A DNA stretch of 64,000 nucleotides, taken from contig LODT01000035.1 of the NCBI GenBank assembly GCA_001606155.1, positions 548,658-612,657 on the forward strand. Direction: 5' to 3'. This DNA comes from Tieghemostelium lacteum (lineage: Eukaryota > Evosea > Eumycetozoa > Dictyosteliales > Raperosteliaceae). The notes under the pieces were generated by a model, which searched no databases, was not told where the DNA came from, and saw only the letters and a program-made list of their open reading frames with translations. The translations under genes were made by a program, and so were the position numbers. Positions 1-64,000 of this stretch are shown here, piece by piece; the first letter of the stretch is position 1, and the number at the start of each line of letters is the position of its first letter.

Positions 1-529
1 GCAGTCAATGGTAATTGCTAGAATGAAATTTTAATTTTTTATCCCTATAATGTCTCTACCTATCCAACAACTAATTATATTCCAATCTAATAGATTTTTA
101 AAATGGAGTATTATTCTCTCTCTCTGTTGTATATCAAATAAAAAAAAAAAAAATATTGAAAATTTCTGTATGATTTTATTGGGTTGTTGATGATGTATAT
201 TGTTTTATCTTTAACTTTTTTGAATAACTAATAAATTTTGTTATAACAAAGATTGCTAGAGGGAGGGATACAACACACACAATTTATGTAAAAACACACT
301 AACTCAAAAAAAAATTTTATTATCAACAATAAAAAATAGAATACACCAACAAGGGTTTATATTAAAATAATATAAAAATGTTAGACTTCTTTTTGTCATT
401 CCTAAAATGTGTAAAATAGAATTTCAAATTTTTTTTTTTTCTAAAATTGGTTCACAACGAACATCACAAAATATTTTGAAAATGTCTAACTTATGTTAAG
501 GTTAAGAGTTGACTCTACTATTTTTTTTT
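1..529. other. A/T-rich intergenic DNA, no gene seen
   Basis: The stretch has long A and T runs. The only open frame of note is 45 codons (50-187, plus strand) with no recognisable motif and skewed composition. I see no tRNA or other RNA gene. Its right end is the 3' flank of the leftward gene ending at 530. Confidence 0.5.
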
Positions 530-1063
530 TTATTCTACATCTTCTATATCAAAAGATAATTTACTTGCTGTAGTGGGTTTTTTTTTAGATTTCAATTGAT
601 CTTTGGGAGATTGTTGAAATGATTTTTTAATGTCATGAGTGGTTTTTTGTAGAGATTTAGAACTCACTCTTTTTATAGATGCAGATGGTGTGGAAGATGA
701 GGTTGTTACATTATTATGAGGATTTTTAAATAGAATTTTTCTTTCAATGCCTTTAGCTTGCGCTTCTTGTTCCAAAATCAAATCCTCATGAATTCTCTTT
801 TCCTTCTCTTTATTAAATTCCTCCTGTACCTGTTGTTCCTTCTCTTTTTCTTTCAATAAGAGGTCATTTTCCTCTTTTAAAGCTCTTTCAACAGCATCTT
901 TGTGCAATTGATCCTCTTGATCATCTTGATCATCTTTTTCAAGATACTCTTGTTTGAATTTATCATCAATCTTTACTTCATGTTGTTTGAGTGTTTGTAA
1001 AAACTTTGGTACTACTTTTTGAAACTCTAATGATGATCCACCTAAACCTTTTCTCTTTGACAT
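530..1063 (-). CDS. DUF4604 (KIAA1143-like) nuclear protein
   Basis: A single-exon gene of 177 residues. The start MSKRKGLGG, the stretch ending in PKFLQTLKQ, and the extreme C-terminus KLSFDIEDVE match the layout of the human KIAA1143/DUF4604 family, whose members begin MSKRN and end LLSFDNEDE. The middle (residues about 45-105) is a strongly charged E/K/D coiled-coil-like helix. The part after residue 110 is Ser/Thr/Lys-rich and probably disordered. The function of the family is not established; the basic/acidic composition is consistent with a nuclear protein. The next gene upstream on the same strand starts about 1.3 kb away, so this is a separate transcription unit. Identification rests on terminal motifs recalled from the family, not on a search. 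Confidence 0.7.
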   Translation of the reverse strand: MSKRKGLGGSSLEFQKVVPKFLQTLKQHEVKIDDKFKQEYLEKDDQDDQEDQLHKDAVERALKEENDLLLKEKEKEQQVQEEFNKEKEKRIHEDLILEQEAQAKGIERKILFKNPHNNVTTSSSTPSASIKRVSSKSLQKTTHDIKKSFQQSPKDQLKSKKKPTTASKLSFDIEDVE

Positions 1064-1257
1064 TTAGTCAACTACACTTTCATTGAAAAAAACTGTTAAG
1101 AAAATTAAAATTACAAAAAAATTTACTTGAATCACAATTCTACAATGGAATTTAAAATTAAAGTAAAGTGTTATTTGAATCTTATTTTATTATTAGAAAC
1201 TAACAAAATTAAAAATAAAAAAAAATGAAACGTTTATTTTTAAGAAATTCCATTCAT

Positions 1258-2381
1258 TTAATAGATTCTTGATGAATATCCAAAAACACTTTTTAATCTC
1301 TCCAAGATATTTCTTCTCCAACCCTCTTCAGTCTTTTCAAATTCGTCAACTGGAATACCAGTTTGAACTATTTCAATTTTTGTAGCTGGTTTTGATTCGA
1401 CTTTAAAGGTAATGGTTACCTCCGATTCAACATTTTGAGGCCATGAATTTAATCTCCATTTTTGAACCAATTTTGAACCTGGTACTAATTGAACATTGGT
1501 TCCTCTAATCATACCGCCATACAATGAGAATTTACCACCTTCCTTATTTTCAAATTCAACCTTATCTTGAGTGTATGCAGCAATTTTGGCTGGATTTGTA
1601 AATACATCGTAACTATCTAATGGACTAGCTTGAAATTCTTCAATAATTGTAAGTGTTTTGGTTTTTGATACTACTTTTGGAGTTGTTGTGGTTGAGGTTG
1701 GTGTAGATGTAGTAGTAGTAGTAGTTGGTGTTACAGGTTGTGGTGGTGTAGAAGTAGTGGTATCAGAAGAGGTAGTTGGAGAGTTGGTTGCTGGTTTTAA
1801 GGTAAATTCTTTTTTCAATCTTTGAACAAATTCAATAGCTTTTTTCTGAACAAATTCAATAGATTGTGATCTTGGTGAACTACTGAGTTTGTTGATAAAT
1901 GATTTGTTGTCATCATCTTCTTTAGTAGTGACACTGTATGTAACTTTTGGTTTCTCTTCTCCATTTTCATCGGAAATATATGGAATTGAGAATTCACCTT
2001 GAACTTTAATTTTATTATCACCTTTGGTCTCTGCAATCCAATTTGCTTTGACATTGATTTCGTAGAGGAAGATTGTCTTTCCTTTTCTGTTATTTACATT
2101 ACATTCACCTTCAACAGTAGGAACTGATGTGATTTTAAATGTAAATTCATCTGTATCCAATACTGTTTGTGTTAAAAGTTCTGTAATCACTGTTTTACTC
2201 CATGCTATAGCAATTTAAAAAACATTAGTATTAGTATCTCTCTCTTAATAATATATAACTACTAAAGATATGAATACCAACGAAGTCTATCAGATTGAAC
2301 CCAATGCCAATTGTTGACATTTTTTCCATCTGCTCTGTTTTCTACAATCCAACGTGGGTCAGCTTCGTATGCATTTGCCAT
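1258..2381 (-). CDS. ahsa: Aha1-type activator of Hsp90 ATPase (two exons)
   Basis: This is the co-chaperone that binds the Hsp90 middle domain and stimulates its ATPase in the cytosol. Exon 1 (2282-2381) begins MANAYEADPRWIVENRADG and includes NVNNWHW, the Aha1 N-terminal signature. Exon 2 (1258-2204) continues in frame as LPWSKTVITELL. I place the intron at 2205-2281 because only that donor/acceptor pair restores the conserved LPWS. Residues about 5-165 are the Aha1 N domain. A Thr/Pro/Ser linker follows (about 170-210). The last 130 residues are the AHSA1/START-like domain, starting near LTIIEEFQASPLDSYDVFT and including the conserved GGKFSLYGG. Length (348 residues) is normal for the family. 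Confidence 0.9.
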
Positions 2382-2680
2382 TTTTCTTTAAAGAAATTGT
2401 TAAAACTAGACTTGTAATTACAGAATGAAAAAAAATATAAAGGAAAAAAAAAAAACTTACTTATAATATTTTCATTGGAAATTCATTTAAATTTCGTTAA
2501 AATATTAAAATTTTGAATCATTTTATCATTTGATCATCAATTTGAACACTTACATTAATAATTTTTTACAATATAAATATTTAATTAAGATGAGTATTAC
2601 CTAAAATGGAGATTAAAGATTTTAAAAAATAAAACTTTATAAAAAAAAAAAGAAAGAATTTTATAGAATTTGAATTTAAA

Positions 2681-3138
2681 ATGTGGATACCTATAATTAT
2701 TCCGATAGGTGTTACAGGGAAGAATAAGTTGATGGACAATGAAGTTAGAGTAGTAAGTATTGTATAAGATTAAAAAATAATAAAAATCTAATTTAAAAAT
2801 AGTGTGTAAATTGTCATAATAGTGGAGTACAATTATTACAGAACAATTCATATTTTGAATTATTTTTAGTACCTTTATTTAAAGTTAAAAGTGGAACACC
2901 ATTTGTACATTGTCCAACATGTGGATGTACAGTACCCTATAATAACGAATTACCAGAGAAACCAAAGAAAAAAAAGAAGAAATGGTTTGGAAGAAAGAGT
3001 AAACATCCAGAAGAGACTGAAGCATCTAAAGAAGTATACTATGACCATTTCCCTCAAGATGCTAAATTCCAAGAATACCAAAACAATCCGCAGGTCTATG
3101 GTACTAATGACCAAGATAATTTAAATATATCAAAATAA
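2681..3138 (+). CDS. Small CPTCGC-motif protein (two exons), unknown
   Basis: Two exons are proposed. Exon 1 starts at the ATG at 2681 and reads MWIPIIIPIGVTGKNKLMDNE, then VRVV, up to a donor at about 2755. Exon 2 starts after the TTTTTAG at about 2869 and reads PLFKVKSGTPFVHCPTCGC, then a basic KPKKKKKKWFGRKSK stretch and an acidic/aromatic tail ending LNISK. The phase works only if the donor is GTATTG rather than the GTAAGT three bases earlier, so the junction is tentative. The single CPTCGC motif could be half a zinc ribbon or a lipid-modified Cys cluster. I do not recognise the family. The ATG at 2681 has no upstream in-frame coding support, so a further 5' exon is possible. Confidence 0.55.
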
Positions 3139-3191
3139 TAAACCATTTTAAAATTATTTATATGTACATTTACATTCATTGTGTATATTAT

Positions 3192-4403
3192 TTATTTAAC
3201 ATTGAAATAGGAGCCATCCATTATATCCAAACTATTTACAGTGTCATTATGTAAAATTTGAATACCTTTATAATAAATATTCTTTAAGTAACCAATTCCA
3301 AAACATTTTAGTTGTTGTAAAATTGGGTTGATTCTATCAACTTTAATAGCTGATATTCTTCCATTATCATTGATTTTAATAGTTATTTCTGTATTTAAGA
3401 TGGGTGGTTCAGGAATGAGTTCTTGTTGGGGTTTTTGATGTGGAGTTGCATCTTTGGAATCGGAAACTACTCGGTCTTGTAGTTCTTGAACTATTTGTTT
3501 TTGTATTGTTGGGTTTGGAATTGGTGGTGTTGAACCTCTATTTACATTGCTATTAGATTGAAGATAATTCAGTTCCCATATAATAGTACTTCCAAATACT
3601 TGGAAATAGTGTAAATAGATACGCATTGTATTTTGGTATCTAGTTCTTCTAGATTCCAATGACTCGAACTCTAAATTTGGATTTGTGTGTAGTGTGTACC
3701 CAATGAGAGAAGATAACTCTTGATATCGTTTTGTATCCAGAATATGTTGATGCCATATCTCATCAATCAATGGAGGTGGCGTTAGTTTATTCCCATCTAT
3801 GTCTTTTGTCAGAACTTTCAATGTCAGAAATCTATTATACTCTTTAATTAACTGAATACCAAATTGACCTTTATATATAGATGATGAACTCTTTCGCAGA
3901 AGTGTATCGAGAATTGGAGTATAATTGAAATTAGTCAACAATTTCATTTCAATCATTCCACATGAGTCGTCTTGGTTCAAAATTATCTTCTTTGAGGCAG
4001 CAGCTTTGGTCACTATTGCAAAAGTATCTCTAAAATCGTCCAAAGTGTGATTTTGAATTTTAATTTGGTGTTCTAGTAATTTAATTTTTTTCATTGCCTC
4101 TGATGAAATACGGTGACTTGATGTGACAAGTTCACGAGATGTTTGTATTTCATTTTTCAAAGTCAATATAGTTTTGTCTTTTTCCTCTTCTGACATTATT
4201 ATATTTTCAATAGGTGAACTTATAGGCGGAGATGTATCAGAGTCTGATTCATCCAATAACATTTTCTTTCTAGCTGGTTCCTCTACAGCCTGTTGATGCT
4301 GAGCATCTAAAATTATAATTTTTGAATCTTCAAATGATCTTTTATTATTCTTGTAGTTTCTAATTTCCATTTCATTCTGGTATAGGAATGTGGGGTTTTC
4401 CAT
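3192..4403 (-). CDS. Coiled-coil protein with GRDP-like motif and ubiquitin-like C-terminus
   Basis: A single-exon gene of 403 residues. Residues about 70-120 form a coiled coil, preceded by a short acidic, serine-rich stretch. The central part carries PPLIDEIWHQHILDTKRY, which resembles the DEIWHxHxLxTxxY motif of DUF1399 (glycine-rich domain proteins, GRDP). The last 70 residues (from ITIKINDNGRISAIKV to LDIMDGSYFNVK) have the layout of a ubiquitin/SUMO-like Rad60-SLD fold: a beta hairpin, a helix-like segment, then a YYKG..L..DTVNSLDIMDG stretch comparable to FDGxxLxxxDTPxxLxMEDGD. There is no terminal diglycine, so it would act as a built-in domain rather than a conjugated modifier. It is divergent from the rightward gene at 4610, with about 200 bp between them. 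The exact role is unknown. Confidence 0.75.
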   Translation of the reverse strand: MENPTFLYQNEMEIRNYKNNKRSFEDSKIIILDAQHQQAVEEPARKKMLLDESDSDTSPPISSPIENIIMSEEEKDKTILTLKNEIQTSRELVTSSHRISSEAMKKIKLLEHQIKIQNHTLDDFRDTFAIVTKAAASKKIILNQDDSCGMIEMKLLTNFNYTPILDTLLRKSSSSIYKGQFGIQLIKEYNRFLTLKVLTKDIDGNKLTPPPLIDEIWHQHILDTKRYQELSSLIGYTLHTNPNLEFESLESRRTRYQNTMRIYLHYFQVFGSTIIWELNYLQSNSNVNRGSTPPIPNPTIQKQIVQELQDRVVSDSKDATPHQKPQQELIPEPPILNTEITIKINDNGRISAIKVDRINPILQQLKCFGIGYLKNIYYKGIQILHNDTVNSLDIMDGSYFNVK

Positions 4404-4609
4404 ATTATTTGTTTTTCAAATATTATATAACTCGTTGTATACAATAAGTATTTTTACTCTAAATCTAAGTTTACTACAAAACTAGAGTTTTTTTTTTTTA
4501 ATTTAATTAGTTTTCATTATTTTTCTATAACAGTTAGAGATTACTGCAAAAAATTGTGAAAACTGCATATTTTTAAGTTTTTTAAAATTGGGTATAACGA
4601 CACAAACGA

Positions 4610-5902
4610 ATGTTTCGTCAAGTGAATAAGTTAGCAACTTTGAATAGATTGCCAACATGTTCTCAAAATTTATATTTTTATAGAAACTATTCTACAGGTT
4701 GTGGAAAAGTGTCAGGTATTTTTAACTTTGAAGAAAAATCAGTTAGTCCTTCATCCACTCTACCCGATCTTAATATCAATAACATCAACATCAACAACAG
4801 TAACAGCCTCAATAACACAATCAATGATAATAAAAAAAATATATTGTCTTTATCAAAAGATGATCTGATAAAAGAATGTCAAGAACTACATATGACCCCA
4901 TTTAATGCAAATCAGATATGGAATTGGGTTTACAATAAGAATAAGATGAGTATTGACTCTTTTAGTAATATCTCATTGGAAAAACGAAATGCACTCAAAG
5001 AGAAATTTTATATTGATTTTGGAACTATTAGTAAAGACAGTCTTTCAGTGGACGGAACTAGAAAGTTTCTTTTGGAATTTAAAGGTGGTGATAAGGTAGA
5101 ATGTGTATTTATTCCAGAGGCTAATAGAGGAACCTTGTGTGTAAGTTCACAAGTTGGATGCACATTTTCATGTTCATTCTGTCACACTGGTACACAAAAA
5201 CTAGTTAGAAATCTGACATCGGATGAAATTGTTGCACAAGTGCTGGCAACTAGAATGATACTTGGTGATACTCAACCTAATAAAAAGAGATTGTTGACGC
5301 ATATTGTGTTTATGGGTCAAGGTGAACCATTGTACAATTATAGAAATGTTAGTAAAGCCATTCAAAAACTAACGGATGGAAATGGAATAAGTTTAGGAAA
5401 ATCAAAAATTACATTGTCAACTAGTGGTGTGGTACCTTTGATTGACAAACTATCAAAAGACCATCCAGGTGTTGGACTTGCAATTTCATTACACGCTTCA
5501 AATGACAAGACTCGTGATGAACTAGTACCTTGTAATAAACAATGGAATATAGAAGAATTGATGAATAGTTGCATTCAATATTCAAAAACCAATAGAGATC
5601 GAATTACAATTGAATATGTAATGTTAAAAGATGTAAATGATTCCATAGAAGATGCTTACAAATTAGCACAATTAATTAAACCATTCCCATCATTTGTCAA
5701 TCTAATACCCTTTAATCAATGGCCTGGAACCAAATATGTTTGTTCAAGTAATAACGCAATTCATAGATTTTCAGATGTATTACAAAAACAAGGTATCAAA
5801 GTAACTATTCGTCAACCTAGGGGAAGAGATATTCTAGCTGCATGTGGAACTCTTAAAAGTGATTCAGTAAAGAAACCAAAAACCGTACCACCTCCACTGT
5901 AA
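4610..5902 (+). CDS. RlmN/Cfr-family radical SAM RNA methyltransferase
   Basis: A 430-residue radical-SAM enzyme of the RlmN/Cfr family, which methylates C2 (RlmN) or C8 (Cfr) of an adenine in rRNA, and tRNA in the bacterial RlmN case. The 4Fe-4S cluster motif CxxxCxxC is at Cys184, Cys188 and Cys191 (CTFSCSFC). Cys412 in DILAACGTL sits where the methyl-carrying Cys lies, and Cys177 is a candidate resolving Cys. GQGEPLYNY and LSTSGVVPLI are the usual SAM-contact motifs. The first 100 residues are an extension: a basic, Arg-containing start (MFRQVNKLATLNR), then an Asn/Ser-rich linker. This suggests mitochondrial import and action on mitochondrial rRNA; that is inference. RlmN versus Cfr specificity cannot be told by eye, though the whole sequence looks RlmN-like. 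Confidence 0.9.
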   Translation: MFRQVNKLATLNRLPTCSQNLYFYRNYSTGCGKVSGIFNFEEKSVSPSSTLPDLNINNININNSNSLNNTINDNKKNILSLSKDDLIKECQELHMTPFNANQIWNWVYNKNKMSIDSFSNISLEKRNALKEKFYIDFGTISKDSLSVDGTRKFLLEFKGGDKVECVFIPEANRGTLCVSSQVGCTFSCSFCHTGTQKLVRNLTSDEIVAQVLATRMILGDTQPNKKRLLTHIVFMGQGEPLYNYRNVSKAIQKLTDGNGISLGKSKITLSTSGVVPLIDKLSKDHPGVGLAISLHASNDKTRDELVPCNKQWNIEELMNSCIQYSKTNRDRITIEYVMLKDVNDSIEDAYKLAQLIKPFPSFVNLIPFNQWPGTKYVCSSNNAIHRFSDVLQKQGIKVTIRQPRGRDILAACGTLKSDSVKKPKTVPPPL

Positions 5903-5976
5903 ATCTCAAATAAATCTAAAATAACTCGTTTATTAAATAAATGAATTAATGTAAGATTAAATGAAGCCAACACTCA

Positions 5977-6039
5977 GGAATTTGCGAAGCAAAATTCCGT
6001 TCAATTCATGACCAATAAAGTTCGGACTTCATCCGCAAA
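5977..6039 (+). repeat. Short dispersed repeat, copy 1 (with hairpin)
   Basis: A block of about 60 bp is shared with 8223-8273. Both copies have TTGYGAAGYAAAATKC, then GTTCAATT, then AGTTCGGACTT, then CCGCAAA. This copy carries about 11 extra bases before the AGTTCGGACTT block. Its left end (5977-5998) is a near-perfect hairpin, GGAATTTGC opposite GCAAAATTCC, with a 3-base loop. It lies just downstream of the radical-SAM gene. Identity and mobility are unknown. Confidence 0.5.
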
Positions 6040-6129
6040 TAAACTAAAGAAATATATTTATTGTAAAATATATATAATTAAAACAAAAATTTTTTATTTG
6101 TTAAAAAATTCATAACTATAATTAATATT

Positions 6130-6770
6130 ATTAATAATATTAAATTATAATTGAAATAATAAATCCAAGTTGCCTAAGTGAAAGAAGAATAAAAAATTTA
6201 TCGAAATCTGTAGTTGGATAACCAGGTTCAAATGAAACAATAACAGTTTGAGTTGAATCTACCTTTTCTCCTTTGTTTGTCATTATGAAATCTATTCTTC
6301 TAGCCAAGGAGTTATGGAAAGACTTCATCATTTTCTTTAACTTTGAGAATCGTAACACCAATCTGTAATTGGTTCAAACTCTTTGTAGTATATTTGGTGG
6401 TCTATGATATACCAGTTTGGGATATTTCTATGTCTGGTTTGTGGAACAACTTTTTCAAGGTGGAGGGCTTGTTCAATAGAAAGTTTGATTTTGAAAGCAT
6501 TATCTTTGGTATTGTTTTTAATAGTATCACTTTCATAACAAGTAGAGAGATAGTTGAGTGTATCAAATGTATACTATGTTTACTTTGGAATTAATAGGGA
6601 ATTGAACTCCTCTTTTCTAAGAATTATATATTCCACCAAGTTTTTCAAACAATAAATTCTTTAAAGTGTGGAAAGAGTTCTTATGTTAGTAAATCTGTTG
6701 AATAACTTCTCCCTTATAAAAATGAAATATTGCAAAGAGGGAGAAGTCATATGTGAATATAAAATGAAAA
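6130..6770 (-). pseudogene. Decayed protein-coding gene, family unknown
   Basis: The minus strand here has clearly protein-like stretches in more than one frame, none long enough for a gene. One stretch (about 6345-6540) contains IEQALHLEKVVPQTRHR and NIPNWYIIDHQIYYKEFEPI. A second (about 6140-6330) contains SLARRIDFIMTNKGEKVD and VIVSFEPGYPTTDF. A third (about 6640-6755) begins at an ATG with MTSPSLQYFIFIREKLF. Composition and codon use look coding, while the plus-strand frame across 6343-6594 reads as an antisense shadow. I count about two or three interruptions. I do not recognise the family. It sits in an otherwise gene-poor stretch of about 1.3 kb together with a dispersed repeat. Confidence 0.5.
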
Positions 6771-6880
6771 TTTGAGAATTAGTCGAAATAAGAAAAGGAC
6801 CAATTAAGTATATTGTATAACCAAAAAAAAAATTATATCAATATATTTCTTTTAGATTCCCTTCAGTGTGAACTCGTACG

Positions 6881-7024
6881 ATGTCATTAATGAATGGGGC
6901 AATTATAGACCCAATCATCTTTCAACCTCAATTCTGCCATAATGTATTTGCTACTGTATCACAATTTGATAATATAGATTTAATAAAACCAGGGAAAATT
7001 TTGAATTTAACTTATGAATTTTAA
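6881..7024 (+). CDS. Possible 47-residue ORF, unknown
   Basis: An ATG-initiated frame of 47 codons begins MSLMNGAIIDPIIFQPQF and ends LNLTYEF. It has mixed composition (Gln, Cys, His, Pro, Asp), unlike the poly-Lys/Phe/Ile frames typical of noncoding DNA here, so it may be a real small exon or a leftover of the decayed gene beside it. There is no family match and no obvious splice partner. It is listed because it is the only plausible coding stretch between 6770 and 7230. Confidence 0.25.
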   Translation: MSLMNGAIIDPIIFQPQFCHNVFATVSQFDNIDLIKPGKILNLTYEF

Positions 7025-7231
7025 AATGTGGAATATTTTTCGAAATCCATAAAATTCTTTTCTTGAAAAGAACAAAAAATATCTTCTTTTTTATAGCAAG
7101 TTTTTAAATAGAAATTTTTTTTTTTTATTATCACAAACAATCGATCAAATTATATATCACAATACCGATAAAAGGAATTTAACATATTATTTATCATTAC
7201 CTTTTTAATTGATATAATTATTTCAGTAAAC

Positions 7232-7990
7232 ATGTCAAATAATAATAATAATTATAATAATAATAATTATAATAATAATAATAATTATTATATGAATAAT
7301 AATTTAGATTCTTTTCCGACTGCACAAGATTTACGTAGAAATTATGTTCCTTCCACTTGGGACCCAGTAAATAGAACTGACACTCCTTATTGGGTTTTGG
7401 ATATAGAATCTCAGGAGGTATATCAATATGTTTCCCTAGCTGGGGGAAAAAATTTAAATCAAATCAGAATCAAAGATAGAAATGGAAACTTTACACAACC
7501 AACTGCAAAAAAAGGAAGATTTATTTTTTTCAAAAATAAGTTTTTGGGTGATAAACATCGTTTACCTGTATTAAATTTCGAAGCTGATACCACCAAGTCT
7601 CCCACCTTTAATCGTCCGCCAATTGGACTTTTAGGAAATCCTGTGCCTTATATTTCTCAACCATTCTTCAAACAAGAGCAGTTATCAGATAGAAATACCC
7701 AACAAGCAACTATCCATCAAAATCTTGATAATAATCTCATAGAAAATCAAGAAATTCCAATTGTCGATCAAGTACAACCACCCTCAATGAACAATGACCA
7801 AAATCTTGATGATAATCTCATAGAAAATCAAGAAATTCCAATTGTCGATCAAGTACAACCACCCTCAATGAACAATGACCAAAATATAATGAATATGGTT
7901 GAAAATTTATTACGTTCATTAAACATTGCGGATTATGATCATGTTAAATTAGCTCTGGAACTCCATAGATTTAGAAGAGATAAACAATAA
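7232..7990 (+). CDS. Asn-rich protein with 27-residue tandem repeat, unknown
   Basis: A 252-residue single-exon gene with a start context of AAACATG. Residues 3-26 are an Asn/Tyr tract. Residues about 28-130 form what looks like a folded region (TDTPYWVLDIESQEVYQYVS, GRFIFFKNKFLGDKHRLPVL). Next comes a 27-residue tandem duplication, NLDNNLIENQEIPIVDQ plus VQPPSMNNDQ, encoded by two almost identical 81-bp units (7721-7801 and 7802-7882) that differ visibly at one codon (N/D). The C-terminus (about 220-252) looks like an amphipathic helix (MVENLLRSLNIADYDHVKLA). The near-identity of the units points to a recent duplication. I do not recognise the family. It is flanked on both sides by copies of the same short dispersed repeat. 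Confidence 0.65.
   Translation: MSNNNNNYNNNNYNNNNNYYMNNNLDSFPTAQDLRRNYVPSTWDPVNRTDTPYWVLDIESQEVYQYVSLAGGKNLNQIRIKDRNGNFTQPTAKKGRFIFFKNKFLGDKHRLPVLNFEADTTKSPTFNRPPIGLLGNPVPYISQPFFKQEQLSDRNTQQATIHQNLDNNLIENQEIPIVDQVQPPSMNNDQNLDDNLIENQEIPIVDQVQPPSMNNDQNIMNMVENLLRSLNIADYDHVKLALELHRFRRDKQ
7721..7882 (+). repeat. 81-bp in-frame tandem duplication
   Basis: Two adjacent 81-bp units, each encoding 27 residues, lie inside the gene at 7232-7990. The visible difference is AAT versus GAT at the fourth codon. The low divergence implies recent origin by slippage or unequal exchange. Confidence 0.85.
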
Positions 7991-8042
7991 ACTCTGGGAA
8001 TCTTATCCTAAATTATAATTAAATAAAATTACAATTATTAGT

Positions 8043-8264
8043 TCACAACATTTCCACACTGTTGATATCTAGCTCCACCCTTCCCTGTCCTTGTCCCTGT
8101 TGAGGTGCAACACCTGGTGGAACCATAGTTTGCCTATTCATCATATCTTGTTGACTTCCACCTCCTATATAATCATACATCATATTAGGATTCTTCATTG
8201 GTGTATTTAATAAATATTCCTCTTGTGAAGTAAAATGCAGTTCAATTAAGTTCGGACTTATCAC
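8043..8264 (-). CDS. Small Met/Gln/Gly-rich protein or 3' exon, unknown
   Basis: The open frame reads up to 73 residues, with a body of SQEEYLLNTPMKNPNMMYDY, then IGGGSQQDMMNRQTMVPPG and a tail ending RVELDINSVEML. The first dozen codons lie inside the second copy of the short dispersed repeat (8223-8273) and the first codon is GTG, so the true start is uncertain. It could be the ATG at 8198 (giving 51 residues), or an upstream exon joined at the AG just before AGGAATATTT, at about 8229. The C-terminal end looks protein-like rather than random. The protein family is not recognised. It ends about 50 bp from the rightward gene's stop at 7990, a convergent arrangement. Confidence 0.4.
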   Translation of the reverse strand: MISPNLIELHFTSQEEYLLNTPMKNPNMMYDYIGGGSQQDMMNRQTMVPPGVAPQQGQGQGRVELDINSVEML

Positions 8265-8273
8265 ACCCGCAAA
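8223..8273 (+). repeat. Short dispersed repeat, copy 2
   Basis: This is homologous to 5982-6039 with the same block order (TTGYGAAGYAAAATKC, GTTCAATT, AGTTCGGACTT, CCGCAAA), with about 11 bases fewer in the middle. It overlaps the 5' end of the small leftward ORF, so it is either an intron/5' leader sequence or has been captured into the reading frame. Confidence 0.5.
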
Positions 8274-8403
8274 AAATATATCATACCTTAAAAAAAAGTA
8301 GTACTTTTAATTTAATTTTTATTTGTGAAGTTATAATAATAATTTGTTTTTGTGTTTTATATATATATAATATATTATTCATTTTTTGGCAAAAATGGTA
8401 TTA

Positions 8404-11400
8404 TTATTGAGTAAACATTCTTGGAGCTATAGACATTGACATGAGTTCTTGGAATAATAGTTTGGCGGCATATGGCATTCTGACTTGAGAAATTCTGGTT
8501 TTATTTTTACAACGACCACACTCGAATGAATTCTTTTTCAGATTGGCAACAGCAATAAGACCACACAAATCACAAACATGAACTCTGTAGGAATCTGATT
8601 GATCAAATAGACGTTCTTTCAAGAATTGAGCAGCACCATGTGAAATCATACAATTGTGAGCTACAATACCATTGGCTACAAAGTTCTCATTATTGTGAAC
8701 TTGAATATCAAACATTGGTAGGACACCAATTGGTTTAATGTCAATAACTTTGAGATAGAATACAGGTAATGCGTCACTGGAATGACAAGGAAGTGATTTC
8801 TCTCTAAAGAATTTATCAGAGCCAATAGATTCAAAGTATTTCATTGCATGTAAGTTTGGAGTGCAACTATCTTTACAATTAGGTATATCTATTGAAGTCT
8901 CCAATGAGTATTCTTCACAGCATTGATTGATATGACAATCAGTGTGTTTGTAGGCATTTTCACAGTTTCTGTAATAGGAAACTGCAGCTTCTAGACAAAG
9001 TGTCTTTATGTAACTGTAACGGAAACCAATGAGATTATGGAATTTAATAGTTTCATTTGTATCTATATTCATTGTATATTTGTCATTTAGAGTAATGGCA
9101 TTAGCCTCTATACCAAGAGTAACTAACATTTCTTTTAGATCTTTCATATCTACATTTTCAGATTGACTAAAACCAATACTTGTAAGTCTTTCATTATCAC
9201 TAGTGAGATTTGGTGCACAACCACTAGAACCAAAGAGTGCAGCAACAAATTCACGAAGGAATGGTTTTGGACAATTTCTAAGACCTTGTTGGTTTAGAGT
9301 ATTTAATGATTTTGATATATCTAATGGTATAGTGATTTGGTATTTGGAATCAGAGTATAAGGAAGTTGGACTACATTCTGGAGATACTAATTTCATATCA
9401 TCAATGATATCCTTTACATCTAATGAATGGGTACTGTAGATAGTGGAAGTACTTGATCCACCAAATGAATAACCAAGTAGACGATACTTGGCAGACTCCA
9501 ATTCAAAGTCTTTAATTGATTTAGCATCGGTTTGCAACATTTCATCTTGAATATTAATTAATGGTTGTTCAATAGATTTAACTAAACGACTTCCAATTAA
9601 ATCATTAACTTGTCTCCATTGACCATCTTGACATAAAAATGGATGATCATGAGTAGCATCAACAAATGTGCCATCTTCCAAATGAATTCTGTATGCTGGT
9701 AAATTACCTTTGCTCTTAAAAGCAACAATACTGTCACTTACAATACCTTCTTCTGATGGTTTAATACTCTGTCTGAATGAATATAAAGATCTTTGAATAA
9801 AGGAATTAATTAAAGAATCTAAACGAACTGAATAATGTTTCATTGAGATTCTAGAGTCACCTGATAAACAATCACGCTCCATCTCACCAAATCTCAGACC
9901 ACCATCTCTGGAACGACCTTCTACAGGCTGTCTAGTAAGAATTTGTACAGGACCTCTAGCTCTACTGTGAATCTTGTCATCTACCATATGCTTAAGTCTC
10001 TGATAATAAGTTGGACCTATAAAGATTTGAGCATCCATTTTACGACCGGTATGACCATTGTACATCACCTCATGACCTGTCATTTGGTAACCATTCTTGT
10101 GTAGTGCTTGTGAGATTGCTTCTACAGTGACATCAGTGAATGGAGTAGCATCACCTTCATCACCGGTACTTGCAGAGACTTTACCTAAAAGACATTCAAT
10201 CAATTGTCCAATAGTCATACGAGATGGAATAGCATGTGGATTTACAATGATATCTGGTACAACACCTTCAACTGTAAATGGAAGATCTTCTTGACGATAT
10301 GCCATACCACAAGTACCTTTCTGACCATGTCTTGATGAAAATTTATCACCAATTTGTGGTGTACGCATTGAACGTACTCTGACTTTTGTGAATTTCAAAC
10401 CCTCTCCAGAAGTAGTCAAAATGACTTGATCAACAATACCAGTCTCAGTGGAACGTAAGGCAGTTGAAGAATCTCTCTTTGTCTGTCTTCTTGATTTTGT
10501 ATTCAAATCTTCAGTGTTATCAGGTGGTAATGGAGTGGTCTTACCAATGATAATATCATCACCAGTCACACGAATTCCAGGAGCTACCAAACCATCTTCA
10601 TCAATTTTCTCGTAACTACCATGACGAAGTGATGCACATGTTGAAGGATCAGGTTTCTCAAAGATCTCCTCTTGGAATGAAGTTTGTTTTCTCTGTTCAT
10701 CTTGATAGGCACGATAGAACATGGATCTGAAAAGACCTCTATCAATAGCAGACTGATTCAAAATTACAGAATCTTCTTGATTGTAACCTGAGTAACATGC
10801 AATAGCTACACATACATTCTGTCCGGCTGGTAACTCTCTAAAATGCAAATACTCCATAGAACGTGTGATTACTAATGGTTTTTGTGGATAGAATAAAACA
10901 TGTGCCATAGTATCCATACGTAATTGATAGTTTGTAATATAAACACCCATAGCTTGTTTACCCATAGCTGCTTGATAGGTGTTACGTGGTGACTGGTTAT
11001 GGTCTGGGAATGGAATAATAGAGCAACAGATACCCAGAATCATTGATGGATGAATTTCACAATGTGTATAGGTATGTATGGTAGTATCACTTGGTGAGGA
11101 TATTAAATCTTCTGGTGTCATTGCAATGAGGACAGTTTCTTCTTCTTCGGCATCTACGTATTCAACTAGACCATTAGTTAATAAATCAGCCCAATGTGTT
11201 TCCTCGGATTGAATTGACTTTATATGTGACTTGTTGATGACTAGTTTGTTGTCATTTACAACGAATAGCGGACGACAACATCTACCTGCGTCGGTATAGA
11301 GACGTAGTTCTTTCTCTCTGATATCTCTAACCATACTGACTTCAACAGAGACATCACCAGATCTTCTAAGTTGACGAAGAGTTGATAAAAGACTCTCAGG

Positions 11401-13208
11401 TTGACGATGAATACCAACCCACATACCATTGACAAAGATCTTAGTGGCATTGAAGATGGAAGAGGGATCAGAGAGTTCTTCGAGATTCTCTGTTGTCCAT
11501 TCTTCAAGAAACTCCAAAATGGGAAGTGAAGCAGAACCTACGGAGATATATGACATCATTGCAAGATTCTTTACCAAACCACAAGCTTGACCTTCTGGAG
11601 TCTCACTTGGACATACAATACCCCAATGAGTGTTATGTAATTGACGTGGTTTTGCTAATTTACCTTCTCTTCCAATTGGAGTGTTCAAACGTCTCAAATG
11701 ACTAAGTGTAGATGCAAAAGTAAGACGATTGAGTACCTGAGCAACACCAGATTTTGCACCACCAGATTTTGAACTACCCCAATTACCAGTAGCCAATGAA
11801 TACTTGAGACCACTGGTAATAGTCTTGGTATTGACAGCAGTCAATGGATTAAAGTCACGATCCTTGTCAATACACTTTTGTAAGTACATTCTAACGTCTT
11901 TAGTGAGTTTCTTAAAGAGTTGTCTGAAAAGCATACCCAATAATGGACCTGCTAAATCCAATCTCTTATTTGCAAAATGGTCACGATCATCCAATGGACG
12001 TCTTTCTAAAGTTGCCAAAAGCAGTCTGTGAATTATATAACCGAAATAGTATGCTTTTTTAGTCTCAAAAAACTCAGCTACACTGACGTGGGGTAACATT
12101 TCTTTTTGCAAAACTTCTTTGGCGAATTTTATACGGTGTTCTCTAGTACCCATAGTTGAACCTCTTTTACCGAGGAAATCAAGTGCAACCTCTTGATTTT
12201 GAATGACGAATGACTCCTCTAGAGAAGGTCTCATGAGATCCATCATTTGACTATCGGTGAAATCATAACAAATGTGTTCGAGGATATCTTTATCAGCAAG
12301 GAAACCTAAAGCTCTAAAGACAATGACAATGGGGACATCTTGCTTAATGTATGGGATGGTAGCTTTCATACCTACTGCACCTTTATTGGTGTTAGCTAAC
12401 ATTTTTACATACATTGTCGAAGTTGGACGAGACCCTGTTTCTTGACAACTACGAATCTCAGCGACATAGGAGTACTTTGATGGTGGAGTCTTCTTAAATA
12501 CATAGACGTGATTGTTATTCATCTTCTCCTGAGCAATCAGTACTTTCTCTGAACCATTAATTATAAAATAACCACCTTGATCGTAAGAACATTCACCCAT
12601 TTGAGTGAGTTCTCTATCGGATGCACCACCTAACAGACAGAAATGAGATCTTAACATGATAGGTACTTTACCCATTGGTATTCTCGGCAGGGTTTTTTCC
12701 TCCTTTTCAATTTCCTCTTTAGTCTGTTTGTTTATAATTGTATCGGTTTTGGTGATATCAGCCAACAGTGGTGAACTATAAGTTAGATTGCTGAGACGTG
12801 CTTGATTTGGTGTAACTTGACATGGGGTACCTTCAATCTCTATAGTAGGTCTAGATAAATAAATCTGACCAAATTTGATACTAACTGTAGTTGTTGTGTT
12901 ACTGACTGCTGATTGACCTGGAATATGTTGTGTCTCTGGTCTTAATGTGATGGGTGGTGATTCATCTATAATCTCTTGCATTGTATTTTGAATAAATTCA
13001 TCAAATGAATCTAATTGTTGTCTTACCAAACCTTTCTCTTGAAAATAGGAACTGATAACTGTCCAAACATCTTCCTGAACAATCTCTTCAGTATCTCCTG
13101 TCATTTGTTTGAGATATATAAAGTAAATATAACTAGATCTATTTATATATATCTATAAAATATCTAATGTATATTACCTAAATCATAGTCCATGTGATCT
13201 GTATTCAT
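8404..13208 (-). CDS. rpb2: RNA polymerase II second-largest subunit RPB2, with intein
   Basis: This is the catalytic second subunit of RNA polymerase II. Exon 1 (13178-13208) codes [10 protein letters not shown]. After an 80-bp intron (13098-13177), exon 2 continues [19 protein letters not shown], the usual RPB2 start. Pol II identity follows from [17 protein letters not shown] and [12 protein letters not shown]. Conserved blocks in order are HFCLLGG near the protrusion, [51 protein letters not shown], and a C-terminal zinc site CDLCG..CGRCK. The precursor is 1574 residues. Removing the 406-residue intein at 8653-9870 leaves 1168, the normal length (about 1170). The mature protein depends on protein splicing at GEMERD/CMISHGA. 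It is a single-copy housekeeping gene; no pol I or pol III features were seen. Confidence 0.97.
8653..9870 (-). other. Intein in RPB2, degenerate LAGLIDADG (DOD) type
   Basis: An in-frame protein-splicing element of 406 residues. It starts at Cys1 ([10 protein letters not shown], block A) and ends GIVAHN (block G: His405-Asn406), followed by extein Cys in [10 protein letters not shown]. Block B is DATHDHPFL with Thr73 and His76. Block F is [16 protein letters not shown]. All residues needed for splicing (Cys1, TxxH, His-Asn, +1 Cys) are present. The interior has the two helices of a DOD homing endonuclease, but [12 protein letters not shown] (about 129-140) and [13 protein letters not shown] (about 206-218) carry Gly138 and Ser216 where the catalytic Asp residues belong. 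It should therefore splice but no longer home. The insertion point is one of the most conserved motifs of the subunit, typical of intein sites. Seven or more Cys in the 300-340 segment are an oddity. Confidence 0.93.
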
Positions 13209-13504
13209 TTTTTTGTGTTTTTATATATTTTATTTATTTATCTATCTATCTAATCCAAAAAAAATATTTTTAATAATTTTGATCAAATATTTATTTATAG
13301 ATTTGTTAATTGAATGTTTGAAATCGATCTAGTTTGATATTTAAAAGATTTAATAATTTTTAATCTATCTCTTTGATCTATCGACAAAGACAGTTCAAAA
13401 AAAATAATAAAAAATTTTGAAAAAACAAAAAAAATTTAAAAAAAAAAAAACAAACATTTTTTTTCTGCATTATTTACAATGATCTTTTGGGGTATGAAAG
13501 ATGA

Positions 13505-14713
13505 TTAATCTTTATGTAGAAATGAACTTAAAGAATCATACATTGAATTTATAGTACTGTTATTAGGTGACTGATCCAAAAAGTCTAATCTCCAAACACC
13601 AACACCACGAATATGCTGTGATTTAGCATATTGAACTTTATAGAAGATACTAATTGGATTGTCATATTGAACTTGGTATATGGACCCACCAACTTGATAA
13701 TTAACATACGGTGTCATAGATTGATTATTCCAAAGCTCCCCACTGTTTTGGTCAGTTTGCAGAATCTGGTAGATATTAATATAGGAATAGGACATTGGGT
13801 ATTTATAGGTTGGTGTCTCACAGGTAGAGTTAAATATAGACTCTGTCTGTACACATTGACCATAGTACCCATACCATGGTAACCCCAATACCAATTGCCA
13901 TGGATTTACATGTAAAAACTGAAGATAGTACTGTAAACCATCAACTACAGCTGGAAGTGGTGAATTTGGTCCTAAAGGATTAGAATTCCAACTGCAGTCA
14001 TATGCCATTATAAACCAAAAATCTAGTTCTAAACCAACAGTTTGCACATCCAAGTTTCCAGGTGGTTCTAAATCCACATCATAAGATAACTGTATATAAG
14101 GGTTCATTTTATGTAACAATTTTGATATTCTCTGAACAAATATATTCAAAAGTTCAGTTTCATTAGAGTGTAGAGGCATTTCAAAATCTAGATTCAAACC
14201 ATCAGCATTGAATTGTTTCACTAGATAGAGATTTTGTCGTAACCATTCATTTTGTGTAACTAGATCCCATGAGCCTGGCCAATCAACCATATGATGAACT
14301 CTCACTTTATGTTGGTGTGCTAGACATATAATCTCTGGATTTGTACTGTTACTCAATGGTACTATAACAGATGTCAAGTTCTGCCAATTTACATATTGTT
14401 GATAGAAATCCATGTCATTGTCTAAAATGAATCCTACAATCTCCTCTCTAGGTGGAGTTTGTAAAACTTGACATAACGATTCATCTTGACAAGGACACGC
14501 AAAGACTTTCTTTTCAAGTTCTTTTATCAAAATGAAATCAAATAATTCCGATTCTATTATATATTTAATTTCTTCTCCGATATCAATATGTTTATTATTA
14601 TTATTGTTGTTATTATTATTAATATAAATTTGCTGATTTATTGAAATACTATTTACACTATATACAATTTGAACAACACTTATTATTATAAATAAAATGA
14701 ACAAATTATTCAT
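13505..14713 (-). CDS. ctbs: GH18 di-N-acetylchitobiase-like lysosomal/secreted hydrolase
   Basis: A 402-residue family-18 glycoside hydrolase. An N-terminal signal peptide (MNNLFILFIIISVVQIVYS) is followed by an Asn tract at about 32-40. CPCQDESLCQ at 73-82 matches the Cys-rich start of mature chitobiase. The catalytic DGxxxDxE motif is DGLNLDFE at residues 171-178, with Glu178 as the acid/base. WFIMAYDCSWN is the conserved substrate-assisting Tyr segment, and VLGLPWYGY and GVGVWRLDFLD are typical late-barrel strands. The enzyme would cleave the reducing-end GlcNAc from chitobiose cores during glycoprotein degradation in lysosomes, which suits a bacteria-eating amoeba. Several N-x-S/T sites fit passage through the ER. 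The gene is complete with no intron. Confidence 0.88.
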   Translation of the reverse strand: MNNLFILFIIISVVQIVYSVNSISINQQIYINNNNNNNNNKHIDIGEEIKYIIESELFDFILIKELEKKVFACPCQDESLCQVLQTPPREEIVGFILDNDMDFYQQYVNWQNLTSVIVPLSNSTNPEIICLAHQHKVRVHHMVDWPGSWDLVTQNEWLRQNLYLVKQFNADGLNLDFEMPLHSNETELLNIFVQRISKLLHKMNPYIQLSYDVDLEPPGNLDVQTVGLELDFWFIMAYDCSWNSNPLGPNSPLPAVVDGLQYYLQFLHVNPWQLVLGLPWYGYYGQCVQTESIFNSTCETPTYKYPMSYSYINIYQILQTDQNSGELWNNQSMTPYVNYQVGGSIYQVQYDNPISIFYKVQYAKSQHIRGVGVWRLDFLDQSPNNSTINSMYDSLSSFLHKD

Positions 14714-15266
14714 TTTTTATTTCTACACTCTATGAAAACTAATATTAAGTAAATTTAAATTGAATTGTTAATTTTACACTTTTTTCAAAAAAATGTAATT
14801 TGAGGTGGTTTGTTGAGTTAAAAAAAAAAAGCAAAGACAAAAGTGATTGGTAACCTGTATTTTTGAAATCATTTCTATTATATTATGATGGGTCATCAAT
14901 AGTTTTTTTATTTTGTTTTTTTTTTTGTGATTTCCTTATAATCTCCTTTTAATATGAGATATTGTAAAATCATGTTCTATAAATAAATTACCTAATGTGG
15001 TTTCTTTAAACTTGGATCATGTGTTGTTATAGTTGTTGCTTATATATATTTACATTACGGAATATATATTAAATAGTTGTGTTATTTTGGTTTGGTAGTG
15101 TTGTTTTTTGTACATTTAAAAAAATGAGAAATTTGAAAGGAGTAGAGGAGATGTTGATTATCTGATAAGAATGATGAATATCATTTCAAATACTTTTAGT
15201 GATGCTGTTTGTTTGTAGTAGATGAAGTTATTTGAAGGGTTGATTGGTTGGGTTGGTAAAAGTGAT
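14714..15266. other. Intergenic A/T-rich stretch
   Basis: No coding frame, tRNA or clear structure is visible. It contains T runs typical of amoeba promoters upstream of the leftward chitobiase gene, and the 3' flank of the leftward gene ending at 15267. Confidence 0.5.
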
Positions 15267-15632
15267 TTATAATTGCATTCCTATTTCCTTTTTCTTTTCT
15301 TTCTCTCTAAGTCTGGTATTTATTGAAATGATTGGTGGAGTCTTTTTGTTTGTAGATGGATTCTTGTTATCAGAGTCCATTTTATCGGTATCTATATTAT
15401 TATTGTTATTATTATTGTCTTGATCAACAGTCATCGGATTCTTAGCTGTTGTAGTTGTTGTTGTGGTTACATTTGCATGATCTATATTGTTATTATTTTC
15501 GCCTTGGGCAGCATCAGAAGTTTCCTTTCTTTCAGATTCAACTTTTATATAAATATCTGATTGTGAATATATAGTGTCTACCCAATTTGAAATGGCTGTG
15601 TTACTCCAATATTTGCTAGTAGAATTTTGCAT
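15267..15632 (-). CDS. Small low-complexity protein, unknown
   Basis: A 121-residue single-exon gene. Residues 1-35 look like the only folded part (KYWSNTAISNWVDTIYSQS, IYIKVESERKE). The rest is Asn and Thr tracts, then a basic C-terminus (NTRLREKEKKKEIGMQL). Its ATG is about 190 bp from the divergent SET/MYND gene, so the two probably share a promoter region. I do not recognise a family. The non-repetitive N-terminus with Trp and Tyr supports it being real. Confidence 0.55.
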   Translation of the reverse strand: MQNSTSKYWSNTAISNWVDTIYSQSDIYIKVESERKETSDAAQGENNNNIDHANVTTTTTTTAKNPMTVDQDNNNNNNNIDTDKMDSDNKNPSTNKKTPPIISINTRLREKEKKKEIGMQL

Positions 15633-15825
15633 TGTTGTCGTAAATCTAAGGATTCAAACTCATATCCTACAAGACCACAAATTTATGGAATTGAAGTGAA
15701 AAGAGGTGTGGAGAGAAAAGAAAATAGGTAAATTTGAAAAAAAAAATGAAAATTTTAAAAAAATTTTTTGAGTTTTCAAAATTTAATCTAAGTGGGGTGT
15801 GGAAAAGTGTTTAAAGTCGACAAAA

Positions 15826-17988
15826 ATGGAAGCTGAAATGTTCAAAAAGTTAAATGATTATGTTCCAGGATTTCAGGAATTTATGCAAGGGTTAGATAAA
15901 TCCAAAAAACTTAACTATTTACAAATGTGTCAAGAATTTCTATTTAAACAAACAGAAGACATGTTGAAACTCCATGAAAATGATTTATATTGGGTGTCAC
16001 CTGAACCATTACCTGCCCCTAAAGACTATCAAGATTTTAAATCCACTTTGGAAAATCTAAAAAAAAAGGGCAATGATGAACTGACTTCGGAATCCAATAT
16101 GGCATTCTACGGTAATGAAAGGTCTATATCCTACTATACAGTAGCTCTAGAGTACTATAGAGACCATAAAGATGCTATTGATGTTCCAGAGGAATGTGTA
16201 GGTGAACTTAATCGGTTGCTATCGATTATATGTTGTAATGCCTCTCTTGGGTATTTCAAATTACACGAGATTGGTCAATCATTTAACTATTCAAATAAGG
16301 CTATAGAATTTGATACCACCTTTGCAAAAGGTCATTATCGAAGAGGTATATGTTTTCAAAAGTTTGTGGATTTTGAAGCATCGAATATTGAATTTAAATT
16401 GGCTATGGGGTTTTGTCAAAATGATAAAACTTTATATTCTCTAATTGAGAGTGAATATAGACAGCAAGAGGAAAAGATTAAAAAGATGTTGGGTGAAAAG
16501 GAGAATATAAAGGCTAGAATAGAATCTGATAAACAATTTCAAGAGTTCCCAGTACATTTGACTTGGAGGTCGGATGTAGGACGTTGCATAGTCGCAAAGG
16601 AGAATGTCAAACCTGGAAGTGTTTTACTTAGAGTAGCACCATTCACTCATGCTCTAATAGATGAATGTGAACTTTCGTACTGTGGTTCATGTTCTCGACC
16701 CTTAAAAAGCATTGACCATCACAATTGTAGAAAATGTCAAAGACATGTACTTTGCAATCGATGTCAGAACGATGAAATTGTACAAAAAAATCATAATGAG
16801 GAATGTGATATACTACATTATCTCACCAAGAACTATCCAGATAGTCAATCGAGAGATTTTAGATTTATGTTAAGGTTAGTTTTGGCAGCTAGAAGAAATC
16901 GTGATGGTCTATTAACAAAAGAAAACTGTCCTCCAATTTGGAAACAACACCCATATATATTCGACACCTATCAGGATTTACTGAATCTCTCTAGAAACCA
17001 AAACCAGATTGAAAAGAAGCAAATGGATGCTTTTAAACGTGGTGTAGACTCGATATTCGCAATATGCCAGATTGTGAAGGGTAATGACTATCTAAAGGGT
17101 GTTGAGAAATCTGATATACTCAATGCCTATAGTATCATTCAGTTGAATGGACATGAGGTTTTGCATCCGTTACATGACAGTAATGGGTTTGGCATCTATC
17201 CAACAGCATCGTATCTCAACCATTCTTGTGAACCTAATTCATGTTGGTACTTTGATGAGAATGGAATGATATGCATAGCAAATTTCAAAGAGATAAAGAA
17301 AGATGAAGAGATTACCATTACCTATATAGACACAACCTATCCTTTGAACAGTCGTAGAAAGGATTTGCTAGAGACCTACCATTTCTTTTGTAAATGTACA
17401 AAATGTGTAAGAGATGCTGATGGAAGAGTTGGAGTAAATTGTTTGAAATGTCAAACACCATTACTTTACAAGAATATGGAAATTCAACTACCAGAATCAA
17501 AATACCTCAAAGAACATAAATACTATCCAATTTTAAAGCCATCAGGAAGAATATTTAAATGTCAGAATTGTAACAGTCAATTTGATGCATCTTTCTTTAT
17601 GCATTGTTTAGATCAGAATATGAAGGAATTTATAACAAAGAAATCAGTATATCTAGAAAAACTCTTTGGTACTTTTAATACTCATTATAATAAGCATTAT
17701 CATGATATTCGTTCAGAAGCTAGAGAAAACAATGATATTGATACTGCTATTATATGGACTAGAAAGATATTAAGAAACTATGAGGCTCTAGAAAATGTGT
17801 ATCCATGGTCAACGTTGGGTACCTATTACTATCTCTTAAGATATTTGAAAAAACAAAACAAATCTGATACTCTAAATGAACGAGAACAAATAATCAAAAC
17901 TATCAAATCCAGTATTGAAAATCTAATCGATATGCAAAGCTATTTCTTTTCAGATAGAATTTTACATAAATTGAAAATTCAAGATTAA
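15826..17988 (+). CDS. SET and MYND domain protein with TPR (SMYD4-like)
   Basis: A 720-residue putative protein-lysine methyltransferase. I start at the first ATG (MEAEMFKKLNDYVPGF). An N-terminal TPR-like helical region spans about 70-220 (GYFKLHEIGQSFNYSNKAIE, FAKGHYRRGICFQKF). The SET N-part is RSDVGRCIVAKENVKPGSVL. The MYND zinc finger is CGSCSRPLKSIDHHNCRKCQ followed by HVLCNRCQ..H..EC. The SET core has SYLNHSCEPNSCW (the NHSC SAM/substrate motif) and ITITYIDTTYPLNSRRKDLL. The post-SET Cys cluster is CKCTKC, with further CxxC pairs after it (CLKC, CQNC). TPR in front of a split SET with MYND is the SMYD4 arrangement. Substrate unknown. Confidence 0.88.
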   Translation: MEAEMFKKLNDYVPGFQEFMQGLDKSKKLNYLQMCQEFLFKQTEDMLKLHENDLYWVSPEPLPAPKDYQDFKSTLENLKKKGNDELTSESNMAFYGNERSISYYTVALEYYRDHKDAIDVPEECVGELNRLLSIICCNASLGYFKLHEIGQSFNYSNKAIEFDTTFAKGHYRRGICFQKFVDFEASNIEFKLAMGFCQNDKTLYSLIESEYRQQEEKIKKMLGEKENIKARIESDKQFQEFPVHLTWRSDVGRCIVAKENVKPGSVLLRVAPFTHALIDECELSYCGSCSRPLKSIDHHNCRKCQRHVLCNRCQNDEIVQKNHNEECDILHYLTKNYPDSQSRDFRFMLRLVLAARRNRDGLLTKENCPPIWKQHPYIFDTYQDLLNLSRNQNQIEKKQMDAFKRGVDSIFAICQIVKGNDYLKGVEKSDILNAYSIIQLNGHEVLHPLHDSNGFGIYPTASYLNHSCEPNSCWYFDENGMICIANFKEIKKDEEITITYIDTTYPLNSRRKDLLETYHFFCKCTKCVRDADGRVGVNCLKCQTPLLYKNMEIQLPESKYLKEHKYYPILKPSGRIFKCQNCNSQFDASFFMHCLDQNMKEFITKKSVYLEKLFGTFNTHYNKHYHDIRSEARENNDIDTAIIWTRKILRNYEALENVYPWSTLGTYYYLLRYLKKQNKSDTLNEREQIIKTIKSSIENLIDMQSYFFSDRILHKLKIQD

Positions 17989-18362
17989 ATCTCCGAGTCA
18001 ATACCACACTAGTCTCTTGAGTACTGTAAATTGGGGAAAAAGAGATACAAAATAAAAATAAAAAATATTTATTTTTATTTTATTTTATTTATCTCTATCA
18101 CATTGGTGTATGATGTGTGATGATTACTATTATTATTGCTACAAACTTTTATATATTATTAAATATCATTGTGTGTGTGTGTGTGTATGTATGTATGTGT
18201 GAGGAGAATGCTTTGGTTGTTGTTTGATGTTTGTTGTTTGATGATTGTTTAAGAGTTATTGTTATAGTTCTTAGTTTTTTTTTTTTACTTTCACTTTCTG
18301 ATTGGTTGATTGGTTGGTTGGTTTAGGGTTATTATAATTATGACTAGTTTGGTTTGTTTGGT
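17989..18362. other. Intergenic stretch with GT microsatellite
   Basis: This is a tail-to-tail gap between two convergent genes. It holds a (GT)n/(GTAT)n microsatellite at about 18171-18200 and T-rich and TTGGTTGGTTGG-type simple sequence near 18300. No gene is seen. Confidence 0.6.
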
Positions 18363-19397
18363 TTATTGTATTATACAATTCTTTGGATCTTTGTCACCTT
18401 TTGTTTTACTTTTATCTTTAGCTGCTAATTCTTCTTTTGATGGTGGGAACAAAACAACTCTACCTGCTTCTTCGAAAACTGTTGTCAAACCATCTTGTGA
18501 CAATGCAGAGCATTCACAATATTTATGTGCGCCAATTGCCTCTCTCATTTTTTCTCCCATTTCAAGTGTGACTTCTTCTCCACCATGACCTTTCTTTCCT
18601 CTTAAATCCAATTTAGTTCCTACCAATATAATAGGAGGTACTGGGTCTACATTTTGTGTAATTTCGGGATACCACTATTTAGAATTCAAAGAAAAGTAAT
18701 AAAAAAAAAAAAAAAAATGGAGGTGAAGGTGGTATTAATATCCAAATTCACAATTTTGTGTAACATATAAACAATATAATATAATCTCTATAACTTTTTT
18801 CCTCTGTGTATATATAAATATATATTATATCTTATCCTATCCCTACTTTTTGATGAACATTTTGAAAACTAGATGTTGAAATTAATGAAAAACAAACAAT
18901 AAATACATCGGTACCTGGATAGGATAGTGGTCTAAATGAATTATATTCCTCTGAACCAGCAGTATCCCATAAACCTAAATTAATTGGGGTATTATTTACA
19001 ATTGCATTGGCGTTATAGTTATCTAGATTAAAAGAATAAGTATTAATAAACTTTTAAAACTTTTTTTTTTTTTCGTTTTATATCTGTTAATTATGTTGGT
19101 GTCATCATACCAAATACTGTAGGAACATATTCTCCAGGGAAAGAGTTCTTTATAAAGTTGAAATCATCATGTTAGTACAAATTCAAAATCTATAAATCAT
19201 CTGATACACTAGTGATAATGAACACTCTTTATCATTTAGAATGACTGTTTTGTCACGCTGAAAATCCTCTCCTACTTCTATAGAGTGTGATATCACTTTA
19301 TAAAATTTATAAAACATACTGTAGTATAACTGATTAGTAAACAAGTTTTACCAACACTCATATCGCCTACGACCATAACCTTTATATCCTTGATCAT
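18363..19397 (-). CDS. Atypical Rac/Rho-family GTPase (four exons)
   Basis: A small GTPase of about 200 residues. The exons I place are 19320-19397 ([20 protein letters not shown]), about 19111-19148 ([10 protein letters not shown]), 18847-19022 ([41 protein letters not shown]) and 18363-18674 ([31 protein letters not shown] box CIIQ). The CAAX box predicts prenylation and membrane attachment. The switch-I Thr (VPTVFDNY) and NKxD-like TKLD are kept, but P-loop Gly12 (Rac numbering) is Met and Gln61 is Ser, so GTP hydrolysis should be poor, as in Rnd proteins. At the exon 1/2 junction the canonical splice leaves one base too many (a run of four A on the plus strand, 19140-19143). Either the gene is shifted there or the base call or splice is unusual. 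Confidence 0.75.
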
Positions 19398-20783
19398 TTT
19401 ATATATATCCCTCTTACTATTTCTCACACTAAAAAACCAAAAAAAAAAAAAATTTTAAAAAAAGGGTTTTTTCAGTTTTTTTCCACTCATACACATTTTT
19501 TATATATCTCTCTTTATTTTACTATGTATATTTAATCAAAGTAATTATAATATATATTTAAAAAAAATCAATCAATGTTAATATTAATTAATTAATTAAT
19601 TAAGTTGATTTGTTGGAAAAAATTCGATTTTGAAAAAATTCTATCTGAAATTGGTTTGGAATGAAAATCGAGATAAATTTCATGAATTTTAAGATTTTGA
19701 GATTTTTAAAAATCCAAAATTGGAAAAAAGAAATGCAGTTCCGTTCTAATGTTGGAAACTTGAAAAGATAGATTGTATTTTATGCAAACAAAGGAATTTA
19801 TGACTGTTGAGCAATGAGGGTGTACACCAACTTATGTAAAGCAGAAGAAAATGTCAATTCTATCCTGAATGATTTGATTTAATTCTGAACGGTGGTTTTA
19901 AATTAATTACCGTGGGAATTTAACTTCAAGTGGACAGTGAGATTTCGTGGAAATAGTCTGCCGATAGCTTATATTATAGTCTTCAGATTAATTGAAGAGT
20001 CATCAATGTCAATTGCATAAAGAAAGATTTTTTTTTTTTTTCATTCTAATTTTTTTTTTATTGTTGTAACAATTCAGAAGGTCTTTGACAGCACTTTTAA
20101 ATCAAATCACACATTTCTATATTCAGAGATCTTCTTTTTTCATTTCTCAATTTTATTTTTTTTTTAAAATATATATCATATTTTTTTTTTTTTCTTTCGT
20201 CTTCCTCCTTACACATTTAATCTATTTATATATATATCATCTTACATCTTTTTTCTTTCCCAATATCATCACCATCCACATTATTTATATTAAATTTACC
20301 ACTACTATTTTTTTTGTTGTTTTTTTACAGTAATCAAAAAGTTTGGTACATATTTTCACATAAGGTCTTAATTCTGTCCTCCTTATAATCACAAAGGCAT
20401 ACATAAAAAAAAAAAAAGAAGAAATTTAGTCAAAATATCTTAACAGATCAAAAAAAAAAAAAACGTAAGGCAGAAAAACTTCTGCAGATTTCTTCAATTG
20501 AAGGTCCTAAAAAGATTTTTGGAAAAATTTTGTTGACAGCATTAACTGCCAATCACTTTTCAAAAATAGGTTTTAGTGTAGGCTCTAAAAAAGTAATTAT
20601 ACCTCTTTGTTCATTTATTTATTTATATACATCTTTTTTTTTTAATTTTTGAATGTTTTTTTTTTTATAAGTATATTTTTTTTTTTTACCAATGGTCAAA
20701 GAGACATCAGTATACTAATTTATTTTAATTTTTGTTATTTAATTAATAAATTAAAATTTTTAGTTTTAAATATATAGTAAAAA
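19398..20783. other. Long intergenic region with one candidate exon
   Basis: This is a divergent promoter region between the Rac-like gene and the large low-complexity gene at 20784, rich in T/A runs. Most of it shows no coding bias. One frame on the plus strand (about 20407-20650, no ATG) contains KAEKLLQISSIEGPKKIFGK and ILLTALTANHFSKIGFS, which reads like real protein. It is flanked by an AG (CTTAACAG, near 20447) and a good donor GTAATTAT (20593). It may be an internal exon of an unplaced transcript or a relic. The T-rich frame at 20085-20333 is not a gene. Confidence 0.35.
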
Positions 20784-23700
20784 ATGGATAATGGTGTAAA
20801 CAGTAGAAAAAAAAATAAGCCCAACTTTAGTACTCATAATCAGGCTCAAGTTTTTACGTCGGTTTCTCAGACGGATTCTGATTCTGAGATGGAGAATAAT
20901 GAAAAGACATCTGATCCAGAGGACCAATTCCAGACACCAAGTCCTTCCCAATTAATGGATAATAGGGCAAAATATCATCCATATCGCCCAGGACAAATGG
21001 CCCAAGTATACCAATCACAAAAGGTAAATTCAAACCAACAACAAATATACTCTATTCCAAAGTCGACTTCTGTCCAAAAACAAAATTCTCCTCTATCTCT
21101 TTCTCCACCATCTACTCCTGTCTCTTCTACTCTATCTCTAGGCTCCATGGGAAAATTCCCAAGCGACTTGGAGGACAATTTCCATTCCATTTCTAAAACT
21201 ACCACTCTATCCACAAAAAGTCATCACCCTCAACACAAAAACAGCATAAGCTCAATAATTTCAAGAATACCATCACCTCCAACAACAGCATCAACAACAT
21301 CAACAACATTGGCATCGTCAACTACAACACATTCCAGTTCTTCTGTGGATTGTCATAGTGATTTTGAAAACTATAATTTGCAACACGACCTACAGTTAAT
21401 GTCTGTTGAGGTTGGTACCAACAAGTGCATCTACTATCGGAAGATTCTTTTAGTGTTACTTGGCTTGTCCCAAAAGAATATATTCTCCCCACTGCAGTTA
21501 AGTAATTTTCAGTCGTATTGCTATCTTTTGTTGGACCAGAATTACCAGGTACTTTTTGACCAGGCTAGTGGACAGCCATTAAGAAGCAGCCAATCTAAGG
21601 AATTTGAATTGTCAAGTAGCCCAACTCAACCAATACCAAATGCAACATTTGCAAAGTATAGATTGGGATATAAGCCTTCATCTTCCACTACCAGTCGTGT
21701 CTATAATATTCCCTTATTTAATACCCAAATTAAAAATATTATAGAAGACAATCACATTAGCAATGGTAGCCACCAGTCGTTTTATGAAACTAAAACAGCC
21801 ATCCTGGACTCCAAGTGGTACTGGCACTTCCTAAAGGAATCCATCGAACAATATCTTTTCACATGTGATTGTTTCAATACAACTTCAACATCCACTTCTT
21901 TCACTCAATCCTATAATAATAATATTAATAATAATAATAATGTAAATAATAGTAACAATAATAACATCATTTCAAAAACACAACTAAATAACATTGGACA
22001 TTATCCAAAAGTAAATAATAATAATAATAGCGATAGTCAAGAATTGTTAAAAATTCTAAAAAATGTTGTAAAGAATCAAAATGTACTTCAGAATCAATTA
22101 AATTCACACAGTCAGACTTTAAATAATATCCAACAGCAACAACAACATTCACAACAGTTCACTAATATATACAGTCAAGGTAATCCCACCGAAGTAATGA
22201 TTCAACAATATTTTAATAATTTTCAAGCGATAGTTCAACAATATTTTGATAAGCAAAATACCATCTTGTACAAACATCTAGATGGAATTAAACAAATTCT
22301 AACCAACACTTTTCAAAATACAACATCTTCAACTGCTATCGTAAATCCTTCCAGCACATATAAACCACAACAACACGGCATTCAATCACTTTCACAACCT
22401 CATTCAGTTAGACATAAACCTTATAGTCAACCACCATCTTCAACAATGTCGAGTATTGCCAATACCACTTCATTATCATTCCCTGGTAATAAGCCAACTA
22501 CATTTACAAATGCAACAGTAACAACAACAACAACAACAACACCAACAATAACAACAGCAAATATAACAACATCACAAACCAACAGTAACAATTCTAATAA
22601 TAACAATAATAATAACAACCGATCATTTATACCAATATCAAGCTTTCTCCAAGATGAACCTGAACTTATTGAAGCTGCCAATAGTAATACCGGTAATCTA
22701 AATAGCATGAATCTTGATAGTTATGTATATTCACAATCTTCTATAGTTAGAAGCACACATGATTCACAAGATAGTTCATTTATACAATCATCAAATATCA
22801 ACCTAAACAATAGTAATAATAACAATACAACATCTTCACTTGTAAGTGGTAACCATTCAAGTAGCAGTGGTTCACCACCTTCAACTCCAAATTACTATAG
22901 ATCCAATTCTCCATTTGGTGACACTGATCCAGAATATTCAAGATCTTCTAATATTCAAGTTATTCAACCTAAACACAGCAGTTCCAATAACAACAACAAC
23001 AACAACAATAACAACAACGCACAAATTATCAACGTTAACAAGCATCACATTGTTAACGATGATATCAATAGTTCATATCCACATTCACAGTTGATACTTT
23101 CAAGTAACAATAGTAGTTCAAGTAATAATAATAATAATAACAATTTTGTTAGTAGTGGTGACAATAATAAGTTTATTGATCTTACCATACCATTTGATGG
23201 AGACCTTAAAAGAAGAGACAGAGACAGAAAAAGAATTTCAAATTTTAAAGATACACTCTTTAAGATTATTGACGATGATATATACCAGACAAAGAAAAAA
23301 GTTTATTTCACCATGGTGGCTGATTTTAACAAATACTACAGTACTTATTGTCCTACAACCAGATTGGTTCGTATCGACGATGATTTCCCACAAACTGCTA
23401 GTCAAGTTGATGAATATATGAAAAGACATAATCTCTCTTCAAAGAAAAGAGATGATAAAAAGAACAAAAATAACAGAGAGTTGGCAACTAATGCAACCAT
23501 TTTAGCCAAACAAAAGTATTTTAGTGGAAGTCAGATACCAATACTAAGCCTTCCACCTGCAAATGCAAGCTTTTCATCATCATCAACACCCACACATACC
23601 TCCCCCTCCTCCATTTCTATTACAAACAGTCCTTCACCTAATAGTCCAGTTATTCAAAATAATAACTTTACTACCTCGAACAGTCAACAACAACAGCAAC

Positions 23701-23858
23701 AACATCAACAACAACAGAATAACACAAGTCCACAACCAATTAATGCTAACAATACAACCATAAATAATAACAATACTAACAATACAAATAACAATAGTCA
23801 AAATAACAATAGTCAAAATAACAATTCTGGTTCGAGTAAAGTAGTTCCGCTGTTATAA
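20784..23858 (+). CDS. Large Asn/Ser/Thr/Gln-rich protein, unknown
   Basis: A 1024-residue single-exon gene, mostly disordered homopeptide tracts. Two parts look conserved or folded. The first is about 190-365 (LMSVEVGTNKCIYYRKILLV, QSYCYLLLDQNYQVLFDQAS, ILDSKWYWHFLKESIEQYL). The second is a C-terminal block at about 815-905 (RDRDRKRISNFKDTLFKIID, KKVYFTMVADFNKYYSTYC, SQVDEYMKRHNLSSKKRDD). The basic KKRDDKKNKNN segment could be a nuclear signal. The overall build, small folded blocks in Q/N-rich sequence with SP/TP motifs, resembles dictyostelid transcriptional or signalling regulators, but I see no known DNA-binding or catalytic motif. The start is the first ATG in an AAAAATGG context. Confidence 0.7.
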   Translation: MDNGVNSRKKNKPNFSTHNQAQVFTSVSQTDSDSEMENNEKTSDPEDQFQTPSPSQLMDNRAKYHPYRPGQMAQVYQSQKVNSNQQQIYSIPKSTSVQKQNSPLSLSPPSTPVSSTLSLGSMGKFPSDLEDNFHSISKTTTLSTKSHHPQHKNSISSIISRIPSPPTTASTTSTTLASSTTTHSSSSVDCHSDFENYNLQHDLQLMSVEVGTNKCIYYRKILLVLLGLSQKNIFSPLQLSNFQSYCYLLLDQNYQVLFDQASGQPLRSSQSKEFELSSSPTQPIPNATFAKYRLGYKPSSSTTSRVYNIPLFNTQIKNIIEDNHISNGSHQSFYETKTAILDSKWYWHFLKESIEQYLFTCDCFNTTSTSTSFTQSYNNNINNNNNVNNSNNNNIISKTQLNNIGHYPKVNNNNNSDSQELLKILKNVVKNQNVLQNQLNSHSQTLNNIQQQQQHSQQFTNIYSQGNPTEVMIQQYFNNFQAIVQQYFDKQNTILYKHLDGIKQILTNTFQNTTSSTAIVNPSSTYKPQQHGIQSLSQPHSVRHKPYSQPPSSTMSSIANTTSLSFPGNKPTTFTNATVTTTTTTTPTITTANITTSQTNSNNSNNNNNNNNRSFIPISSFLQDEPELIEAANSNTGNLNSMNLDSYVYSQSSIVRSTHDSQDSSFIQSSNINLNNSNNNNTTSSLVSGNHSSSSGSPPSTPNYYRSNSPFGDTDPEYSRSSNIQVIQPKHSSSNNNNNNNNNNNAQIINVNKHHIVNDDINSSYPHSQLILSSNNSSSSNNNNNNNFVSSGDNNKFIDLTIPFDGDLKRRDRDRKRISNFKDTLFKIIDDDIYQTKKKVYFTMVADFNKYYSTYCPTTRLVRIDDDFPQTASQVDEYMKRHNLSSKKRDDKKNKNNRELATNATILAKQKYFSGSQIPILSLPPANASFSSSSTPTHTSPSSISITNSPSPNSPVIQNNNFTTSNSQQQQQQHQQQQNNTSPQPINANNTTINNNNTNNTNNNSQNNNSQNNNSGSSKVVPLL

Positions 23859-24663
23859 TAAAAATTGATATATATACTAAAAAAAAAAACTCGCATGACC
23901 TATTTTATCCTTTTATCTTTTTTTTTTAAGTAAAAATTAACTCAAATGAAGTTCCTTTCATTCTTTATAATTTCATTAACCCAATTTTCCATGGATTTTA
24001 TATTTTATATTTGTTTTAATGTATTGTTTAGATACTAAAGTTATTATATTTTGTGGTTTTGTAAATAATGATGCACCCAGGGTTGAAATTCAAAATATCT
24101 ATTAAAAAAATTATGTATTTTTCATTCAAGTATTTAGGATATTAGGCCCCACAACAAGAAATCCTTGATATCTATGAATTGAAAGACAACTCAATACCAA
24201 AATTAATGAAGATACATACATTTCTAAAATCATCAGTACACAATGATAATAGAAAGGATACATCAAGTTAGATAAGAAAAGGTATTGGATTATATTTTAT
24301 TGTTTAAAAACATTAATGATGTCACATTGGATACAATATATGAAGAACTATCAATCACCTACCCACAATTGTATTATCACACAAGGAAAAATACATAACT
24401 TAGGGTTGCTAAAGCATTAGATAAAGCAGTAGTAGAGTAGGTAAATCAAAGACGTAAGTGAAAGAGATACACTCACCAATTTAAATATTTTATAAAATAA
24501 AGAGTGGAGAAAGGCCAATTTTCTACAAAATCAATAACTATATTAATTTTTAATATTCATAAGAAAAATAATGTAATTAAATACATCAAATATCTCTATT
24601 CTTGATAAATTACCTATTTTTTTTTTAATTATCCAAGTTTTTTTTTGATTAGAAATATTGTTA
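23859..24663. other. Gap containing a gene relic
   Basis: Downstream of the long low-complexity gene the DNA is noncoding to about 24125. It then holds the protein-like relic listed separately (24130-24450), then A/T-rich promoter-like sequence up to the F-box-type gene. Confidence 0.5.
24130..24450 (+). pseudogene. Interrupted coding relic, family unknown
   Basis: The plus strand has two adjacent protein-like stretches. One contains APQQEILDIYELKDNSIPKL then MKIHTFLKSSVHNDN. The other contains LFKNINDVTLDTIYEELSIT then YPQLYYHTRKNT and, just after, LRVAKALDKAVVE. Amino-acid composition is balanced, unlike chance frames in this DNA. There is no start codon, and about two or three interruptions, so it is a remnant of a longer gene. 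I cannot assign a family; a mobile-element origin is possible but not shown. Confidence 0.45.
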
Positions 24664-26229
24664 ATGACAACTTTAATAAGACTACCCAACTATTTAATAA
24701 TCAATATATTAAATATATTATCTTCTTATACTCAATTTAAATTAAATTTATTCAGTTTAATTGAAAAGATATCTTTGGTGTCTAGGGAATGGAAGGATTC
24801 ATTATTAACAAAAGTTAACTTTGAATTTGGAATGCTTTCAGATAGAGGTAGTTTTCAATTCATTAGAAGTTTGTTAGATAGAGGGTTAACTAGAATATCT
24901 ATAAGTATATCTGGAAAGAGAGGTTTAGTAGATGATGCTATTCATCTTTTAAATCATCCAAAAATTAGTGAGATTACTATTGGAACTCTACATTTGTATA
25001 CAATGACAAAGGATACACAACTAAATCTGGAGAATAATTTAAAACCTTTAAGAGCCTTTGAATTTCATGAAACACCAGATCAAATGGATTTATTATGGGA
25101 TCGACTTAAATTGAATAGATCATTCAATCTGATTGATACACTTTGTATGTCTTTAGATTTGAATATTTTGAAATATTTTAAAAATATCCAGAATATACAT
25201 TTTCATCAACAGAGAATTGAAATAGCTACTATTCTTAAACTGGTTCAAGAAATTAACCCTAAATCACTGAAACTTCATTCTACCCCATATGGATATGGAC
25301 AAGAAACCTATCACGAGCTTTTTAAATGGATTCTTGAAAGTGATAGAATAGAGACATTTATAGTTAACAATCAATATGTTAGTGTTAATCGTGCTGACTA
25401 TTTGGCAATGATAAATCATCCTACCCTCACTACTTTCCATGCTAGCTATATCAATGGAAGCACACCAGTGTCAGTACCCATCAGAAACAGTAGATTGAGA
25501 GAATATATTGATTTTAATGGAGATAATAAAATTATAGAATCATGGGAATGTCTGTCTAATCTAAGGTCAATTAAAATGATAAACTTAACTGAAACTACAA
25601 TGCAATGTATATCTAAATTTCACTACAAGAACCTACAGAAAATATATATAGATAATTCCATTGAAGATATATTTATATTGTGTAAACTAGTTGAACAAAA
25701 TCTATCGTTTCACACATTGCACATCTATGACAATAAGAAGAGGATCAATTCGAAGCTATTCATGAAAAGTTTAAAGTCTAATAATACATTGAGATCTCTA
25801 ATAGTACATTATGGAGATCCTGAGTTCTATAGAGATATACTTAAACTTGAACATCCAACTATAAAAAAGTTTAAAATTCAGACAACATCTCAAAACATTC
25901 AATATTTTGAACAAGATATCATCAACAACAAAACTATCACACAATTAGATATTCAGACTAAAAACATGGAATTCAATGGAAGCTTTAAATCCTTGTTAAA
26001 TATAATCAATAATAACAAAACTCTAAATGTTATTGGTTTTCCAGCACCTCTTCAACATCAGAAATTAGATAATGATGAAGTACAGCTTTTAGACACTGCA
26101 CTCTCAAATTCACCACAGCTGCTTTCCCTTCGTATTGCAGGATACAATCAAACTCGTTATAATGCAGCACTTAAACATCCAGTGTTATACAAAAGAATGG
26201 TTAACTGTCGGGAATCAAAAAGCATATAA
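24664..26229 (+). CDS. F-box/leucine-rich-type dictyostelid protein
   Basis: A 521-residue gene from the ATG at 24664 (MTTLIRLPNYLIINILNILS). The N-terminus has the F-box pattern LPxYLIxxILxxL followed by KISLVSREWKDSLL (the LVSxxW helix). The rest consists of irregular leucine-rich repeats of about 25-30 residues (ISEITIGTLHLYTM, LRSIKMINLTETTMQCIS, LQKIYIDNSIEDIFILCK, ITQLDIQTKNMEFN). Such proteins form a large lineage-expanded family in dictyostelids and are thought to be SCF ubiquitin-ligase receptors; substrate unknown. It has no intron and no break. It sits next to gene relics, which fits a fast-evolving neighbourhood. Confidence 0.75.
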   Translation: MTTLIRLPNYLIINILNILSSYTQFKLNLFSLIEKISLVSREWKDSLLTKVNFEFGMLSDRGSFQFIRSLLDRGLTRISISISGKRGLVDDAIHLLNHPKISEITIGTLHLYTMTKDTQLNLENNLKPLRAFEFHETPDQMDLLWDRLKLNRSFNLIDTLCMSLDLNILKYFKNIQNIHFHQQRIEIATILKLVQEINPKSLKLHSTPYGYGQETYHELFKWILESDRIETFIVNNQYVSVNRADYLAMINHPTLTTFHASYINGSTPVSVPIRNSRLREYIDFNGDNKIIESWECLSNLRSIKMINLTETTMQCISKFHYKNLQKIYIDNSIEDIFILCKLVEQNLSFHTLHIYDNKKRINSKLFMKSLKSNNTLRSLIVHYGDPEFYRDILKLEHPTIKKFKIQTTSQNIQYFEQDIINNKTITQLDIQTKNMEFNGSFKSLLNIINNNKTLNVIGFPAPLQHQKLDNDEVQLLDTALSNSPQLLSLRIAGYNQTRYNAALKHPVLYKRMVNCRESKSI

Positions 26230-26456
26230 TATTGAAAAAATTAAAGAAAAAAATATAGAAAAAAGGAAAAATATATTTTTAATATATTAACTGATTTAAC
26301 TATTATAAAGATGGAAGATTTAAATCTTATAGTGGAAAAAAAGGTTTTTGTTGTTTTAGGTTTTCAGGTGACATTTGCATTTTTCTTTTTTATCTTTAAA
26401 ACAAATTTATTTCTTATTTTGGTTCTACATTTCAATTACTTTTGTTTTTTTTCAAC

Positions 26457-28853
26457 ATGAGTACAAATATACAATCAACAAATTTTGATAACGATATACC
26501 AAAAGAACATTGGAACAGTGAATCAGTTCAAAAATGGTGTCAGGTAATAGGAATACCTGAATCTGATATTCAACATATTCGTGATAATAAAATTGCAGGG
26601 AGTTGGTTAGTTCTAAAAAAAGACAATTTAGAGGAAGAGTTAAAAGAAATTCAAGTTTCTGCTAATTCAGCTTTTGAAATATATTTAAAGTTCAACCCTA
26701 ACCTCACCAGTACTGGTATGTAAACTAAACACTTATCACTAATCTAAACCTTTTATACATTGATACTAAATAGGATTGAGGTACTAATTCTTTATTTCAA
26801 ATAGGTCTTGAAAATGATGATATTATAACACCACCATTTACATACTCAATCCACACTTTATTATTAGAAAAGGGATAGATACAGATATAGTTAACTTTTT
26901 TGAATATAATATCAAAGGATTTGGAAGTTTACAGAAAACAATGCATTTTTTTCTTTACATTATCAATGGCAGCGGTTTAGGGAAGTCTTGGACAGGATTT
27001 TATGCATGTAACCGACTTAGATTACAGTTTCCAAATGATTTAACATATTCAATATGCATTGACTTCTCCAATGGTTCTAGGTATGTGATAGATCTTATAA
27101 TACCAATAAAACAAACGACTAACACCAATCTAGATATATAGATATTGATTCTCATCTTGATATTGAAGTGTCATTTGGGTTGAGGGTTGCTTCATGTTTT
27201 CTTAACGTCCCTTGGTTATCTTTATACGAGAAATATAAAAATTCATTGAGTAACCTCAAATTCAACAATGTTATGGAATGGTTTTCTAAACAATATAGGA
27301 GGATCTCGAATAATCAAGGTCAGATATTTTTTGGCATCCATCTTGATGAAATTCAACTCAACTCTACATTTTCTCAGAAAATTCTTCATATCATAGCATC
27401 ATTCATGTGTAGAACTGTCGAGAAAGAAATTTCAGATTCAAGTAGATTTAACATTGTTGTTTTCCCAATTCTCACAGGCACTTCTTCAAAAAATCTTCGA
27501 ATGGCTATAACAGACCACGGGTCTTTATATATTGATTTGCGTCCCTTCACTTTGAAAGAGAGTTTTAAATTTTTGAATAGCAATATTCCTAATTTTAATT
27601 GCGAGGATCAAAACAAGAGATTCCAAAGAACTGTTATGAGTATGGGTGGGATCCCACGTTTGCTTGAAAGATTTGCCCAATACATAAAATCTGAAGTAAA
27701 CATAAAATTTCTAGACCACATTATCACCAGTACCAAGACAGAAATTTCATGTATATATCAGATTGGTGAATTCTGGATGCAAACCTGTCAGACTATAAAA
27801 AACGTCAAAATGATAATTGCTATGTCAATATCAGGAAAATTAGTAGATTTAACCACTAAACTTCCTGACAATGAACTAGAAATTGAAGATGTGGTAAAAG
27901 GAGGCATAATATTTCTCAAAAAATCTCCTTATGGTTACTACATCACCTATCCTCTACTCATCCTTGAAATATTAAATGAATGTTTTAATTTTACTACCCT
28001 CAATTTAATGGAGCCTCTTTCCCCGGACTGGAGTTGGAATAAGTTTGTGGAATTTGAAGCAGAGTTCGAGAGATTAAAGAATAATTCATATGTAACATCT
28101 GGTTAAGATACCATTGAGATTTCAGAATATTACGGAGTTTTTGATTGTAAGCACCATCTAGATTCAAAGGAATTTAAAATGACTGAATTTAAGAATGTAA
28201 AAATAGAGAATCATCAATTCCTAAAGAAAGACTTGAATTCAAATGCGCTTGAAACAATATCAGGGAAAGATTTATTTAATAACTCGTTTATATGTGCAGC
28301 TGGAAATCCCTCTGTTTACACAAGAGTTTTCAGAAAGCCAGTAGCATCAGATACCAACAAAAAACCATGGATGTTTGCAAAACAACTCAAACACACCCTA
28401 AGCCAAAAAGATCAAGAGATTAGTTATGATTATATTGAAAGCCAATATATCGATTTTAAATCTAGAATAGAATCTTTGAGAGAGAAATATAGAATAGTGT
28501 ATATTTTTTTCACAAACAAACTAGTTAATCAGGATGTCATAAAAAAGTTCTACAAAAAACATATTAGTAAGTAGTTAATATTTGAATTTAATATAAATTT
28601 ATTAACATAAACCTATTTAGGAGCTATAATTATACACAGAGGTAATATGGATAACTATCTACAAACTCCATTTTCTTTACTTTCATTATTTGATGAAGAA
28701 ATGGAAGTTGATCAGATAGAGGAAGATGAAGAAGATGAAGAAGATGAAGATGAAGATGAAGATATGGAAGTTGATCAGATAGAAGAAGAAGAAGAAGAAG
28801 ACGAAGAAGAGGATGAAGAAGAGGATGAAGACATGGATCAATTAAATGATTAA
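26457..28853 (+). pseudogene. Crinkler/RHS-like gene (SAM, P-loop NTPase, nuclease-like), broken
   Basis: The parts in order are as follows. A SAM-like domain with EHWNSESVQKWCQVIGIPES (about 26510-26700). A P-loop NTPase with Walker A GSGLGKSW (about 26965) and Walker B IFFGIHLDEIQ (about 27330), followed by a sensor-like region FNIVVFPILTGTSSKNLRM. A C-terminal block resembling the end of Crinkler effectors (IYIFFTNKLVNQD, IIIHRGNMDNYLQTPFSLL). A Glu/Asp tail (about 28690-28840). The build matches eukaryotic Crinkler/RHS-type proteins. The copy looks broken, with about two interruptions, and spliceosomal introns are also apparent. Codon use still looks coding, so decay seems recent. Function of this copy is unlikely. 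Confidence 0.55.
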
Positions 28854-29167
28854 TCTAAACGAAATCAATGATGAACAATCAAACCAATAAAGATAAAATT
28901 AATTTCAAAATATAGAAAAAATATATTATTTTAATTAACTTAAGTTTTTTAACCTATTTTTATAATATTACATATAAGATTTATTGAAACATTCATTGAG
29001 GAAAGTGTAAAGCGAATTTTCCGTCCTGATCCAAAAAAGACCGTTTTTGCCCTGGTTTTTTTACTGTTTATGGTTTATTTACATGCGTAAGTGATATACA
29101 TCAGGTTATAATAAAAAGTTGACATGATCATTGTCAATATATTCAAAAGTACTATATACAAAATTGA
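28854..29167. other. Intergenic stretch, nothing recognised
   Basis: A tail-to-tail gap between the broken Crinkler-like gene and the RING gene. A slightly G/C-richer patch near 29005-29060 has no open frame or obvious fold that I can identify. Confidence 0.4.
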
Positions 29168-30419
29168 TTATTCTAAATTATTATTATTACTACTATTGCC
29201 ATTAATTGTAACATTTAAATCAATTTTTAAAAGAGCTCTAATAGGTGATCTACAAATTGGACATTTAATTGAAACTTTTCTAAGTATTTCTGCACATTTA
29301 TTGCATAAACAAAAATGTCTACAAGGAATTGCTAACACTTCTTTTGGATCATTTAAACAGGCTACACATTCTTTGGAATCCTCTGATGCCAGGGATTCAA
29401 TACCATAAATATCATGAACTATGTAAACCTTTGAAGATAACTATAATAGAAGTTGGTTAGAAAATGTTGAATGAATAAAACGCCTATAGTGAGTATATAC
29501 ACACAAATGTTTTTTGTTTCAGAGGTTTAATTGCCAATGTTTTATCGTTACATTGTAAGAGAGTTAAAAATGTCAATTGTGCTTTTAGTATCTTTTCTTG
29601 AGTGTTTTGTGACTTTTCCAAAGTTAAAAATGATTTTGGTTGCTTTTCCTCTTGCTCTTGTTGTTGGCTTAAACTGTCCTCAAAAGTGACGGTTTTCAAG
29701 GAGATAACAACTGGATAGATGGACTTATCGATATTAAATGTTAAGATATCATTTTCAGAATATCTTGATAAATCAATATGTTCATCTGTTGGTACTTGGA
29801 ATTGTTGAGATAGACCTTTTGGGAATCTATATGGTCCTAAATGTAGATGTGAAGAGAGTCTCTTGCTTATCGATTGATCATCCTCTGTACATCCCAAATA
29901 GATATCTATTATACATTCTTCCTCAGAATCAAAGGAAAACTTTAAATTATAAATACCCTCTAAATAAGTTGATGAGGAACTTGTAGTTGTTGTAGTTGTT
30001 GTAGTTGTAGTTTGTTCATCTTTCTCTTCATTAGAATCACTAATACCACTACTTTCGGTAGCATCAATAATAGTATCATTATTAACTTGTTTTTCTTCTA
30101 ATATTGGATAGGATTCAGAGTTTGTTGCATTAGAAGAAAATGTAATATTATTGTTGGTTGTATCTTGAATAGTAGGTTTATCAAGTCTTTCAAATCTTAT
30201 AGTTTCTCTGTGAATATTAATTAAACTCTTAACAACTTCTGTTGAGTATATCTGTGGTAATAAAGAGGATATCGAAGATAGTGAAATATCATCTTGTGAG
30301 GTTGCATTCGATAATTCACCACCTCTTTCTAAATCCTCATTATTATTTTCTACAGCACCTGTATTTTGTGTATTTTGATCCTCTAAATCATTATTTGGTC
30401 TAGACAATGTTATTCCCAT
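29168..30419 (-). CDS. MGRN1/LUL-type RING E3 ubiquitin ligase (two exons)
   Basis: Exon 1 (29505-30419) codes 305 residues. After an intron of 64 bp, exon 2 (29168-29440) codes YIVHDIYGIES and a C-terminal RING: CVACLNDPKEVLAIPCRHF, CLCNKCAEILRK, CPICRSPIRALL. This C3HC4 finger plus the preceding IYGIE segment and a beta-rich MGRN1-type substrate domain (LKFSFDSEEECIIDIYLGC, YPVVISLKTVTFED) is diagnostic of the mahogunin/RNF157/plant LUL group. The protein begins MGITLS, a good N-myristoylation site (Gly2, Ser6), so membrane attachment is likely, as for plant LUL ligases. Ser/Asn/Glu-rich linkers lie between domains. Total length 395 residues. The phase-compatible donor is GTGTGT, slightly unusual. 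Confidence 0.85.
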
Positions 30420-30666
30420 ATTTCCCCAACTTGCAAGTTATTGTTTTATAAAAATTAAAAAAAAAAAAATTCAATATGACTTGTTGTGTTTTGTAGTTAA
30501 AAAATCAGTAGTCACAATTTCTAAAAGAATATTCTTTATTTATTGATTACACTCTAAGTAATCAAATAATTTCCATTGAAATGATTTTTTTTTATAATAA
30601 ATAAATAAATAGCATTTATACAAGATTAATAATTCCCACAATTTTTTACTATGGAAGGTAATAATA

Positions 30667-30944
30667 TTATTGAATTGTACATGTTTCTTTTGAAAATTTT
30701 TCGTGATTAGATAATTTATATTTTGTTTGATTTGGTTGAGAGATATTTGGTTGAGTATTTGAGGTAATAATAGTGGAATTATTTAAATTCAATGATAGTT
30801 CTGAAGTTGATGGTGAGAGATTTTGCAGTGATTCTATGTAAAAATATAAAATTTATATAAAATTAATATAAGTATACAAAGAGTATTCTCAGTGACCATA
30901 GTGTTTAAATTATATTCACGTATATATTTACCTATTAATGCCAT
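30667..30944 (-). CDS. 59-residue Ser/Asn/Thr-rich protein (two exons)
   Basis: A very short first exon (30932-30944, MALI plus one base) is joined by a 98-bp intron (30834-30931, GTAAAT..ACATAG) to exon 2 (30667-30833). The protein reads ESLQNLSPSTSELSLNLNNS then TIITSNTQPNISQPNQTKYK and ends KETCTIQ. A tiny first exon coding about four residues followed by a Ser-rich protein is the layout of dictyostelid small prestalk/hssA-like gene families, although the glycine-rich part of those is absent here. Function unknown. It is too short and too split to show up as a long open frame. Confidence 0.55.
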
Positions 30945-31884
30945 AGTTTGGAAAAACAAATAATAAATTTATAAATTGGTTAAATGAAATAAATGTGAAA
31001 ATGTTTTAAATAGCTGAGAGAGAGTGAGAGAATTTGAAAATTTGTCTTTTTATAAGCGTAGTAGTTAGCTTGCTTCTCACTCTCTGTATATATCAGGAAA
31101 GCTTGTCAAAAATTTACCAACATTTTAACTATATATATATCAGAACCATTACACCACTTTTGGCTGTCAATCTCTTACACAACCCACTCCACTTACAATA
31201 ACAATAAATATTAAAAATAATTTAATATTTCATGGTTAAATTAACAGTCTAATTATTCATTAGAGAATATTCTATAGACACAACCAACACACACACATTC
31301 TGTGTATAATTGGTTAGATTTTTTTTTTATAGTAGTAGTTCACTTCTTTAGTATTGTGTTTGGTGTTTAACAGATCTAATTTAAAATATTAAAAAGATTT
31401 AATACCACTTCTTTTTTTTTTTTTATTTTAAAAAACAAATTTAGCAATAATACTATTGGTTTCTATTATTATAATATTTAAATTTGTTTTGTATTTGATG
31501 TCATTTGGAGTAGATTTCAATTTGAATAACTATTAGATTAGATTATTTTGAAATTTCTTCACTATAAAGATATTTTTATATTTATATAAAAAATAAGATG
31601 ATTCCATTTATGATTTGATCTATTGGTTAATCAAGTCTACTATCCCAATCAAGACTATAAACACTTCTATTTGTTATTATTATAATATTAAATAGTAAAA
31701 TAAATAAAAGATAAATTAAAAGTTTTGCTGTTTTAAAATACAGCTTTTTTCTTTCTACTTAGTAAAACCCGCGCATTTTATTGTTTTTTCAAATTTTCAA
31801 ATTTTTAAAAATGTGTTTTTTTTTTTATTTTTTCATTCATAGATTATCTTATCACAACCCTACATACATATATACACTAAAGAA
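30945..31884. other. Divergent intergenic region upstream of pcna
   Basis: A divergent promoter region of about 940 bp between the 59-residue gene and pcna. It is A/T-rich, with CA/GA-rich short runs near 31020-31090 and 31280-31300. At about 31765-31780 there is a G/C-containing motif AACCCGCGCATTTT. It is conspicuous in this base composition and resembles an E2F site (TTTSGCGC family), plausible for an S-phase gene. No gene seen. Confidence 0.45.
31762..31782 (+). promoter_or_regulatory. Possible E2F-like site upstream of pcna
   Basis: The sequence AAACCCGCGCATTTTATTG lies about 110 bp before the pcna ATG. CCCGCGCATTTT is close in core to the E2F consensus (TTTSSCGC) and is a rare G/C island in this DNA. 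E2F control of PCNA is well known in plants and animals; here it is inference. Confidence 0.35.
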
Positions 31885-32759
31885 ATGTTTGAAGCACGTT
31901 TATTAAAAGCAAATTTATTAAAAAAGATTTTAGAATCAATTTCAACTTTGGTTGAAACTGCCAATTTTGATTGCAGTCCTTCTGGTATTTCATTACAAGC
32001 AATGGATGCCTCACATGTTACTTTGATCAATTTGATTCTTCGTAATGATGGTTTTGAATCCTACAATTGTGATAGATCTCTTTCATTGGGTCTCAGTTTA
32101 GTATCTTTAGCTAAAATTTTAAAATGTGCTGGTAATGATGATGTACTCACTTTGAAAGCTCGTGATGAAGCTGATACTGTTACCTTTGTATTTGAATCAC
32201 CAAGTATGTATTCTATTTAGACACTGCAATTTATATTATTCAAAAACCAAATAGAAGTATTAATATAATTTGTTGTTTTTCCCGCCTTTTTTTAAATATA
32301 ACAGAAAATGACAGAATTAGTGACTTTGAAATTAAATTATTAGAAATCAAAAATGAACAATATGGTATCCGTGATTCTGATCACACTGCAGTTATTAAAA
32401 TGCCATCTGCTGAATTACAAAGAATCTGTAGAGATCTTTCCATTATTGGTGAAATTGTTACCATTAGTGCTGATAAACAAGGTGTTAAATTCTCAGTTTC
32501 TGGTGATTCTGGATCTGGTAATATCACTGTTAGACCAACCTCCGATGGTGATGCTGAATTGGCAACCTCTGTTGATGTTAAAGAACCAATTGTTTTAAAC
32601 TTTGCACTCAAATTCTTGACACATTTTACTAAAGCCACTCCATTATCTCCATCTGTAAAGATTAGTATGTCTGATGGTGTGCCAGTAGTTGTTGAATATA
32701 AAATCGAAGATTTAGGTTATTTAAGTTTCTTTTTAGCTCCAAAATTGAGTGACGAATAA
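31885..32759 (+). CDS. pcna: PCNA sliding clamp (two exons)
   Basis: Proliferating cell nuclear antigen is the trimeric ring that tethers DNA polymerases delta and epsilon and many repair factors. Exon 1 (31885-32203) begins [20 protein letters not shown] and carries the DNA-contacting stretch [19 protein letters not shown] 101-bp intron (32204-32304) follows, then exon 2 (32305-32759) with [20 protein letters not shown], the interdomain connector region, [14 protein letters not shown] and the C-terminal core [14 protein letters not shown]. The 257-residue length is normal. The junction restores [17 protein letters not shown] possible E2F-like site lies just upstream. All three homotypic interface features expected of PCNA appear intact. 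Confidence 0.97.
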
Positions 32760-32959
32760 ACACACCCAACTCACAATAACAACTCAAATCCCCACCCCAC
32801 ACTCAAAATCAAATCACCTCCATCAAATTCACCAATTAACTTTTTGTACACAATAAAATTGGAAAAGACTAGTAATTCTCTTCCAGTAATATTTTAAATT
32901 AAATTTCATGTTCTTTCACAAATCATTTTTAAATTTTATAAAAGGCTAAACAATTTCAT

Positions 32960-33562
32960 ATGCATTGCAAACTAACAGATATGATAAACATTGGTTTATT
33001 ATTACTATTATTCTATATTAGTAATGTTCAATGTGGTATTCCTATTTTAAATTTTGCACCCTATAAGACATCAGATTGTAGTGGTAGTATGGTTGGAATA
33101 GGATTTGGAATGCAAGAATATCAATGTATAATGAATGCCACCTCATCAGTTGTAGCCTATCAGATTGAAAACACCAACTATGCAAATTTGACTAACCGTG
33201 GTAGTCAATGGTGTGATTCCTATACAGGTTCTTCAGACTTCTATTTTAATAAATGTGGTAACTCTTTTGTTGAACCTACAAACTATTATTTCTTATACAA
33301 AGGTTATCAAGCAAAGATACCACCATCATCATTTGTAACCTATTACATGGACTACAAATGTAAAAATCAACTTGGATATTGGTTTGCAACTAATGCCACT
33401 GTGGTACATGAAGATGAAAATGTATCAACTGAGTATATGTGTCTCGATAATCAACCATTCACAAATACTTGTAATTCTCTAACTGGTAATTGTCAACTTT
33501 TACCAGCTTCCCAATCATGTAATCCTACCTATACATTTAACATTGAGTGTACATCTTCTTAA
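32960..33562 (+). CDS. Secreted Cys-rich protein, unknown
   Basis: A 200-residue single-exon gene (193 if the second Met at residue 8 is used). A signal peptide, INIGLLLLLFYISNVQC, is followed by an extracellular-type sequence with about ten Cys and several N-x-S/T sites (NATSS, NLTN, NATVV, NVST). Features such as TSDCSGSMVGIGFG, QEYQCIMNATSS and YYMDYKCKNQ recall short secreted dictyostelid proteins of unknown function. No catalytic motif is seen. The start choice is not decided by sequence; MINIGLL gives the cleaner signal peptide. Confidence 0.7.
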   Translation: MHCKLTDMINIGLLLLLFYISNVQCGIPILNFAPYKTSDCSGSMVGIGFGMQEYQCIMNATSSVVAYQIENTNYANLTNRGSQWCDSYTGSSDFYFNKCGNSFVEPTNYYFLYKGYQAKIPPSSFVTYYMDYKCKNQLGYWFATNATVVHEDENVSTEYMCLDNQPFTNTCNSLTGNCQLLPASQSCNPTYTFNIECTSS

Positions 33563-33634
33563 CACTCCAATTTACCACTACTTTTTTTGTACTATTTAAT
33601 TTATTCAAATAAAATTTAATTTTAAATAATTATA

Positions 33635-33704
33635 CCTGGTTATTTTTATAGATTTTACAAATTTTTAATTGTTGTTAACTTGATTGGTAAATGTCATAAC
33701 CAGG
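33635..33704. repeat. Short inverted repeat between genes
   Basis: CCTGGTTAT (33635-33643) and ATAACCAGG (33696-33704) form a 9-bp perfect inverted pair with a 52-base spacer. The motif TTATTTTTATAGAT occurs beside each arm. It may be a hairpin in the 3' flank of the secreted-protein gene or chance; no RNA class is recognised. Confidence 0.3.
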
Positions 33705-33817
33705 CTGATATTTATTTTTATAGATACCCCTGTCAGTTATTTTTTTTTTCTTTTAATTTCATTTTTGTTTCGTTTGTAGTAATATTACAAAAACTATAGT
33801 ACTATTTCAGAAAAAAA

Positions 33818-35181
33818 ATGAGTTTACTATTTAATAATGAAGTTTCAGATGAAAATGAATTGACTAATCTTGTTATGCAATGGTTGGATGAAAAAGGTTA
33901 TTCCAACGCATTGAAATCCCTCGAAGAGGATTCAGGACACCAATATCATAGCAGTACAGTTAAAATGGGTGGCCAATTAGAGGTCATCTTTACCGACTAT
34001 AAAGAATTACAATTGTCAATGCAATCTGCAAATAATAATACCGATGATGATGATAATGAATTGGTATGTTAGCTCTCACAAATTTAGTGAATATTATAAA
34101 CTAACTAAACTCATTTTATATATATAGAAAGTAGAAGGAAATGGAGTATATCCAAAGACATTATGTAAAGTTTTTGATAAAGTACATGCAGCAAATATAT
34201 TATCCTTTAGATTCCATACCAATGAGACATCAAATCTCATGGTAACATCATCATCTGATAGAACAATAAGAGTAACAAATTATATAACAGGTGAACACTT
34301 AAATACATTCTATGGAAATTCACACTTCCTATCTTTAGACTTTAACCCTGTCAATCCGTATGTTTATATAATGTATTTTATGTACTTTCATATAGGAAGA
34401 TATTAACATTTAGGTGTTTAATTTTAGTGAATTTTTATTAGCATCAGCAGTAGACGGTAAAACTTTATTATTTAAATTAACAAGTGATGGAAAGGTATTT
34501 GAAGTATTACAGGAATTCAATACACACAAGAAATATGTTGTAAGAGTTAGATGGTCAAATGACGGTCAATTATTTGCAACATGTTCTTATGATAAAACAG
34601 TTTGTGTCTATGGAAAAGATGGTGATACCTATAAACTTAAACATACATGGGAAGTAGCAAATACAGTTGAATCATTGATATTTACACCATCAGGTGACAA
34701 TATCATTGCTGCAATTAGAGAAAGTAATTATCTACACTATTTCAATATCGAAGATCATTCCATTGAGAAATATAATATGAATTCAAATGGTGATGATCAT
34801 GTATCATTCAGTGCAATGGAATTTTCAATTCCACCTCAAAGTAACTATCTGGTAGTTTCAACTGACAGATCCAGACTCATAATGTTTAAATTATATTCTG
34901 ACAAACAAGTTAGAAATTTCTATGGTGCTACTAACGACCAATATTGCACTACCAGAAACAGAATGGATCCAACTGGAAAGTATCTATATTCGACTTCACA
35001 AGACAATGTAATCTATGTCTGGGAAATCTCTTCTCAAAAAGTAGTTGCAAAACTCTCTGGACATCGTAATTCCATTCGTGATATTGATATAGCTCCAAAT
35101 GGTGAGATTTTAGGTTCTGTTTCATTTGATAAAACCGTCATTCTCTGGACAAATGATGGTGTTGAAGGTAATCTCTATTAG
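33818..35181 (+). CDS. LisH and WD40 repeat protein (three exons)
   Basis: Exons at 33818-34063, 34128-34357 and 34428-35181 give a 409-residue protein. The N-terminus has a LisH dimerisation motif (NELTNLVMQWLDEKGYSNAL, with KSLEEDSG following). A beta-propeller of WD40 repeats fills the rest: ILSFRFHTNETSNLMVTSSS, FLLASAVDGKTLLFKL, VVRVRWSNDGQLFATCSYDK, YLYSTSQDNVIYVWEI, SIRDIDIAPNGEILGSVSFD, ending DKTVILWTND. Both introns have GTATGT donors and AG acceptors, and phases agree. LisH-WD40 proteins are usually scaffolds of ubiquitin-ligase, microtubule or chromatin complexes; which one cannot be told here. It is convergent with GCKR, with stop codons only about 25 bp apart. Confidence 0.85.
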
Positions 35182-35205
35182 GTTAATTAGTCTTAAAACT
35201 ATTCT

Positions 35206-37062
35206 TTATTTTAAATGATATCGTATAATTGGTTGTTTAATAAATTCAGATCGGATAGTGGATGGTGAAGTAAATTTACCAGATGCCAATAACAAGGCAC
35301 ATGGTACAATATTCTTAATTTGATTTTCATTGGCATATTCAATGTGTTTGTAAACTGGAAGTTCATCTATATCTTTAGGAACTGTTGGCTCCTCTATAGA
35401 ATAGATGGATCTTAGCATTTGAATTCTACTTTGTTCAGTTGAAACCTTCATTATATTTTCAACTATTCCACAAGCTCTATAGAATAACTTATTATTTGTT
35501 AAACTGAGATCAATCATTCTGTTACTATACACCTTTCCATAGAATACAAAGCCACCAGTAGTCAATGAATTCAATATCAATTTCAAAGATAACTCTTGGT
35601 ATACAGTTGAAAGATTATCCAAAAGTTTAGGTTGACTTAGTTGAATATTTATAATTTTAATATCACCTGTTCCTAATTGTTTTCTAATTGTATTAAATTC
35701 AATTTCATTAGAACTGAATATTAATAAATATATATTTTTATGTGTTGAATATTTTGTGGAGATGGATTGAATTTTCTTTAACTGATATTCCAATGCTGGT
35801 GAAGAAGAAGAAATTGAAATTACTAATGTATCGTTATTATCTAGATTTAACTGATCAAAATCATTTTCAGAGATTAAATATTCTTTGGAAATCTTTGATA
35901 AATCTCCATCACGATTTTGCATAATTTCCCAACCTTTCTTATTATTACTATCAAATAAATATGCATTTACATCAGTTGATTTGGCACCAAATGTAGGGAC
36001 AGTTTCAGATGCATCTATAAAACCTACAATACCCAAACTCTCATCAGCTAAATAATACAATTTAGATGAGTTTTTTAATGAATTTGATGTTGATTCTATA
36101 ATTTCAGAGATTGCATTGATATTATAATAAGTCTCACGAACTGTAATTTCATATACCAAAACAATGTCTCTTAATATACCAATAGTGGCATCACTATTTA
36201 AAGAACTAACATCTTTACCAATTAAAGGTAGGTTAAATGATTTGGCAATGGTAGTTGAAAATATTAATTCCAGAAGGATCTTTGTAGTTGAACCTGATTT
36301 CATTCTGGTACTGCCAGTTAGTGGTTCTGGACCAATTATAGGGTTTACTATAAAATATCTTCCAGTTTGATCATTGTCTCTTTTTTCTGCTAGAATTTTT
36401 GTAATCTCATAGAATGAGTGTGTCCATTTTTCAATTTTGAGTTTTCTTGCTAGTTCGATAGTATTGAATCCCAATAATGTTGTAATGACTCTAGATTGAT
36501 CGGTAAGTGTCAAAAGATTGTTTAATTGACCTGCTATATAAGGTGCACTGAAACCACATGTAATACCAATATAGAATAGATATTGGTTGGAGGATTTTGG
36601 TATGAATGGTTGTAAGTTATCAATGGATTGTTCAATGTTATCTTCTGCACCTTCTATACCAACTGTCAGTGCTCTGTCACCTCCTGCTATTAAATAATGA
36701 AATCTAATTCGATTTTGTTGCTGTATTTCCACCATTAATCTATTGAATGTTCTAGCAACAAAAAATGCAATTCTTCCACTAGTACCTGCACCTGACATTA
36801 CAACATCCAATACACTGTCACTAGTAGATTTCAATACAGTGACTAGAGATTGAATAAGTCTTGTAAGTTCCTGATAGTTTGCCAAATCATTTAAACCATC
36901 AAAATCAGAATATCCACTAAAGATCTGTGCATCAGTTTGTCTAAATAACATTAATAGTCCTTTACTATTAACTTTATCTAATTCACCAACAGTTACAGAA
37001 TTTGATCTCTCTGTTATTGATATTTCCATATTATCTGATTTTAAGATACACACAAACCGCAC
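35206..37062 (-). CDS. gckr: Glucokinase regulatory protein-like SIS protein
   Basis: A 618-residue protein with two SIS sugar-phosphate-binding domains. The N-terminus MEISITERSNSVTVGELDK matches the PITEKSNPLTQDLDK start of GCKR, so translation may begin at the internal Met at residue 12. SIS-1 has VMSGAGTSGRIAFFVARTFN, HYLIAGGDRALTVGIEGAED and IGITCGFSAPYIAGQL. NPIIGPEPLTGSTRMKSGSTT is the hallmark shared with bacterial MurNAc-6-phosphate etherase (MurQ). Length fits GCKR (about 625), not MurQ (about 300). In animals GCKR binds fructose phosphates and inhibits glucokinase; in an amoeba the ligand and partner are unproven. A role in sugar-phosphate or peptidoglycan-sugar sensing is speculation. 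Confidence 0.88.
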   Translation of the reverse strand: MRFVCILKSDNMEISITERSNSVTVGELDKVNSKGLLMLFRQTDAQIFSGYSDFDGLNDLANYQELTRLIQSLVTVLKSTSDSVLDVVMSGAGTSGRIAFFVARTFNRLMVEIQQQNRIRFHYLIAGGDRALTVGIEGAEDNIEQSIDNLQPFIPKSSNQYLFYIGITCGFSAPYIAGQLNNLLTLTDQSRVITTLLGFNTIELARKLKIEKWTHSFYEITKILAEKRDNDQTGRYFIVNPIIGPEPLTGSTRMKSGSTTKILLELIFSTTIAKSFNLPLIGKDVSSLNSDATIGILRDIVLVYEITVRETYYNINAISEIIESTSNSLKNSSKLYYLADESLGIVGFIDASETVPTFGAKSTDVNAYLFDSNNKKGWEIMQNRDGDLSKISKEYLISENDFDQLNLDNNDTLVISISSSSPALEYQLKKIQSISTKYSTHKNIYLLIFSSNEIEFNTIRKQLGTGDIKIINIQLSQPKLLDNLSTVYQELSLKLILNSLTTGGFVFYGKVYSNRMIDLSLTNNKLFYRACGIVENIMKVSTEQSRIQMLRSIYSIEEPTVPKDIDELPVYKHIEYANENQIKNIVPCALLLASGKFTSPSTIRSEFIKQPIIRYHLK

Positions 37063-37149
37063 CCAGAGTGGAATTGGGAAATCAAAAAATGAAAAATAAT
37101 ATCTTGGAATTTAAATTATAATTAATTTATTTACAATAGAATATAATGA

Positions 37150-38181
37150 TTATCTGTATATACCTTTTCCTCTTAAGTTTAGGTATGCCTCTTTTACATC
37201 GTCAGTGAGTTTTTGTATAACTTTAAAAACTGAAGAATCATAATATCTAAGTGATGATTTGGGATCTGTATAATTTGATGATAAACCAGTAATATCACAA
37301 TACTTTTTAGTTGGTACCAATGTTTGTGATACTTCAATATTTTCATCTGTTTATAAATTAAAGTTAGTTACAATGAAAATGTATTTCAAGATGAAAGAAC
37401 AGGATAAAATATACTAACAAGTTGGAAAAGTTGCAGGTAATTCACTATAGTTTTCACTTGCAATGATTTGTTTTACAGTTTTCCATTGTTTCTTATAGGA
37501 ATCAACTGGATAGGTAAACTTTGGATTTTTAAATGGATAAATGATATTTGCTTGTGGTTGAATTAATTGTGTTGTTTGTATTGGATCTTCAACAGACTTC
37601 TTCCTACCTGGTTTCTTTTTGGTAGAAGGTGGCGGAGGTGACCTAGGTGAACTAACTGGCGATGGTGATTTAGATCCAGTTTTGGTATTTAATGTGATTT
37701 TTAATGATGGTTTTTGATCTTGAACTGGTGTGGCAGCTGCTTTTTTACCTCTTCCCCTGGTTTTAGGTTGAACAGGTGTTGAGGTTGCAGATTTATGTTT
37801 TTTATTTGGTGGTCTATCTGTTTCGGAATCTGAATCATCTTCAGATTGATCTTCTATATTTATATCTTCCGAATCTGAGTTTTCTTGTTCTGATTCACCT
37901 TGAATATCGTCATCAGAATATAGACTCTCATTTTGGTCATCAGATTCCTCAGATGATGTTTCTAAATCAATTTCCTCATTTTCAATATCAGATTCCTCAG
38001 AGGAAACAATCTTTTTTCTTTTTCTTGCTGCTGTTTTGTTTACTGGTGCTGGTGTTGCTGCTTTTTTACTTGATGCTGCTCTTTTACTTATTGGGAGTGG
38101 TACATCTACATCAGAAATGGATGAATCTGATTGTTCATCTTCTGACAGTTTTATAACCTTTTTCTTTCTACCTGGAGGCAT
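37150..38181 (-). CDS. INO80 complex subunit C / Ies6-like (YL1-C domain), two exons
   Basis: Exon 1 (37419-38181) codes a basic/acidic, Ser-rich N-terminus (MPPGRKKKVIKLSEDEQSD) with an AT-hook-like KTRGRGKK, long acidic SSEESD runs, and the start of the conserved part, IYPFKNPKFTYPVDSYKKQW. Exon 2 (37150-37346) completes it: VPTKKYCDITGLSSNYTDPK, SLRYYDSSVFKVIQKL. That YL1-C module is the signature of Ies6/INO80C, a nuclear subunit of the INO80 chromatin remodeller (with Arp5). The related Vps72/Swc2 also has YL1-C but a different N-terminus. Total 319 residues; the 72-bp intron is phase-consistent. The N-terminal 200 residues are much longer than in human INO80C. Confidence 0.85.
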
Positions 38182-38535
38182 TTTTTAAAAAATTAAAGAA
38201 CAATGAAAAAAATAAACAAATAAAAAGAAAAAAAAAAGTATATATTTATAAAAATAGTAATAATTATTATAATTATTTAATTTATAATTAAATTTAGATT
38301 TATAATTTCTATGAACTTAAGTTTTGGGTTAAGTCATTTTTAATATCAATAAATTCTTTTAAAATTTTAATTTTATTTTTAAAACAAACTGATCAAGCAT
38401 TTTATTTGAAAACTTAAAGTTTTCTTTGATTTGTTTAATTTTTTTTTTTTTTTTTTCTTCTCCACAACCGAATAACTTGAGTTAATTTATATTTGTTTAG
38501 TTCCAAAAGTAGATATACAATTGTAAATTAAAGAA
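38182..38535. other. Divergent promoter region
   Basis: Head-to-head spacing between the INO80C-like gene and the lipase gene. It is A/T-rich with a long T run at about 38433-38458, a common dictyostelid promoter feature. No gene is seen. Confidence 0.5.
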
Positions 38536-41175
38536 ATGACTTCTTCTGTCAGTCAATTATTAGCATCTGATAAGCAATCATTGGTTACCAGATCATGGAA
38601 AGTAAATATTTAGAACAAAACCCCTATATATAGGATTGGAGGTTTTCTTTGAAAAATTTTTTGACGTATGATATTCACATCTTACTATTTATAGCCACAA
38701 GGTAATGCCATTGCAACAGTAACATTTATTCATGGTCTAGGTGAACATTCAGGTAGATACGAACATGTATTCTCAAAATTCACTCAAGAAGGTATCATTG
38801 TAAATGCCTATGACCAAAGAGGTCATGGTAAGAGTGGTGGTGTTAAAGGTCATTCTCCATCTTTAGATCAGTCATTAAACGACGTTCAATTGATTGCCAG
38901 CAATGCTGATCCAAATCTCCCACATTTCATCTATGGTCACAGTTTTGGAGGTTGTTTAGCTCTTCACTATACCTTAAAGAAGAAAGATACTCCACCAACA
39001 GGTACTATTGTAACTTCACCATTCATTAAAGCAGCTGTAAAAGTACACCCTGCCAAGGTCTTCTTTGGATCAATCTTTAGTAAGATTGCACCATCAAGCA
39101 CTGTCTCTAATAATGTCAATCCAAATTTCATCTCTAGAGATGAAGAAGTTGTTAAAGAGTATATGGCTGATCCATTAGTTCACGGAAAGATCTCTTTGGC
39201 TTTGGGTAAATGGGTTCTTCAACGTTCTGAACAATTGATTGATTTAGCTCCACAATTTGAATCACCATTATTATTGATTCACGGTGCTGATGATAAAATT
39301 ACTGATCCAAAAGCTTCTCAATCATTCTATGATAGAGTTACTGCTCAAGATAAAACTTTGAAACTCTGGGAAGGAATGTATCACGAGGTTCACAATGAAA
39401 AAGATAGAGATCAAGTCATTCAAATGATTATTACTTGGATTAAAGATCATATTAAGAATCTCAATAACACCATTGCCGCTACCAATGTAAATATTCCTGA
39501 AAATCAAAAACCAGTAGATGAGGTTAAACCAGTTGATGAGGTTAAACCAGTTGATGAAATCAAACCAATTGAAGTTATTAAACCAATTGAAGAAGTTAAA
39601 CCAGTCGAAGAAGTTAAACCAGTTGATGAGGTTAAACCAATCGAAGAGGTTAAACCAGTCGAAGAAGTTAAACCAATTGAAGAAGTTAAACCAGTCGAAG
39701 AGGTTAAACCAGTTGATGAAGTTAAACCAATTGAAGAAGTTAAACCAGTTGAAACTGTTGTTGAAGAGGTTAAACCAGTTGATGAGGTTAAACCAATCGA
39801 AGAGGTTAAACTAGTCGAAGAAGTTAAACCAATTGAAGAGGTTAAACCAGTTGAAACTGTTGTTGAAGAGGTAAAAACAATTGAAGTAGTTAAACCAGTT
39901 GAAGAAGTCAAACCAATTGAAGAGGTTAAACCAATTGAAGAGGTTAAACCAATTGAAGAGGCTAAACCAATTGAAGAAGTTAAACCAATCGAAGAAGTTA
40001 AACCAGTCGAGGAAGAGAAACCAGTCGAAACTGTTGTTGAAGAAGTTAAACCAGTTGAAGAAGTTAAACCAATTGAAGAGGTTAAACCAGTCGAAACTGT
40101 TGTTGAAGAAGTTAAACCAGTCGAAGAAGAGAAACCAGTCGAAACTGTTGAAGAACAAAAACCAGTCGAAGAAGCTAAACCAATCGAAACTGTTGAAGAA
40201 CAAAAACCAGTCGAAACTGTTGTTGAAGATGTTAAACCAATTGAAACTGTTGAAGAACAAAAACCAGTTGAAACTGTTGAAGAAGTTAAACCAGTCGAAA
40301 CTGTCGAAGAACAAAAACCAGTTGAAGAAGAAAAACCAGTTGAAACTGTTGTTGAAGAAGTCAAACCAGTCGAGACTGTTGAAGAACAAAAACCAGTTGA
40401 AACTGTTGTTGAAGAAATCAAACCAGTCGAAACTGTTGTTGAAGAAGTCAAACCAGTCGAAACTGTCGAAGAACAAAAACCAGTTGAAGAAGAGAAACCA
40501 GTCGAAACTGTTGAAGAAGTCAAACCAATTGAAGAGGAGAAACCAGTTGAAACTGTTGTTGAAGAACAAAAACCAGTCGAAACTGTTATTGAAGATGTTA
40601 AACCAGTTGAAGAAGAGAAACCAGTCGAGACTGTTGAAGAACAAAAACCAATTGAAGAAGAGAAACCAGTTGAAACTGTTGTTGAAGAACAAAAACCAGT
40701 TGAAGAAGAAAAACCAGTCGAAACTGTTGTTGAAGAATCAAAACCAGTTGAAGAAGAAAAACCAATTGAAGAAGAGAAACCAGTTGAAACTGTTGTTGAG
40801 GAATCAAAACCAGTTGAAGAATCAAAACCAGTTGAAACTGTTGTTGAAGAGGTCAAACCAGTAGAAACTACTGAAGAATCAAAACCAGTTGAAGAAGAAA
40901 AACCAGTTGAAGAATCAAAACCAGTTGAAACTGTTGAAGAAACTAATGAAGAAGAAACCAAAGAAGAAGAAACTAAAGAGGAAGAAACTAAAGAAGAAGA
41001 AACTAAAGAAGAAGAAACTAAAGAAGAGGAAAAATCTACTGAAACTACCACTGAAGAACAAAAACCAAGTTCACCAGACTCAAACAACAATAACAACACT
41101 CAAGCACCAAAGAAACCAAATAACAGTCAAAAGAAAGGTAAAAAGAATAACAAGAAAGGTAAAGGTGGTAGATAA
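38536..41175 (+). CDS. Monoacylglycerol-lipase-like hydrolase with long KPVEE repeat tail (two exons)
   Basis: Exon 1 (38536-38601) codes MTSSVSQLLASDKQSLVTRS and WK. A 93-bp intron follows, then exon 2 (38695-41175). Residues about 20-285 are an alpha/beta hydrolase of the MGLL/serine aminopeptidase S33 group: FIHGLGEHSGRYEHVF (oxyanion HG), YDQRGHGKSGG, nucleophile elbow YGHSFGG with Ser105, acid LLIHGADDKITDP and His in GMYHEVHNE. The next 550 residues are a highly repetitive acidic/basic tail built on KPVEEVKP, KPVETVEE and variants, then ETKEEETKEEE, then a basic GKKNNKKGKGGR end. Total 848 residues versus about 300 for MGLL. The hydrolase likely acts on monoglycerides or related esters; the tail's role is unknown. 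Confidence 0.85.
39508..41035 (+). repeat. Degenerate in-frame coding repeat (KPVEE/KPVETV)
   Basis: More than 60 variant copies of a 12-18-bp unit (AAACCAGTTGAAGAAGTT and relatives) lie inside the lipase gene. Near the end (about 40945-41030) it changes to GAAGAAACTAAAGAA units. Because the units lack certain trinucleotides, the other frames and the opposite strand are also open for long distances; those are by-products. Confidence 0.85.
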
Positions 41176-41263
41176 ATTATAAATGTAAAATATTTTTAAA
41201 TTTATAAATAGAAATACCTTAATATTAAGGTGACTTTGTTTTTTATTTGAGTTATTATTATAA

Positions 41264-44200
41264 TTATCCTCTAAAACTTATTTCTAGTGCTGGATATTTT
41301 GATCTTAGATATGCCAAAGTCAGAGTTCTTTTGAAAACTCCAGCTGGACGAATATAGTTGAGTTTTGGACAACTGTCAATTAATTTTACATAGGCTCCAT
41401 CACCAATTTTGATGGAATCAAAGAAAGATGCTCTCTCTAGATTATCAGTGAACTTGGATTGAGATAGATAGATCAATGATGTATCTGTAATATCAAAACA
41501 ATTTCTGAAATTTAAAGTGTGTATTTTGGAATTTAGATGATCAAAGAGATTCATAAAGGCAACATCTTCAAAGTTTCTGGGATAGTCTAGTGATAATGTA
41601 ACAATATTTGGGAATATTAAACCAACATTGCTATAGTTTTCAATTGGTGAGCTAATATGTCCTAATGTTAGATGTTGAATGGAAGTTGATACTGTATCGC
41701 TTGGTAGCAGTTTAATAGGTCCATTGAAAACTGCTAGGTTAATTAGATTCTTAAGACCACCCAACAATTGAGCTAACATCTGATCATCTAGGTATTTATA
41801 GGAGATATCAAGAGTTGTCAAATTCTTCAATTGTAATAGGAATTTAGACATATCTTTAAATTCATTTTGATGGAACATCTTGAGGTTTACCATAGAGTGT
41901 GACCATGTATTTTCAATACCTTCAACGAATTTACTTTCCTCTAGATAGTTGGTGTAACCATGGATATTCAAGCTCTCCAATGGTAATACCTTTACATAAG
42001 TGAAATTAAATTTCAGTGATGTTTTAATATTTCTGATATTCTTACATTTTTCTACCACATGTTTAAAGTATTCATGATAGCAGTCATCATTTACTTTTAA
42101 TGTCACCAATGAAGATGGAAGATATTTTGGAATTACTCTGAAGTTGCCTAAAGTAATTTTCTGTAAAGATACCATTTCAGAGATGGCAATTTGAACTCTA
42201 ATATCCATTTCTGTGAATATCTTTAAGAATTTTTTTTCTTCAGGGTCTATGAGGTTATCTTCTACCTTTTCATCCTGTTGCTCTTCTTCTTGCTCATTAT
42301 AGTCTCTTGGAGTATAATCAATCTGCTGTTCATTAGGGTCAGGGTAATACACCTCAACACCTTGGTCATTGACAGCTGTGTAATCAGTAGATAATTCTCC
42401 TTCAACTTCATCTTTTGGTTTATCTTGAAGAATCAAGTGAGCCAATGACATGGATTCCAATGAATTTTTACAAGATTGGAATAAACCCTCAACAAATTCC
42501 ATTGGACATGTTACACTAATGATTTTTAGTCTCTTTAGATTTGGGAATTTCCAACCTGTAATGAGATGACTAGTGATATCACTATACTTTATAGTAACAC
42601 TATCCATACTTAGAAACTGAATTCTTGGACCAAATACCCTATTTTGGTATATTGCCCCATCATTTAATGAGCATGTCTTCATATAGAGGTATTTTACACT
42701 TGGTTGAGTGGATATATCAATATCAGTCTTGAAGAGTACAAAACTTTCCAATGGGATATTCAAGTGATTGATTATACTCTGGAGAGTGTGATTGGATCTG
42801 GTCAATAGAGATGTGAAGATATCTCTTCTACCAAGTACACCATGGTTGTGGTTGAGGTATTCTTTAATGAGTTTGGTGAGAGTTGGTGAAAACTTACAAC
42901 ATGTGATTATTTGTACTGCATGTAAAAATGATTTATCAACTTTAAAGGAATAGTCCAAGAAAGCGTCTAAGATTCTACCATTGTAAGATAGAGCTGCTTC
43001 AATGTATAGTGAGACTATTAATTCAGCATCTTGAACAGTGTGATTTGTTCCATATTTAGTGGTATAAACAGTGATCATTCTGTTAATATATTGGAAATCA
43101 CCACTAGACAATATCTTTATCATGTGCACTGTCATTATATAATAGATGTTATTCAGGAATTCTAGTTTCAAGGGTTGGTCGCTTGGAAGAGATTTAAGTG
43201 CATCAATTAGGACAAAGCATTGGTGAATGCCAACAGAAAGGTTATTTACATTGGAAATTGAAGTATAGATGGTTGAGTAGAAACTAGCACTTTCATAGAG
43301 TAATGGAATGGTTACATCCAATGGGAATAGTTTTAGAATCTTTTCAGTATAAATTTCCATTGCCTCTTTATGTTGTCCGATAAGATCCATAATAGATGCC
43401 AAAGACAATAGATTACTACTAGTTGGATTATATTTAATTGAAGTTTTGAACATCTCTCTTGCAGATTGTATCAATGGATTATTTTGTGGTAATGCTCTGG
43501 TTAGTTTATATCTCTCCATTTCAACTAACCCCAATAGATGGTATAGTGAACCATCAGTAGTTGATGAACGACTTGCTAATCTAAGTTTTTGGTTACACAG
43601 CTCCAATAGTGATACCTCTTCACTGAACTCATCTTTAAATCTGTTATAGTCTGGTTTTACAATAGGTTTTCCAAAGTATACTTGATTTCTGTAGATTAGT
43701 TCAGTTGCCTTCATATACAGTGAAATTCCCTCTGATCTTGCAATCATATTACTATGTTTAATAACGGGTCTAACTTCTTTAATATCACTTGGTAAAATCA
43801 TTGGTAATCTAACTCTATTTTCAGTTGCCAGCATTTTCTTTATTCTGGAATCCAATTTGATACCTGTTTTAACTTGGAATTTAGCCATTATTATTGGAAG
43901 ATTAACAGCTTTTAAAAGATCGTATTTACTATCCATTTCCTTTTCAGAAAGACCATTTGAATCCACACCATATTTATCCATACACATTGTCTTTATAATT
44001 ACAGTCCAAAAGTCTTTTTCAGATTCATAACGATCAACATTGAAAACTCTATTGATAAAATCAACTATTGTCTGAATACACTTCTCCTCTGAGCCTACAA
44101 AATGACCAGTTAAATTGATTCTCTGAATCTCTTTAATCTTATTTTTAAAGATTCTAGCTACCATTTCATTGAGAATTACCATTCTCAACTCTGGATGTTG

Positions 44201-46130
44201 AACTAATTGTCTGACTCTACCCATATGTCTTAGATTGATACCAAATTTATGACATTCCACAGATATATCCCATGACTTTTTGTAATCTTGATGTTCAGAT
44301 AATCTCTTAAATTCAGCTTCAAATTGACTTGCGGCTTCTGGAATTATCTTATTATAGAGATCAATAGTGGCATCACCAACTTCTTTGTTGAGAACTTCAC
44401 AATCAGGGTCTTTATGGGACCAGCCTGTGAAAGCATCACTTGAAAGTGATTTACTAATTTGTTTTAATAGCTCAGGTCTTAATAACTTATAAAACACCTC
44501 TCTATGTGGAATAGCTTTAGTTTTATCAACTTTGTCAAAATGAGCTTCAGGTGGGAACAATCTTCCAAAATCTATACAATAGTATCTTGCATCACTTGAT
44601 TTATGAATTTCTAAATCACCAGGTCCATAAACAAACTGTGGATTTACACCTGATAAATGTCCCTTTAAATTCATTGATTCACCCATAACCTTCATATAAT
44701 CATTCACCTCATCAATATCTTTATGAACTAGATTTCCACCATCTGAACTACCATAAATTAATGTCTTTTTAGAAATTGGTAGAACTGACATTGCAATCAC
44801 TATTTCATGGAATTATTAATATCAATTCATCAATTTTAAATATTAATTCACATTAACTTACATCTATAACCATAATAATCAATGATACACATTAAAGGTA
44901 CATTTAAAACATTTGCCAATTCATTATCAAGAGCATGTTGGAAGAAACAAGATAGACCTTTAAGTTCATTTCCAGCAGCTTTTGAGGCACCTAAATCATA
45001 TGGATATTTACCACCATATAAATAATGACCATCAGCAACCTCTTGATCATAGGCAAATTTAAAAAGTATATTTTGACATCTAAACTTTTGACCACCTGCA
45101 ATACCTCCAATGTCAATTGGTTTAATAGTTTTCATTTCAACTGGCATAAACATTTCCTATTTGGTAGTTAGTATTAGTTGTTCTAGAATATATATATATT
45201 TATATATGTTGAATATTGACATACTTTAATAATTATAAAACCATAGTTTTCAGCAGCTTTTACAAAATCCAATGCAAGATAAGATAGTTTTTGAAATTTA
45301 TCTAGACCTGGTTGAAGTCTTAGTAGTTGTTGGAACTCATTATTCCAATCTCTACCACTTGATTTCTTCGATCTAGTTTCTTTTAGTAATTCTTTTTGAG
45401 CTTGTTTAGTGGATTTAACTGATGATATAGATGCAGCAGAGTCAAGTACATAACTATTACTGCTTGAACCATCAACATTACTGTTTGATAATTCATAGCT
45501 ATTGGCATTATCTGAAATGTTACTATAGGATGAAATAGACTGACTATATCCACTAGCACTATCTTTTATAGATCCAACTACAGAGTAAAATGATGAAATG
45601 GATGATGATGGTGGTAAATGACTCCCACTATCTTTTTCAGAGAGTGATGATACATAAGATTCCGAACCCATTGAGTAACTATCATTTGTTGGCTGTGATG
45701 GTGTATAACCTATTTCTTCAAATTCAGAACTTGCAATAGAGTAGGCATTACTAACTGAATAGGATTTATTAAAAAATGTAAATCCATCTTCTTCCTCTTG
45801 TTGTAACAGTTGTTCTTGTTGTCGTTGTTGTTCTAATTCATATCCAGTTGAGTTTGATACACTTTGGAATGAACCATACATTGAGTTATTGATAATACCA
45901 TACCCACTATTATTACTATTATTATTATTATTATTATTGTCATTATTGTTATTATTATTAGTTTGTACAGTGGGTTTATGAATTAGAGACTCTGATGGTT
46001 TTGAATTTGCGGTGGTATTTTGAAGTTTTTTGGGTTGTTGAGATTCTTGAGTTTTAGGTTTTGTTGTAGATTTATTATCTTTTACAGTCCAATACGCTAA
46101 AACATTTTTAAAATTTTTATTATCACTCAT
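41264..46130 (-). CDS. CLU-domain protein with TPR and leucine-rich repeats (three exons)
   Basis: Exons at 45225-46130, 44862-45156 and 41264-44799 give a 1578-residue protein. The first 270 residues are Ser/Asn/Gln-rich and probably disordered. The CLU domain follows: GIAGGQKFRCQNILFKFAYD, AAGNELKGLSCFFQH, YRLIAMSVLPISKKTLIYGS (formed across intron 2), then YYCIDFGRLFPPEA and FYKLLRPELLKQ. A TPR-like stretch is NLLSLASIMDLIGQHKEAME. The C-terminal 600 residues are leucine-rich repeats (LKRLKIISVTCPMEF, LTTLDISYKYLDDQML, IHTLNFRNCFDITDT). True Clu/CLUH proteins, which act in mitochondrial positioning and mRNA binding, end in TPRs without LRRs, so this is a divergent CLU-family member rather than CluA itself. 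Both junctions keep frame and conserved motifs. Confidence 0.82.
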
Positions 46131-46578
46131 TTGTAGCTATTACAACTTTGAATAAGTTGTTTTTACAATTAAATTAAAAAATTAATATCTGTTTTTTTTG
46201 GTCCTTTCATATTTTAAGCTTTTTTTATTAGTTTTTTCAAAAAAAAATTTAGTAATGATCATTTAAAAATTATTATTTATTTATAACTTAGAAAATTCAT
46301 ATGATTTGGTAAACCCAGTCACAAGTTTGTTACAAAAAATTATGAAAAAAAAAAATGATGTAATGATTTAAAGATAATTTAAAATATCTTTAAAAAATTA
46401 TTTAAAACCCAATATGATTTTAAAATATTTCTATGAATCGAATATTGGCGACCAGATATTTATGATGGATGACGTTTTTGATATTTTTATTTGATTTAAC
46501 AGCCCTTCACTCATATTTTTAATTTTTTTTTTAGGTCTTTTTGATCATTTGGTTTTGTACAAGTAAATTCAAGAAACA
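46131..46578. other. Divergent promoter region
   Basis: Head-to-head gap between the CLU gene and the first PQ-loop gene. It is A/T-rich with T and A runs, and I see no gene or structured element in it. Confidence 0.45.
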
Positions 46579-47458
46579 ATGGATAATCCAATTGCATCAA
46601 ATATATTTAGTATTCTAGGTTTAATTATTTGGAGTACTCAAATGATTCCTCAAATTCGTTTAAATTTTATTAGAAAAAGTACAGAAGGTGTCTCATTGAT
46701 TTGCTTTTCCTCTTGGGTTCTTTCTGGTCTAATTCTAGCCCCATATTTGGTAGCTACTAACAAAGGACCTGCTTTGGTTGTTCAAATTTCTGTTTTGACA
46801 ACTTTGACAACTGTAGTATTATTCCAACATTATTATTATGATAGGTAGATATTAATCCAAAACCATTTAAAATAATTTTAAATTATGAATATTAAATAAT
46901 TTTTTGTTTTTTAAAAGAAAGGTGGGATTAAAAAAATTACTGTTTTGGGCTTTGATTACATTGATTGTATCAATGGGTATCAGTATTGGTATTTATTATT
47001 TAATGAAAAGTTTCTCCAATGAAGAATTTAAAGTCAGTTTGGCTGTATCAGTTGTTTCAACATTTTTTATGTTAGCTGGGTTTTTGCCTCAAATATATGA
47101 AATTTATGCCTATAAGAACTCTGAAGCTATTAGTAAGGTATTTATATGTATGGATTTCTCAGGTGCCTCATGTGCTATTATATCCCTTGCTTTTATAGAA
47201 CCATTTGATTGGATGTCATTTGCAACCTATGTTGTTGTACCAATTTGTGAATTTACACAATTTTGGATGATTATATATTACTCAAGACTTGTTAAAACTG
47301 GAAAAGTTGAATACCAAGATGAAACATCGTATCAGCCAGACAAAAAACCAAGTCTTTGGAAACGTACCCATCGTAGAAATACTGTTACGACTGCTGGTAT
47401 CACTATGACAAAACGAGAACCCAATCAGAATTTGATTGTAGATTCTGAAAATCCATAA
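46579..47458 (+). CDS. PQ-loop membrane protein, paralogue 1 (two exons)
   Basis: Exons 46579-46844 and 46918-47458 give a 268-residue polytopic membrane protein with about six or seven hydrophobic segments. It has two PQ-loop repeats: IWSTQMIPQIRLNFIRKSTE followed by GVSLICFSSWVLSG, and FFMLAGFLPQIYEIYAYKNS followed by EAISKVFICMDFSG. PQ-loop proteins (cystinosin, PQLC2/Ypq, SWEET, MPC relatives) export amino acids, sugars or similar small solutes, often from lysosomes. The cytosolic C-terminus is basic (WKRTHRRN). It forms a tandem pair with the next gene, 234 bp downstream, with the same exon structure and intron phase. Substrate unknown. Confidence 0.85.
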
Positions 47459-47692
47459 AATTAGAAAACAATTACTTGAAATTATATTTATAAGTGAGCT
47501 CGTCATACTTTAATTTTTTATAATTTTAAAATTTTAAAACGTGGATGTCATTTCGCCTTCATCATCACCTTAAAAAAAAAAAATTTTGGTTTTGGGTTTC
47601 AGATATTTTGAAAATCAAATGTCGTCCCACCCCCCAATTGTTTTTATTTTATTTTTTTATAATCTTAATCTTATTCCCATCAATCATTAACA

Positions 47693-48647
47693 ATGGATAG
47701 TCCAATTGCATCTAATATTTTCGGTATAGCAGGTTTAATTATTTGGAGTCTTGAATTACTCCCACAAATCAGATTGAACTATATAAGAAAGAGTACCGAA
47801 GGTGTCTCCTTACTTTGTTTTAGCTCATGGTATCTCTCTGGTATCGTCTTAGACCCGTATCTAGTATTCACAAAAAAAAGTCCAGCCCTTATAGTTCAAA
47901 TTTCAATATTCACCTTCCTTACATTAATCATATTATACCAACATTTTTATTTTGATAGGTAAATATATTTAATATTTATTAGTTTTATTATTTACATCTC
48001 ATGAGATAAGAATAAATTTATTCCTATCTAAATATTATTAAACCTATTTACTAATATTATCATCTTTTTTTTTAAATTTTTTTTTTATAAACCATGTATT
48101 GTATTATAGAAAAATTGCATTAAAAAAAATAATAATTTCATTTGTGATTGTAATGAGTTTATCTATATTGGTGACTACAGGCATTTATAAGATATTCGAG
48201 AATTTTTCAGAATATGAATTTACTATTTCTTTGGTAGTAACGATATTGTCATCATTGTTTATGCTTGGTGGATTTTTACCTCAAGTTTATGAAATTTATT
48301 CAACAAAGAATGGTGAAGCTATAAGTAAAGTATTCATTTGTATGGATTTCTCTGGTGGATGTTGTGCAATTTTATCTCTGGCTTTCATGGTGCCATTTGA
48401 TTGGATGTCTTTTGCTACCTATATTATTGTTCCAGTATTTGAATTTATACAGTTTTGGTTAATAATCTATTACTCTAGTGTGGTCAAGACTGGTAAAGTT
48501 GAATACATTGATGACGATGCCTATGAACCACAACAACCTAGAAAATTATCTCTATGGAAGAGAACACATCGTAGGAGAACTATTGCAAATACTGATAAAA
48601 CTAATATTGAAATGGGAAATAAAAACACTCCAACTCCAGAGGCATAA
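47693..48647 (+). CDS. PQ-loop membrane protein, paralogue 2 (two exons)
   Basis: Exons 47693-47958 and 48110-48647 give 267 residues, clearly a tandem duplicate of the preceding gene. First exons are both 266 bp, and the intron falls in the same codon (AG|A, Arg). The PQ motifs are IIWSLELLPQIRLNYIRKST and LGGFLPQVYEIYSTKNGEAI, the latter followed by SKVFICMDFSGGC. The C-terminal KLSLWKRTHRRR tail is also shared. Conserved intron position and motifs with many silent and conservative differences suggest an old duplication with both copies under selection. The intron is longer (151 bp versus 73 bp). Confidence 0.85.
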
Positions 48648-48784
48648 AATATCTTCTATTAGATTTCTAAACAAATTGTTTGTAAATCTAATTGAAAATA
48701 AACATTTTAAAAGTATCCAATAGAGTTATCTGAATTGGGTTTTATTTGAATATTTTTTAGAATTTGTGTTAATTTTTTATTTTG

Positions 48785-49576
48785 ATGTCATCGAGTAGTA
48801 CGCCAAATACTAGTTCATCGTTATCATTTAGGATAACACTAGATCATATAAAAGAGGATCTTTCAAACTTGGAGAGTTTAGATAGCACTGAATATTTTCA
48901 AGATTTAATTTTAAATTTTAATAGAACTAAAGAAAATAAGGAAGGAATTCAACAACAACAACAACAACATCAACATCAATATGATGTATTTGATTACATT
49001 TTAAAAAATGTTAATTTAAATGATATATCAGATGATTATATATACATTAGAGAGATTGATAATGAACTAAGTTTGAAAGATATAGCATCACATGTCAATG
49101 AACACAGTGATAATGAAAATATAGATACACAACCAAAAGACCACAGCGGAGTTAGTCACAGTGGAAATAAAGATAAAAAAGAGGATATTGATAACAGTAA
49201 TAGTCAGAATAATAATGAAAATATAATTGAAAAGGCCAAATCAGAGATTAAGAGGAACAAGAAAAAGATGATAAAAAAGGTTATTGAATTGAAATCACAC
49301 GATACCACTTTTAATGAAGCTTTTAAACTTTTAGAAACTGACAGATGGTTAAAATCTAAAGGTTTAGATTTGATATCAGAAGATGGTACCATTCAAAGTG
49401 ATATTATGACCTATATCTCAGAATTAAATACCTCAATAGATCAAATTCAAAATATTATTGATAATAATAACAATAGTAAAACTAAAAATTCAATTGAAAA
49501 AGAACATACATCCATTTTAACACCACCCCTTGAATCAACAACTTTAAATAAGTCACAAGAATTTGATAATAAATAA
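48785..49576 (+). CDS. Charged low-complexity protein, unknown
   Basis: A 263-residue single-exon gene starting MSSSSTPNTSSSLSFRITLD. The probable folded parts are residues about 15-50 (LDHIKEDLSNLESLDSTEYF), 65-95 (YDVFDYILKNVNLNDISDDY) and a helical block at about 145-215 (ENIIEKAKSEIKRNKKKMIK, DTTFNEAFKLLETDRWLKSK). Gln, Asn and Ser/Thr tracts lie between them. The helical central block could be a coiled-coil interaction region. No family is recognised. It is not related to its PQ-loop neighbours. Confidence 0.6.
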   Translation: MSSSSTPNTSSSLSFRITLDHIKEDLSNLESLDSTEYFQDLILNFNRTKENKEGIQQQQQQHQHQYDVFDYILKNVNLNDISDDYIYIREIDNELSLKDIASHVNEHSDNENIDTQPKDHSGVSHSGNKDKKEDIDNSNSQNNNENIIEKAKSEIKRNKKKMIKKVIELKSHDTTFNEAFKLLETDRWLKSKGLDLISEDGTIQSDIMTYISELNTSIDQIQNIIDNNNNSKTKNSIEKEHTSILTPPLESTTLNKSQEFDNK

Positions 49577-49805
49577 AATTATTATAACATTCTGATTTTT
49601 GTACATACTAAACTTTAAATATCACATCATCACATTTTTTATCAGTATAAAATTTATATGTCTGTTTTAAAAATATCAATGTCATTTTAGTTATAGGTAA
49701 GTCTGAATTTCTGATGGGATGTTATTATTAATCTGTAAATAGAACTTAGAAAGATATTTTAAAATTTTTTTGTTTATTTTTTAATTTAAAAAAATTAGTC
49801 CATCA

Positions 49806-50660
49806 ATGAACTCTATCCCAAAACAAAAGATCATCGTCACTGGTGTAAATGGTGATGGATCTTTAAAATCAGATTGTCATTTAGAATTTGATGAATTTGG
49901 TTCAATTGATATTGGTAGAGGTAAATTAGGTATACAAGATAAAAAATGTTCAAGAAAACAAATAACAATCAAAATGGACACCAATAATAAAGTCTTTATA
50001 CAATCTGTATGTTTTTTTGTTTGAGTGAATATTGATTGTATTTTAGAAGGTTAATACTAATATATAACTTATTAACAGACTGGTGTTAATAATAGTTTTT
50101 TAAAGAAACATAATACTGATATCTTCAGTGCAATGAATACTAGTCAAGACTATGAATTAGAGGATTCGGATTGTTTTTCACTGTTATTTGAATCACACAC
50201 ATTTATTATAAATTTTAAACCTAATCCAAAATATGATATTAAAAATAATAGTAACAATAATAAGAGAAAATTAGATGAAATAATTACTGATGACCATAAT
50301 GGTGATGGTGATGGTAATGATAAAGATAAAAAAAAGAAATCCGATTCACCTAAACTAGAATGTCCACATGGTGCAAATTGTTATAGAGTTAATCCTCAAC
50401 ATTTAGAAGAATTTTCACATAGTGCTAAAAATATTAGTACATCAACTACTACAAAACCAACTACCACTTCTACTACAACAACTACAACTACAACATCACC
50501 ACCTATAAAACCAATAACTGATCAACAACCACAACAAAAACCATCTCACTATAACAATCATACAACAACAAAAGTTCAACAACAAAATAATGGATCATCA
50601 ACTAATACCACTACCACAACAACAACTTCACCAACTATTAAACCAATAACAGATAACCTA

Positions 50661-50716
<56 letters not shown>

Positions 50717-51539
50717 ATTAGCAACACCAACAAATGGAGGACATAAGTTTATAGGAGCTAAATTTAAAAAAAGAAAGTTAAATGATGTCAATAAGAAAAG
50801 AACATTGGTATTTCCATTTATATCAACATTGATATTTAATTTTGATGTTGAGAAAGCTGTTGAAGTTGCTGGAAAAGTAATATCAAGTTATTTGAAATTT
50901 CATTCACCAATAGTAAATGGTGAAGATGATATCAAATTAAAAATGATGGTCGACAGTTCAATGTATTCTGATACTTTAATTAATCAGTTTAAAAAGGTAA
51001 TTATTTATAGATATATAAAAAACTTATAAAACTTAAATTATTAACATTATTTTATTTAGGTATTTGAAAATAAATGGGATTCAAGATTTGAAATTATCAA
51101 AGTAAACACAGTTCAATCTCCAAATGAAGTATTTTGTAGTCATGATTGTAGAATTTATGCGACTGAAACAACATGGAGACTAAAGAAAACACCACAAAAC
51201 AAACTACTATATGATGATTTATTAGGTAGTAAATTTGAAGATGAAACTAAAAAAAGGTAATTATATATATTTTGTAGTTGAGTTGGGTATATGAAAACGA
51301 GTATTAACAATAGTGTATTATATAGATTTCCAAATTTAGGGCAAGTAGGTAAAGTTTATCCAATTCCATTGGGTGAAGAGGTACCATTTAAGAAAGAATA
51401 TGGTGTTGATACTGTAATTTTAGTTTTGGGTCCGAATATGAATGAAAAGAAACCAGATTATATTAAAGACTACAATGAAGCAATACCATTGTTGACAGAG
51501 ACCTATCATTCACTTTTAAATGCTTTGGATAGTATCTAA
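49806..51539 (+). CDS. FHA-PBZ-permuted-macro-domain protein (APLF/aprataxin-like), four exons
   Basis: Exons 49806-50006, 50079-50996, 51060-51256 and 51326-51539 give 509 residues. Residues 1-110 are FHA-like (SIDIGRGKLGIQDKKCSRKQ), a phosphothreonine reader. A PBZ poly(ADP-ribose)-binding zinc finger spans 162-181 (CPHGANCYRVNPQHLEEFSH; ligands Cys162, Cys168, His175, His181). After Thr/Pro/Asn linkers, residues about 308-509 match the circularly permuted macro domain of plant aprataxin-like proteins (bHLH140 type): LVFPFISTLIFNFDVEKAVE first, then TETTWRLKKTP, then VDTVILVLGPNMNEKKP and YNEAIPLLTETYHSLLNAL at the end. The glycine-rich ADP-ribose loop expected after NWRLK is replaced by TPQNKL. 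FHA plus PBZ points to strand-break repair through PAR. No HIT or kinase domain is present. Confidence 0.82.
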
Positions 51540-51617
51540 ATGCCCAAGGGAATGAACTAGTAATATAAATTAATCATGTTATCATTGTGTTTCCAAACAA
51601 ATAAAAATACAAGTTTT

Positions 51618-53000
51618 TTATTGACTAGGAGTTCCACTGGTTTTAGTGTCACTATAATTAACTTCTGAAATTGTCTCAGCTGCACTACTAGTAGTAGAAG
51701 AGGTTTCCTCGTCAATTGTGAGCTTTGATGGATCATCTTCGATATCTTTAGAATCATTTGTATCCTTTATAGAGGTTGGTGTCTTTTTACAACCTTTTCT
51801 AGTTAATTTAAGTAACTTTTTAAACAAAATTTTAGAAAGTATAAATATAATTTCAAAACAAACAAATAATATCAAACACCAGGCTATAAATGAAGCAAAT
51901 CCACCGTAGAGTACTGAAACCTTGTCACCCTCACAGAACCCATTAACAAAACTATATTGGCCTCTTCCATAACTATAAAATGAATGAAAATACGATCCAA
52001 CCAGTATCCAAGGTAGAAGGAAGGTATAGACAGGGTTCAGTTGTAGTTGTTCTTTTAGATTGATTTTATGTCCAAATGCACTGTGTATAAAAGTGATATC
52101 ATTTGATTTGTTTTTTAAACTCTCCATTACCTTTTCTGTTGTTAGGTAACTTGCTGTTACTTGGCTTTTGGTGTCTATAGATGAGTCAACTGGAACATTT
52201 AATAGAGACCATGTATTTACTCTAAAATCCAGATGCAAATCAGTACCAGTTAGAACTCTGATATTGTTCTCTTTGGCAAATTGGTATCCTTGATAATCAA
52301 AATCATTTCCATTAACAACTTCAATGAAATCTATATTCATACCTTTGTAGTCTTCCATTGAAGGCTGTTTTAGTCCAGACCAATGAGACCAAGGATAATG
52401 ATTTAAAACCACCAAACCACCATCCAAATGAACTTGTTTAATTAAATTACTAATCTCATCATTTGTAGGCCACTTTATCTTTGGGTAGACTTTAGTAGTA
52501 CCTATCAATCCCAAGTGACATCTACAATTTGTCCATTCTTGACCTGGAATTACCACAATTTCATTTTTATATTTTTCTTGAGCTATTCTAACACCTTCTA
52601 AACCACCTCTATTAGTATTGTGATCTGTTAATATCATTGCATTGAAACCATTCTGTATATGCCATCTTATGTTATCCTCAACAGATAACTTTCCATCGGA
52701 TTCCAAGGTATGGGAATGTGCATCCAAAATCACATTATAATCTTTTGCAGATGTTTTATTATTACCATAGAAATCTATATATGGTTTCCATTGATCTCTA
52801 ACATCAAAGGTGTTATCTTCAAATTTTACATTTTTTCCATAATATTTTCTAGGTGCTGAATTGTAAGTTGCCAATCCTAATAATGCTATAAATGCAATAA
52901 CTAAAACATAAAATACAAAGTGATATAGATATTTATATAATTGTTTCCTATTTATATATTTTCTAAATGCTTTTTTTAATTGGTAGTTCCATTGTGACAT
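51618..53000 (-). CDS. Membrane-anchored PHP-domain phosphoesterase
   Basis: A 460-residue single-exon gene. A transmembrane segment near the N-terminus (LYHFVFYVLVIAFIALLGLA, about 24-46) is followed by a PHP domain: motif I DAHSHTLESDGKLS, then MILTDHNTNRGG, GQEWTNCRCHLGLIG, GGLVVLNHYPWSHWSG and LTGTDLHLDF, which supply the metal-binding His and Asp residues. After residue 320 there are one or two more hydrophobic segments (YTFLLPWILVGSYFHSF, SFIAWCLILFVCFEIIFILS), then a Lys-rich and Ser/Thr/Asp-rich cytosolic tail. PHP enzymes hydrolyse phosphoesters. This membrane-bound eukaryotic type has no clear assigned substrate. Confidence 0.85.
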   Translation of the reverse strand: MSQWNYQLKKAFRKYINRKQLYKYLYHFVFYVLVIAFIALLGLATYNSAPRKYYGKNVKFEDNTFDVRDQWKPYIDFYGNNKTSAKDYNVILDAHSHTLESDGKLSVEDNIRWHIQNGFNAMILTDHNTNRGGLEGVRIAQEKYKNEIVVIPGQEWTNCRCHLGLIGTTKVYPKIKWPTNDEISNLIKQVHLDGGLVVLNHYPWSHWSGLKQPSMEDYKGMNIDFIEVVNGNDFDYQGYQFAKENNIRVLTGTDLHLDFRVNTWSLLNVPVDSSIDTKSQVTASYLTTEKVMESLKNKSNDITFIHSAFGHKINLKEQLQLNPVYTFLLPWILVGSYFHSFYSYGRGQYSFVNGFCEGDKVSVLYGGFASFIAWCLILFVCFEIIFILSKILFKKLLKLTRKGCKKTPTSIKDTNDSKDIEDDPSKLTIDEETSSTTSSAAETISEVNYSDTKTSGTPSQ

Positions 53001-53318
53001 TATTCAATATTGAAATTATAATAATATCTGGTGTAAAAATTTATAACCACAAGAATTGTTATAAAATTCACATCGATTAAAATATACTTAAATGTAATCT
53101 AATAAAGGTTTGAGAAATTATTGAAATGTTATTACATTCTTAAAAAAGTGGTGAATTTTGAATTTCAAAAACACCACACTTGTTTAAAAGAGGAAAAAAT
53201 TTGTCAAAAGAAACCATTGTTGGTTGTGGGGTGAGTTAATATAGTATAGTGTAATGTGTTTATTTTTATTTTTATTTTTCTATCTATCTAAATATAAATT
53301 GTTGATAAAAAATGGGCT
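53001..53318. other. Intergenic stretch, nothing recognised
   Basis: 5' flank of the leftward PHP gene and 3' flank of the leftward DOCK gene. It is A/T-rich with no open frame or RNA gene that I can support. Confidence 0.45.
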
Positions 53319-56300
53319 CTAATTCTCTAAACTATCTTCACTTGGAGTCAATTCAACATATTGACTGACAGATTCTCTGAATGCTTTATAACTGATATCC
53401 AATTGTGCGACTAACTCTGGTGACTCATTTTTAGATAGACGCTTATTGAGTGACAATGAGAATGCCAATACATTGGTGAACTCTTTAATGACTTCACTTA
53501 ACTTGGTGATATGATCGGCATTATATTTACTGAAAGAATCTTGTGAGAGGAAGGTACTACAAACTGCCAAAGGACCTGCATTAACCTGAAGTAGCAGACA
53601 TCCTTGTAAATTGATTTGAAGTGTCTTTGTATTTGGAGTTGAGGTATTGAGTTCAGCACGGAAATCCACAATCTTCTTTGACAATAGTTCAATGGAAGCC
53701 TCAATAGGAGTCAATTCTAATTCTTTTTTACTAATGATTGGAACACGTTTTTTCATGTAAGGGAAATGAGATTTGGTAGTCAAGATGACCTTTCTCTTCC
53801 ATTGTTCTCCAATATTGTCAGAGAGTTTACCAGTCTTGGAGAATGGAATCTCAAAAATGAATTTGTTGAGATTGGTGTTTTGTTCAAATGGTGATATTCT
53901 TTCACTGAGTTCCTCAGGTAACAAGTATGGATCTACAGAGACAATTTGAATATACACTTGATTAGGATCCAGAGTATTAACCTCAACTGGTTTGTTATTG
54001 GGTAGTAATTTGACTTTATCTTCACCAAATTTAGCTCCATACTGGTTCTTGAGACGTTCAGCGATATCAGCAAGACGAAGGAAATTAAGTTCCTTATAGA
54101 TAAACTCTTTTTCATTGAGTTCTGGAATGAGGTTTTTAGAATAAAATGCAACACGATAGTAATTTGAGAAAATTCTCTGACTTGCTGTGTTTTCAGAGAT
54201 GATTTGAACACAGAGGATACGTAGTTCATTGTAGCATTCAATTTGCTTCTGCCAGTCTCTTTGACGTTGGTAGGTTGGTAGTAACAATCTGTAAGTGTCT
54301 GCACAAGATTCAAAGAAACAACCGCATTTCAGTAGGTAAATAGCCTCTTTGAGTAGATTGATAAAACCAGTTTCATTGAAATCGTCTAGTTTACAAATTT
54401 CACCTTCAACATCTTCGAGTTGAGTGATATCTGGTAGAGTCAATTCAGAGACAATGTTTGGTGATACAATACTAAAGTCTACAACAATGTCCTTTGGATA
54501 ACGGTTCAAGAGTTTCAGGTATCCACTGACCAAGGCAGCTGCGATGATATTGACTTGAGCTGCTTCCTCGTAGTTTTTGTTTTCTTTGAGGAATGCTGCT
54601 AAACTCTTTAACCATGTGATTCTGAGATCTGGTGATTCAATAAAGGTATTAGCGAGGTTATAGTAGAGATCAGCTTTCATTTCAGGGTCATAACTGTACT
54701 GTTGGATCTTTTCATTGTTTTGGATGACACCAAACAAACGGTTTCTTAAATCATCCATTTGTTGACTTAGTGGTATGATTTGTTTGGGTTTGGATGGTTG
54801 TTGGACACCAACTGTGGTACCTTTAGCTGTGGAGACTGATGGTGTTGGAACAGTTGTTTTTAGCAGATTAGAATTACAATGCAATTTTACAAATTTGGTA
54901 ATTGATTCCAAAGAGGCATAGAGATATTGGAAGAAAAGAGTGTGATCTTTTTTCTTTTGTTCAGGGTCATTTAGAGTCACATTAAGGATTCTTGAGATTG
55001 CTACAGTGGATTGTAACTTCATTCTAGAGAAATTACCCATCTCTCTGAGATTGTTGTGAATGAGGATATAGACTAGAGTGGTTGCCAGTTGACGATCTGG
55101 TCCATGGCTACTGTAGGAATAGTCGAATATAACCTGTGTTAAATCAGCACAAACTGTATTGTTGAGTTTGAATAAGATGGTTTTGAATTCAGATATCATT
55201 GATGATAGAATGCAGAAACATGTTTTTACAATAACATGACTTTGTTCAAGACTAAGGATACTAATGATAGATTTGAATATCATATCTAGGAATGAATTGG
55301 ACTGGTTCTTTAAAAGTTCAACTTTGTACTCACGGATATAACTGACTAGACAGTTGAGTACAGTGAGTGATACCTCATGAGTGAGGTTCTCTAACATTGG
55401 TGGGACTAAATCAAAAGATAATGATGATTTGTTGGTTGGTAGAGATGAGGTGTTGTAGAATGATCTATAAGCAGCTGGACTGTTGCTAGTACCCATGAGA
55501 TTACTTGAACTTGTGCTACTAGTAGAGTTATTCAATTTCTCTCCATTTGGAGTACCTCCGTTTGTATTAGGTATATTTGGATTGGATCCAGAGAGTGGGG
55601 CACCTACGGTATTAGAAGATGGTTGTTGAAGGTTAGGTGGAAGACTTTGACTCATAGAGTAGGTTCTCTCTGATTTTGCCATTGACAACGCAAGGTTTTG
55701 TTCAATTTGTTCTTTGGCCTTATCAGGTGTCAATTGAGTTGGTCTACCACTTCCAGGGGTATTAGGTTTAGAGTTAATACCTTTTTTGAATCTTCTACTT
55801 GGAGAGTCATTATTAGACTGGTCAACAGATTCAGCCTTGTTATGTCCACTTCCAGGTGTACCACTACTACCATTCATAGAGGTGCTTTGAGAAATGGCAT
55901 TGGATGCTGGTAAGAGACTTAGCATTCCAAAGTGATCACTATCTTTACCATAATCAAATGTCTGAACACATTTGTTTAGTAAGTTGAAGAATATCATCTT
56001 ACGACCTGGTGTCTCTTTCTTCCACCATTCGGTTATAACAGTACCGTTAATGAGATTCTTTACAACATAGATGAAACATATCAACCAGATCTTTAGTTCA
56101 TTTCCATCGAATTTATTCACTAATTGATAGTTGTCAACTAGTGTAAGGATATAAGGGAAATAGAGTGCAGCTATTCTCTCTCTCATTGGGGCATTATTGT
56201 AGAATGCTGATGTATCAAATCTTGACATGATCTCACGAAGAGTTTGGATACAGGTAATTCTCATGGTACGTTCTTTTGCAGAGATTATAGTGGAAACCTC

Positions 56301-59300
56301 TTGAAGTAGCAAACCAACTAGGAAGTTTCTCTTGTAGAATGTCTGGTAGACTTCAGCAACTGTAGATGGGAATGGGAATGGCATTGGAATATTCAATGCA
56401 ATAAAGTTATCATTCATTGCTAAAACTCTAAAGAAACGTGATTTGAAGTCTACCAACTCCATAATGGTATTGCTTGAGTCCAGTCCAGTGACATAAGAGT
56501 GAATGAGCTTGAATACAAAACCTCTATTAAGAATATCCAAAAGATCATTAATAAAATGACCAATATAGACAATGAACAATTTGAATTTGGTCAATTGATT
56601 CTTGTAGTTTTGTTTGAGTTGGATGAGCAACTGGTCAAAGAGATACTTTAGACGGTTAAGAACCTCATCTGAGAAACGACCAGTACGATTTCTTCCGGAT
56701 TTCAAAGTATTCTTTATATCAATTTCAGAGATCATTGATTTCTTTATGATACCAAAGAGGAACCATGAATACTGAATGGACAAGTTGATAAATGAAACAT
56801 CAGCAGTCTCCAAGAAATGGTTCCATGTTTGAATTAAACTGTCATAGAGAGTCACAGTTGCACATGCATTACTGAAAATATAGGTTACATAGCTACTCAG
56901 TTGATCTTCAGGAACGTTATCGCAGAGATTTAGAATAGCTGCAAAGGCATTGTGAGCAATTTCAGTGGACAAGGAAGTTATACACTTAAATAGTACTCTA
57001 ATTACAGCTGGGAAGTATTGAGATTTTAGTTTCTTTGGTACAGAATCAATCTTTTTAATTTGTTCATTCAATAGATTATGGTCGCACTCAGTTGAATTTC
57101 TTAACATAAATGACAAAACTGGATCCTGTGGATAGATACTGGATATAACTCTAGTTCTAAAACTGAAAACTGGTTTCTTATTATCAACCCACATTTTCAA
57201 ATTAGTTGGATCCTTTGGATCTTTTGCCTCTTCTGCCAAATATTTTGGTGGAAAAACTGTTGCAACTGGTTTCTTGTATTTATTATCAACAATAATTCTA
57301 AGTAATATAAAGTTAGTTAGTAAACCTATAAATAAGAATTTAAAAATTTAAATATATATATACTTACTGATCATTTTCAAATAAACGAATTGCACAATAA
57401 CCAAGTGGTACTTCAGGTTTATCAGATTTTTTAGATTGACGACAACCCAAGTGATAAAATGTTACAAGTAGATGATGGTTTGGAGTCAAATTGGCTGGTA
57501 AATTAATTTTAATTTCATCAGTGAATTTTGGTTTACGATTATGATAGATAACTTGTGTATAGAATTTTCTGGTGAGAATTGGATTTAATGATGTTCCGTA
57601 GATATTCTTTAGACCTTGATTATTTACATTGGTATCGTCTTCGAGAAGTTTTACCTCCAAGAATATATTTCTGGCGCTGGATCCTTTATCCGATTTGAAA
57701 TTGGTCAGATTGACTGATTTTGGATAGAGATACAAGAGATTACTGTATTGGATATATGGTTCTTTTGAATCTTTACCAAATTCATCTCTGTCCACTGGTT
57801 GATAGTCAAATTGAAGAATTTCTTTTACTAATGGTACAAATGGTTGTGGTTGGCTAGTTGGTCCTTTTTTAGGTCTTAGATGATGATCTACACGACCTTC
57901 TAGAGATTCAGAATATTGGTAAATCTCTTGGCCTGTAGAAGGATTGATGGTATTGGTAGATGTTGAAACTTGTTGGAATCTAAGTGTACAATCAAATACT
58001 GAATCTTTAGTTGACTTCTTTTCTTTGGTTATAAAATTCAATAAGTCACCTTTGGATTTGACTAAACTGGTTAATTTAAATTCAGTTTCATTACCATTGC
58101 CAAAGAGGAATTGGTGGTTTTGTTGGTCGAATAATTCAACACAACCCCAGAGGAAAGTCTGTCTAAAGTGACCTAATCTCTGTACACCATCTTTTACTTC
58201 GTTTTTGAATTTCTCCAATTCTTTGGGTTTTTGTGAGGTGTTAAAATAGGCTTTGGTAGTTTCTTCAGGGTCACCTAGAATAACTTTATCGAAACAAACT
58301 ACCAAATGAATACTACTGGATCTGGTGGCAACTGAAAAGAGTGATTTTTTGAATTTAGTTGGCATCTCCAAATCTGAGGTTTTAGGTAGTAATTCTAAAC
58401 TCTTTCCAGAATCAAAGTGAAATTCCTCTGAAACAACCCCAGATTTTAAATCGGAGGCTCTGGTATCAAAGAGAAACATTCTACCAAAGAATGGCTCAAA
58501 GTGTCCAATTTGAGGTTTGAATTCCACACATTCGACTGTGAATTGAAAACCTACATATTCAGAGATGGCTTTTCCAATTTTTGCAGGTTCAATGGAGGAG
58601 AGGTCATCATCTGATGTTGGAATGGTTTTAAAGAGTGGTACTCTGTTAACTGATTTCATAAGATCCAGTGTCTTTGTATCCGGTGTTGGACCAGCACTAG
58701 TCTGAAGTAAATCCTGATTGAGATCTTTTACAGAATCTACAGCTGTTGATAGCTCACATTCCAAGTATGGTTGAGAATCTAGTTTCTTAATTGGTGTATT
58801 AGTGGTTGTTGGTAACTCAGATCTTGATATCAGAGTCCATGTTTGGTTGCATACTGCCATTGACTCTTGTATGCCTTTTGGTAGTTTCTCAACTACAATA
58901 TCCTCTGGGACACTGCTTTGACCCAGTAGATTACTCTGTCTTTTCTCTGTTTGTACATTTAAAAGATCTGGAATCAATGAAATCTTTAGTTGGTCATTGA
59001 TCACAGCCTTATTGAAAAACTGCTCTTCGTAGTCATCAAATTTATAGTCTGTTGTCATTTGTTTGTTAGTCTGTGACATTTCACCGCCAACATTGCTCTT
59101 AGTGCTGGAACTGTTAACTTGAGTTGTATTAGTGACACTCAGTCCTTGTGAATTACCATTGGTACTTGTTGTCACTGATCCAATTTGACTCTGACTGATA
59201 TTACCTGGTATAGGTGATGGTGGATTTGAATTTATTTTACTACTGTTTCCATAGGGTGATGATGAGACACTAAGTGTTGATGGAGCACTAATTACATGCC

Positions 59301-59346
59301 CACCAGTCCCACTGCTACCCATATTCTTTTTAGATTCACTACTCAT
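53319..59346 (-). CDS. DOCK/zizimin-family RhoGEF (two exons)
   Basis: Exon 1 (57368-59346) and exon 2 (53319-57297) join at an in-phase 70-bp intron to give 1985 residues. The disordered start (Ser/Asn/Gly-rich) is followed by DYEEQFFNKAVINDQLKISL, resembling the N-terminal region of DOCK-C/D proteins. The C2-like DHR-1 domain spans about 545-700 (LLYLYPKSVNLTNFKSDKGS, RNIFLEVKLLEDD, FTDEIKINLPANLTPNHHLL, VTFYHLGCR). A long helical/ARM-like middle contains a Ser/Pro/Gly-rich insert at about 1110-1290. The C-terminal DHR-2 is the GEF domain (ESCADTYRLLLPTYQRQRDW, YRVAFYSKNLIPELNEKEFI, and the final helix SLNKRLSKNESPELVAQLDI). Such proteins load Rac/Cdc42 with GTP in cell migration. The Rac-like gene at 18.4 kb is a possible but untested partner. 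Confidence 0.9.
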
Positions 59347-60495
59347 TGTTCAGTGTGTGCGTATTAATCTAGATGTGTCTTGTGTTTTTTGTTTTTACTC
59401 TGTTTTTTATCCTTTTTCTTTAAATATTTTAATTTCCTTAATTTGATTAATTGAAATGGTGATGATGAGAAGTGTGGCCTTCTTATTTTCCTCTCTTTCT
59501 CTCTCTTTCTCCAAAATGAACTTAATTTATGATTTAGATATTGTTTTGAAAAAAAGAATTAAATTAAAAAAAAAACAACTATACTTTTATAACTAACAAC
59601 ACAAAAACACACTATTCACTTCTATAATAATACAATATAACTTTCTGTTGAGAGTGTGTTAATTTTTTTTTTTTGTTGTTAAATGTTTGGTTATATATAT
59701 ATTAAAGTGTGAGTTATATATAAAAAAACAGTTTGTGTGGAAAAAATCTTGATCAGTGATGAAAAAAATTAAAAAAAATTTATTTGAAACTGAGGGGTGG
59801 AATGGCTGATCAATTTAAAATTTTTTTCATTGTTGTATATCTTTATTTTTAGTATAAGTAAATAGTTTGAATTTGAAAATATATTGATACTAATAATTTA
59901 GTATGAGAAGATTTTTAACGGATCCTTATTTAAAAATATGGATCATGATTTAATTTTGATTTAAATCAACTATTTACACCAATGAAATAATGATGTGGTG
60001 TTTTATTTTTAGTAGTTTTAGTAGTAAACCTTGAGAAAAAAGAAAAATCAATTAATGGGGTACATGGCTACCAAGCTGGTGCTGATACTTTGTTAATGTG
60101 GTATGGATTGGATAAGATTCTCAGTTGTAGATACTAGTCAATTGGCATTTGGTATTCAAGTTTTGCAATATAAAATATTGTCAATTGAGATCAAAGTTGG
60201 TGTTACTAGATTTAACATACCTTATGGTTCTATTAACTCATCCTTTGCTTGGAAGACTAATGAAAGGTACAGAAACTGGTTCATTTGCATTTAGTAGTCA
60301 GTTGTATATCACCTACTCCTATTTGATTCCAAATGGTTTAAGTGCATATCATAATAATTTATAAAATTGATTTCTTATAATTAGTCAAATCTATTGTATG
60401 ATTTTTATTTTATTTTTAATTTTTTGTTTTTCCCAGAGAAACAGTGATATTTTTTTTTTAATTGGTTGATTTTTGTTTATATAAGTGATGATATC
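59347..60495. other. Long divergent intergenic region with a relic
   Basis: About 1.15 kb between the divergent DOCK and CCZ1 genes. The first 650 bp are A/T-rich with CT-rich runs (about 59490-59515) and nothing recognisable. The stretch 60040-60365 is the coding-like relic listed separately. Confidence 0.45.
60040..60365 (+). pseudogene. Short coding-like relic, family unknown
   Basis: Protein-like runs occur in overlapping frames on the plus strand: INGVHGYQAGADTLLMWYGL (about 60050-60115), ILSIEIKVGVTRFNIPYGSI (about 60178-60240), and SSQLYITYSYLIPNG (about 60290-60340). None extends far, and the frames differ, so this looks like a decayed remnant with roughly two interruptions. The middle run has the look of a secreted lectin-like beta sheet, but I cannot assign it. 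Most of the frame starting at 60103 is a by-product. Confidence 0.35.
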
Positions 60496-62098
60496 ATGTC
60501 TGGTAATTTAGATACATCACTACACTATTTTTTAATATTTAACCCGAAATTGGGGCAAAAAGAAGGAACAGAACATGAAAAGATACTTTTCTTTTATCCA
60601 CAAACTATATCAATAGGCGATCAGACCAATTTTGTTGGTTTGACTGAAGGTTATATTGTGTGTACTAGACAATTCTCACCTGAAAAACCATGTGAATTCA
60701 TACATACACAAAAGAATACAATTACTATATTGTCACCAGAACCAGATATTTGGATTGTAATGTCAGTTAGTAACCCTTCACAACCAGGAAAAGATGCAAA
60801 ACAGAGAGACTATGTGGAAGATGAAACAGATGAATTCATACTAAAGAGAGTTGCACAACAGGTGTATTCAATGTGGACTCTATTCAATGGACCACTACTG
60901 AAACTACCTCAAGACAAACAACCCATCAACTATGAACAACTTCGTAAACGTGTAGATCAATTTCTTAAACCTTACATTCAACAGATGGCATTCGACCAAT
61001 TGGATATATTCAATTCTCTAGATGGTATTCGATTCCTACCATTGAATAAGAATGTCTATCTCACACTTATCAGCTATGTAAATTCTATAGAATGTAATTT
61101 TCAATCGACTATTCCTTCATTTAAATTTGGAACCTTGTTGTATAAAGATAATATCATATGGTCAAGTCTCAATCAGAATGATACCAGATCTATATACAAC
61201 TATCTAACTAATATAGTTAAAATTGGATCAGACAGCTCAACTGGAGGTACATCATGGATGATTCTAAATAACAATGGTGAACCAAATTGGCACACCAAAG
61301 GTAGCAAAAAGAATGGATTCCTTAATATGATTGATCTTACCTCCAAAAGTACTCTACCATTTGTCTATCTAGAAGATAAAGAAAAGCAAACCACAATGAT
61401 AATTTATGAAGTAAATATCCACCTCCTACCTATTATCTATATCCACCACCTTAAAAACACATCTCTAACGATCTCTACTTTACTATAGCAAAAAGATACA
61501 ATTATACTATTTTTCATCGACCCAGTGGATATACATTTACTGAAATTTGAAGAGCTATCAGCATCATTAGTTTCGAAATTTGAATTTATAAACCCAATAT
61601 TAGATGATAGTTATACAAAAAAATCATTGTATGTAATATTAGTTAGTTTACTAATACAAATGTAATAATATATTAATCAATAGAATTGTATACCCTAGTT
61701 TTGATGACCAATATAAATATATTTATTTTAATCAAATGAATTTAGCAATTAGAGCATCTATAAAATCAAAAAGTCCAGAACTCACTAAAGATATTCTAAA
61801 GATTTTAAACGATATTCATGCAGATTTTGAAACCTCATCAGAAAACATTTCAGAGACAATTATAAAGACACAAACTGACAGATGGATTGTAGCAAAAAGA
61901 ATAGATTTTAGAGAATTTTATTTTATTTTTGATAATAAGAATACAACATTATTGGAAATTGATGGTATGTTTTTATATTTCAATTAATAATAATACCACC
62001 ACACTTTTATACTAATTCTAATACAATTTTATTTATATTTTACAGAGGAAGTAAAGAACCTGACAAATAAATACTTTAAAAACCTGTTTATTGAATGA
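60496..62098 (+). CDS. ccz1: CCZ1 vacuolar/late-endosomal Rab7 GEF subunit (four exons)
   Basis: Exons 60496-61410, 61489-61628, 61684-61964 and 62046-62098 give 462 residues. With Mon1, Ccz1 forms the GEF that activates Rab7 on maturing endosomes and autophagosomes. Diagnostic N-terminal sequence: LHYFLIFNPKLGQKEGTEHE followed by KILFFYPQ, GLTEGYIVCTRQFSPEKPCE, and IHTQKNTITILSPEPDIWIV (longin domain 1). The later exons carry the second longin and C-terminal part (DTIILFFIDPVDIHLLKFEE, DRWIVAKRIDFREFYFIFDN). All junctions are phase-consistent, and the last exon codes only EEVKNLTNKYFKNLFIE. I start at MSGNLDTSLHYF; an upstream in-frame extension lacks an ATG. Confidence 0.88.
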
Positions 62099-62240
62099 AA
62101 TTCATGTATTTAACCTGCAAACCAAAAATAAATGTGTAATAAGATATCTTATTCAATTTAGATTAATCCTGTTGAATGGAAATTATTTTAATATTTCCCA
62201 TTTCCATTAATTTTTTGTAAAAATCTTTTATTCACCAAAT

Positions 62241-63421
62241 ATGACAGAACAAAGTAAACAAGAAGCCGCAAATGTATGGTATAAATTACATGAGTGATCT
62301 GATGAAAAGTTAATACTAAAATTTACTTTGTAGATTCAAAAATGTATAGAAAAATGTTTTACATTATACCTAACTAAAACAGAGATTATAGTGACACTTC
62401 AAAATCAACTAAATGTAAATCCTCAGTTTTCAGAATGTGTATTAGATAGTTTAGAACAAAATCATCCTGATTTTTTTAAAGTCTATAATCTTAGACTAAA
62501 ATTAAAATCACAAATACAGGAGTTCAACCAATTGACGGGTTTTATACTTCAGAATCTATTAAATAATGGTAACTCGAATACAAATCAAAGTAATCTAAAA
62601 TTATTGCCATCACCTATGAGTACAGGTGCAACAGGTCCTATTTCAGAGCAAGAAAAAGAGCAACATCTACAGCTACAGTCATTGATAAAGTCACAGAAAC
62701 AAAAGAGAAATGAGTCATTGTTGGTTGGAGGTAATAATGCTGGATCATTAGGATCGTTAGGGTCTTTAGGTACACTAGGAAATCTACCGGCTTTTAATGT
62801 AAATACTAATTTAAATGATAATGAAAGAGCCAATGATTTTTCAACTATTCCTGTGATTTCTAGTTCAATTTTACCATCATCAACATCAACTCCTAATCTA
62901 ACGACACCATCAACACAGACATCAACACAGAGTGGTATAGATAATAGTATGGGTATTGGAAATCAACAGCACTCTACTAGTAGTTCTGTGAGTCATTTAG
63001 ATAACAGTTTACTGACAGTCGGACAATCACAACAAAGACAACAATCAGTATCTGATTTTTTGAATATATACGATCCATTAGGAGGAATAGGTGCAAATTT
63101 GAATGCATCTCTATCATCTCTACCTAAATTCGATACACTAGGTGGAGATCCAAACTATAACTTTGCATCATTTTTAAATCAATCTAATAGTACCACACCC
63201 ATAACCAACACAACAACAACAACCAATAACAATCAGAATGTAAATAACAATAATGGACAACTGACTCAAAGTACAAAATCAACATCAAATCTAAACCAAA
63301 GTTATGATTTTGGTATGTTTGTCACATATTTATCATATACCCTCCCAAGTTCACCTACTAATTACAACTTTACTCTTATTTAGAATCATTTTTAAATTTA
63401 AAACATAATGAACATTTATAA
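62241..63421 (+). CDS. Protein with PF09713/TIGR01589 'plant protein 1589' domain (three exons)
   Basis: Exon 1 (62241-62273) codes MTEQSKQEAAN. Exon 2 (62334-63312) starts IQKCIEKCFTLYLTKTEIIV, then TLQNQLNVNPQFSECVLDSL, EQNHPDFFKVYNLRLKLKSQ, IQEFNQLTGFILQNLL. Exon 3 (63384-63421) ends ESFLNLKHNEHL. The first 80 residues match the pattern of the domain first described as plant-specific (IQxxIExCLxLYMxxxEVVxTL...FTxxVWxxLExxNxxFFxxYxxRLKLKxQIxxFNxLL). The remaining 260 residues are Ser/Asn/Gln/Thr-rich, with a Gly-Ser-Leu repeat (GSLGSLGSLGTLGNLP). Total 349 residues. The molecular function of the domain is not known to me. Splice phases agree at both introns. Confidence 0.8.
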
Positions 63422-63530
63422 ATAATGTATAGTAGTGATATAAAAAAAATTCATAAAATAGTAAACAGAAAATAAAAAGGAATTTTTATTTTTGTATTAA
63501 AGACCACAGATTTAAAAAATTGACTTCAAA

Positions 63531-63711
63531 TTAATTGCCAAGGTCCTGGTCTGCAGGGTCTTGCATTTTAGGTTTTAGTATAGGAGCTGATTCTGCTATT
63601 TCTTTAAGATCCTATGTCAGTAAATTATTGTAAAGTAATCTAAAATATATATTTACCTTCCATAGTATCTTTGTATTTTGGAGTTAATATATTAAATGGT
63701 AGACATTTCAT
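63531..63711 (-). CDS. Tentative 41-residue protein (two exons)
   Basis: Exon 1 (63657-63711) reads MKCLPFNILTPKYKDTME. Exon 2 (63531-63601) reads IAESAPILKPKMQDPADQDL, then GN and stop. The exon 2 frame is convincingly protein-like. The obvious acceptor (ACATAG, nine bases earlier) breaks the frame. Only the weaker TTAAAG acceptor fits exon 1's phase, giving a 55-bp intron. Either this acceptor is used or exon 1 is something else. The protein is not recognised; short proteins of this kind are often mitochondrial subunits, but that is a guess. It is convergent with the preceding gene. Confidence 0.4.
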
Positions 63712-64000
63712 AAATATAAATAAACATCACCCTAAAACCCCTAATAGAACAGTTATATATGTATATATATATATATAACAAACACACACACACACAACTA
63801 TAATAGGGAAATTTTAAAAATACAAAATTTATGCATAATTTCCAACATTTTAAACAAATAATGAAATTATTGGGTGATTAATTTAATAGATACTATAGAT
63901 TAAGATTTGGAATCCATATTGACATATCCCATACTCCGTGTGTGGGTGATTCGAATCGCATAGTGGGAATTTTAGCTAAATTATGGCGCCAGTACTACGG
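63712..64000. other. Edge region with simple repeats and a G/C-richer end
   Basis: It contains a TA-rich run (about 63755-63778) and a CA run (about 63781-63797). The last 75 bases (from about 63925) are noticeably richer in G/C and have no open frame. They include GATTCGAATC, an imperfect tRNA B-box-like palindrome, without a matching A box or acceptor stem that I can find. Confidence 0.4.

What the first reader, a model, noticed from the sequence alone, without database searches (positions are those of the whole stretch)
8653..9870. RPB2 intein that should still splice but has lost its homing endonuclease
A 406-residue intein interrupts RNA polymerase II RPB2 at GEMERD/CMISHGA. Splicing residues (Cys1, Thr73-x-x-His76, His405-Asn406, +1 Cys) are intact. 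Both DOD motifs are present as relics ([10 protein letters not shown] and [11 protein letters not shown]), with Gly138 and Ser216 at the catalytic Asp positions. Nuclear inteins in eukaryotes are rare, and one in an essential gene with a dead endonuclease is a late stage of the homing cycle: it persists only because precise loss is hard. Expression of every pol II complex in this amoeba then depends on protein splicing.
Basis: partly seen in the sequence, partly recalled or inferred. Interest (0 to 1): 0.75.

Follow-up and report, generated by a model that had tools for sequence, protein, structure and literature searches.

The report
Pol II intein with dead endonuclease
A social amoeba's RNA polymerase II subunit-2 gene carries a protein insert that should cut itself out of the finished protein, and whose built-in DNA-cutting enzyme has lost its catalytic residues; some related amoebae keep the same insert at other stages of decay, and others lack it.

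Summary
Window 9870..8653 (minus) encodes a 406-residue intein inside RPB2 of Tieghemostelium lacteum (deposited protein identical). Cys1, Thr73-x-x-His76, His405-Asn406 and Cys+1 are present; the model has a Hint and a LAGLIDADG-type fold. Both catalytic Asp positions are lost (Gly138, or a gap in one of five alignments; Ser216), while 84 of 86 inteins at this site outside dictyostelids and Mycoemilia keep both. It does not look like an intron; no second RPB2 copy was found.

Added here: the site is occupied in 4 of 9 dictyostelid RPB2s retrieved; catalytic pairs run from Asp/Asp through Ser/Asp to Gly/Ser and Gly/Asn. The nearest relatives outside dictyostelids are in Pandoravirus japonicus and the fungus Mycoemilia. 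All four dictyostelid copies have Glu or Gln for the block F His.

That it persists 'only because precise loss is hard' is not established: parsimony needs 3 changes and favours a loss in Dictyostelium, but the test is marginal (p 0.07). Splicing is inferred, not shown. New member of a known kind, probably at the published RPB2-a site.

The parts
8404..13208 (-). RPB2 gene (RNA polymerase II second-largest subunit), T. lacteum; exon 1 13208..13178, exon 2 13097..8404
   Evidence: Pfam Rpb2 domains 1-7; joined product identical to deposited P0010, 1574 aa
13098..13177 (-). 80-nt GT..AG intron, after the first base of codon 11 of RPB2
8653..9870 (-). 406-residue intein at GEMERD/C ... HN/CMISHG
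9868..9870 (-). Cys1, N-terminal splicing nucleophile
9643..9654 (-). block B Thr73-His74-Asp75-His76
   Evidence: Thr in 88 and His in 89 of 91 aligned inteins
9451..9480 (-). first LAGLIDADG motif relic [10 protein letters not shown] (131-140), Gly138 at the Asp position, followed by a deletion relative to most aligned relatives
9217..9249 (-). second LAGLIDADG motif relic [11 protein letters not shown] (208-218), Ser216 at the Asp position
8653..8718 (-). blocks F and [23 protein letters not shown] (385-406): Asp388 kept, Glu395 where 79 of 86 others have His, His405-Asn406 kept
8650..8652 (-). [quoted passage not shown]

Best explanation
This is a class 1 intein in the only RPB2 gene detected in T. 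lacteum. Most likely the 177.5-kDa precursor is translated whole, the Hint domain splices out autocatalytically (Cys1 acyl shift, transfer to Cys+1, Asn406 cyclisation) and joins the exteins, giving 131.8-kDa RPB2 and a free 45.8-kDa intein. The LAGLIDADG endonuclease probably still folds but cannot cut because both metal-binding Asp residues are gone, so the element no longer homes and is inherited vertically. It belongs to a family of inteins at one RPB2 site found in several dictyostelids, one kickxellalean fungus and giant-virus-like RPB2s, in which the endonuclease is at different stages of decay. Shown by sequence: location, splicing residues, loss of both Asp, relatives, no second copy in the assembly. 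Inferred: splicing itself, loss of cutting, vertical inheritance.
Against: No transcript, protein or activity data seen. Block F His is Glu395. The T. lacteum endonuclease part does not evolve clearly faster than that of the Asp/Asp relative P0011: relative-rate counts 25 vs 26, 38 vs 24 and 25 vs 18 with three outgroups, chi-square 0.02, 3.16 and 1.14. P0011 itself keeps only 58 of the 141 conserved endonuclease columns, P. japonicus 86, and the four dictyostelid inteins are 396-415 aa against mostly 503-554 in the virus-like copies, so P0011 may be dead too. The intein tree places P0013 outside T. lacteum, P0011 and H. album (85/97), unlike the host tree.
Confidence: 0.88

Rival explanations
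1. The segment is a spliceosomal intron that happens to be open, so no protein splicing is needed.
For: Exact RNA removal would also restore RPB2; RNA-seq was not examined.
Against: No GT..AG at the ends (GAT|TGT ... AAT|TGT), GC 0.32 against 0.17 in the gene's real intron, 406 open codons where shuffles have about 30 stops, extein-like codon use, protein conservation with RPB2 inteins.
Confidence: 0.02
2. The insert no longer splices and stays in mature RPB2 as an extra domain.
For: Block F His replaced by Glu395; no biochemical proof of splicing.
Against: Cys1, TxxH, HN and Cys+1 are intact in all four dictyostelid copies although these share only 37-47% identity with T. lacteum; Goodwin 2006 places polymerase intein sites on the cleft or the RPB1/RPB2 interface.
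Confidence: 0.04
3. The endonuclease is still active with other acidic residues.
For: The fold is retained in the model and 45 of 141 conserved endonuclease columns are kept.
Against: No Asp or Glu near either catalytic column (nearest Asp151; Glu207 and Asp225); holds in five aligner settings.
Confidence: 0.03
4. Origin rival, not exclusive of the best explanation: the intein entered dictyostelid lineages more than once, for example from giant viruses or between amoebae, rather than being inherited and lost.
For: Patchy distribution, at least 3 changes; H. album does not group with the other three carriers on the host tree (AU p 1e-53); intein tree differs from host tree; the Pandoravirus japonicus intein is close (30% over 92% of the query, E 2e-51).
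Against: Dictyostelid inteins are one clade, 98/86, without the virus; the host-like order is not rejected, p 0.26. One entry followed by losses fits as well.
Confidence: 0.2
5. The retained intein is domesticated: its splicing is regulated and sets the supply of RPB2.
For: RPB2 and the RPC2-like gene of this genome both carry inteins; all four dictyostelid alleles share the unusual block F change.
Against: No evidence of conditional splicing; the site is empty in 5 of 9 dictyostelid RPB2s retrieved, so relatives do without it.
Confidence: 0.05

Closest known systems
Inteins in RPB2 of Heterostelium album PN500 (P0012) and of an unnamed EukProt dictyostelid (P0011)
   Same: Same residue of insertion, 46-47% identity over the full length, same splicing residues, Gln or Glu at block F
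   Different: P0011 keeps both catalytic Asp; H. album keeps the second only; T. lacteum neither
Intein in the RPB2 homologue of Pandoravirus japonicus (P0003)
   Same: Same C-terminal border, 30% identity over 92%, E 2e-51
   Different: Viral host gene, both Asp kept, block F His kept, longer endonuclease part; the deposited protein starts inside the intein, so the N-terminal border was not seen
Cre RPB2 intein of Chlamydomonas reinhardtii, site RPB2-a (Goodwin 2006, PMC1635734; text parts 1-4 of 8 and passages read)
   Same: Same site by column arithmetic: sites b and a are 32 columns apart in that paper, and 32 residues separate DKIH/S from GEMERD/C in Mycoemilia; Cys1 and Cys+1
   Different: Cre RPB2 ends Gly-Asn and groups with yeast ThrRS inteins in that paper; its sequence was not retrieved here, so kinship is untested
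Ddi RPC2 intein of Dictyostelium discoideum (Goodwin 2006)
   Same: Nuclear RNA polymerase intein in a dictyostelid, Cys1, His-Asn, possibly degenerate endonuclease
   Different: Other polymerase and other site; its counterpart in T. lacteum is probably the RPC2-like intein of contig C33, not this one
RPB2 intein of Bodo saltans virus (PMC5871332, passages read)
   Same: Polymerase intein described there as seemingly without an active homing endonuclease and therefore fixed
   Different: Virus gene; site not compared here

Membership tests
Class 1 intein | N-terminal Cys or Ser nucleophile | tested here: met
   Cys1
Class 1 intein | Block B TxxH | tested here: met
   Thr73-x-x-His76
Class 1 intein | Penultimate His and terminal Asn | tested here: met
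   His405-Asn406; HN in 91 of 91 aligned inteins
Class 1 intein | Cys, Ser or Thr at +1 | tested here: met
   Cys+1 of CMISHG
Class 1 intein | Block F His (usual, not obligatory; recalled) | tested here: not met
   Glu395; 7 of 86 others also lack His, 6 Asn and 1 Glu
Class 1 intein | In-frame insert absent from most homologues | tested here: met
   116 of the 120 rows listed (of 5705 hits) were new; 107 have the uninterrupted site, 9 could not be scored, none was seen with an intein there
Class 1 intein | Hint fold | tested here: met
Class 1 intein | Protein splicing observed | not testable with these tools
   No protein or transcript data
Active LAGLIDADG (DOD) homing endonuclease | Acidic residue at the end of each LAGLIDADG helix | tested here: not met
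   Gly138 (gap in one of five aligner settings) and Ser216
Active LAGLIDADG (DOD) homing endonuclease | LAGLIDADG fold | tested here: met
   Predicted model only; Foldseek to I-DmoI, TMt up to 0.69, and to PI-PfuI, E 3.8e-12 but TMq 0.34 and rmsd 16.4 over the whole chain
Active LAGLIDADG (DOD) homing endonuclease | Pfam LAGLIDADG profile match | tested here: inconclusive
   No match, but the Asp/Asp protein P0011 also has none
RPB2-a allele group | Same insertion site as Cre RPB2 | tested here: inconclusive
   Column arithmetic agrees, 32 and 32; border sequence of Cre RPB2 not seen
RPB2-a allele group | Sequence kinship with Cre RPB2 | not tested
   Sequence not retrieved
Spliceosomal intron | GT..AG borders and host-like intron composition | tested here: not met
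   Borders TGT and AAT, GC 0.32 against 0.17

The most novel reading that the evidence does not exclude
The immobile intein has been domesticated: conditional splicing of RPB2, and of the RPC2-like subunit in the same genome, gates the assembly of RNA polymerases II and III in dictyostelids, with the shared change at the block F His tuning the Asn-cyclisation step.
Probability: 0.05. Interest if true: 0.8.

Novelty: new member of a known kind. Interest (0 to 1): 0.4.

Why it matters
Homing-cycle theory predicts coexisting empty, active and dead copies of one element. Here one residue of one essential gene in one amoebal clade shows empty sites, a copy with both catalytic Asp, a copy with one, and two with none, so decay and precise loss can be studied side by side. 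It also means that this amoeba's Pol II, and perhaps its Pol III, should depend on protein splicing. The nearest relatives outside the clade link a giant virus, a fungus and amoebae at one site.

Tried and rejected
Pfam LAGLIDADG_3 over the genome found nothing; a weak negative, since the Asp/Asp relative P0011 also fails it. Relative-rate tests for faster decay in T. lacteum than in P0011 were not significant; P0013 is faster than P0011 in the endonuclease part (60 vs 26 with H. album as outgroup) but in the N-terminal splicing part as well (31 vs 11). A viral-contig scan with the pandoravirus protein gave two loci (L011, L012) that match only 29 and 33 residues at the C-terminal end of the intein, and no RPB2 match to P0001; not used. 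dN/dS was not possible: no DNA for the other dictyostelids. Supplements could not be opened. Green 2018 (PMC5784728; outline with abstract, sections 8 and 10, and passages read) lists RNA polymerase inteins in Amoebozoa; its main text does not contain Dictyosteli-, Tieghemostelium, Polysphondylium or RPB2, so this intein may already be in its tables. Print searches: 'intein' with 'Tieghemostelium' gave 0 papers; with 'Dictyostelium lacteum' and two more terms 22 papers held two or more terms, 10 were listed and none of those held both intein and lacteum; some searches were wider and only partly listed. Only openly licensed papers are held, so prior mention is not excluded.

Rows dropped before counts: P0010 (same protein as P0001) from the intein alignment; of 245 proteins, 46 not readable by the site pattern and 6 with the C-extein only, of which 4 (P0003, P0005, P0007, P0033) were added back to give 91 aligned. 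The intein tree used 25 of 91 rows; Mycoemilia, P0013 and P0096 are long branches there, and P. japonicus, P0013, P0053 and Mycoemilia have odd letter make-up. The model used 10 sequences. In the extein comparison the 83 rows behind the median of 51% include Mycoemilia (70%) and a top value of 95.7% that was not looked into.

Full report
Observation. The minus-strand frame 13104..8404 is RPB2 with all seven Pfam Rpb2 domains and an Intein_splicing match. The insert 9870..8653 is 406 residues and open. The gene has one further exon at 13208..13178 and an 80-nt intron; the joined product equals the deposited 1574-aa 'RNA polymerase II core subunit' of Tieghemostelium lacteum. The genome search found no second RPB2; the other hits are paralogues of at most 41% (contig C33) and 34% (contig C42), which I read as RPC2 and RPA2.

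Residues. At the two LAGLIDADG catalytic columns T. lacteum has Gly138 and Ser216. In five aligner settings the pair reads Gly/Ser four times and gap/Ser once, never acidic, and there is no Asp or Glu from residue 126 to 150 or from 208 to 224. Of the 86 aligned inteins other than T. lacteum, P0011, P0012, P0013 and P0014, 84 have Asp at both. A deletion follows the first motif in T. lacteum and P0013.

Not an intron. The ends are GAT|TGT and AAT|TGT. GC is 0.32 against 0.38 in the exteins and 0.17 in the gene's real intron (computed with a border one base off; border corrected). Codon use scores -0.889 per codon under extein usage, at the upper edge of four extein pieces (-0.973 to -0.889) and better than five neighbouring ORFs (-1.003 to -1.074).

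Relatives. A search with the insert alone, among proteins of 0.55 to 1.75 times its length, gave 7 hits at E up to 1; the best is an RPB2 homologue of Pandoravirus japonicus (30% over 92%, E 2.3e-51). A search in the length range of the whole protein gave 132 hits, of which 120 are listed: T. lacteum itself, P0011 (47%), Heterostelium album (46%), P0013 (37%), Mycoemilia scoparia (30%), then RPB2s mostly of unlabelled metagenome origin, and lower down inteins of DNA polymerase B, ribonucleotide reductase and helicases. Of the 245 proteins held, 88 read as interrupted at GEMERD/C, counting the window's protein and its deposited twin. The exteins of 83 of these, dictyostelids left out, have a median identity to T. 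lacteum of 51% (range 42 to 96, Mycoemilia 70), against 73-78% for Selaginella, Balamuthia and a Physarum-like RPB2, which suggests virus-like hosts for most; among the RPB2 rows I saw a viral label on one only (P0057).

Dictyostelids. Nine RPB2s fall in one host clade, 100/100; three of them (P0011, P0013, P0135) carry no species name and are called dictyostelid on that ground. The site is occupied in T. lacteum, P0011, P0013 and H. album, and empty in D. citrinum, D. purpureum, Cavenderia fasciculata, Acytostelium subglobosum and P0135. The inteins of the four form a clade, 98/86, and with Mycoemilia and Pandoravirus japonicus make a 6-row group, 100/100, apart from the 19 other rows. Mycoemilia is a very long branch, so its place is unsure. 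Catalytic pairs: P0011 Asp/Asp, H. album Ser/Asp, P0013 Gly/Asn, T. lacteum Gly/Ser, Mycoemilia Gln/Met, P. japonicus Asp/Asp; P0013's first and Mycoemilia's second residue shift under one aligner setting each way but are never acidic.

Constraint. Of columns conserved among the Asp/Asp inteins, T. lacteum keeps 45 of 141 in the endonuclease part and 12 of 22 and 17 of 24 in the two splicing parts; P0011 keeps 58, 15 and 16; H. album 54, 13 and 16; P0013 40, 13 and 16; P. japonicus 86, 12 and 21. T. lacteum and P0011 are 62%, 45% and 82% identical in N-splicing, endonuclease and C-splicing parts.

History. Parsimony needs 3 changes at this site, against 1 for a second RPB2 site, NTYQ/SAMGKQ, filled in C. 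fasciculata, A. subglobosum, H. album and P0135. On the host tree H. album cannot be held together with the three other carriers (AU p 1e-53), so one gain with vertical descent needs losses elsewhere, or there was a transfer. Whether Dictyostelium lost the intein hangs on a host branch of 82/85, and grouping the three carriers without Dictyostelium is not quite rejected (p 0.07). The intein tree sets P0013 outside the other three, but the host-like order is not rejected (p 0.26). So 'persists only because precise loss is hard' goes beyond the evidence: losses look likely but are not proven.

Against the reading. Relative-rate counts do not show faster decay of the T. lacteum endonuclease than of P0011's, and the four dictyostelid copies (396-415 aa) are about 100 residues shorter than most virus-like ones, so P0011 may be dead as well in spite of its Asp pair. 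In the six-frame genome search the insert matched Intein_splicing only in pieces under the cut-off. No activity, transcript or protein data were seen.

Known context. Goodwin 2006 (PMC1635734; text parts 1-4 of 8 and passages) described six polymerase intein sites, including RPB2-a of Chlamydomonas and Ddi RPC2. From its alignment columns, sites b and a lie 32 apart, exactly the distance from DKIH/S to GEMERD/C in Mycoemilia, so this is most likely site RPB2-a. Cre RPB2 ends Gly-Asn and groups with ThrRS inteins there, so it may be another lineage at the same site. Green 2018 (PMC5784728) reports inteins in social amoebae and RNA polymerase inteins in Amoebozoa without naming these species in its main text. 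The kind, and probably the site, are therefore known; the graded series in dictyostelids and the pandoravirus link are what I add, with the limits on print searches stated above.

Noticed in passing
L010 (G000:C33:493300-498600), ORF 318..4637 minus strand: The RPC2-like gene of the same genome carries a 399-aa intein at PSDTPEGEA/C...THN/CGLV, probably the Ddi RPC2 site (10 residues from the WGLV/C site, as columns 843 and 853 in Goodwin 2006); so Pol III may also depend on protein splicing.
   Followed up: partly
P0012, P0133, P0134, P0135 (other dictyostelids): A second RPB2 site, NTYQ/SAMGKQ, holds inteins of 355-423 aa that match the T. lacteum RPC2-like intein (BLASTP E 5e-23 to 3e-18, 22-35%) better than that intein matches the T. 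lacteum RPB2 intein (E 0.005); possible movement between polymerase genes.
   Followed up: partly
P0014, Mycoemilia scoparia RPB2: Three inteins in one RPB2: 446, 325 and 440 aa.
   Followed up: partly
P0003, Pandoravirus japonicus: The deposited RPB2 homologue starts inside the intein, so its gene model is probably cut; both catalytic Asp are present.
   Followed up: no
P0096 (metagenome RPB2): The shortest insert at this site among those read, 332 aa, with most of the endonuclease part missing.
   Followed up: no
P0013 intein: Asn-rich runs within the endonuclease part, as Goodwin 2006 described for Ddi RPC2.
   Followed up: no
window 7719-7880: ORF 7232..7990 contains two near-identical copies of about 81 bases head to tail, seen by eye.
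   Followed up: no
window 53319-59346: Two adjacent minus-strand ORFs carry DHR-2 and DOCK-C2 domains, probably one DOCK gene split by an intron.
   Followed up: no
window 13505-14713: Glycosyl hydrolase family 18 gene next to the 5' end of RPB2.
   Followed up: no
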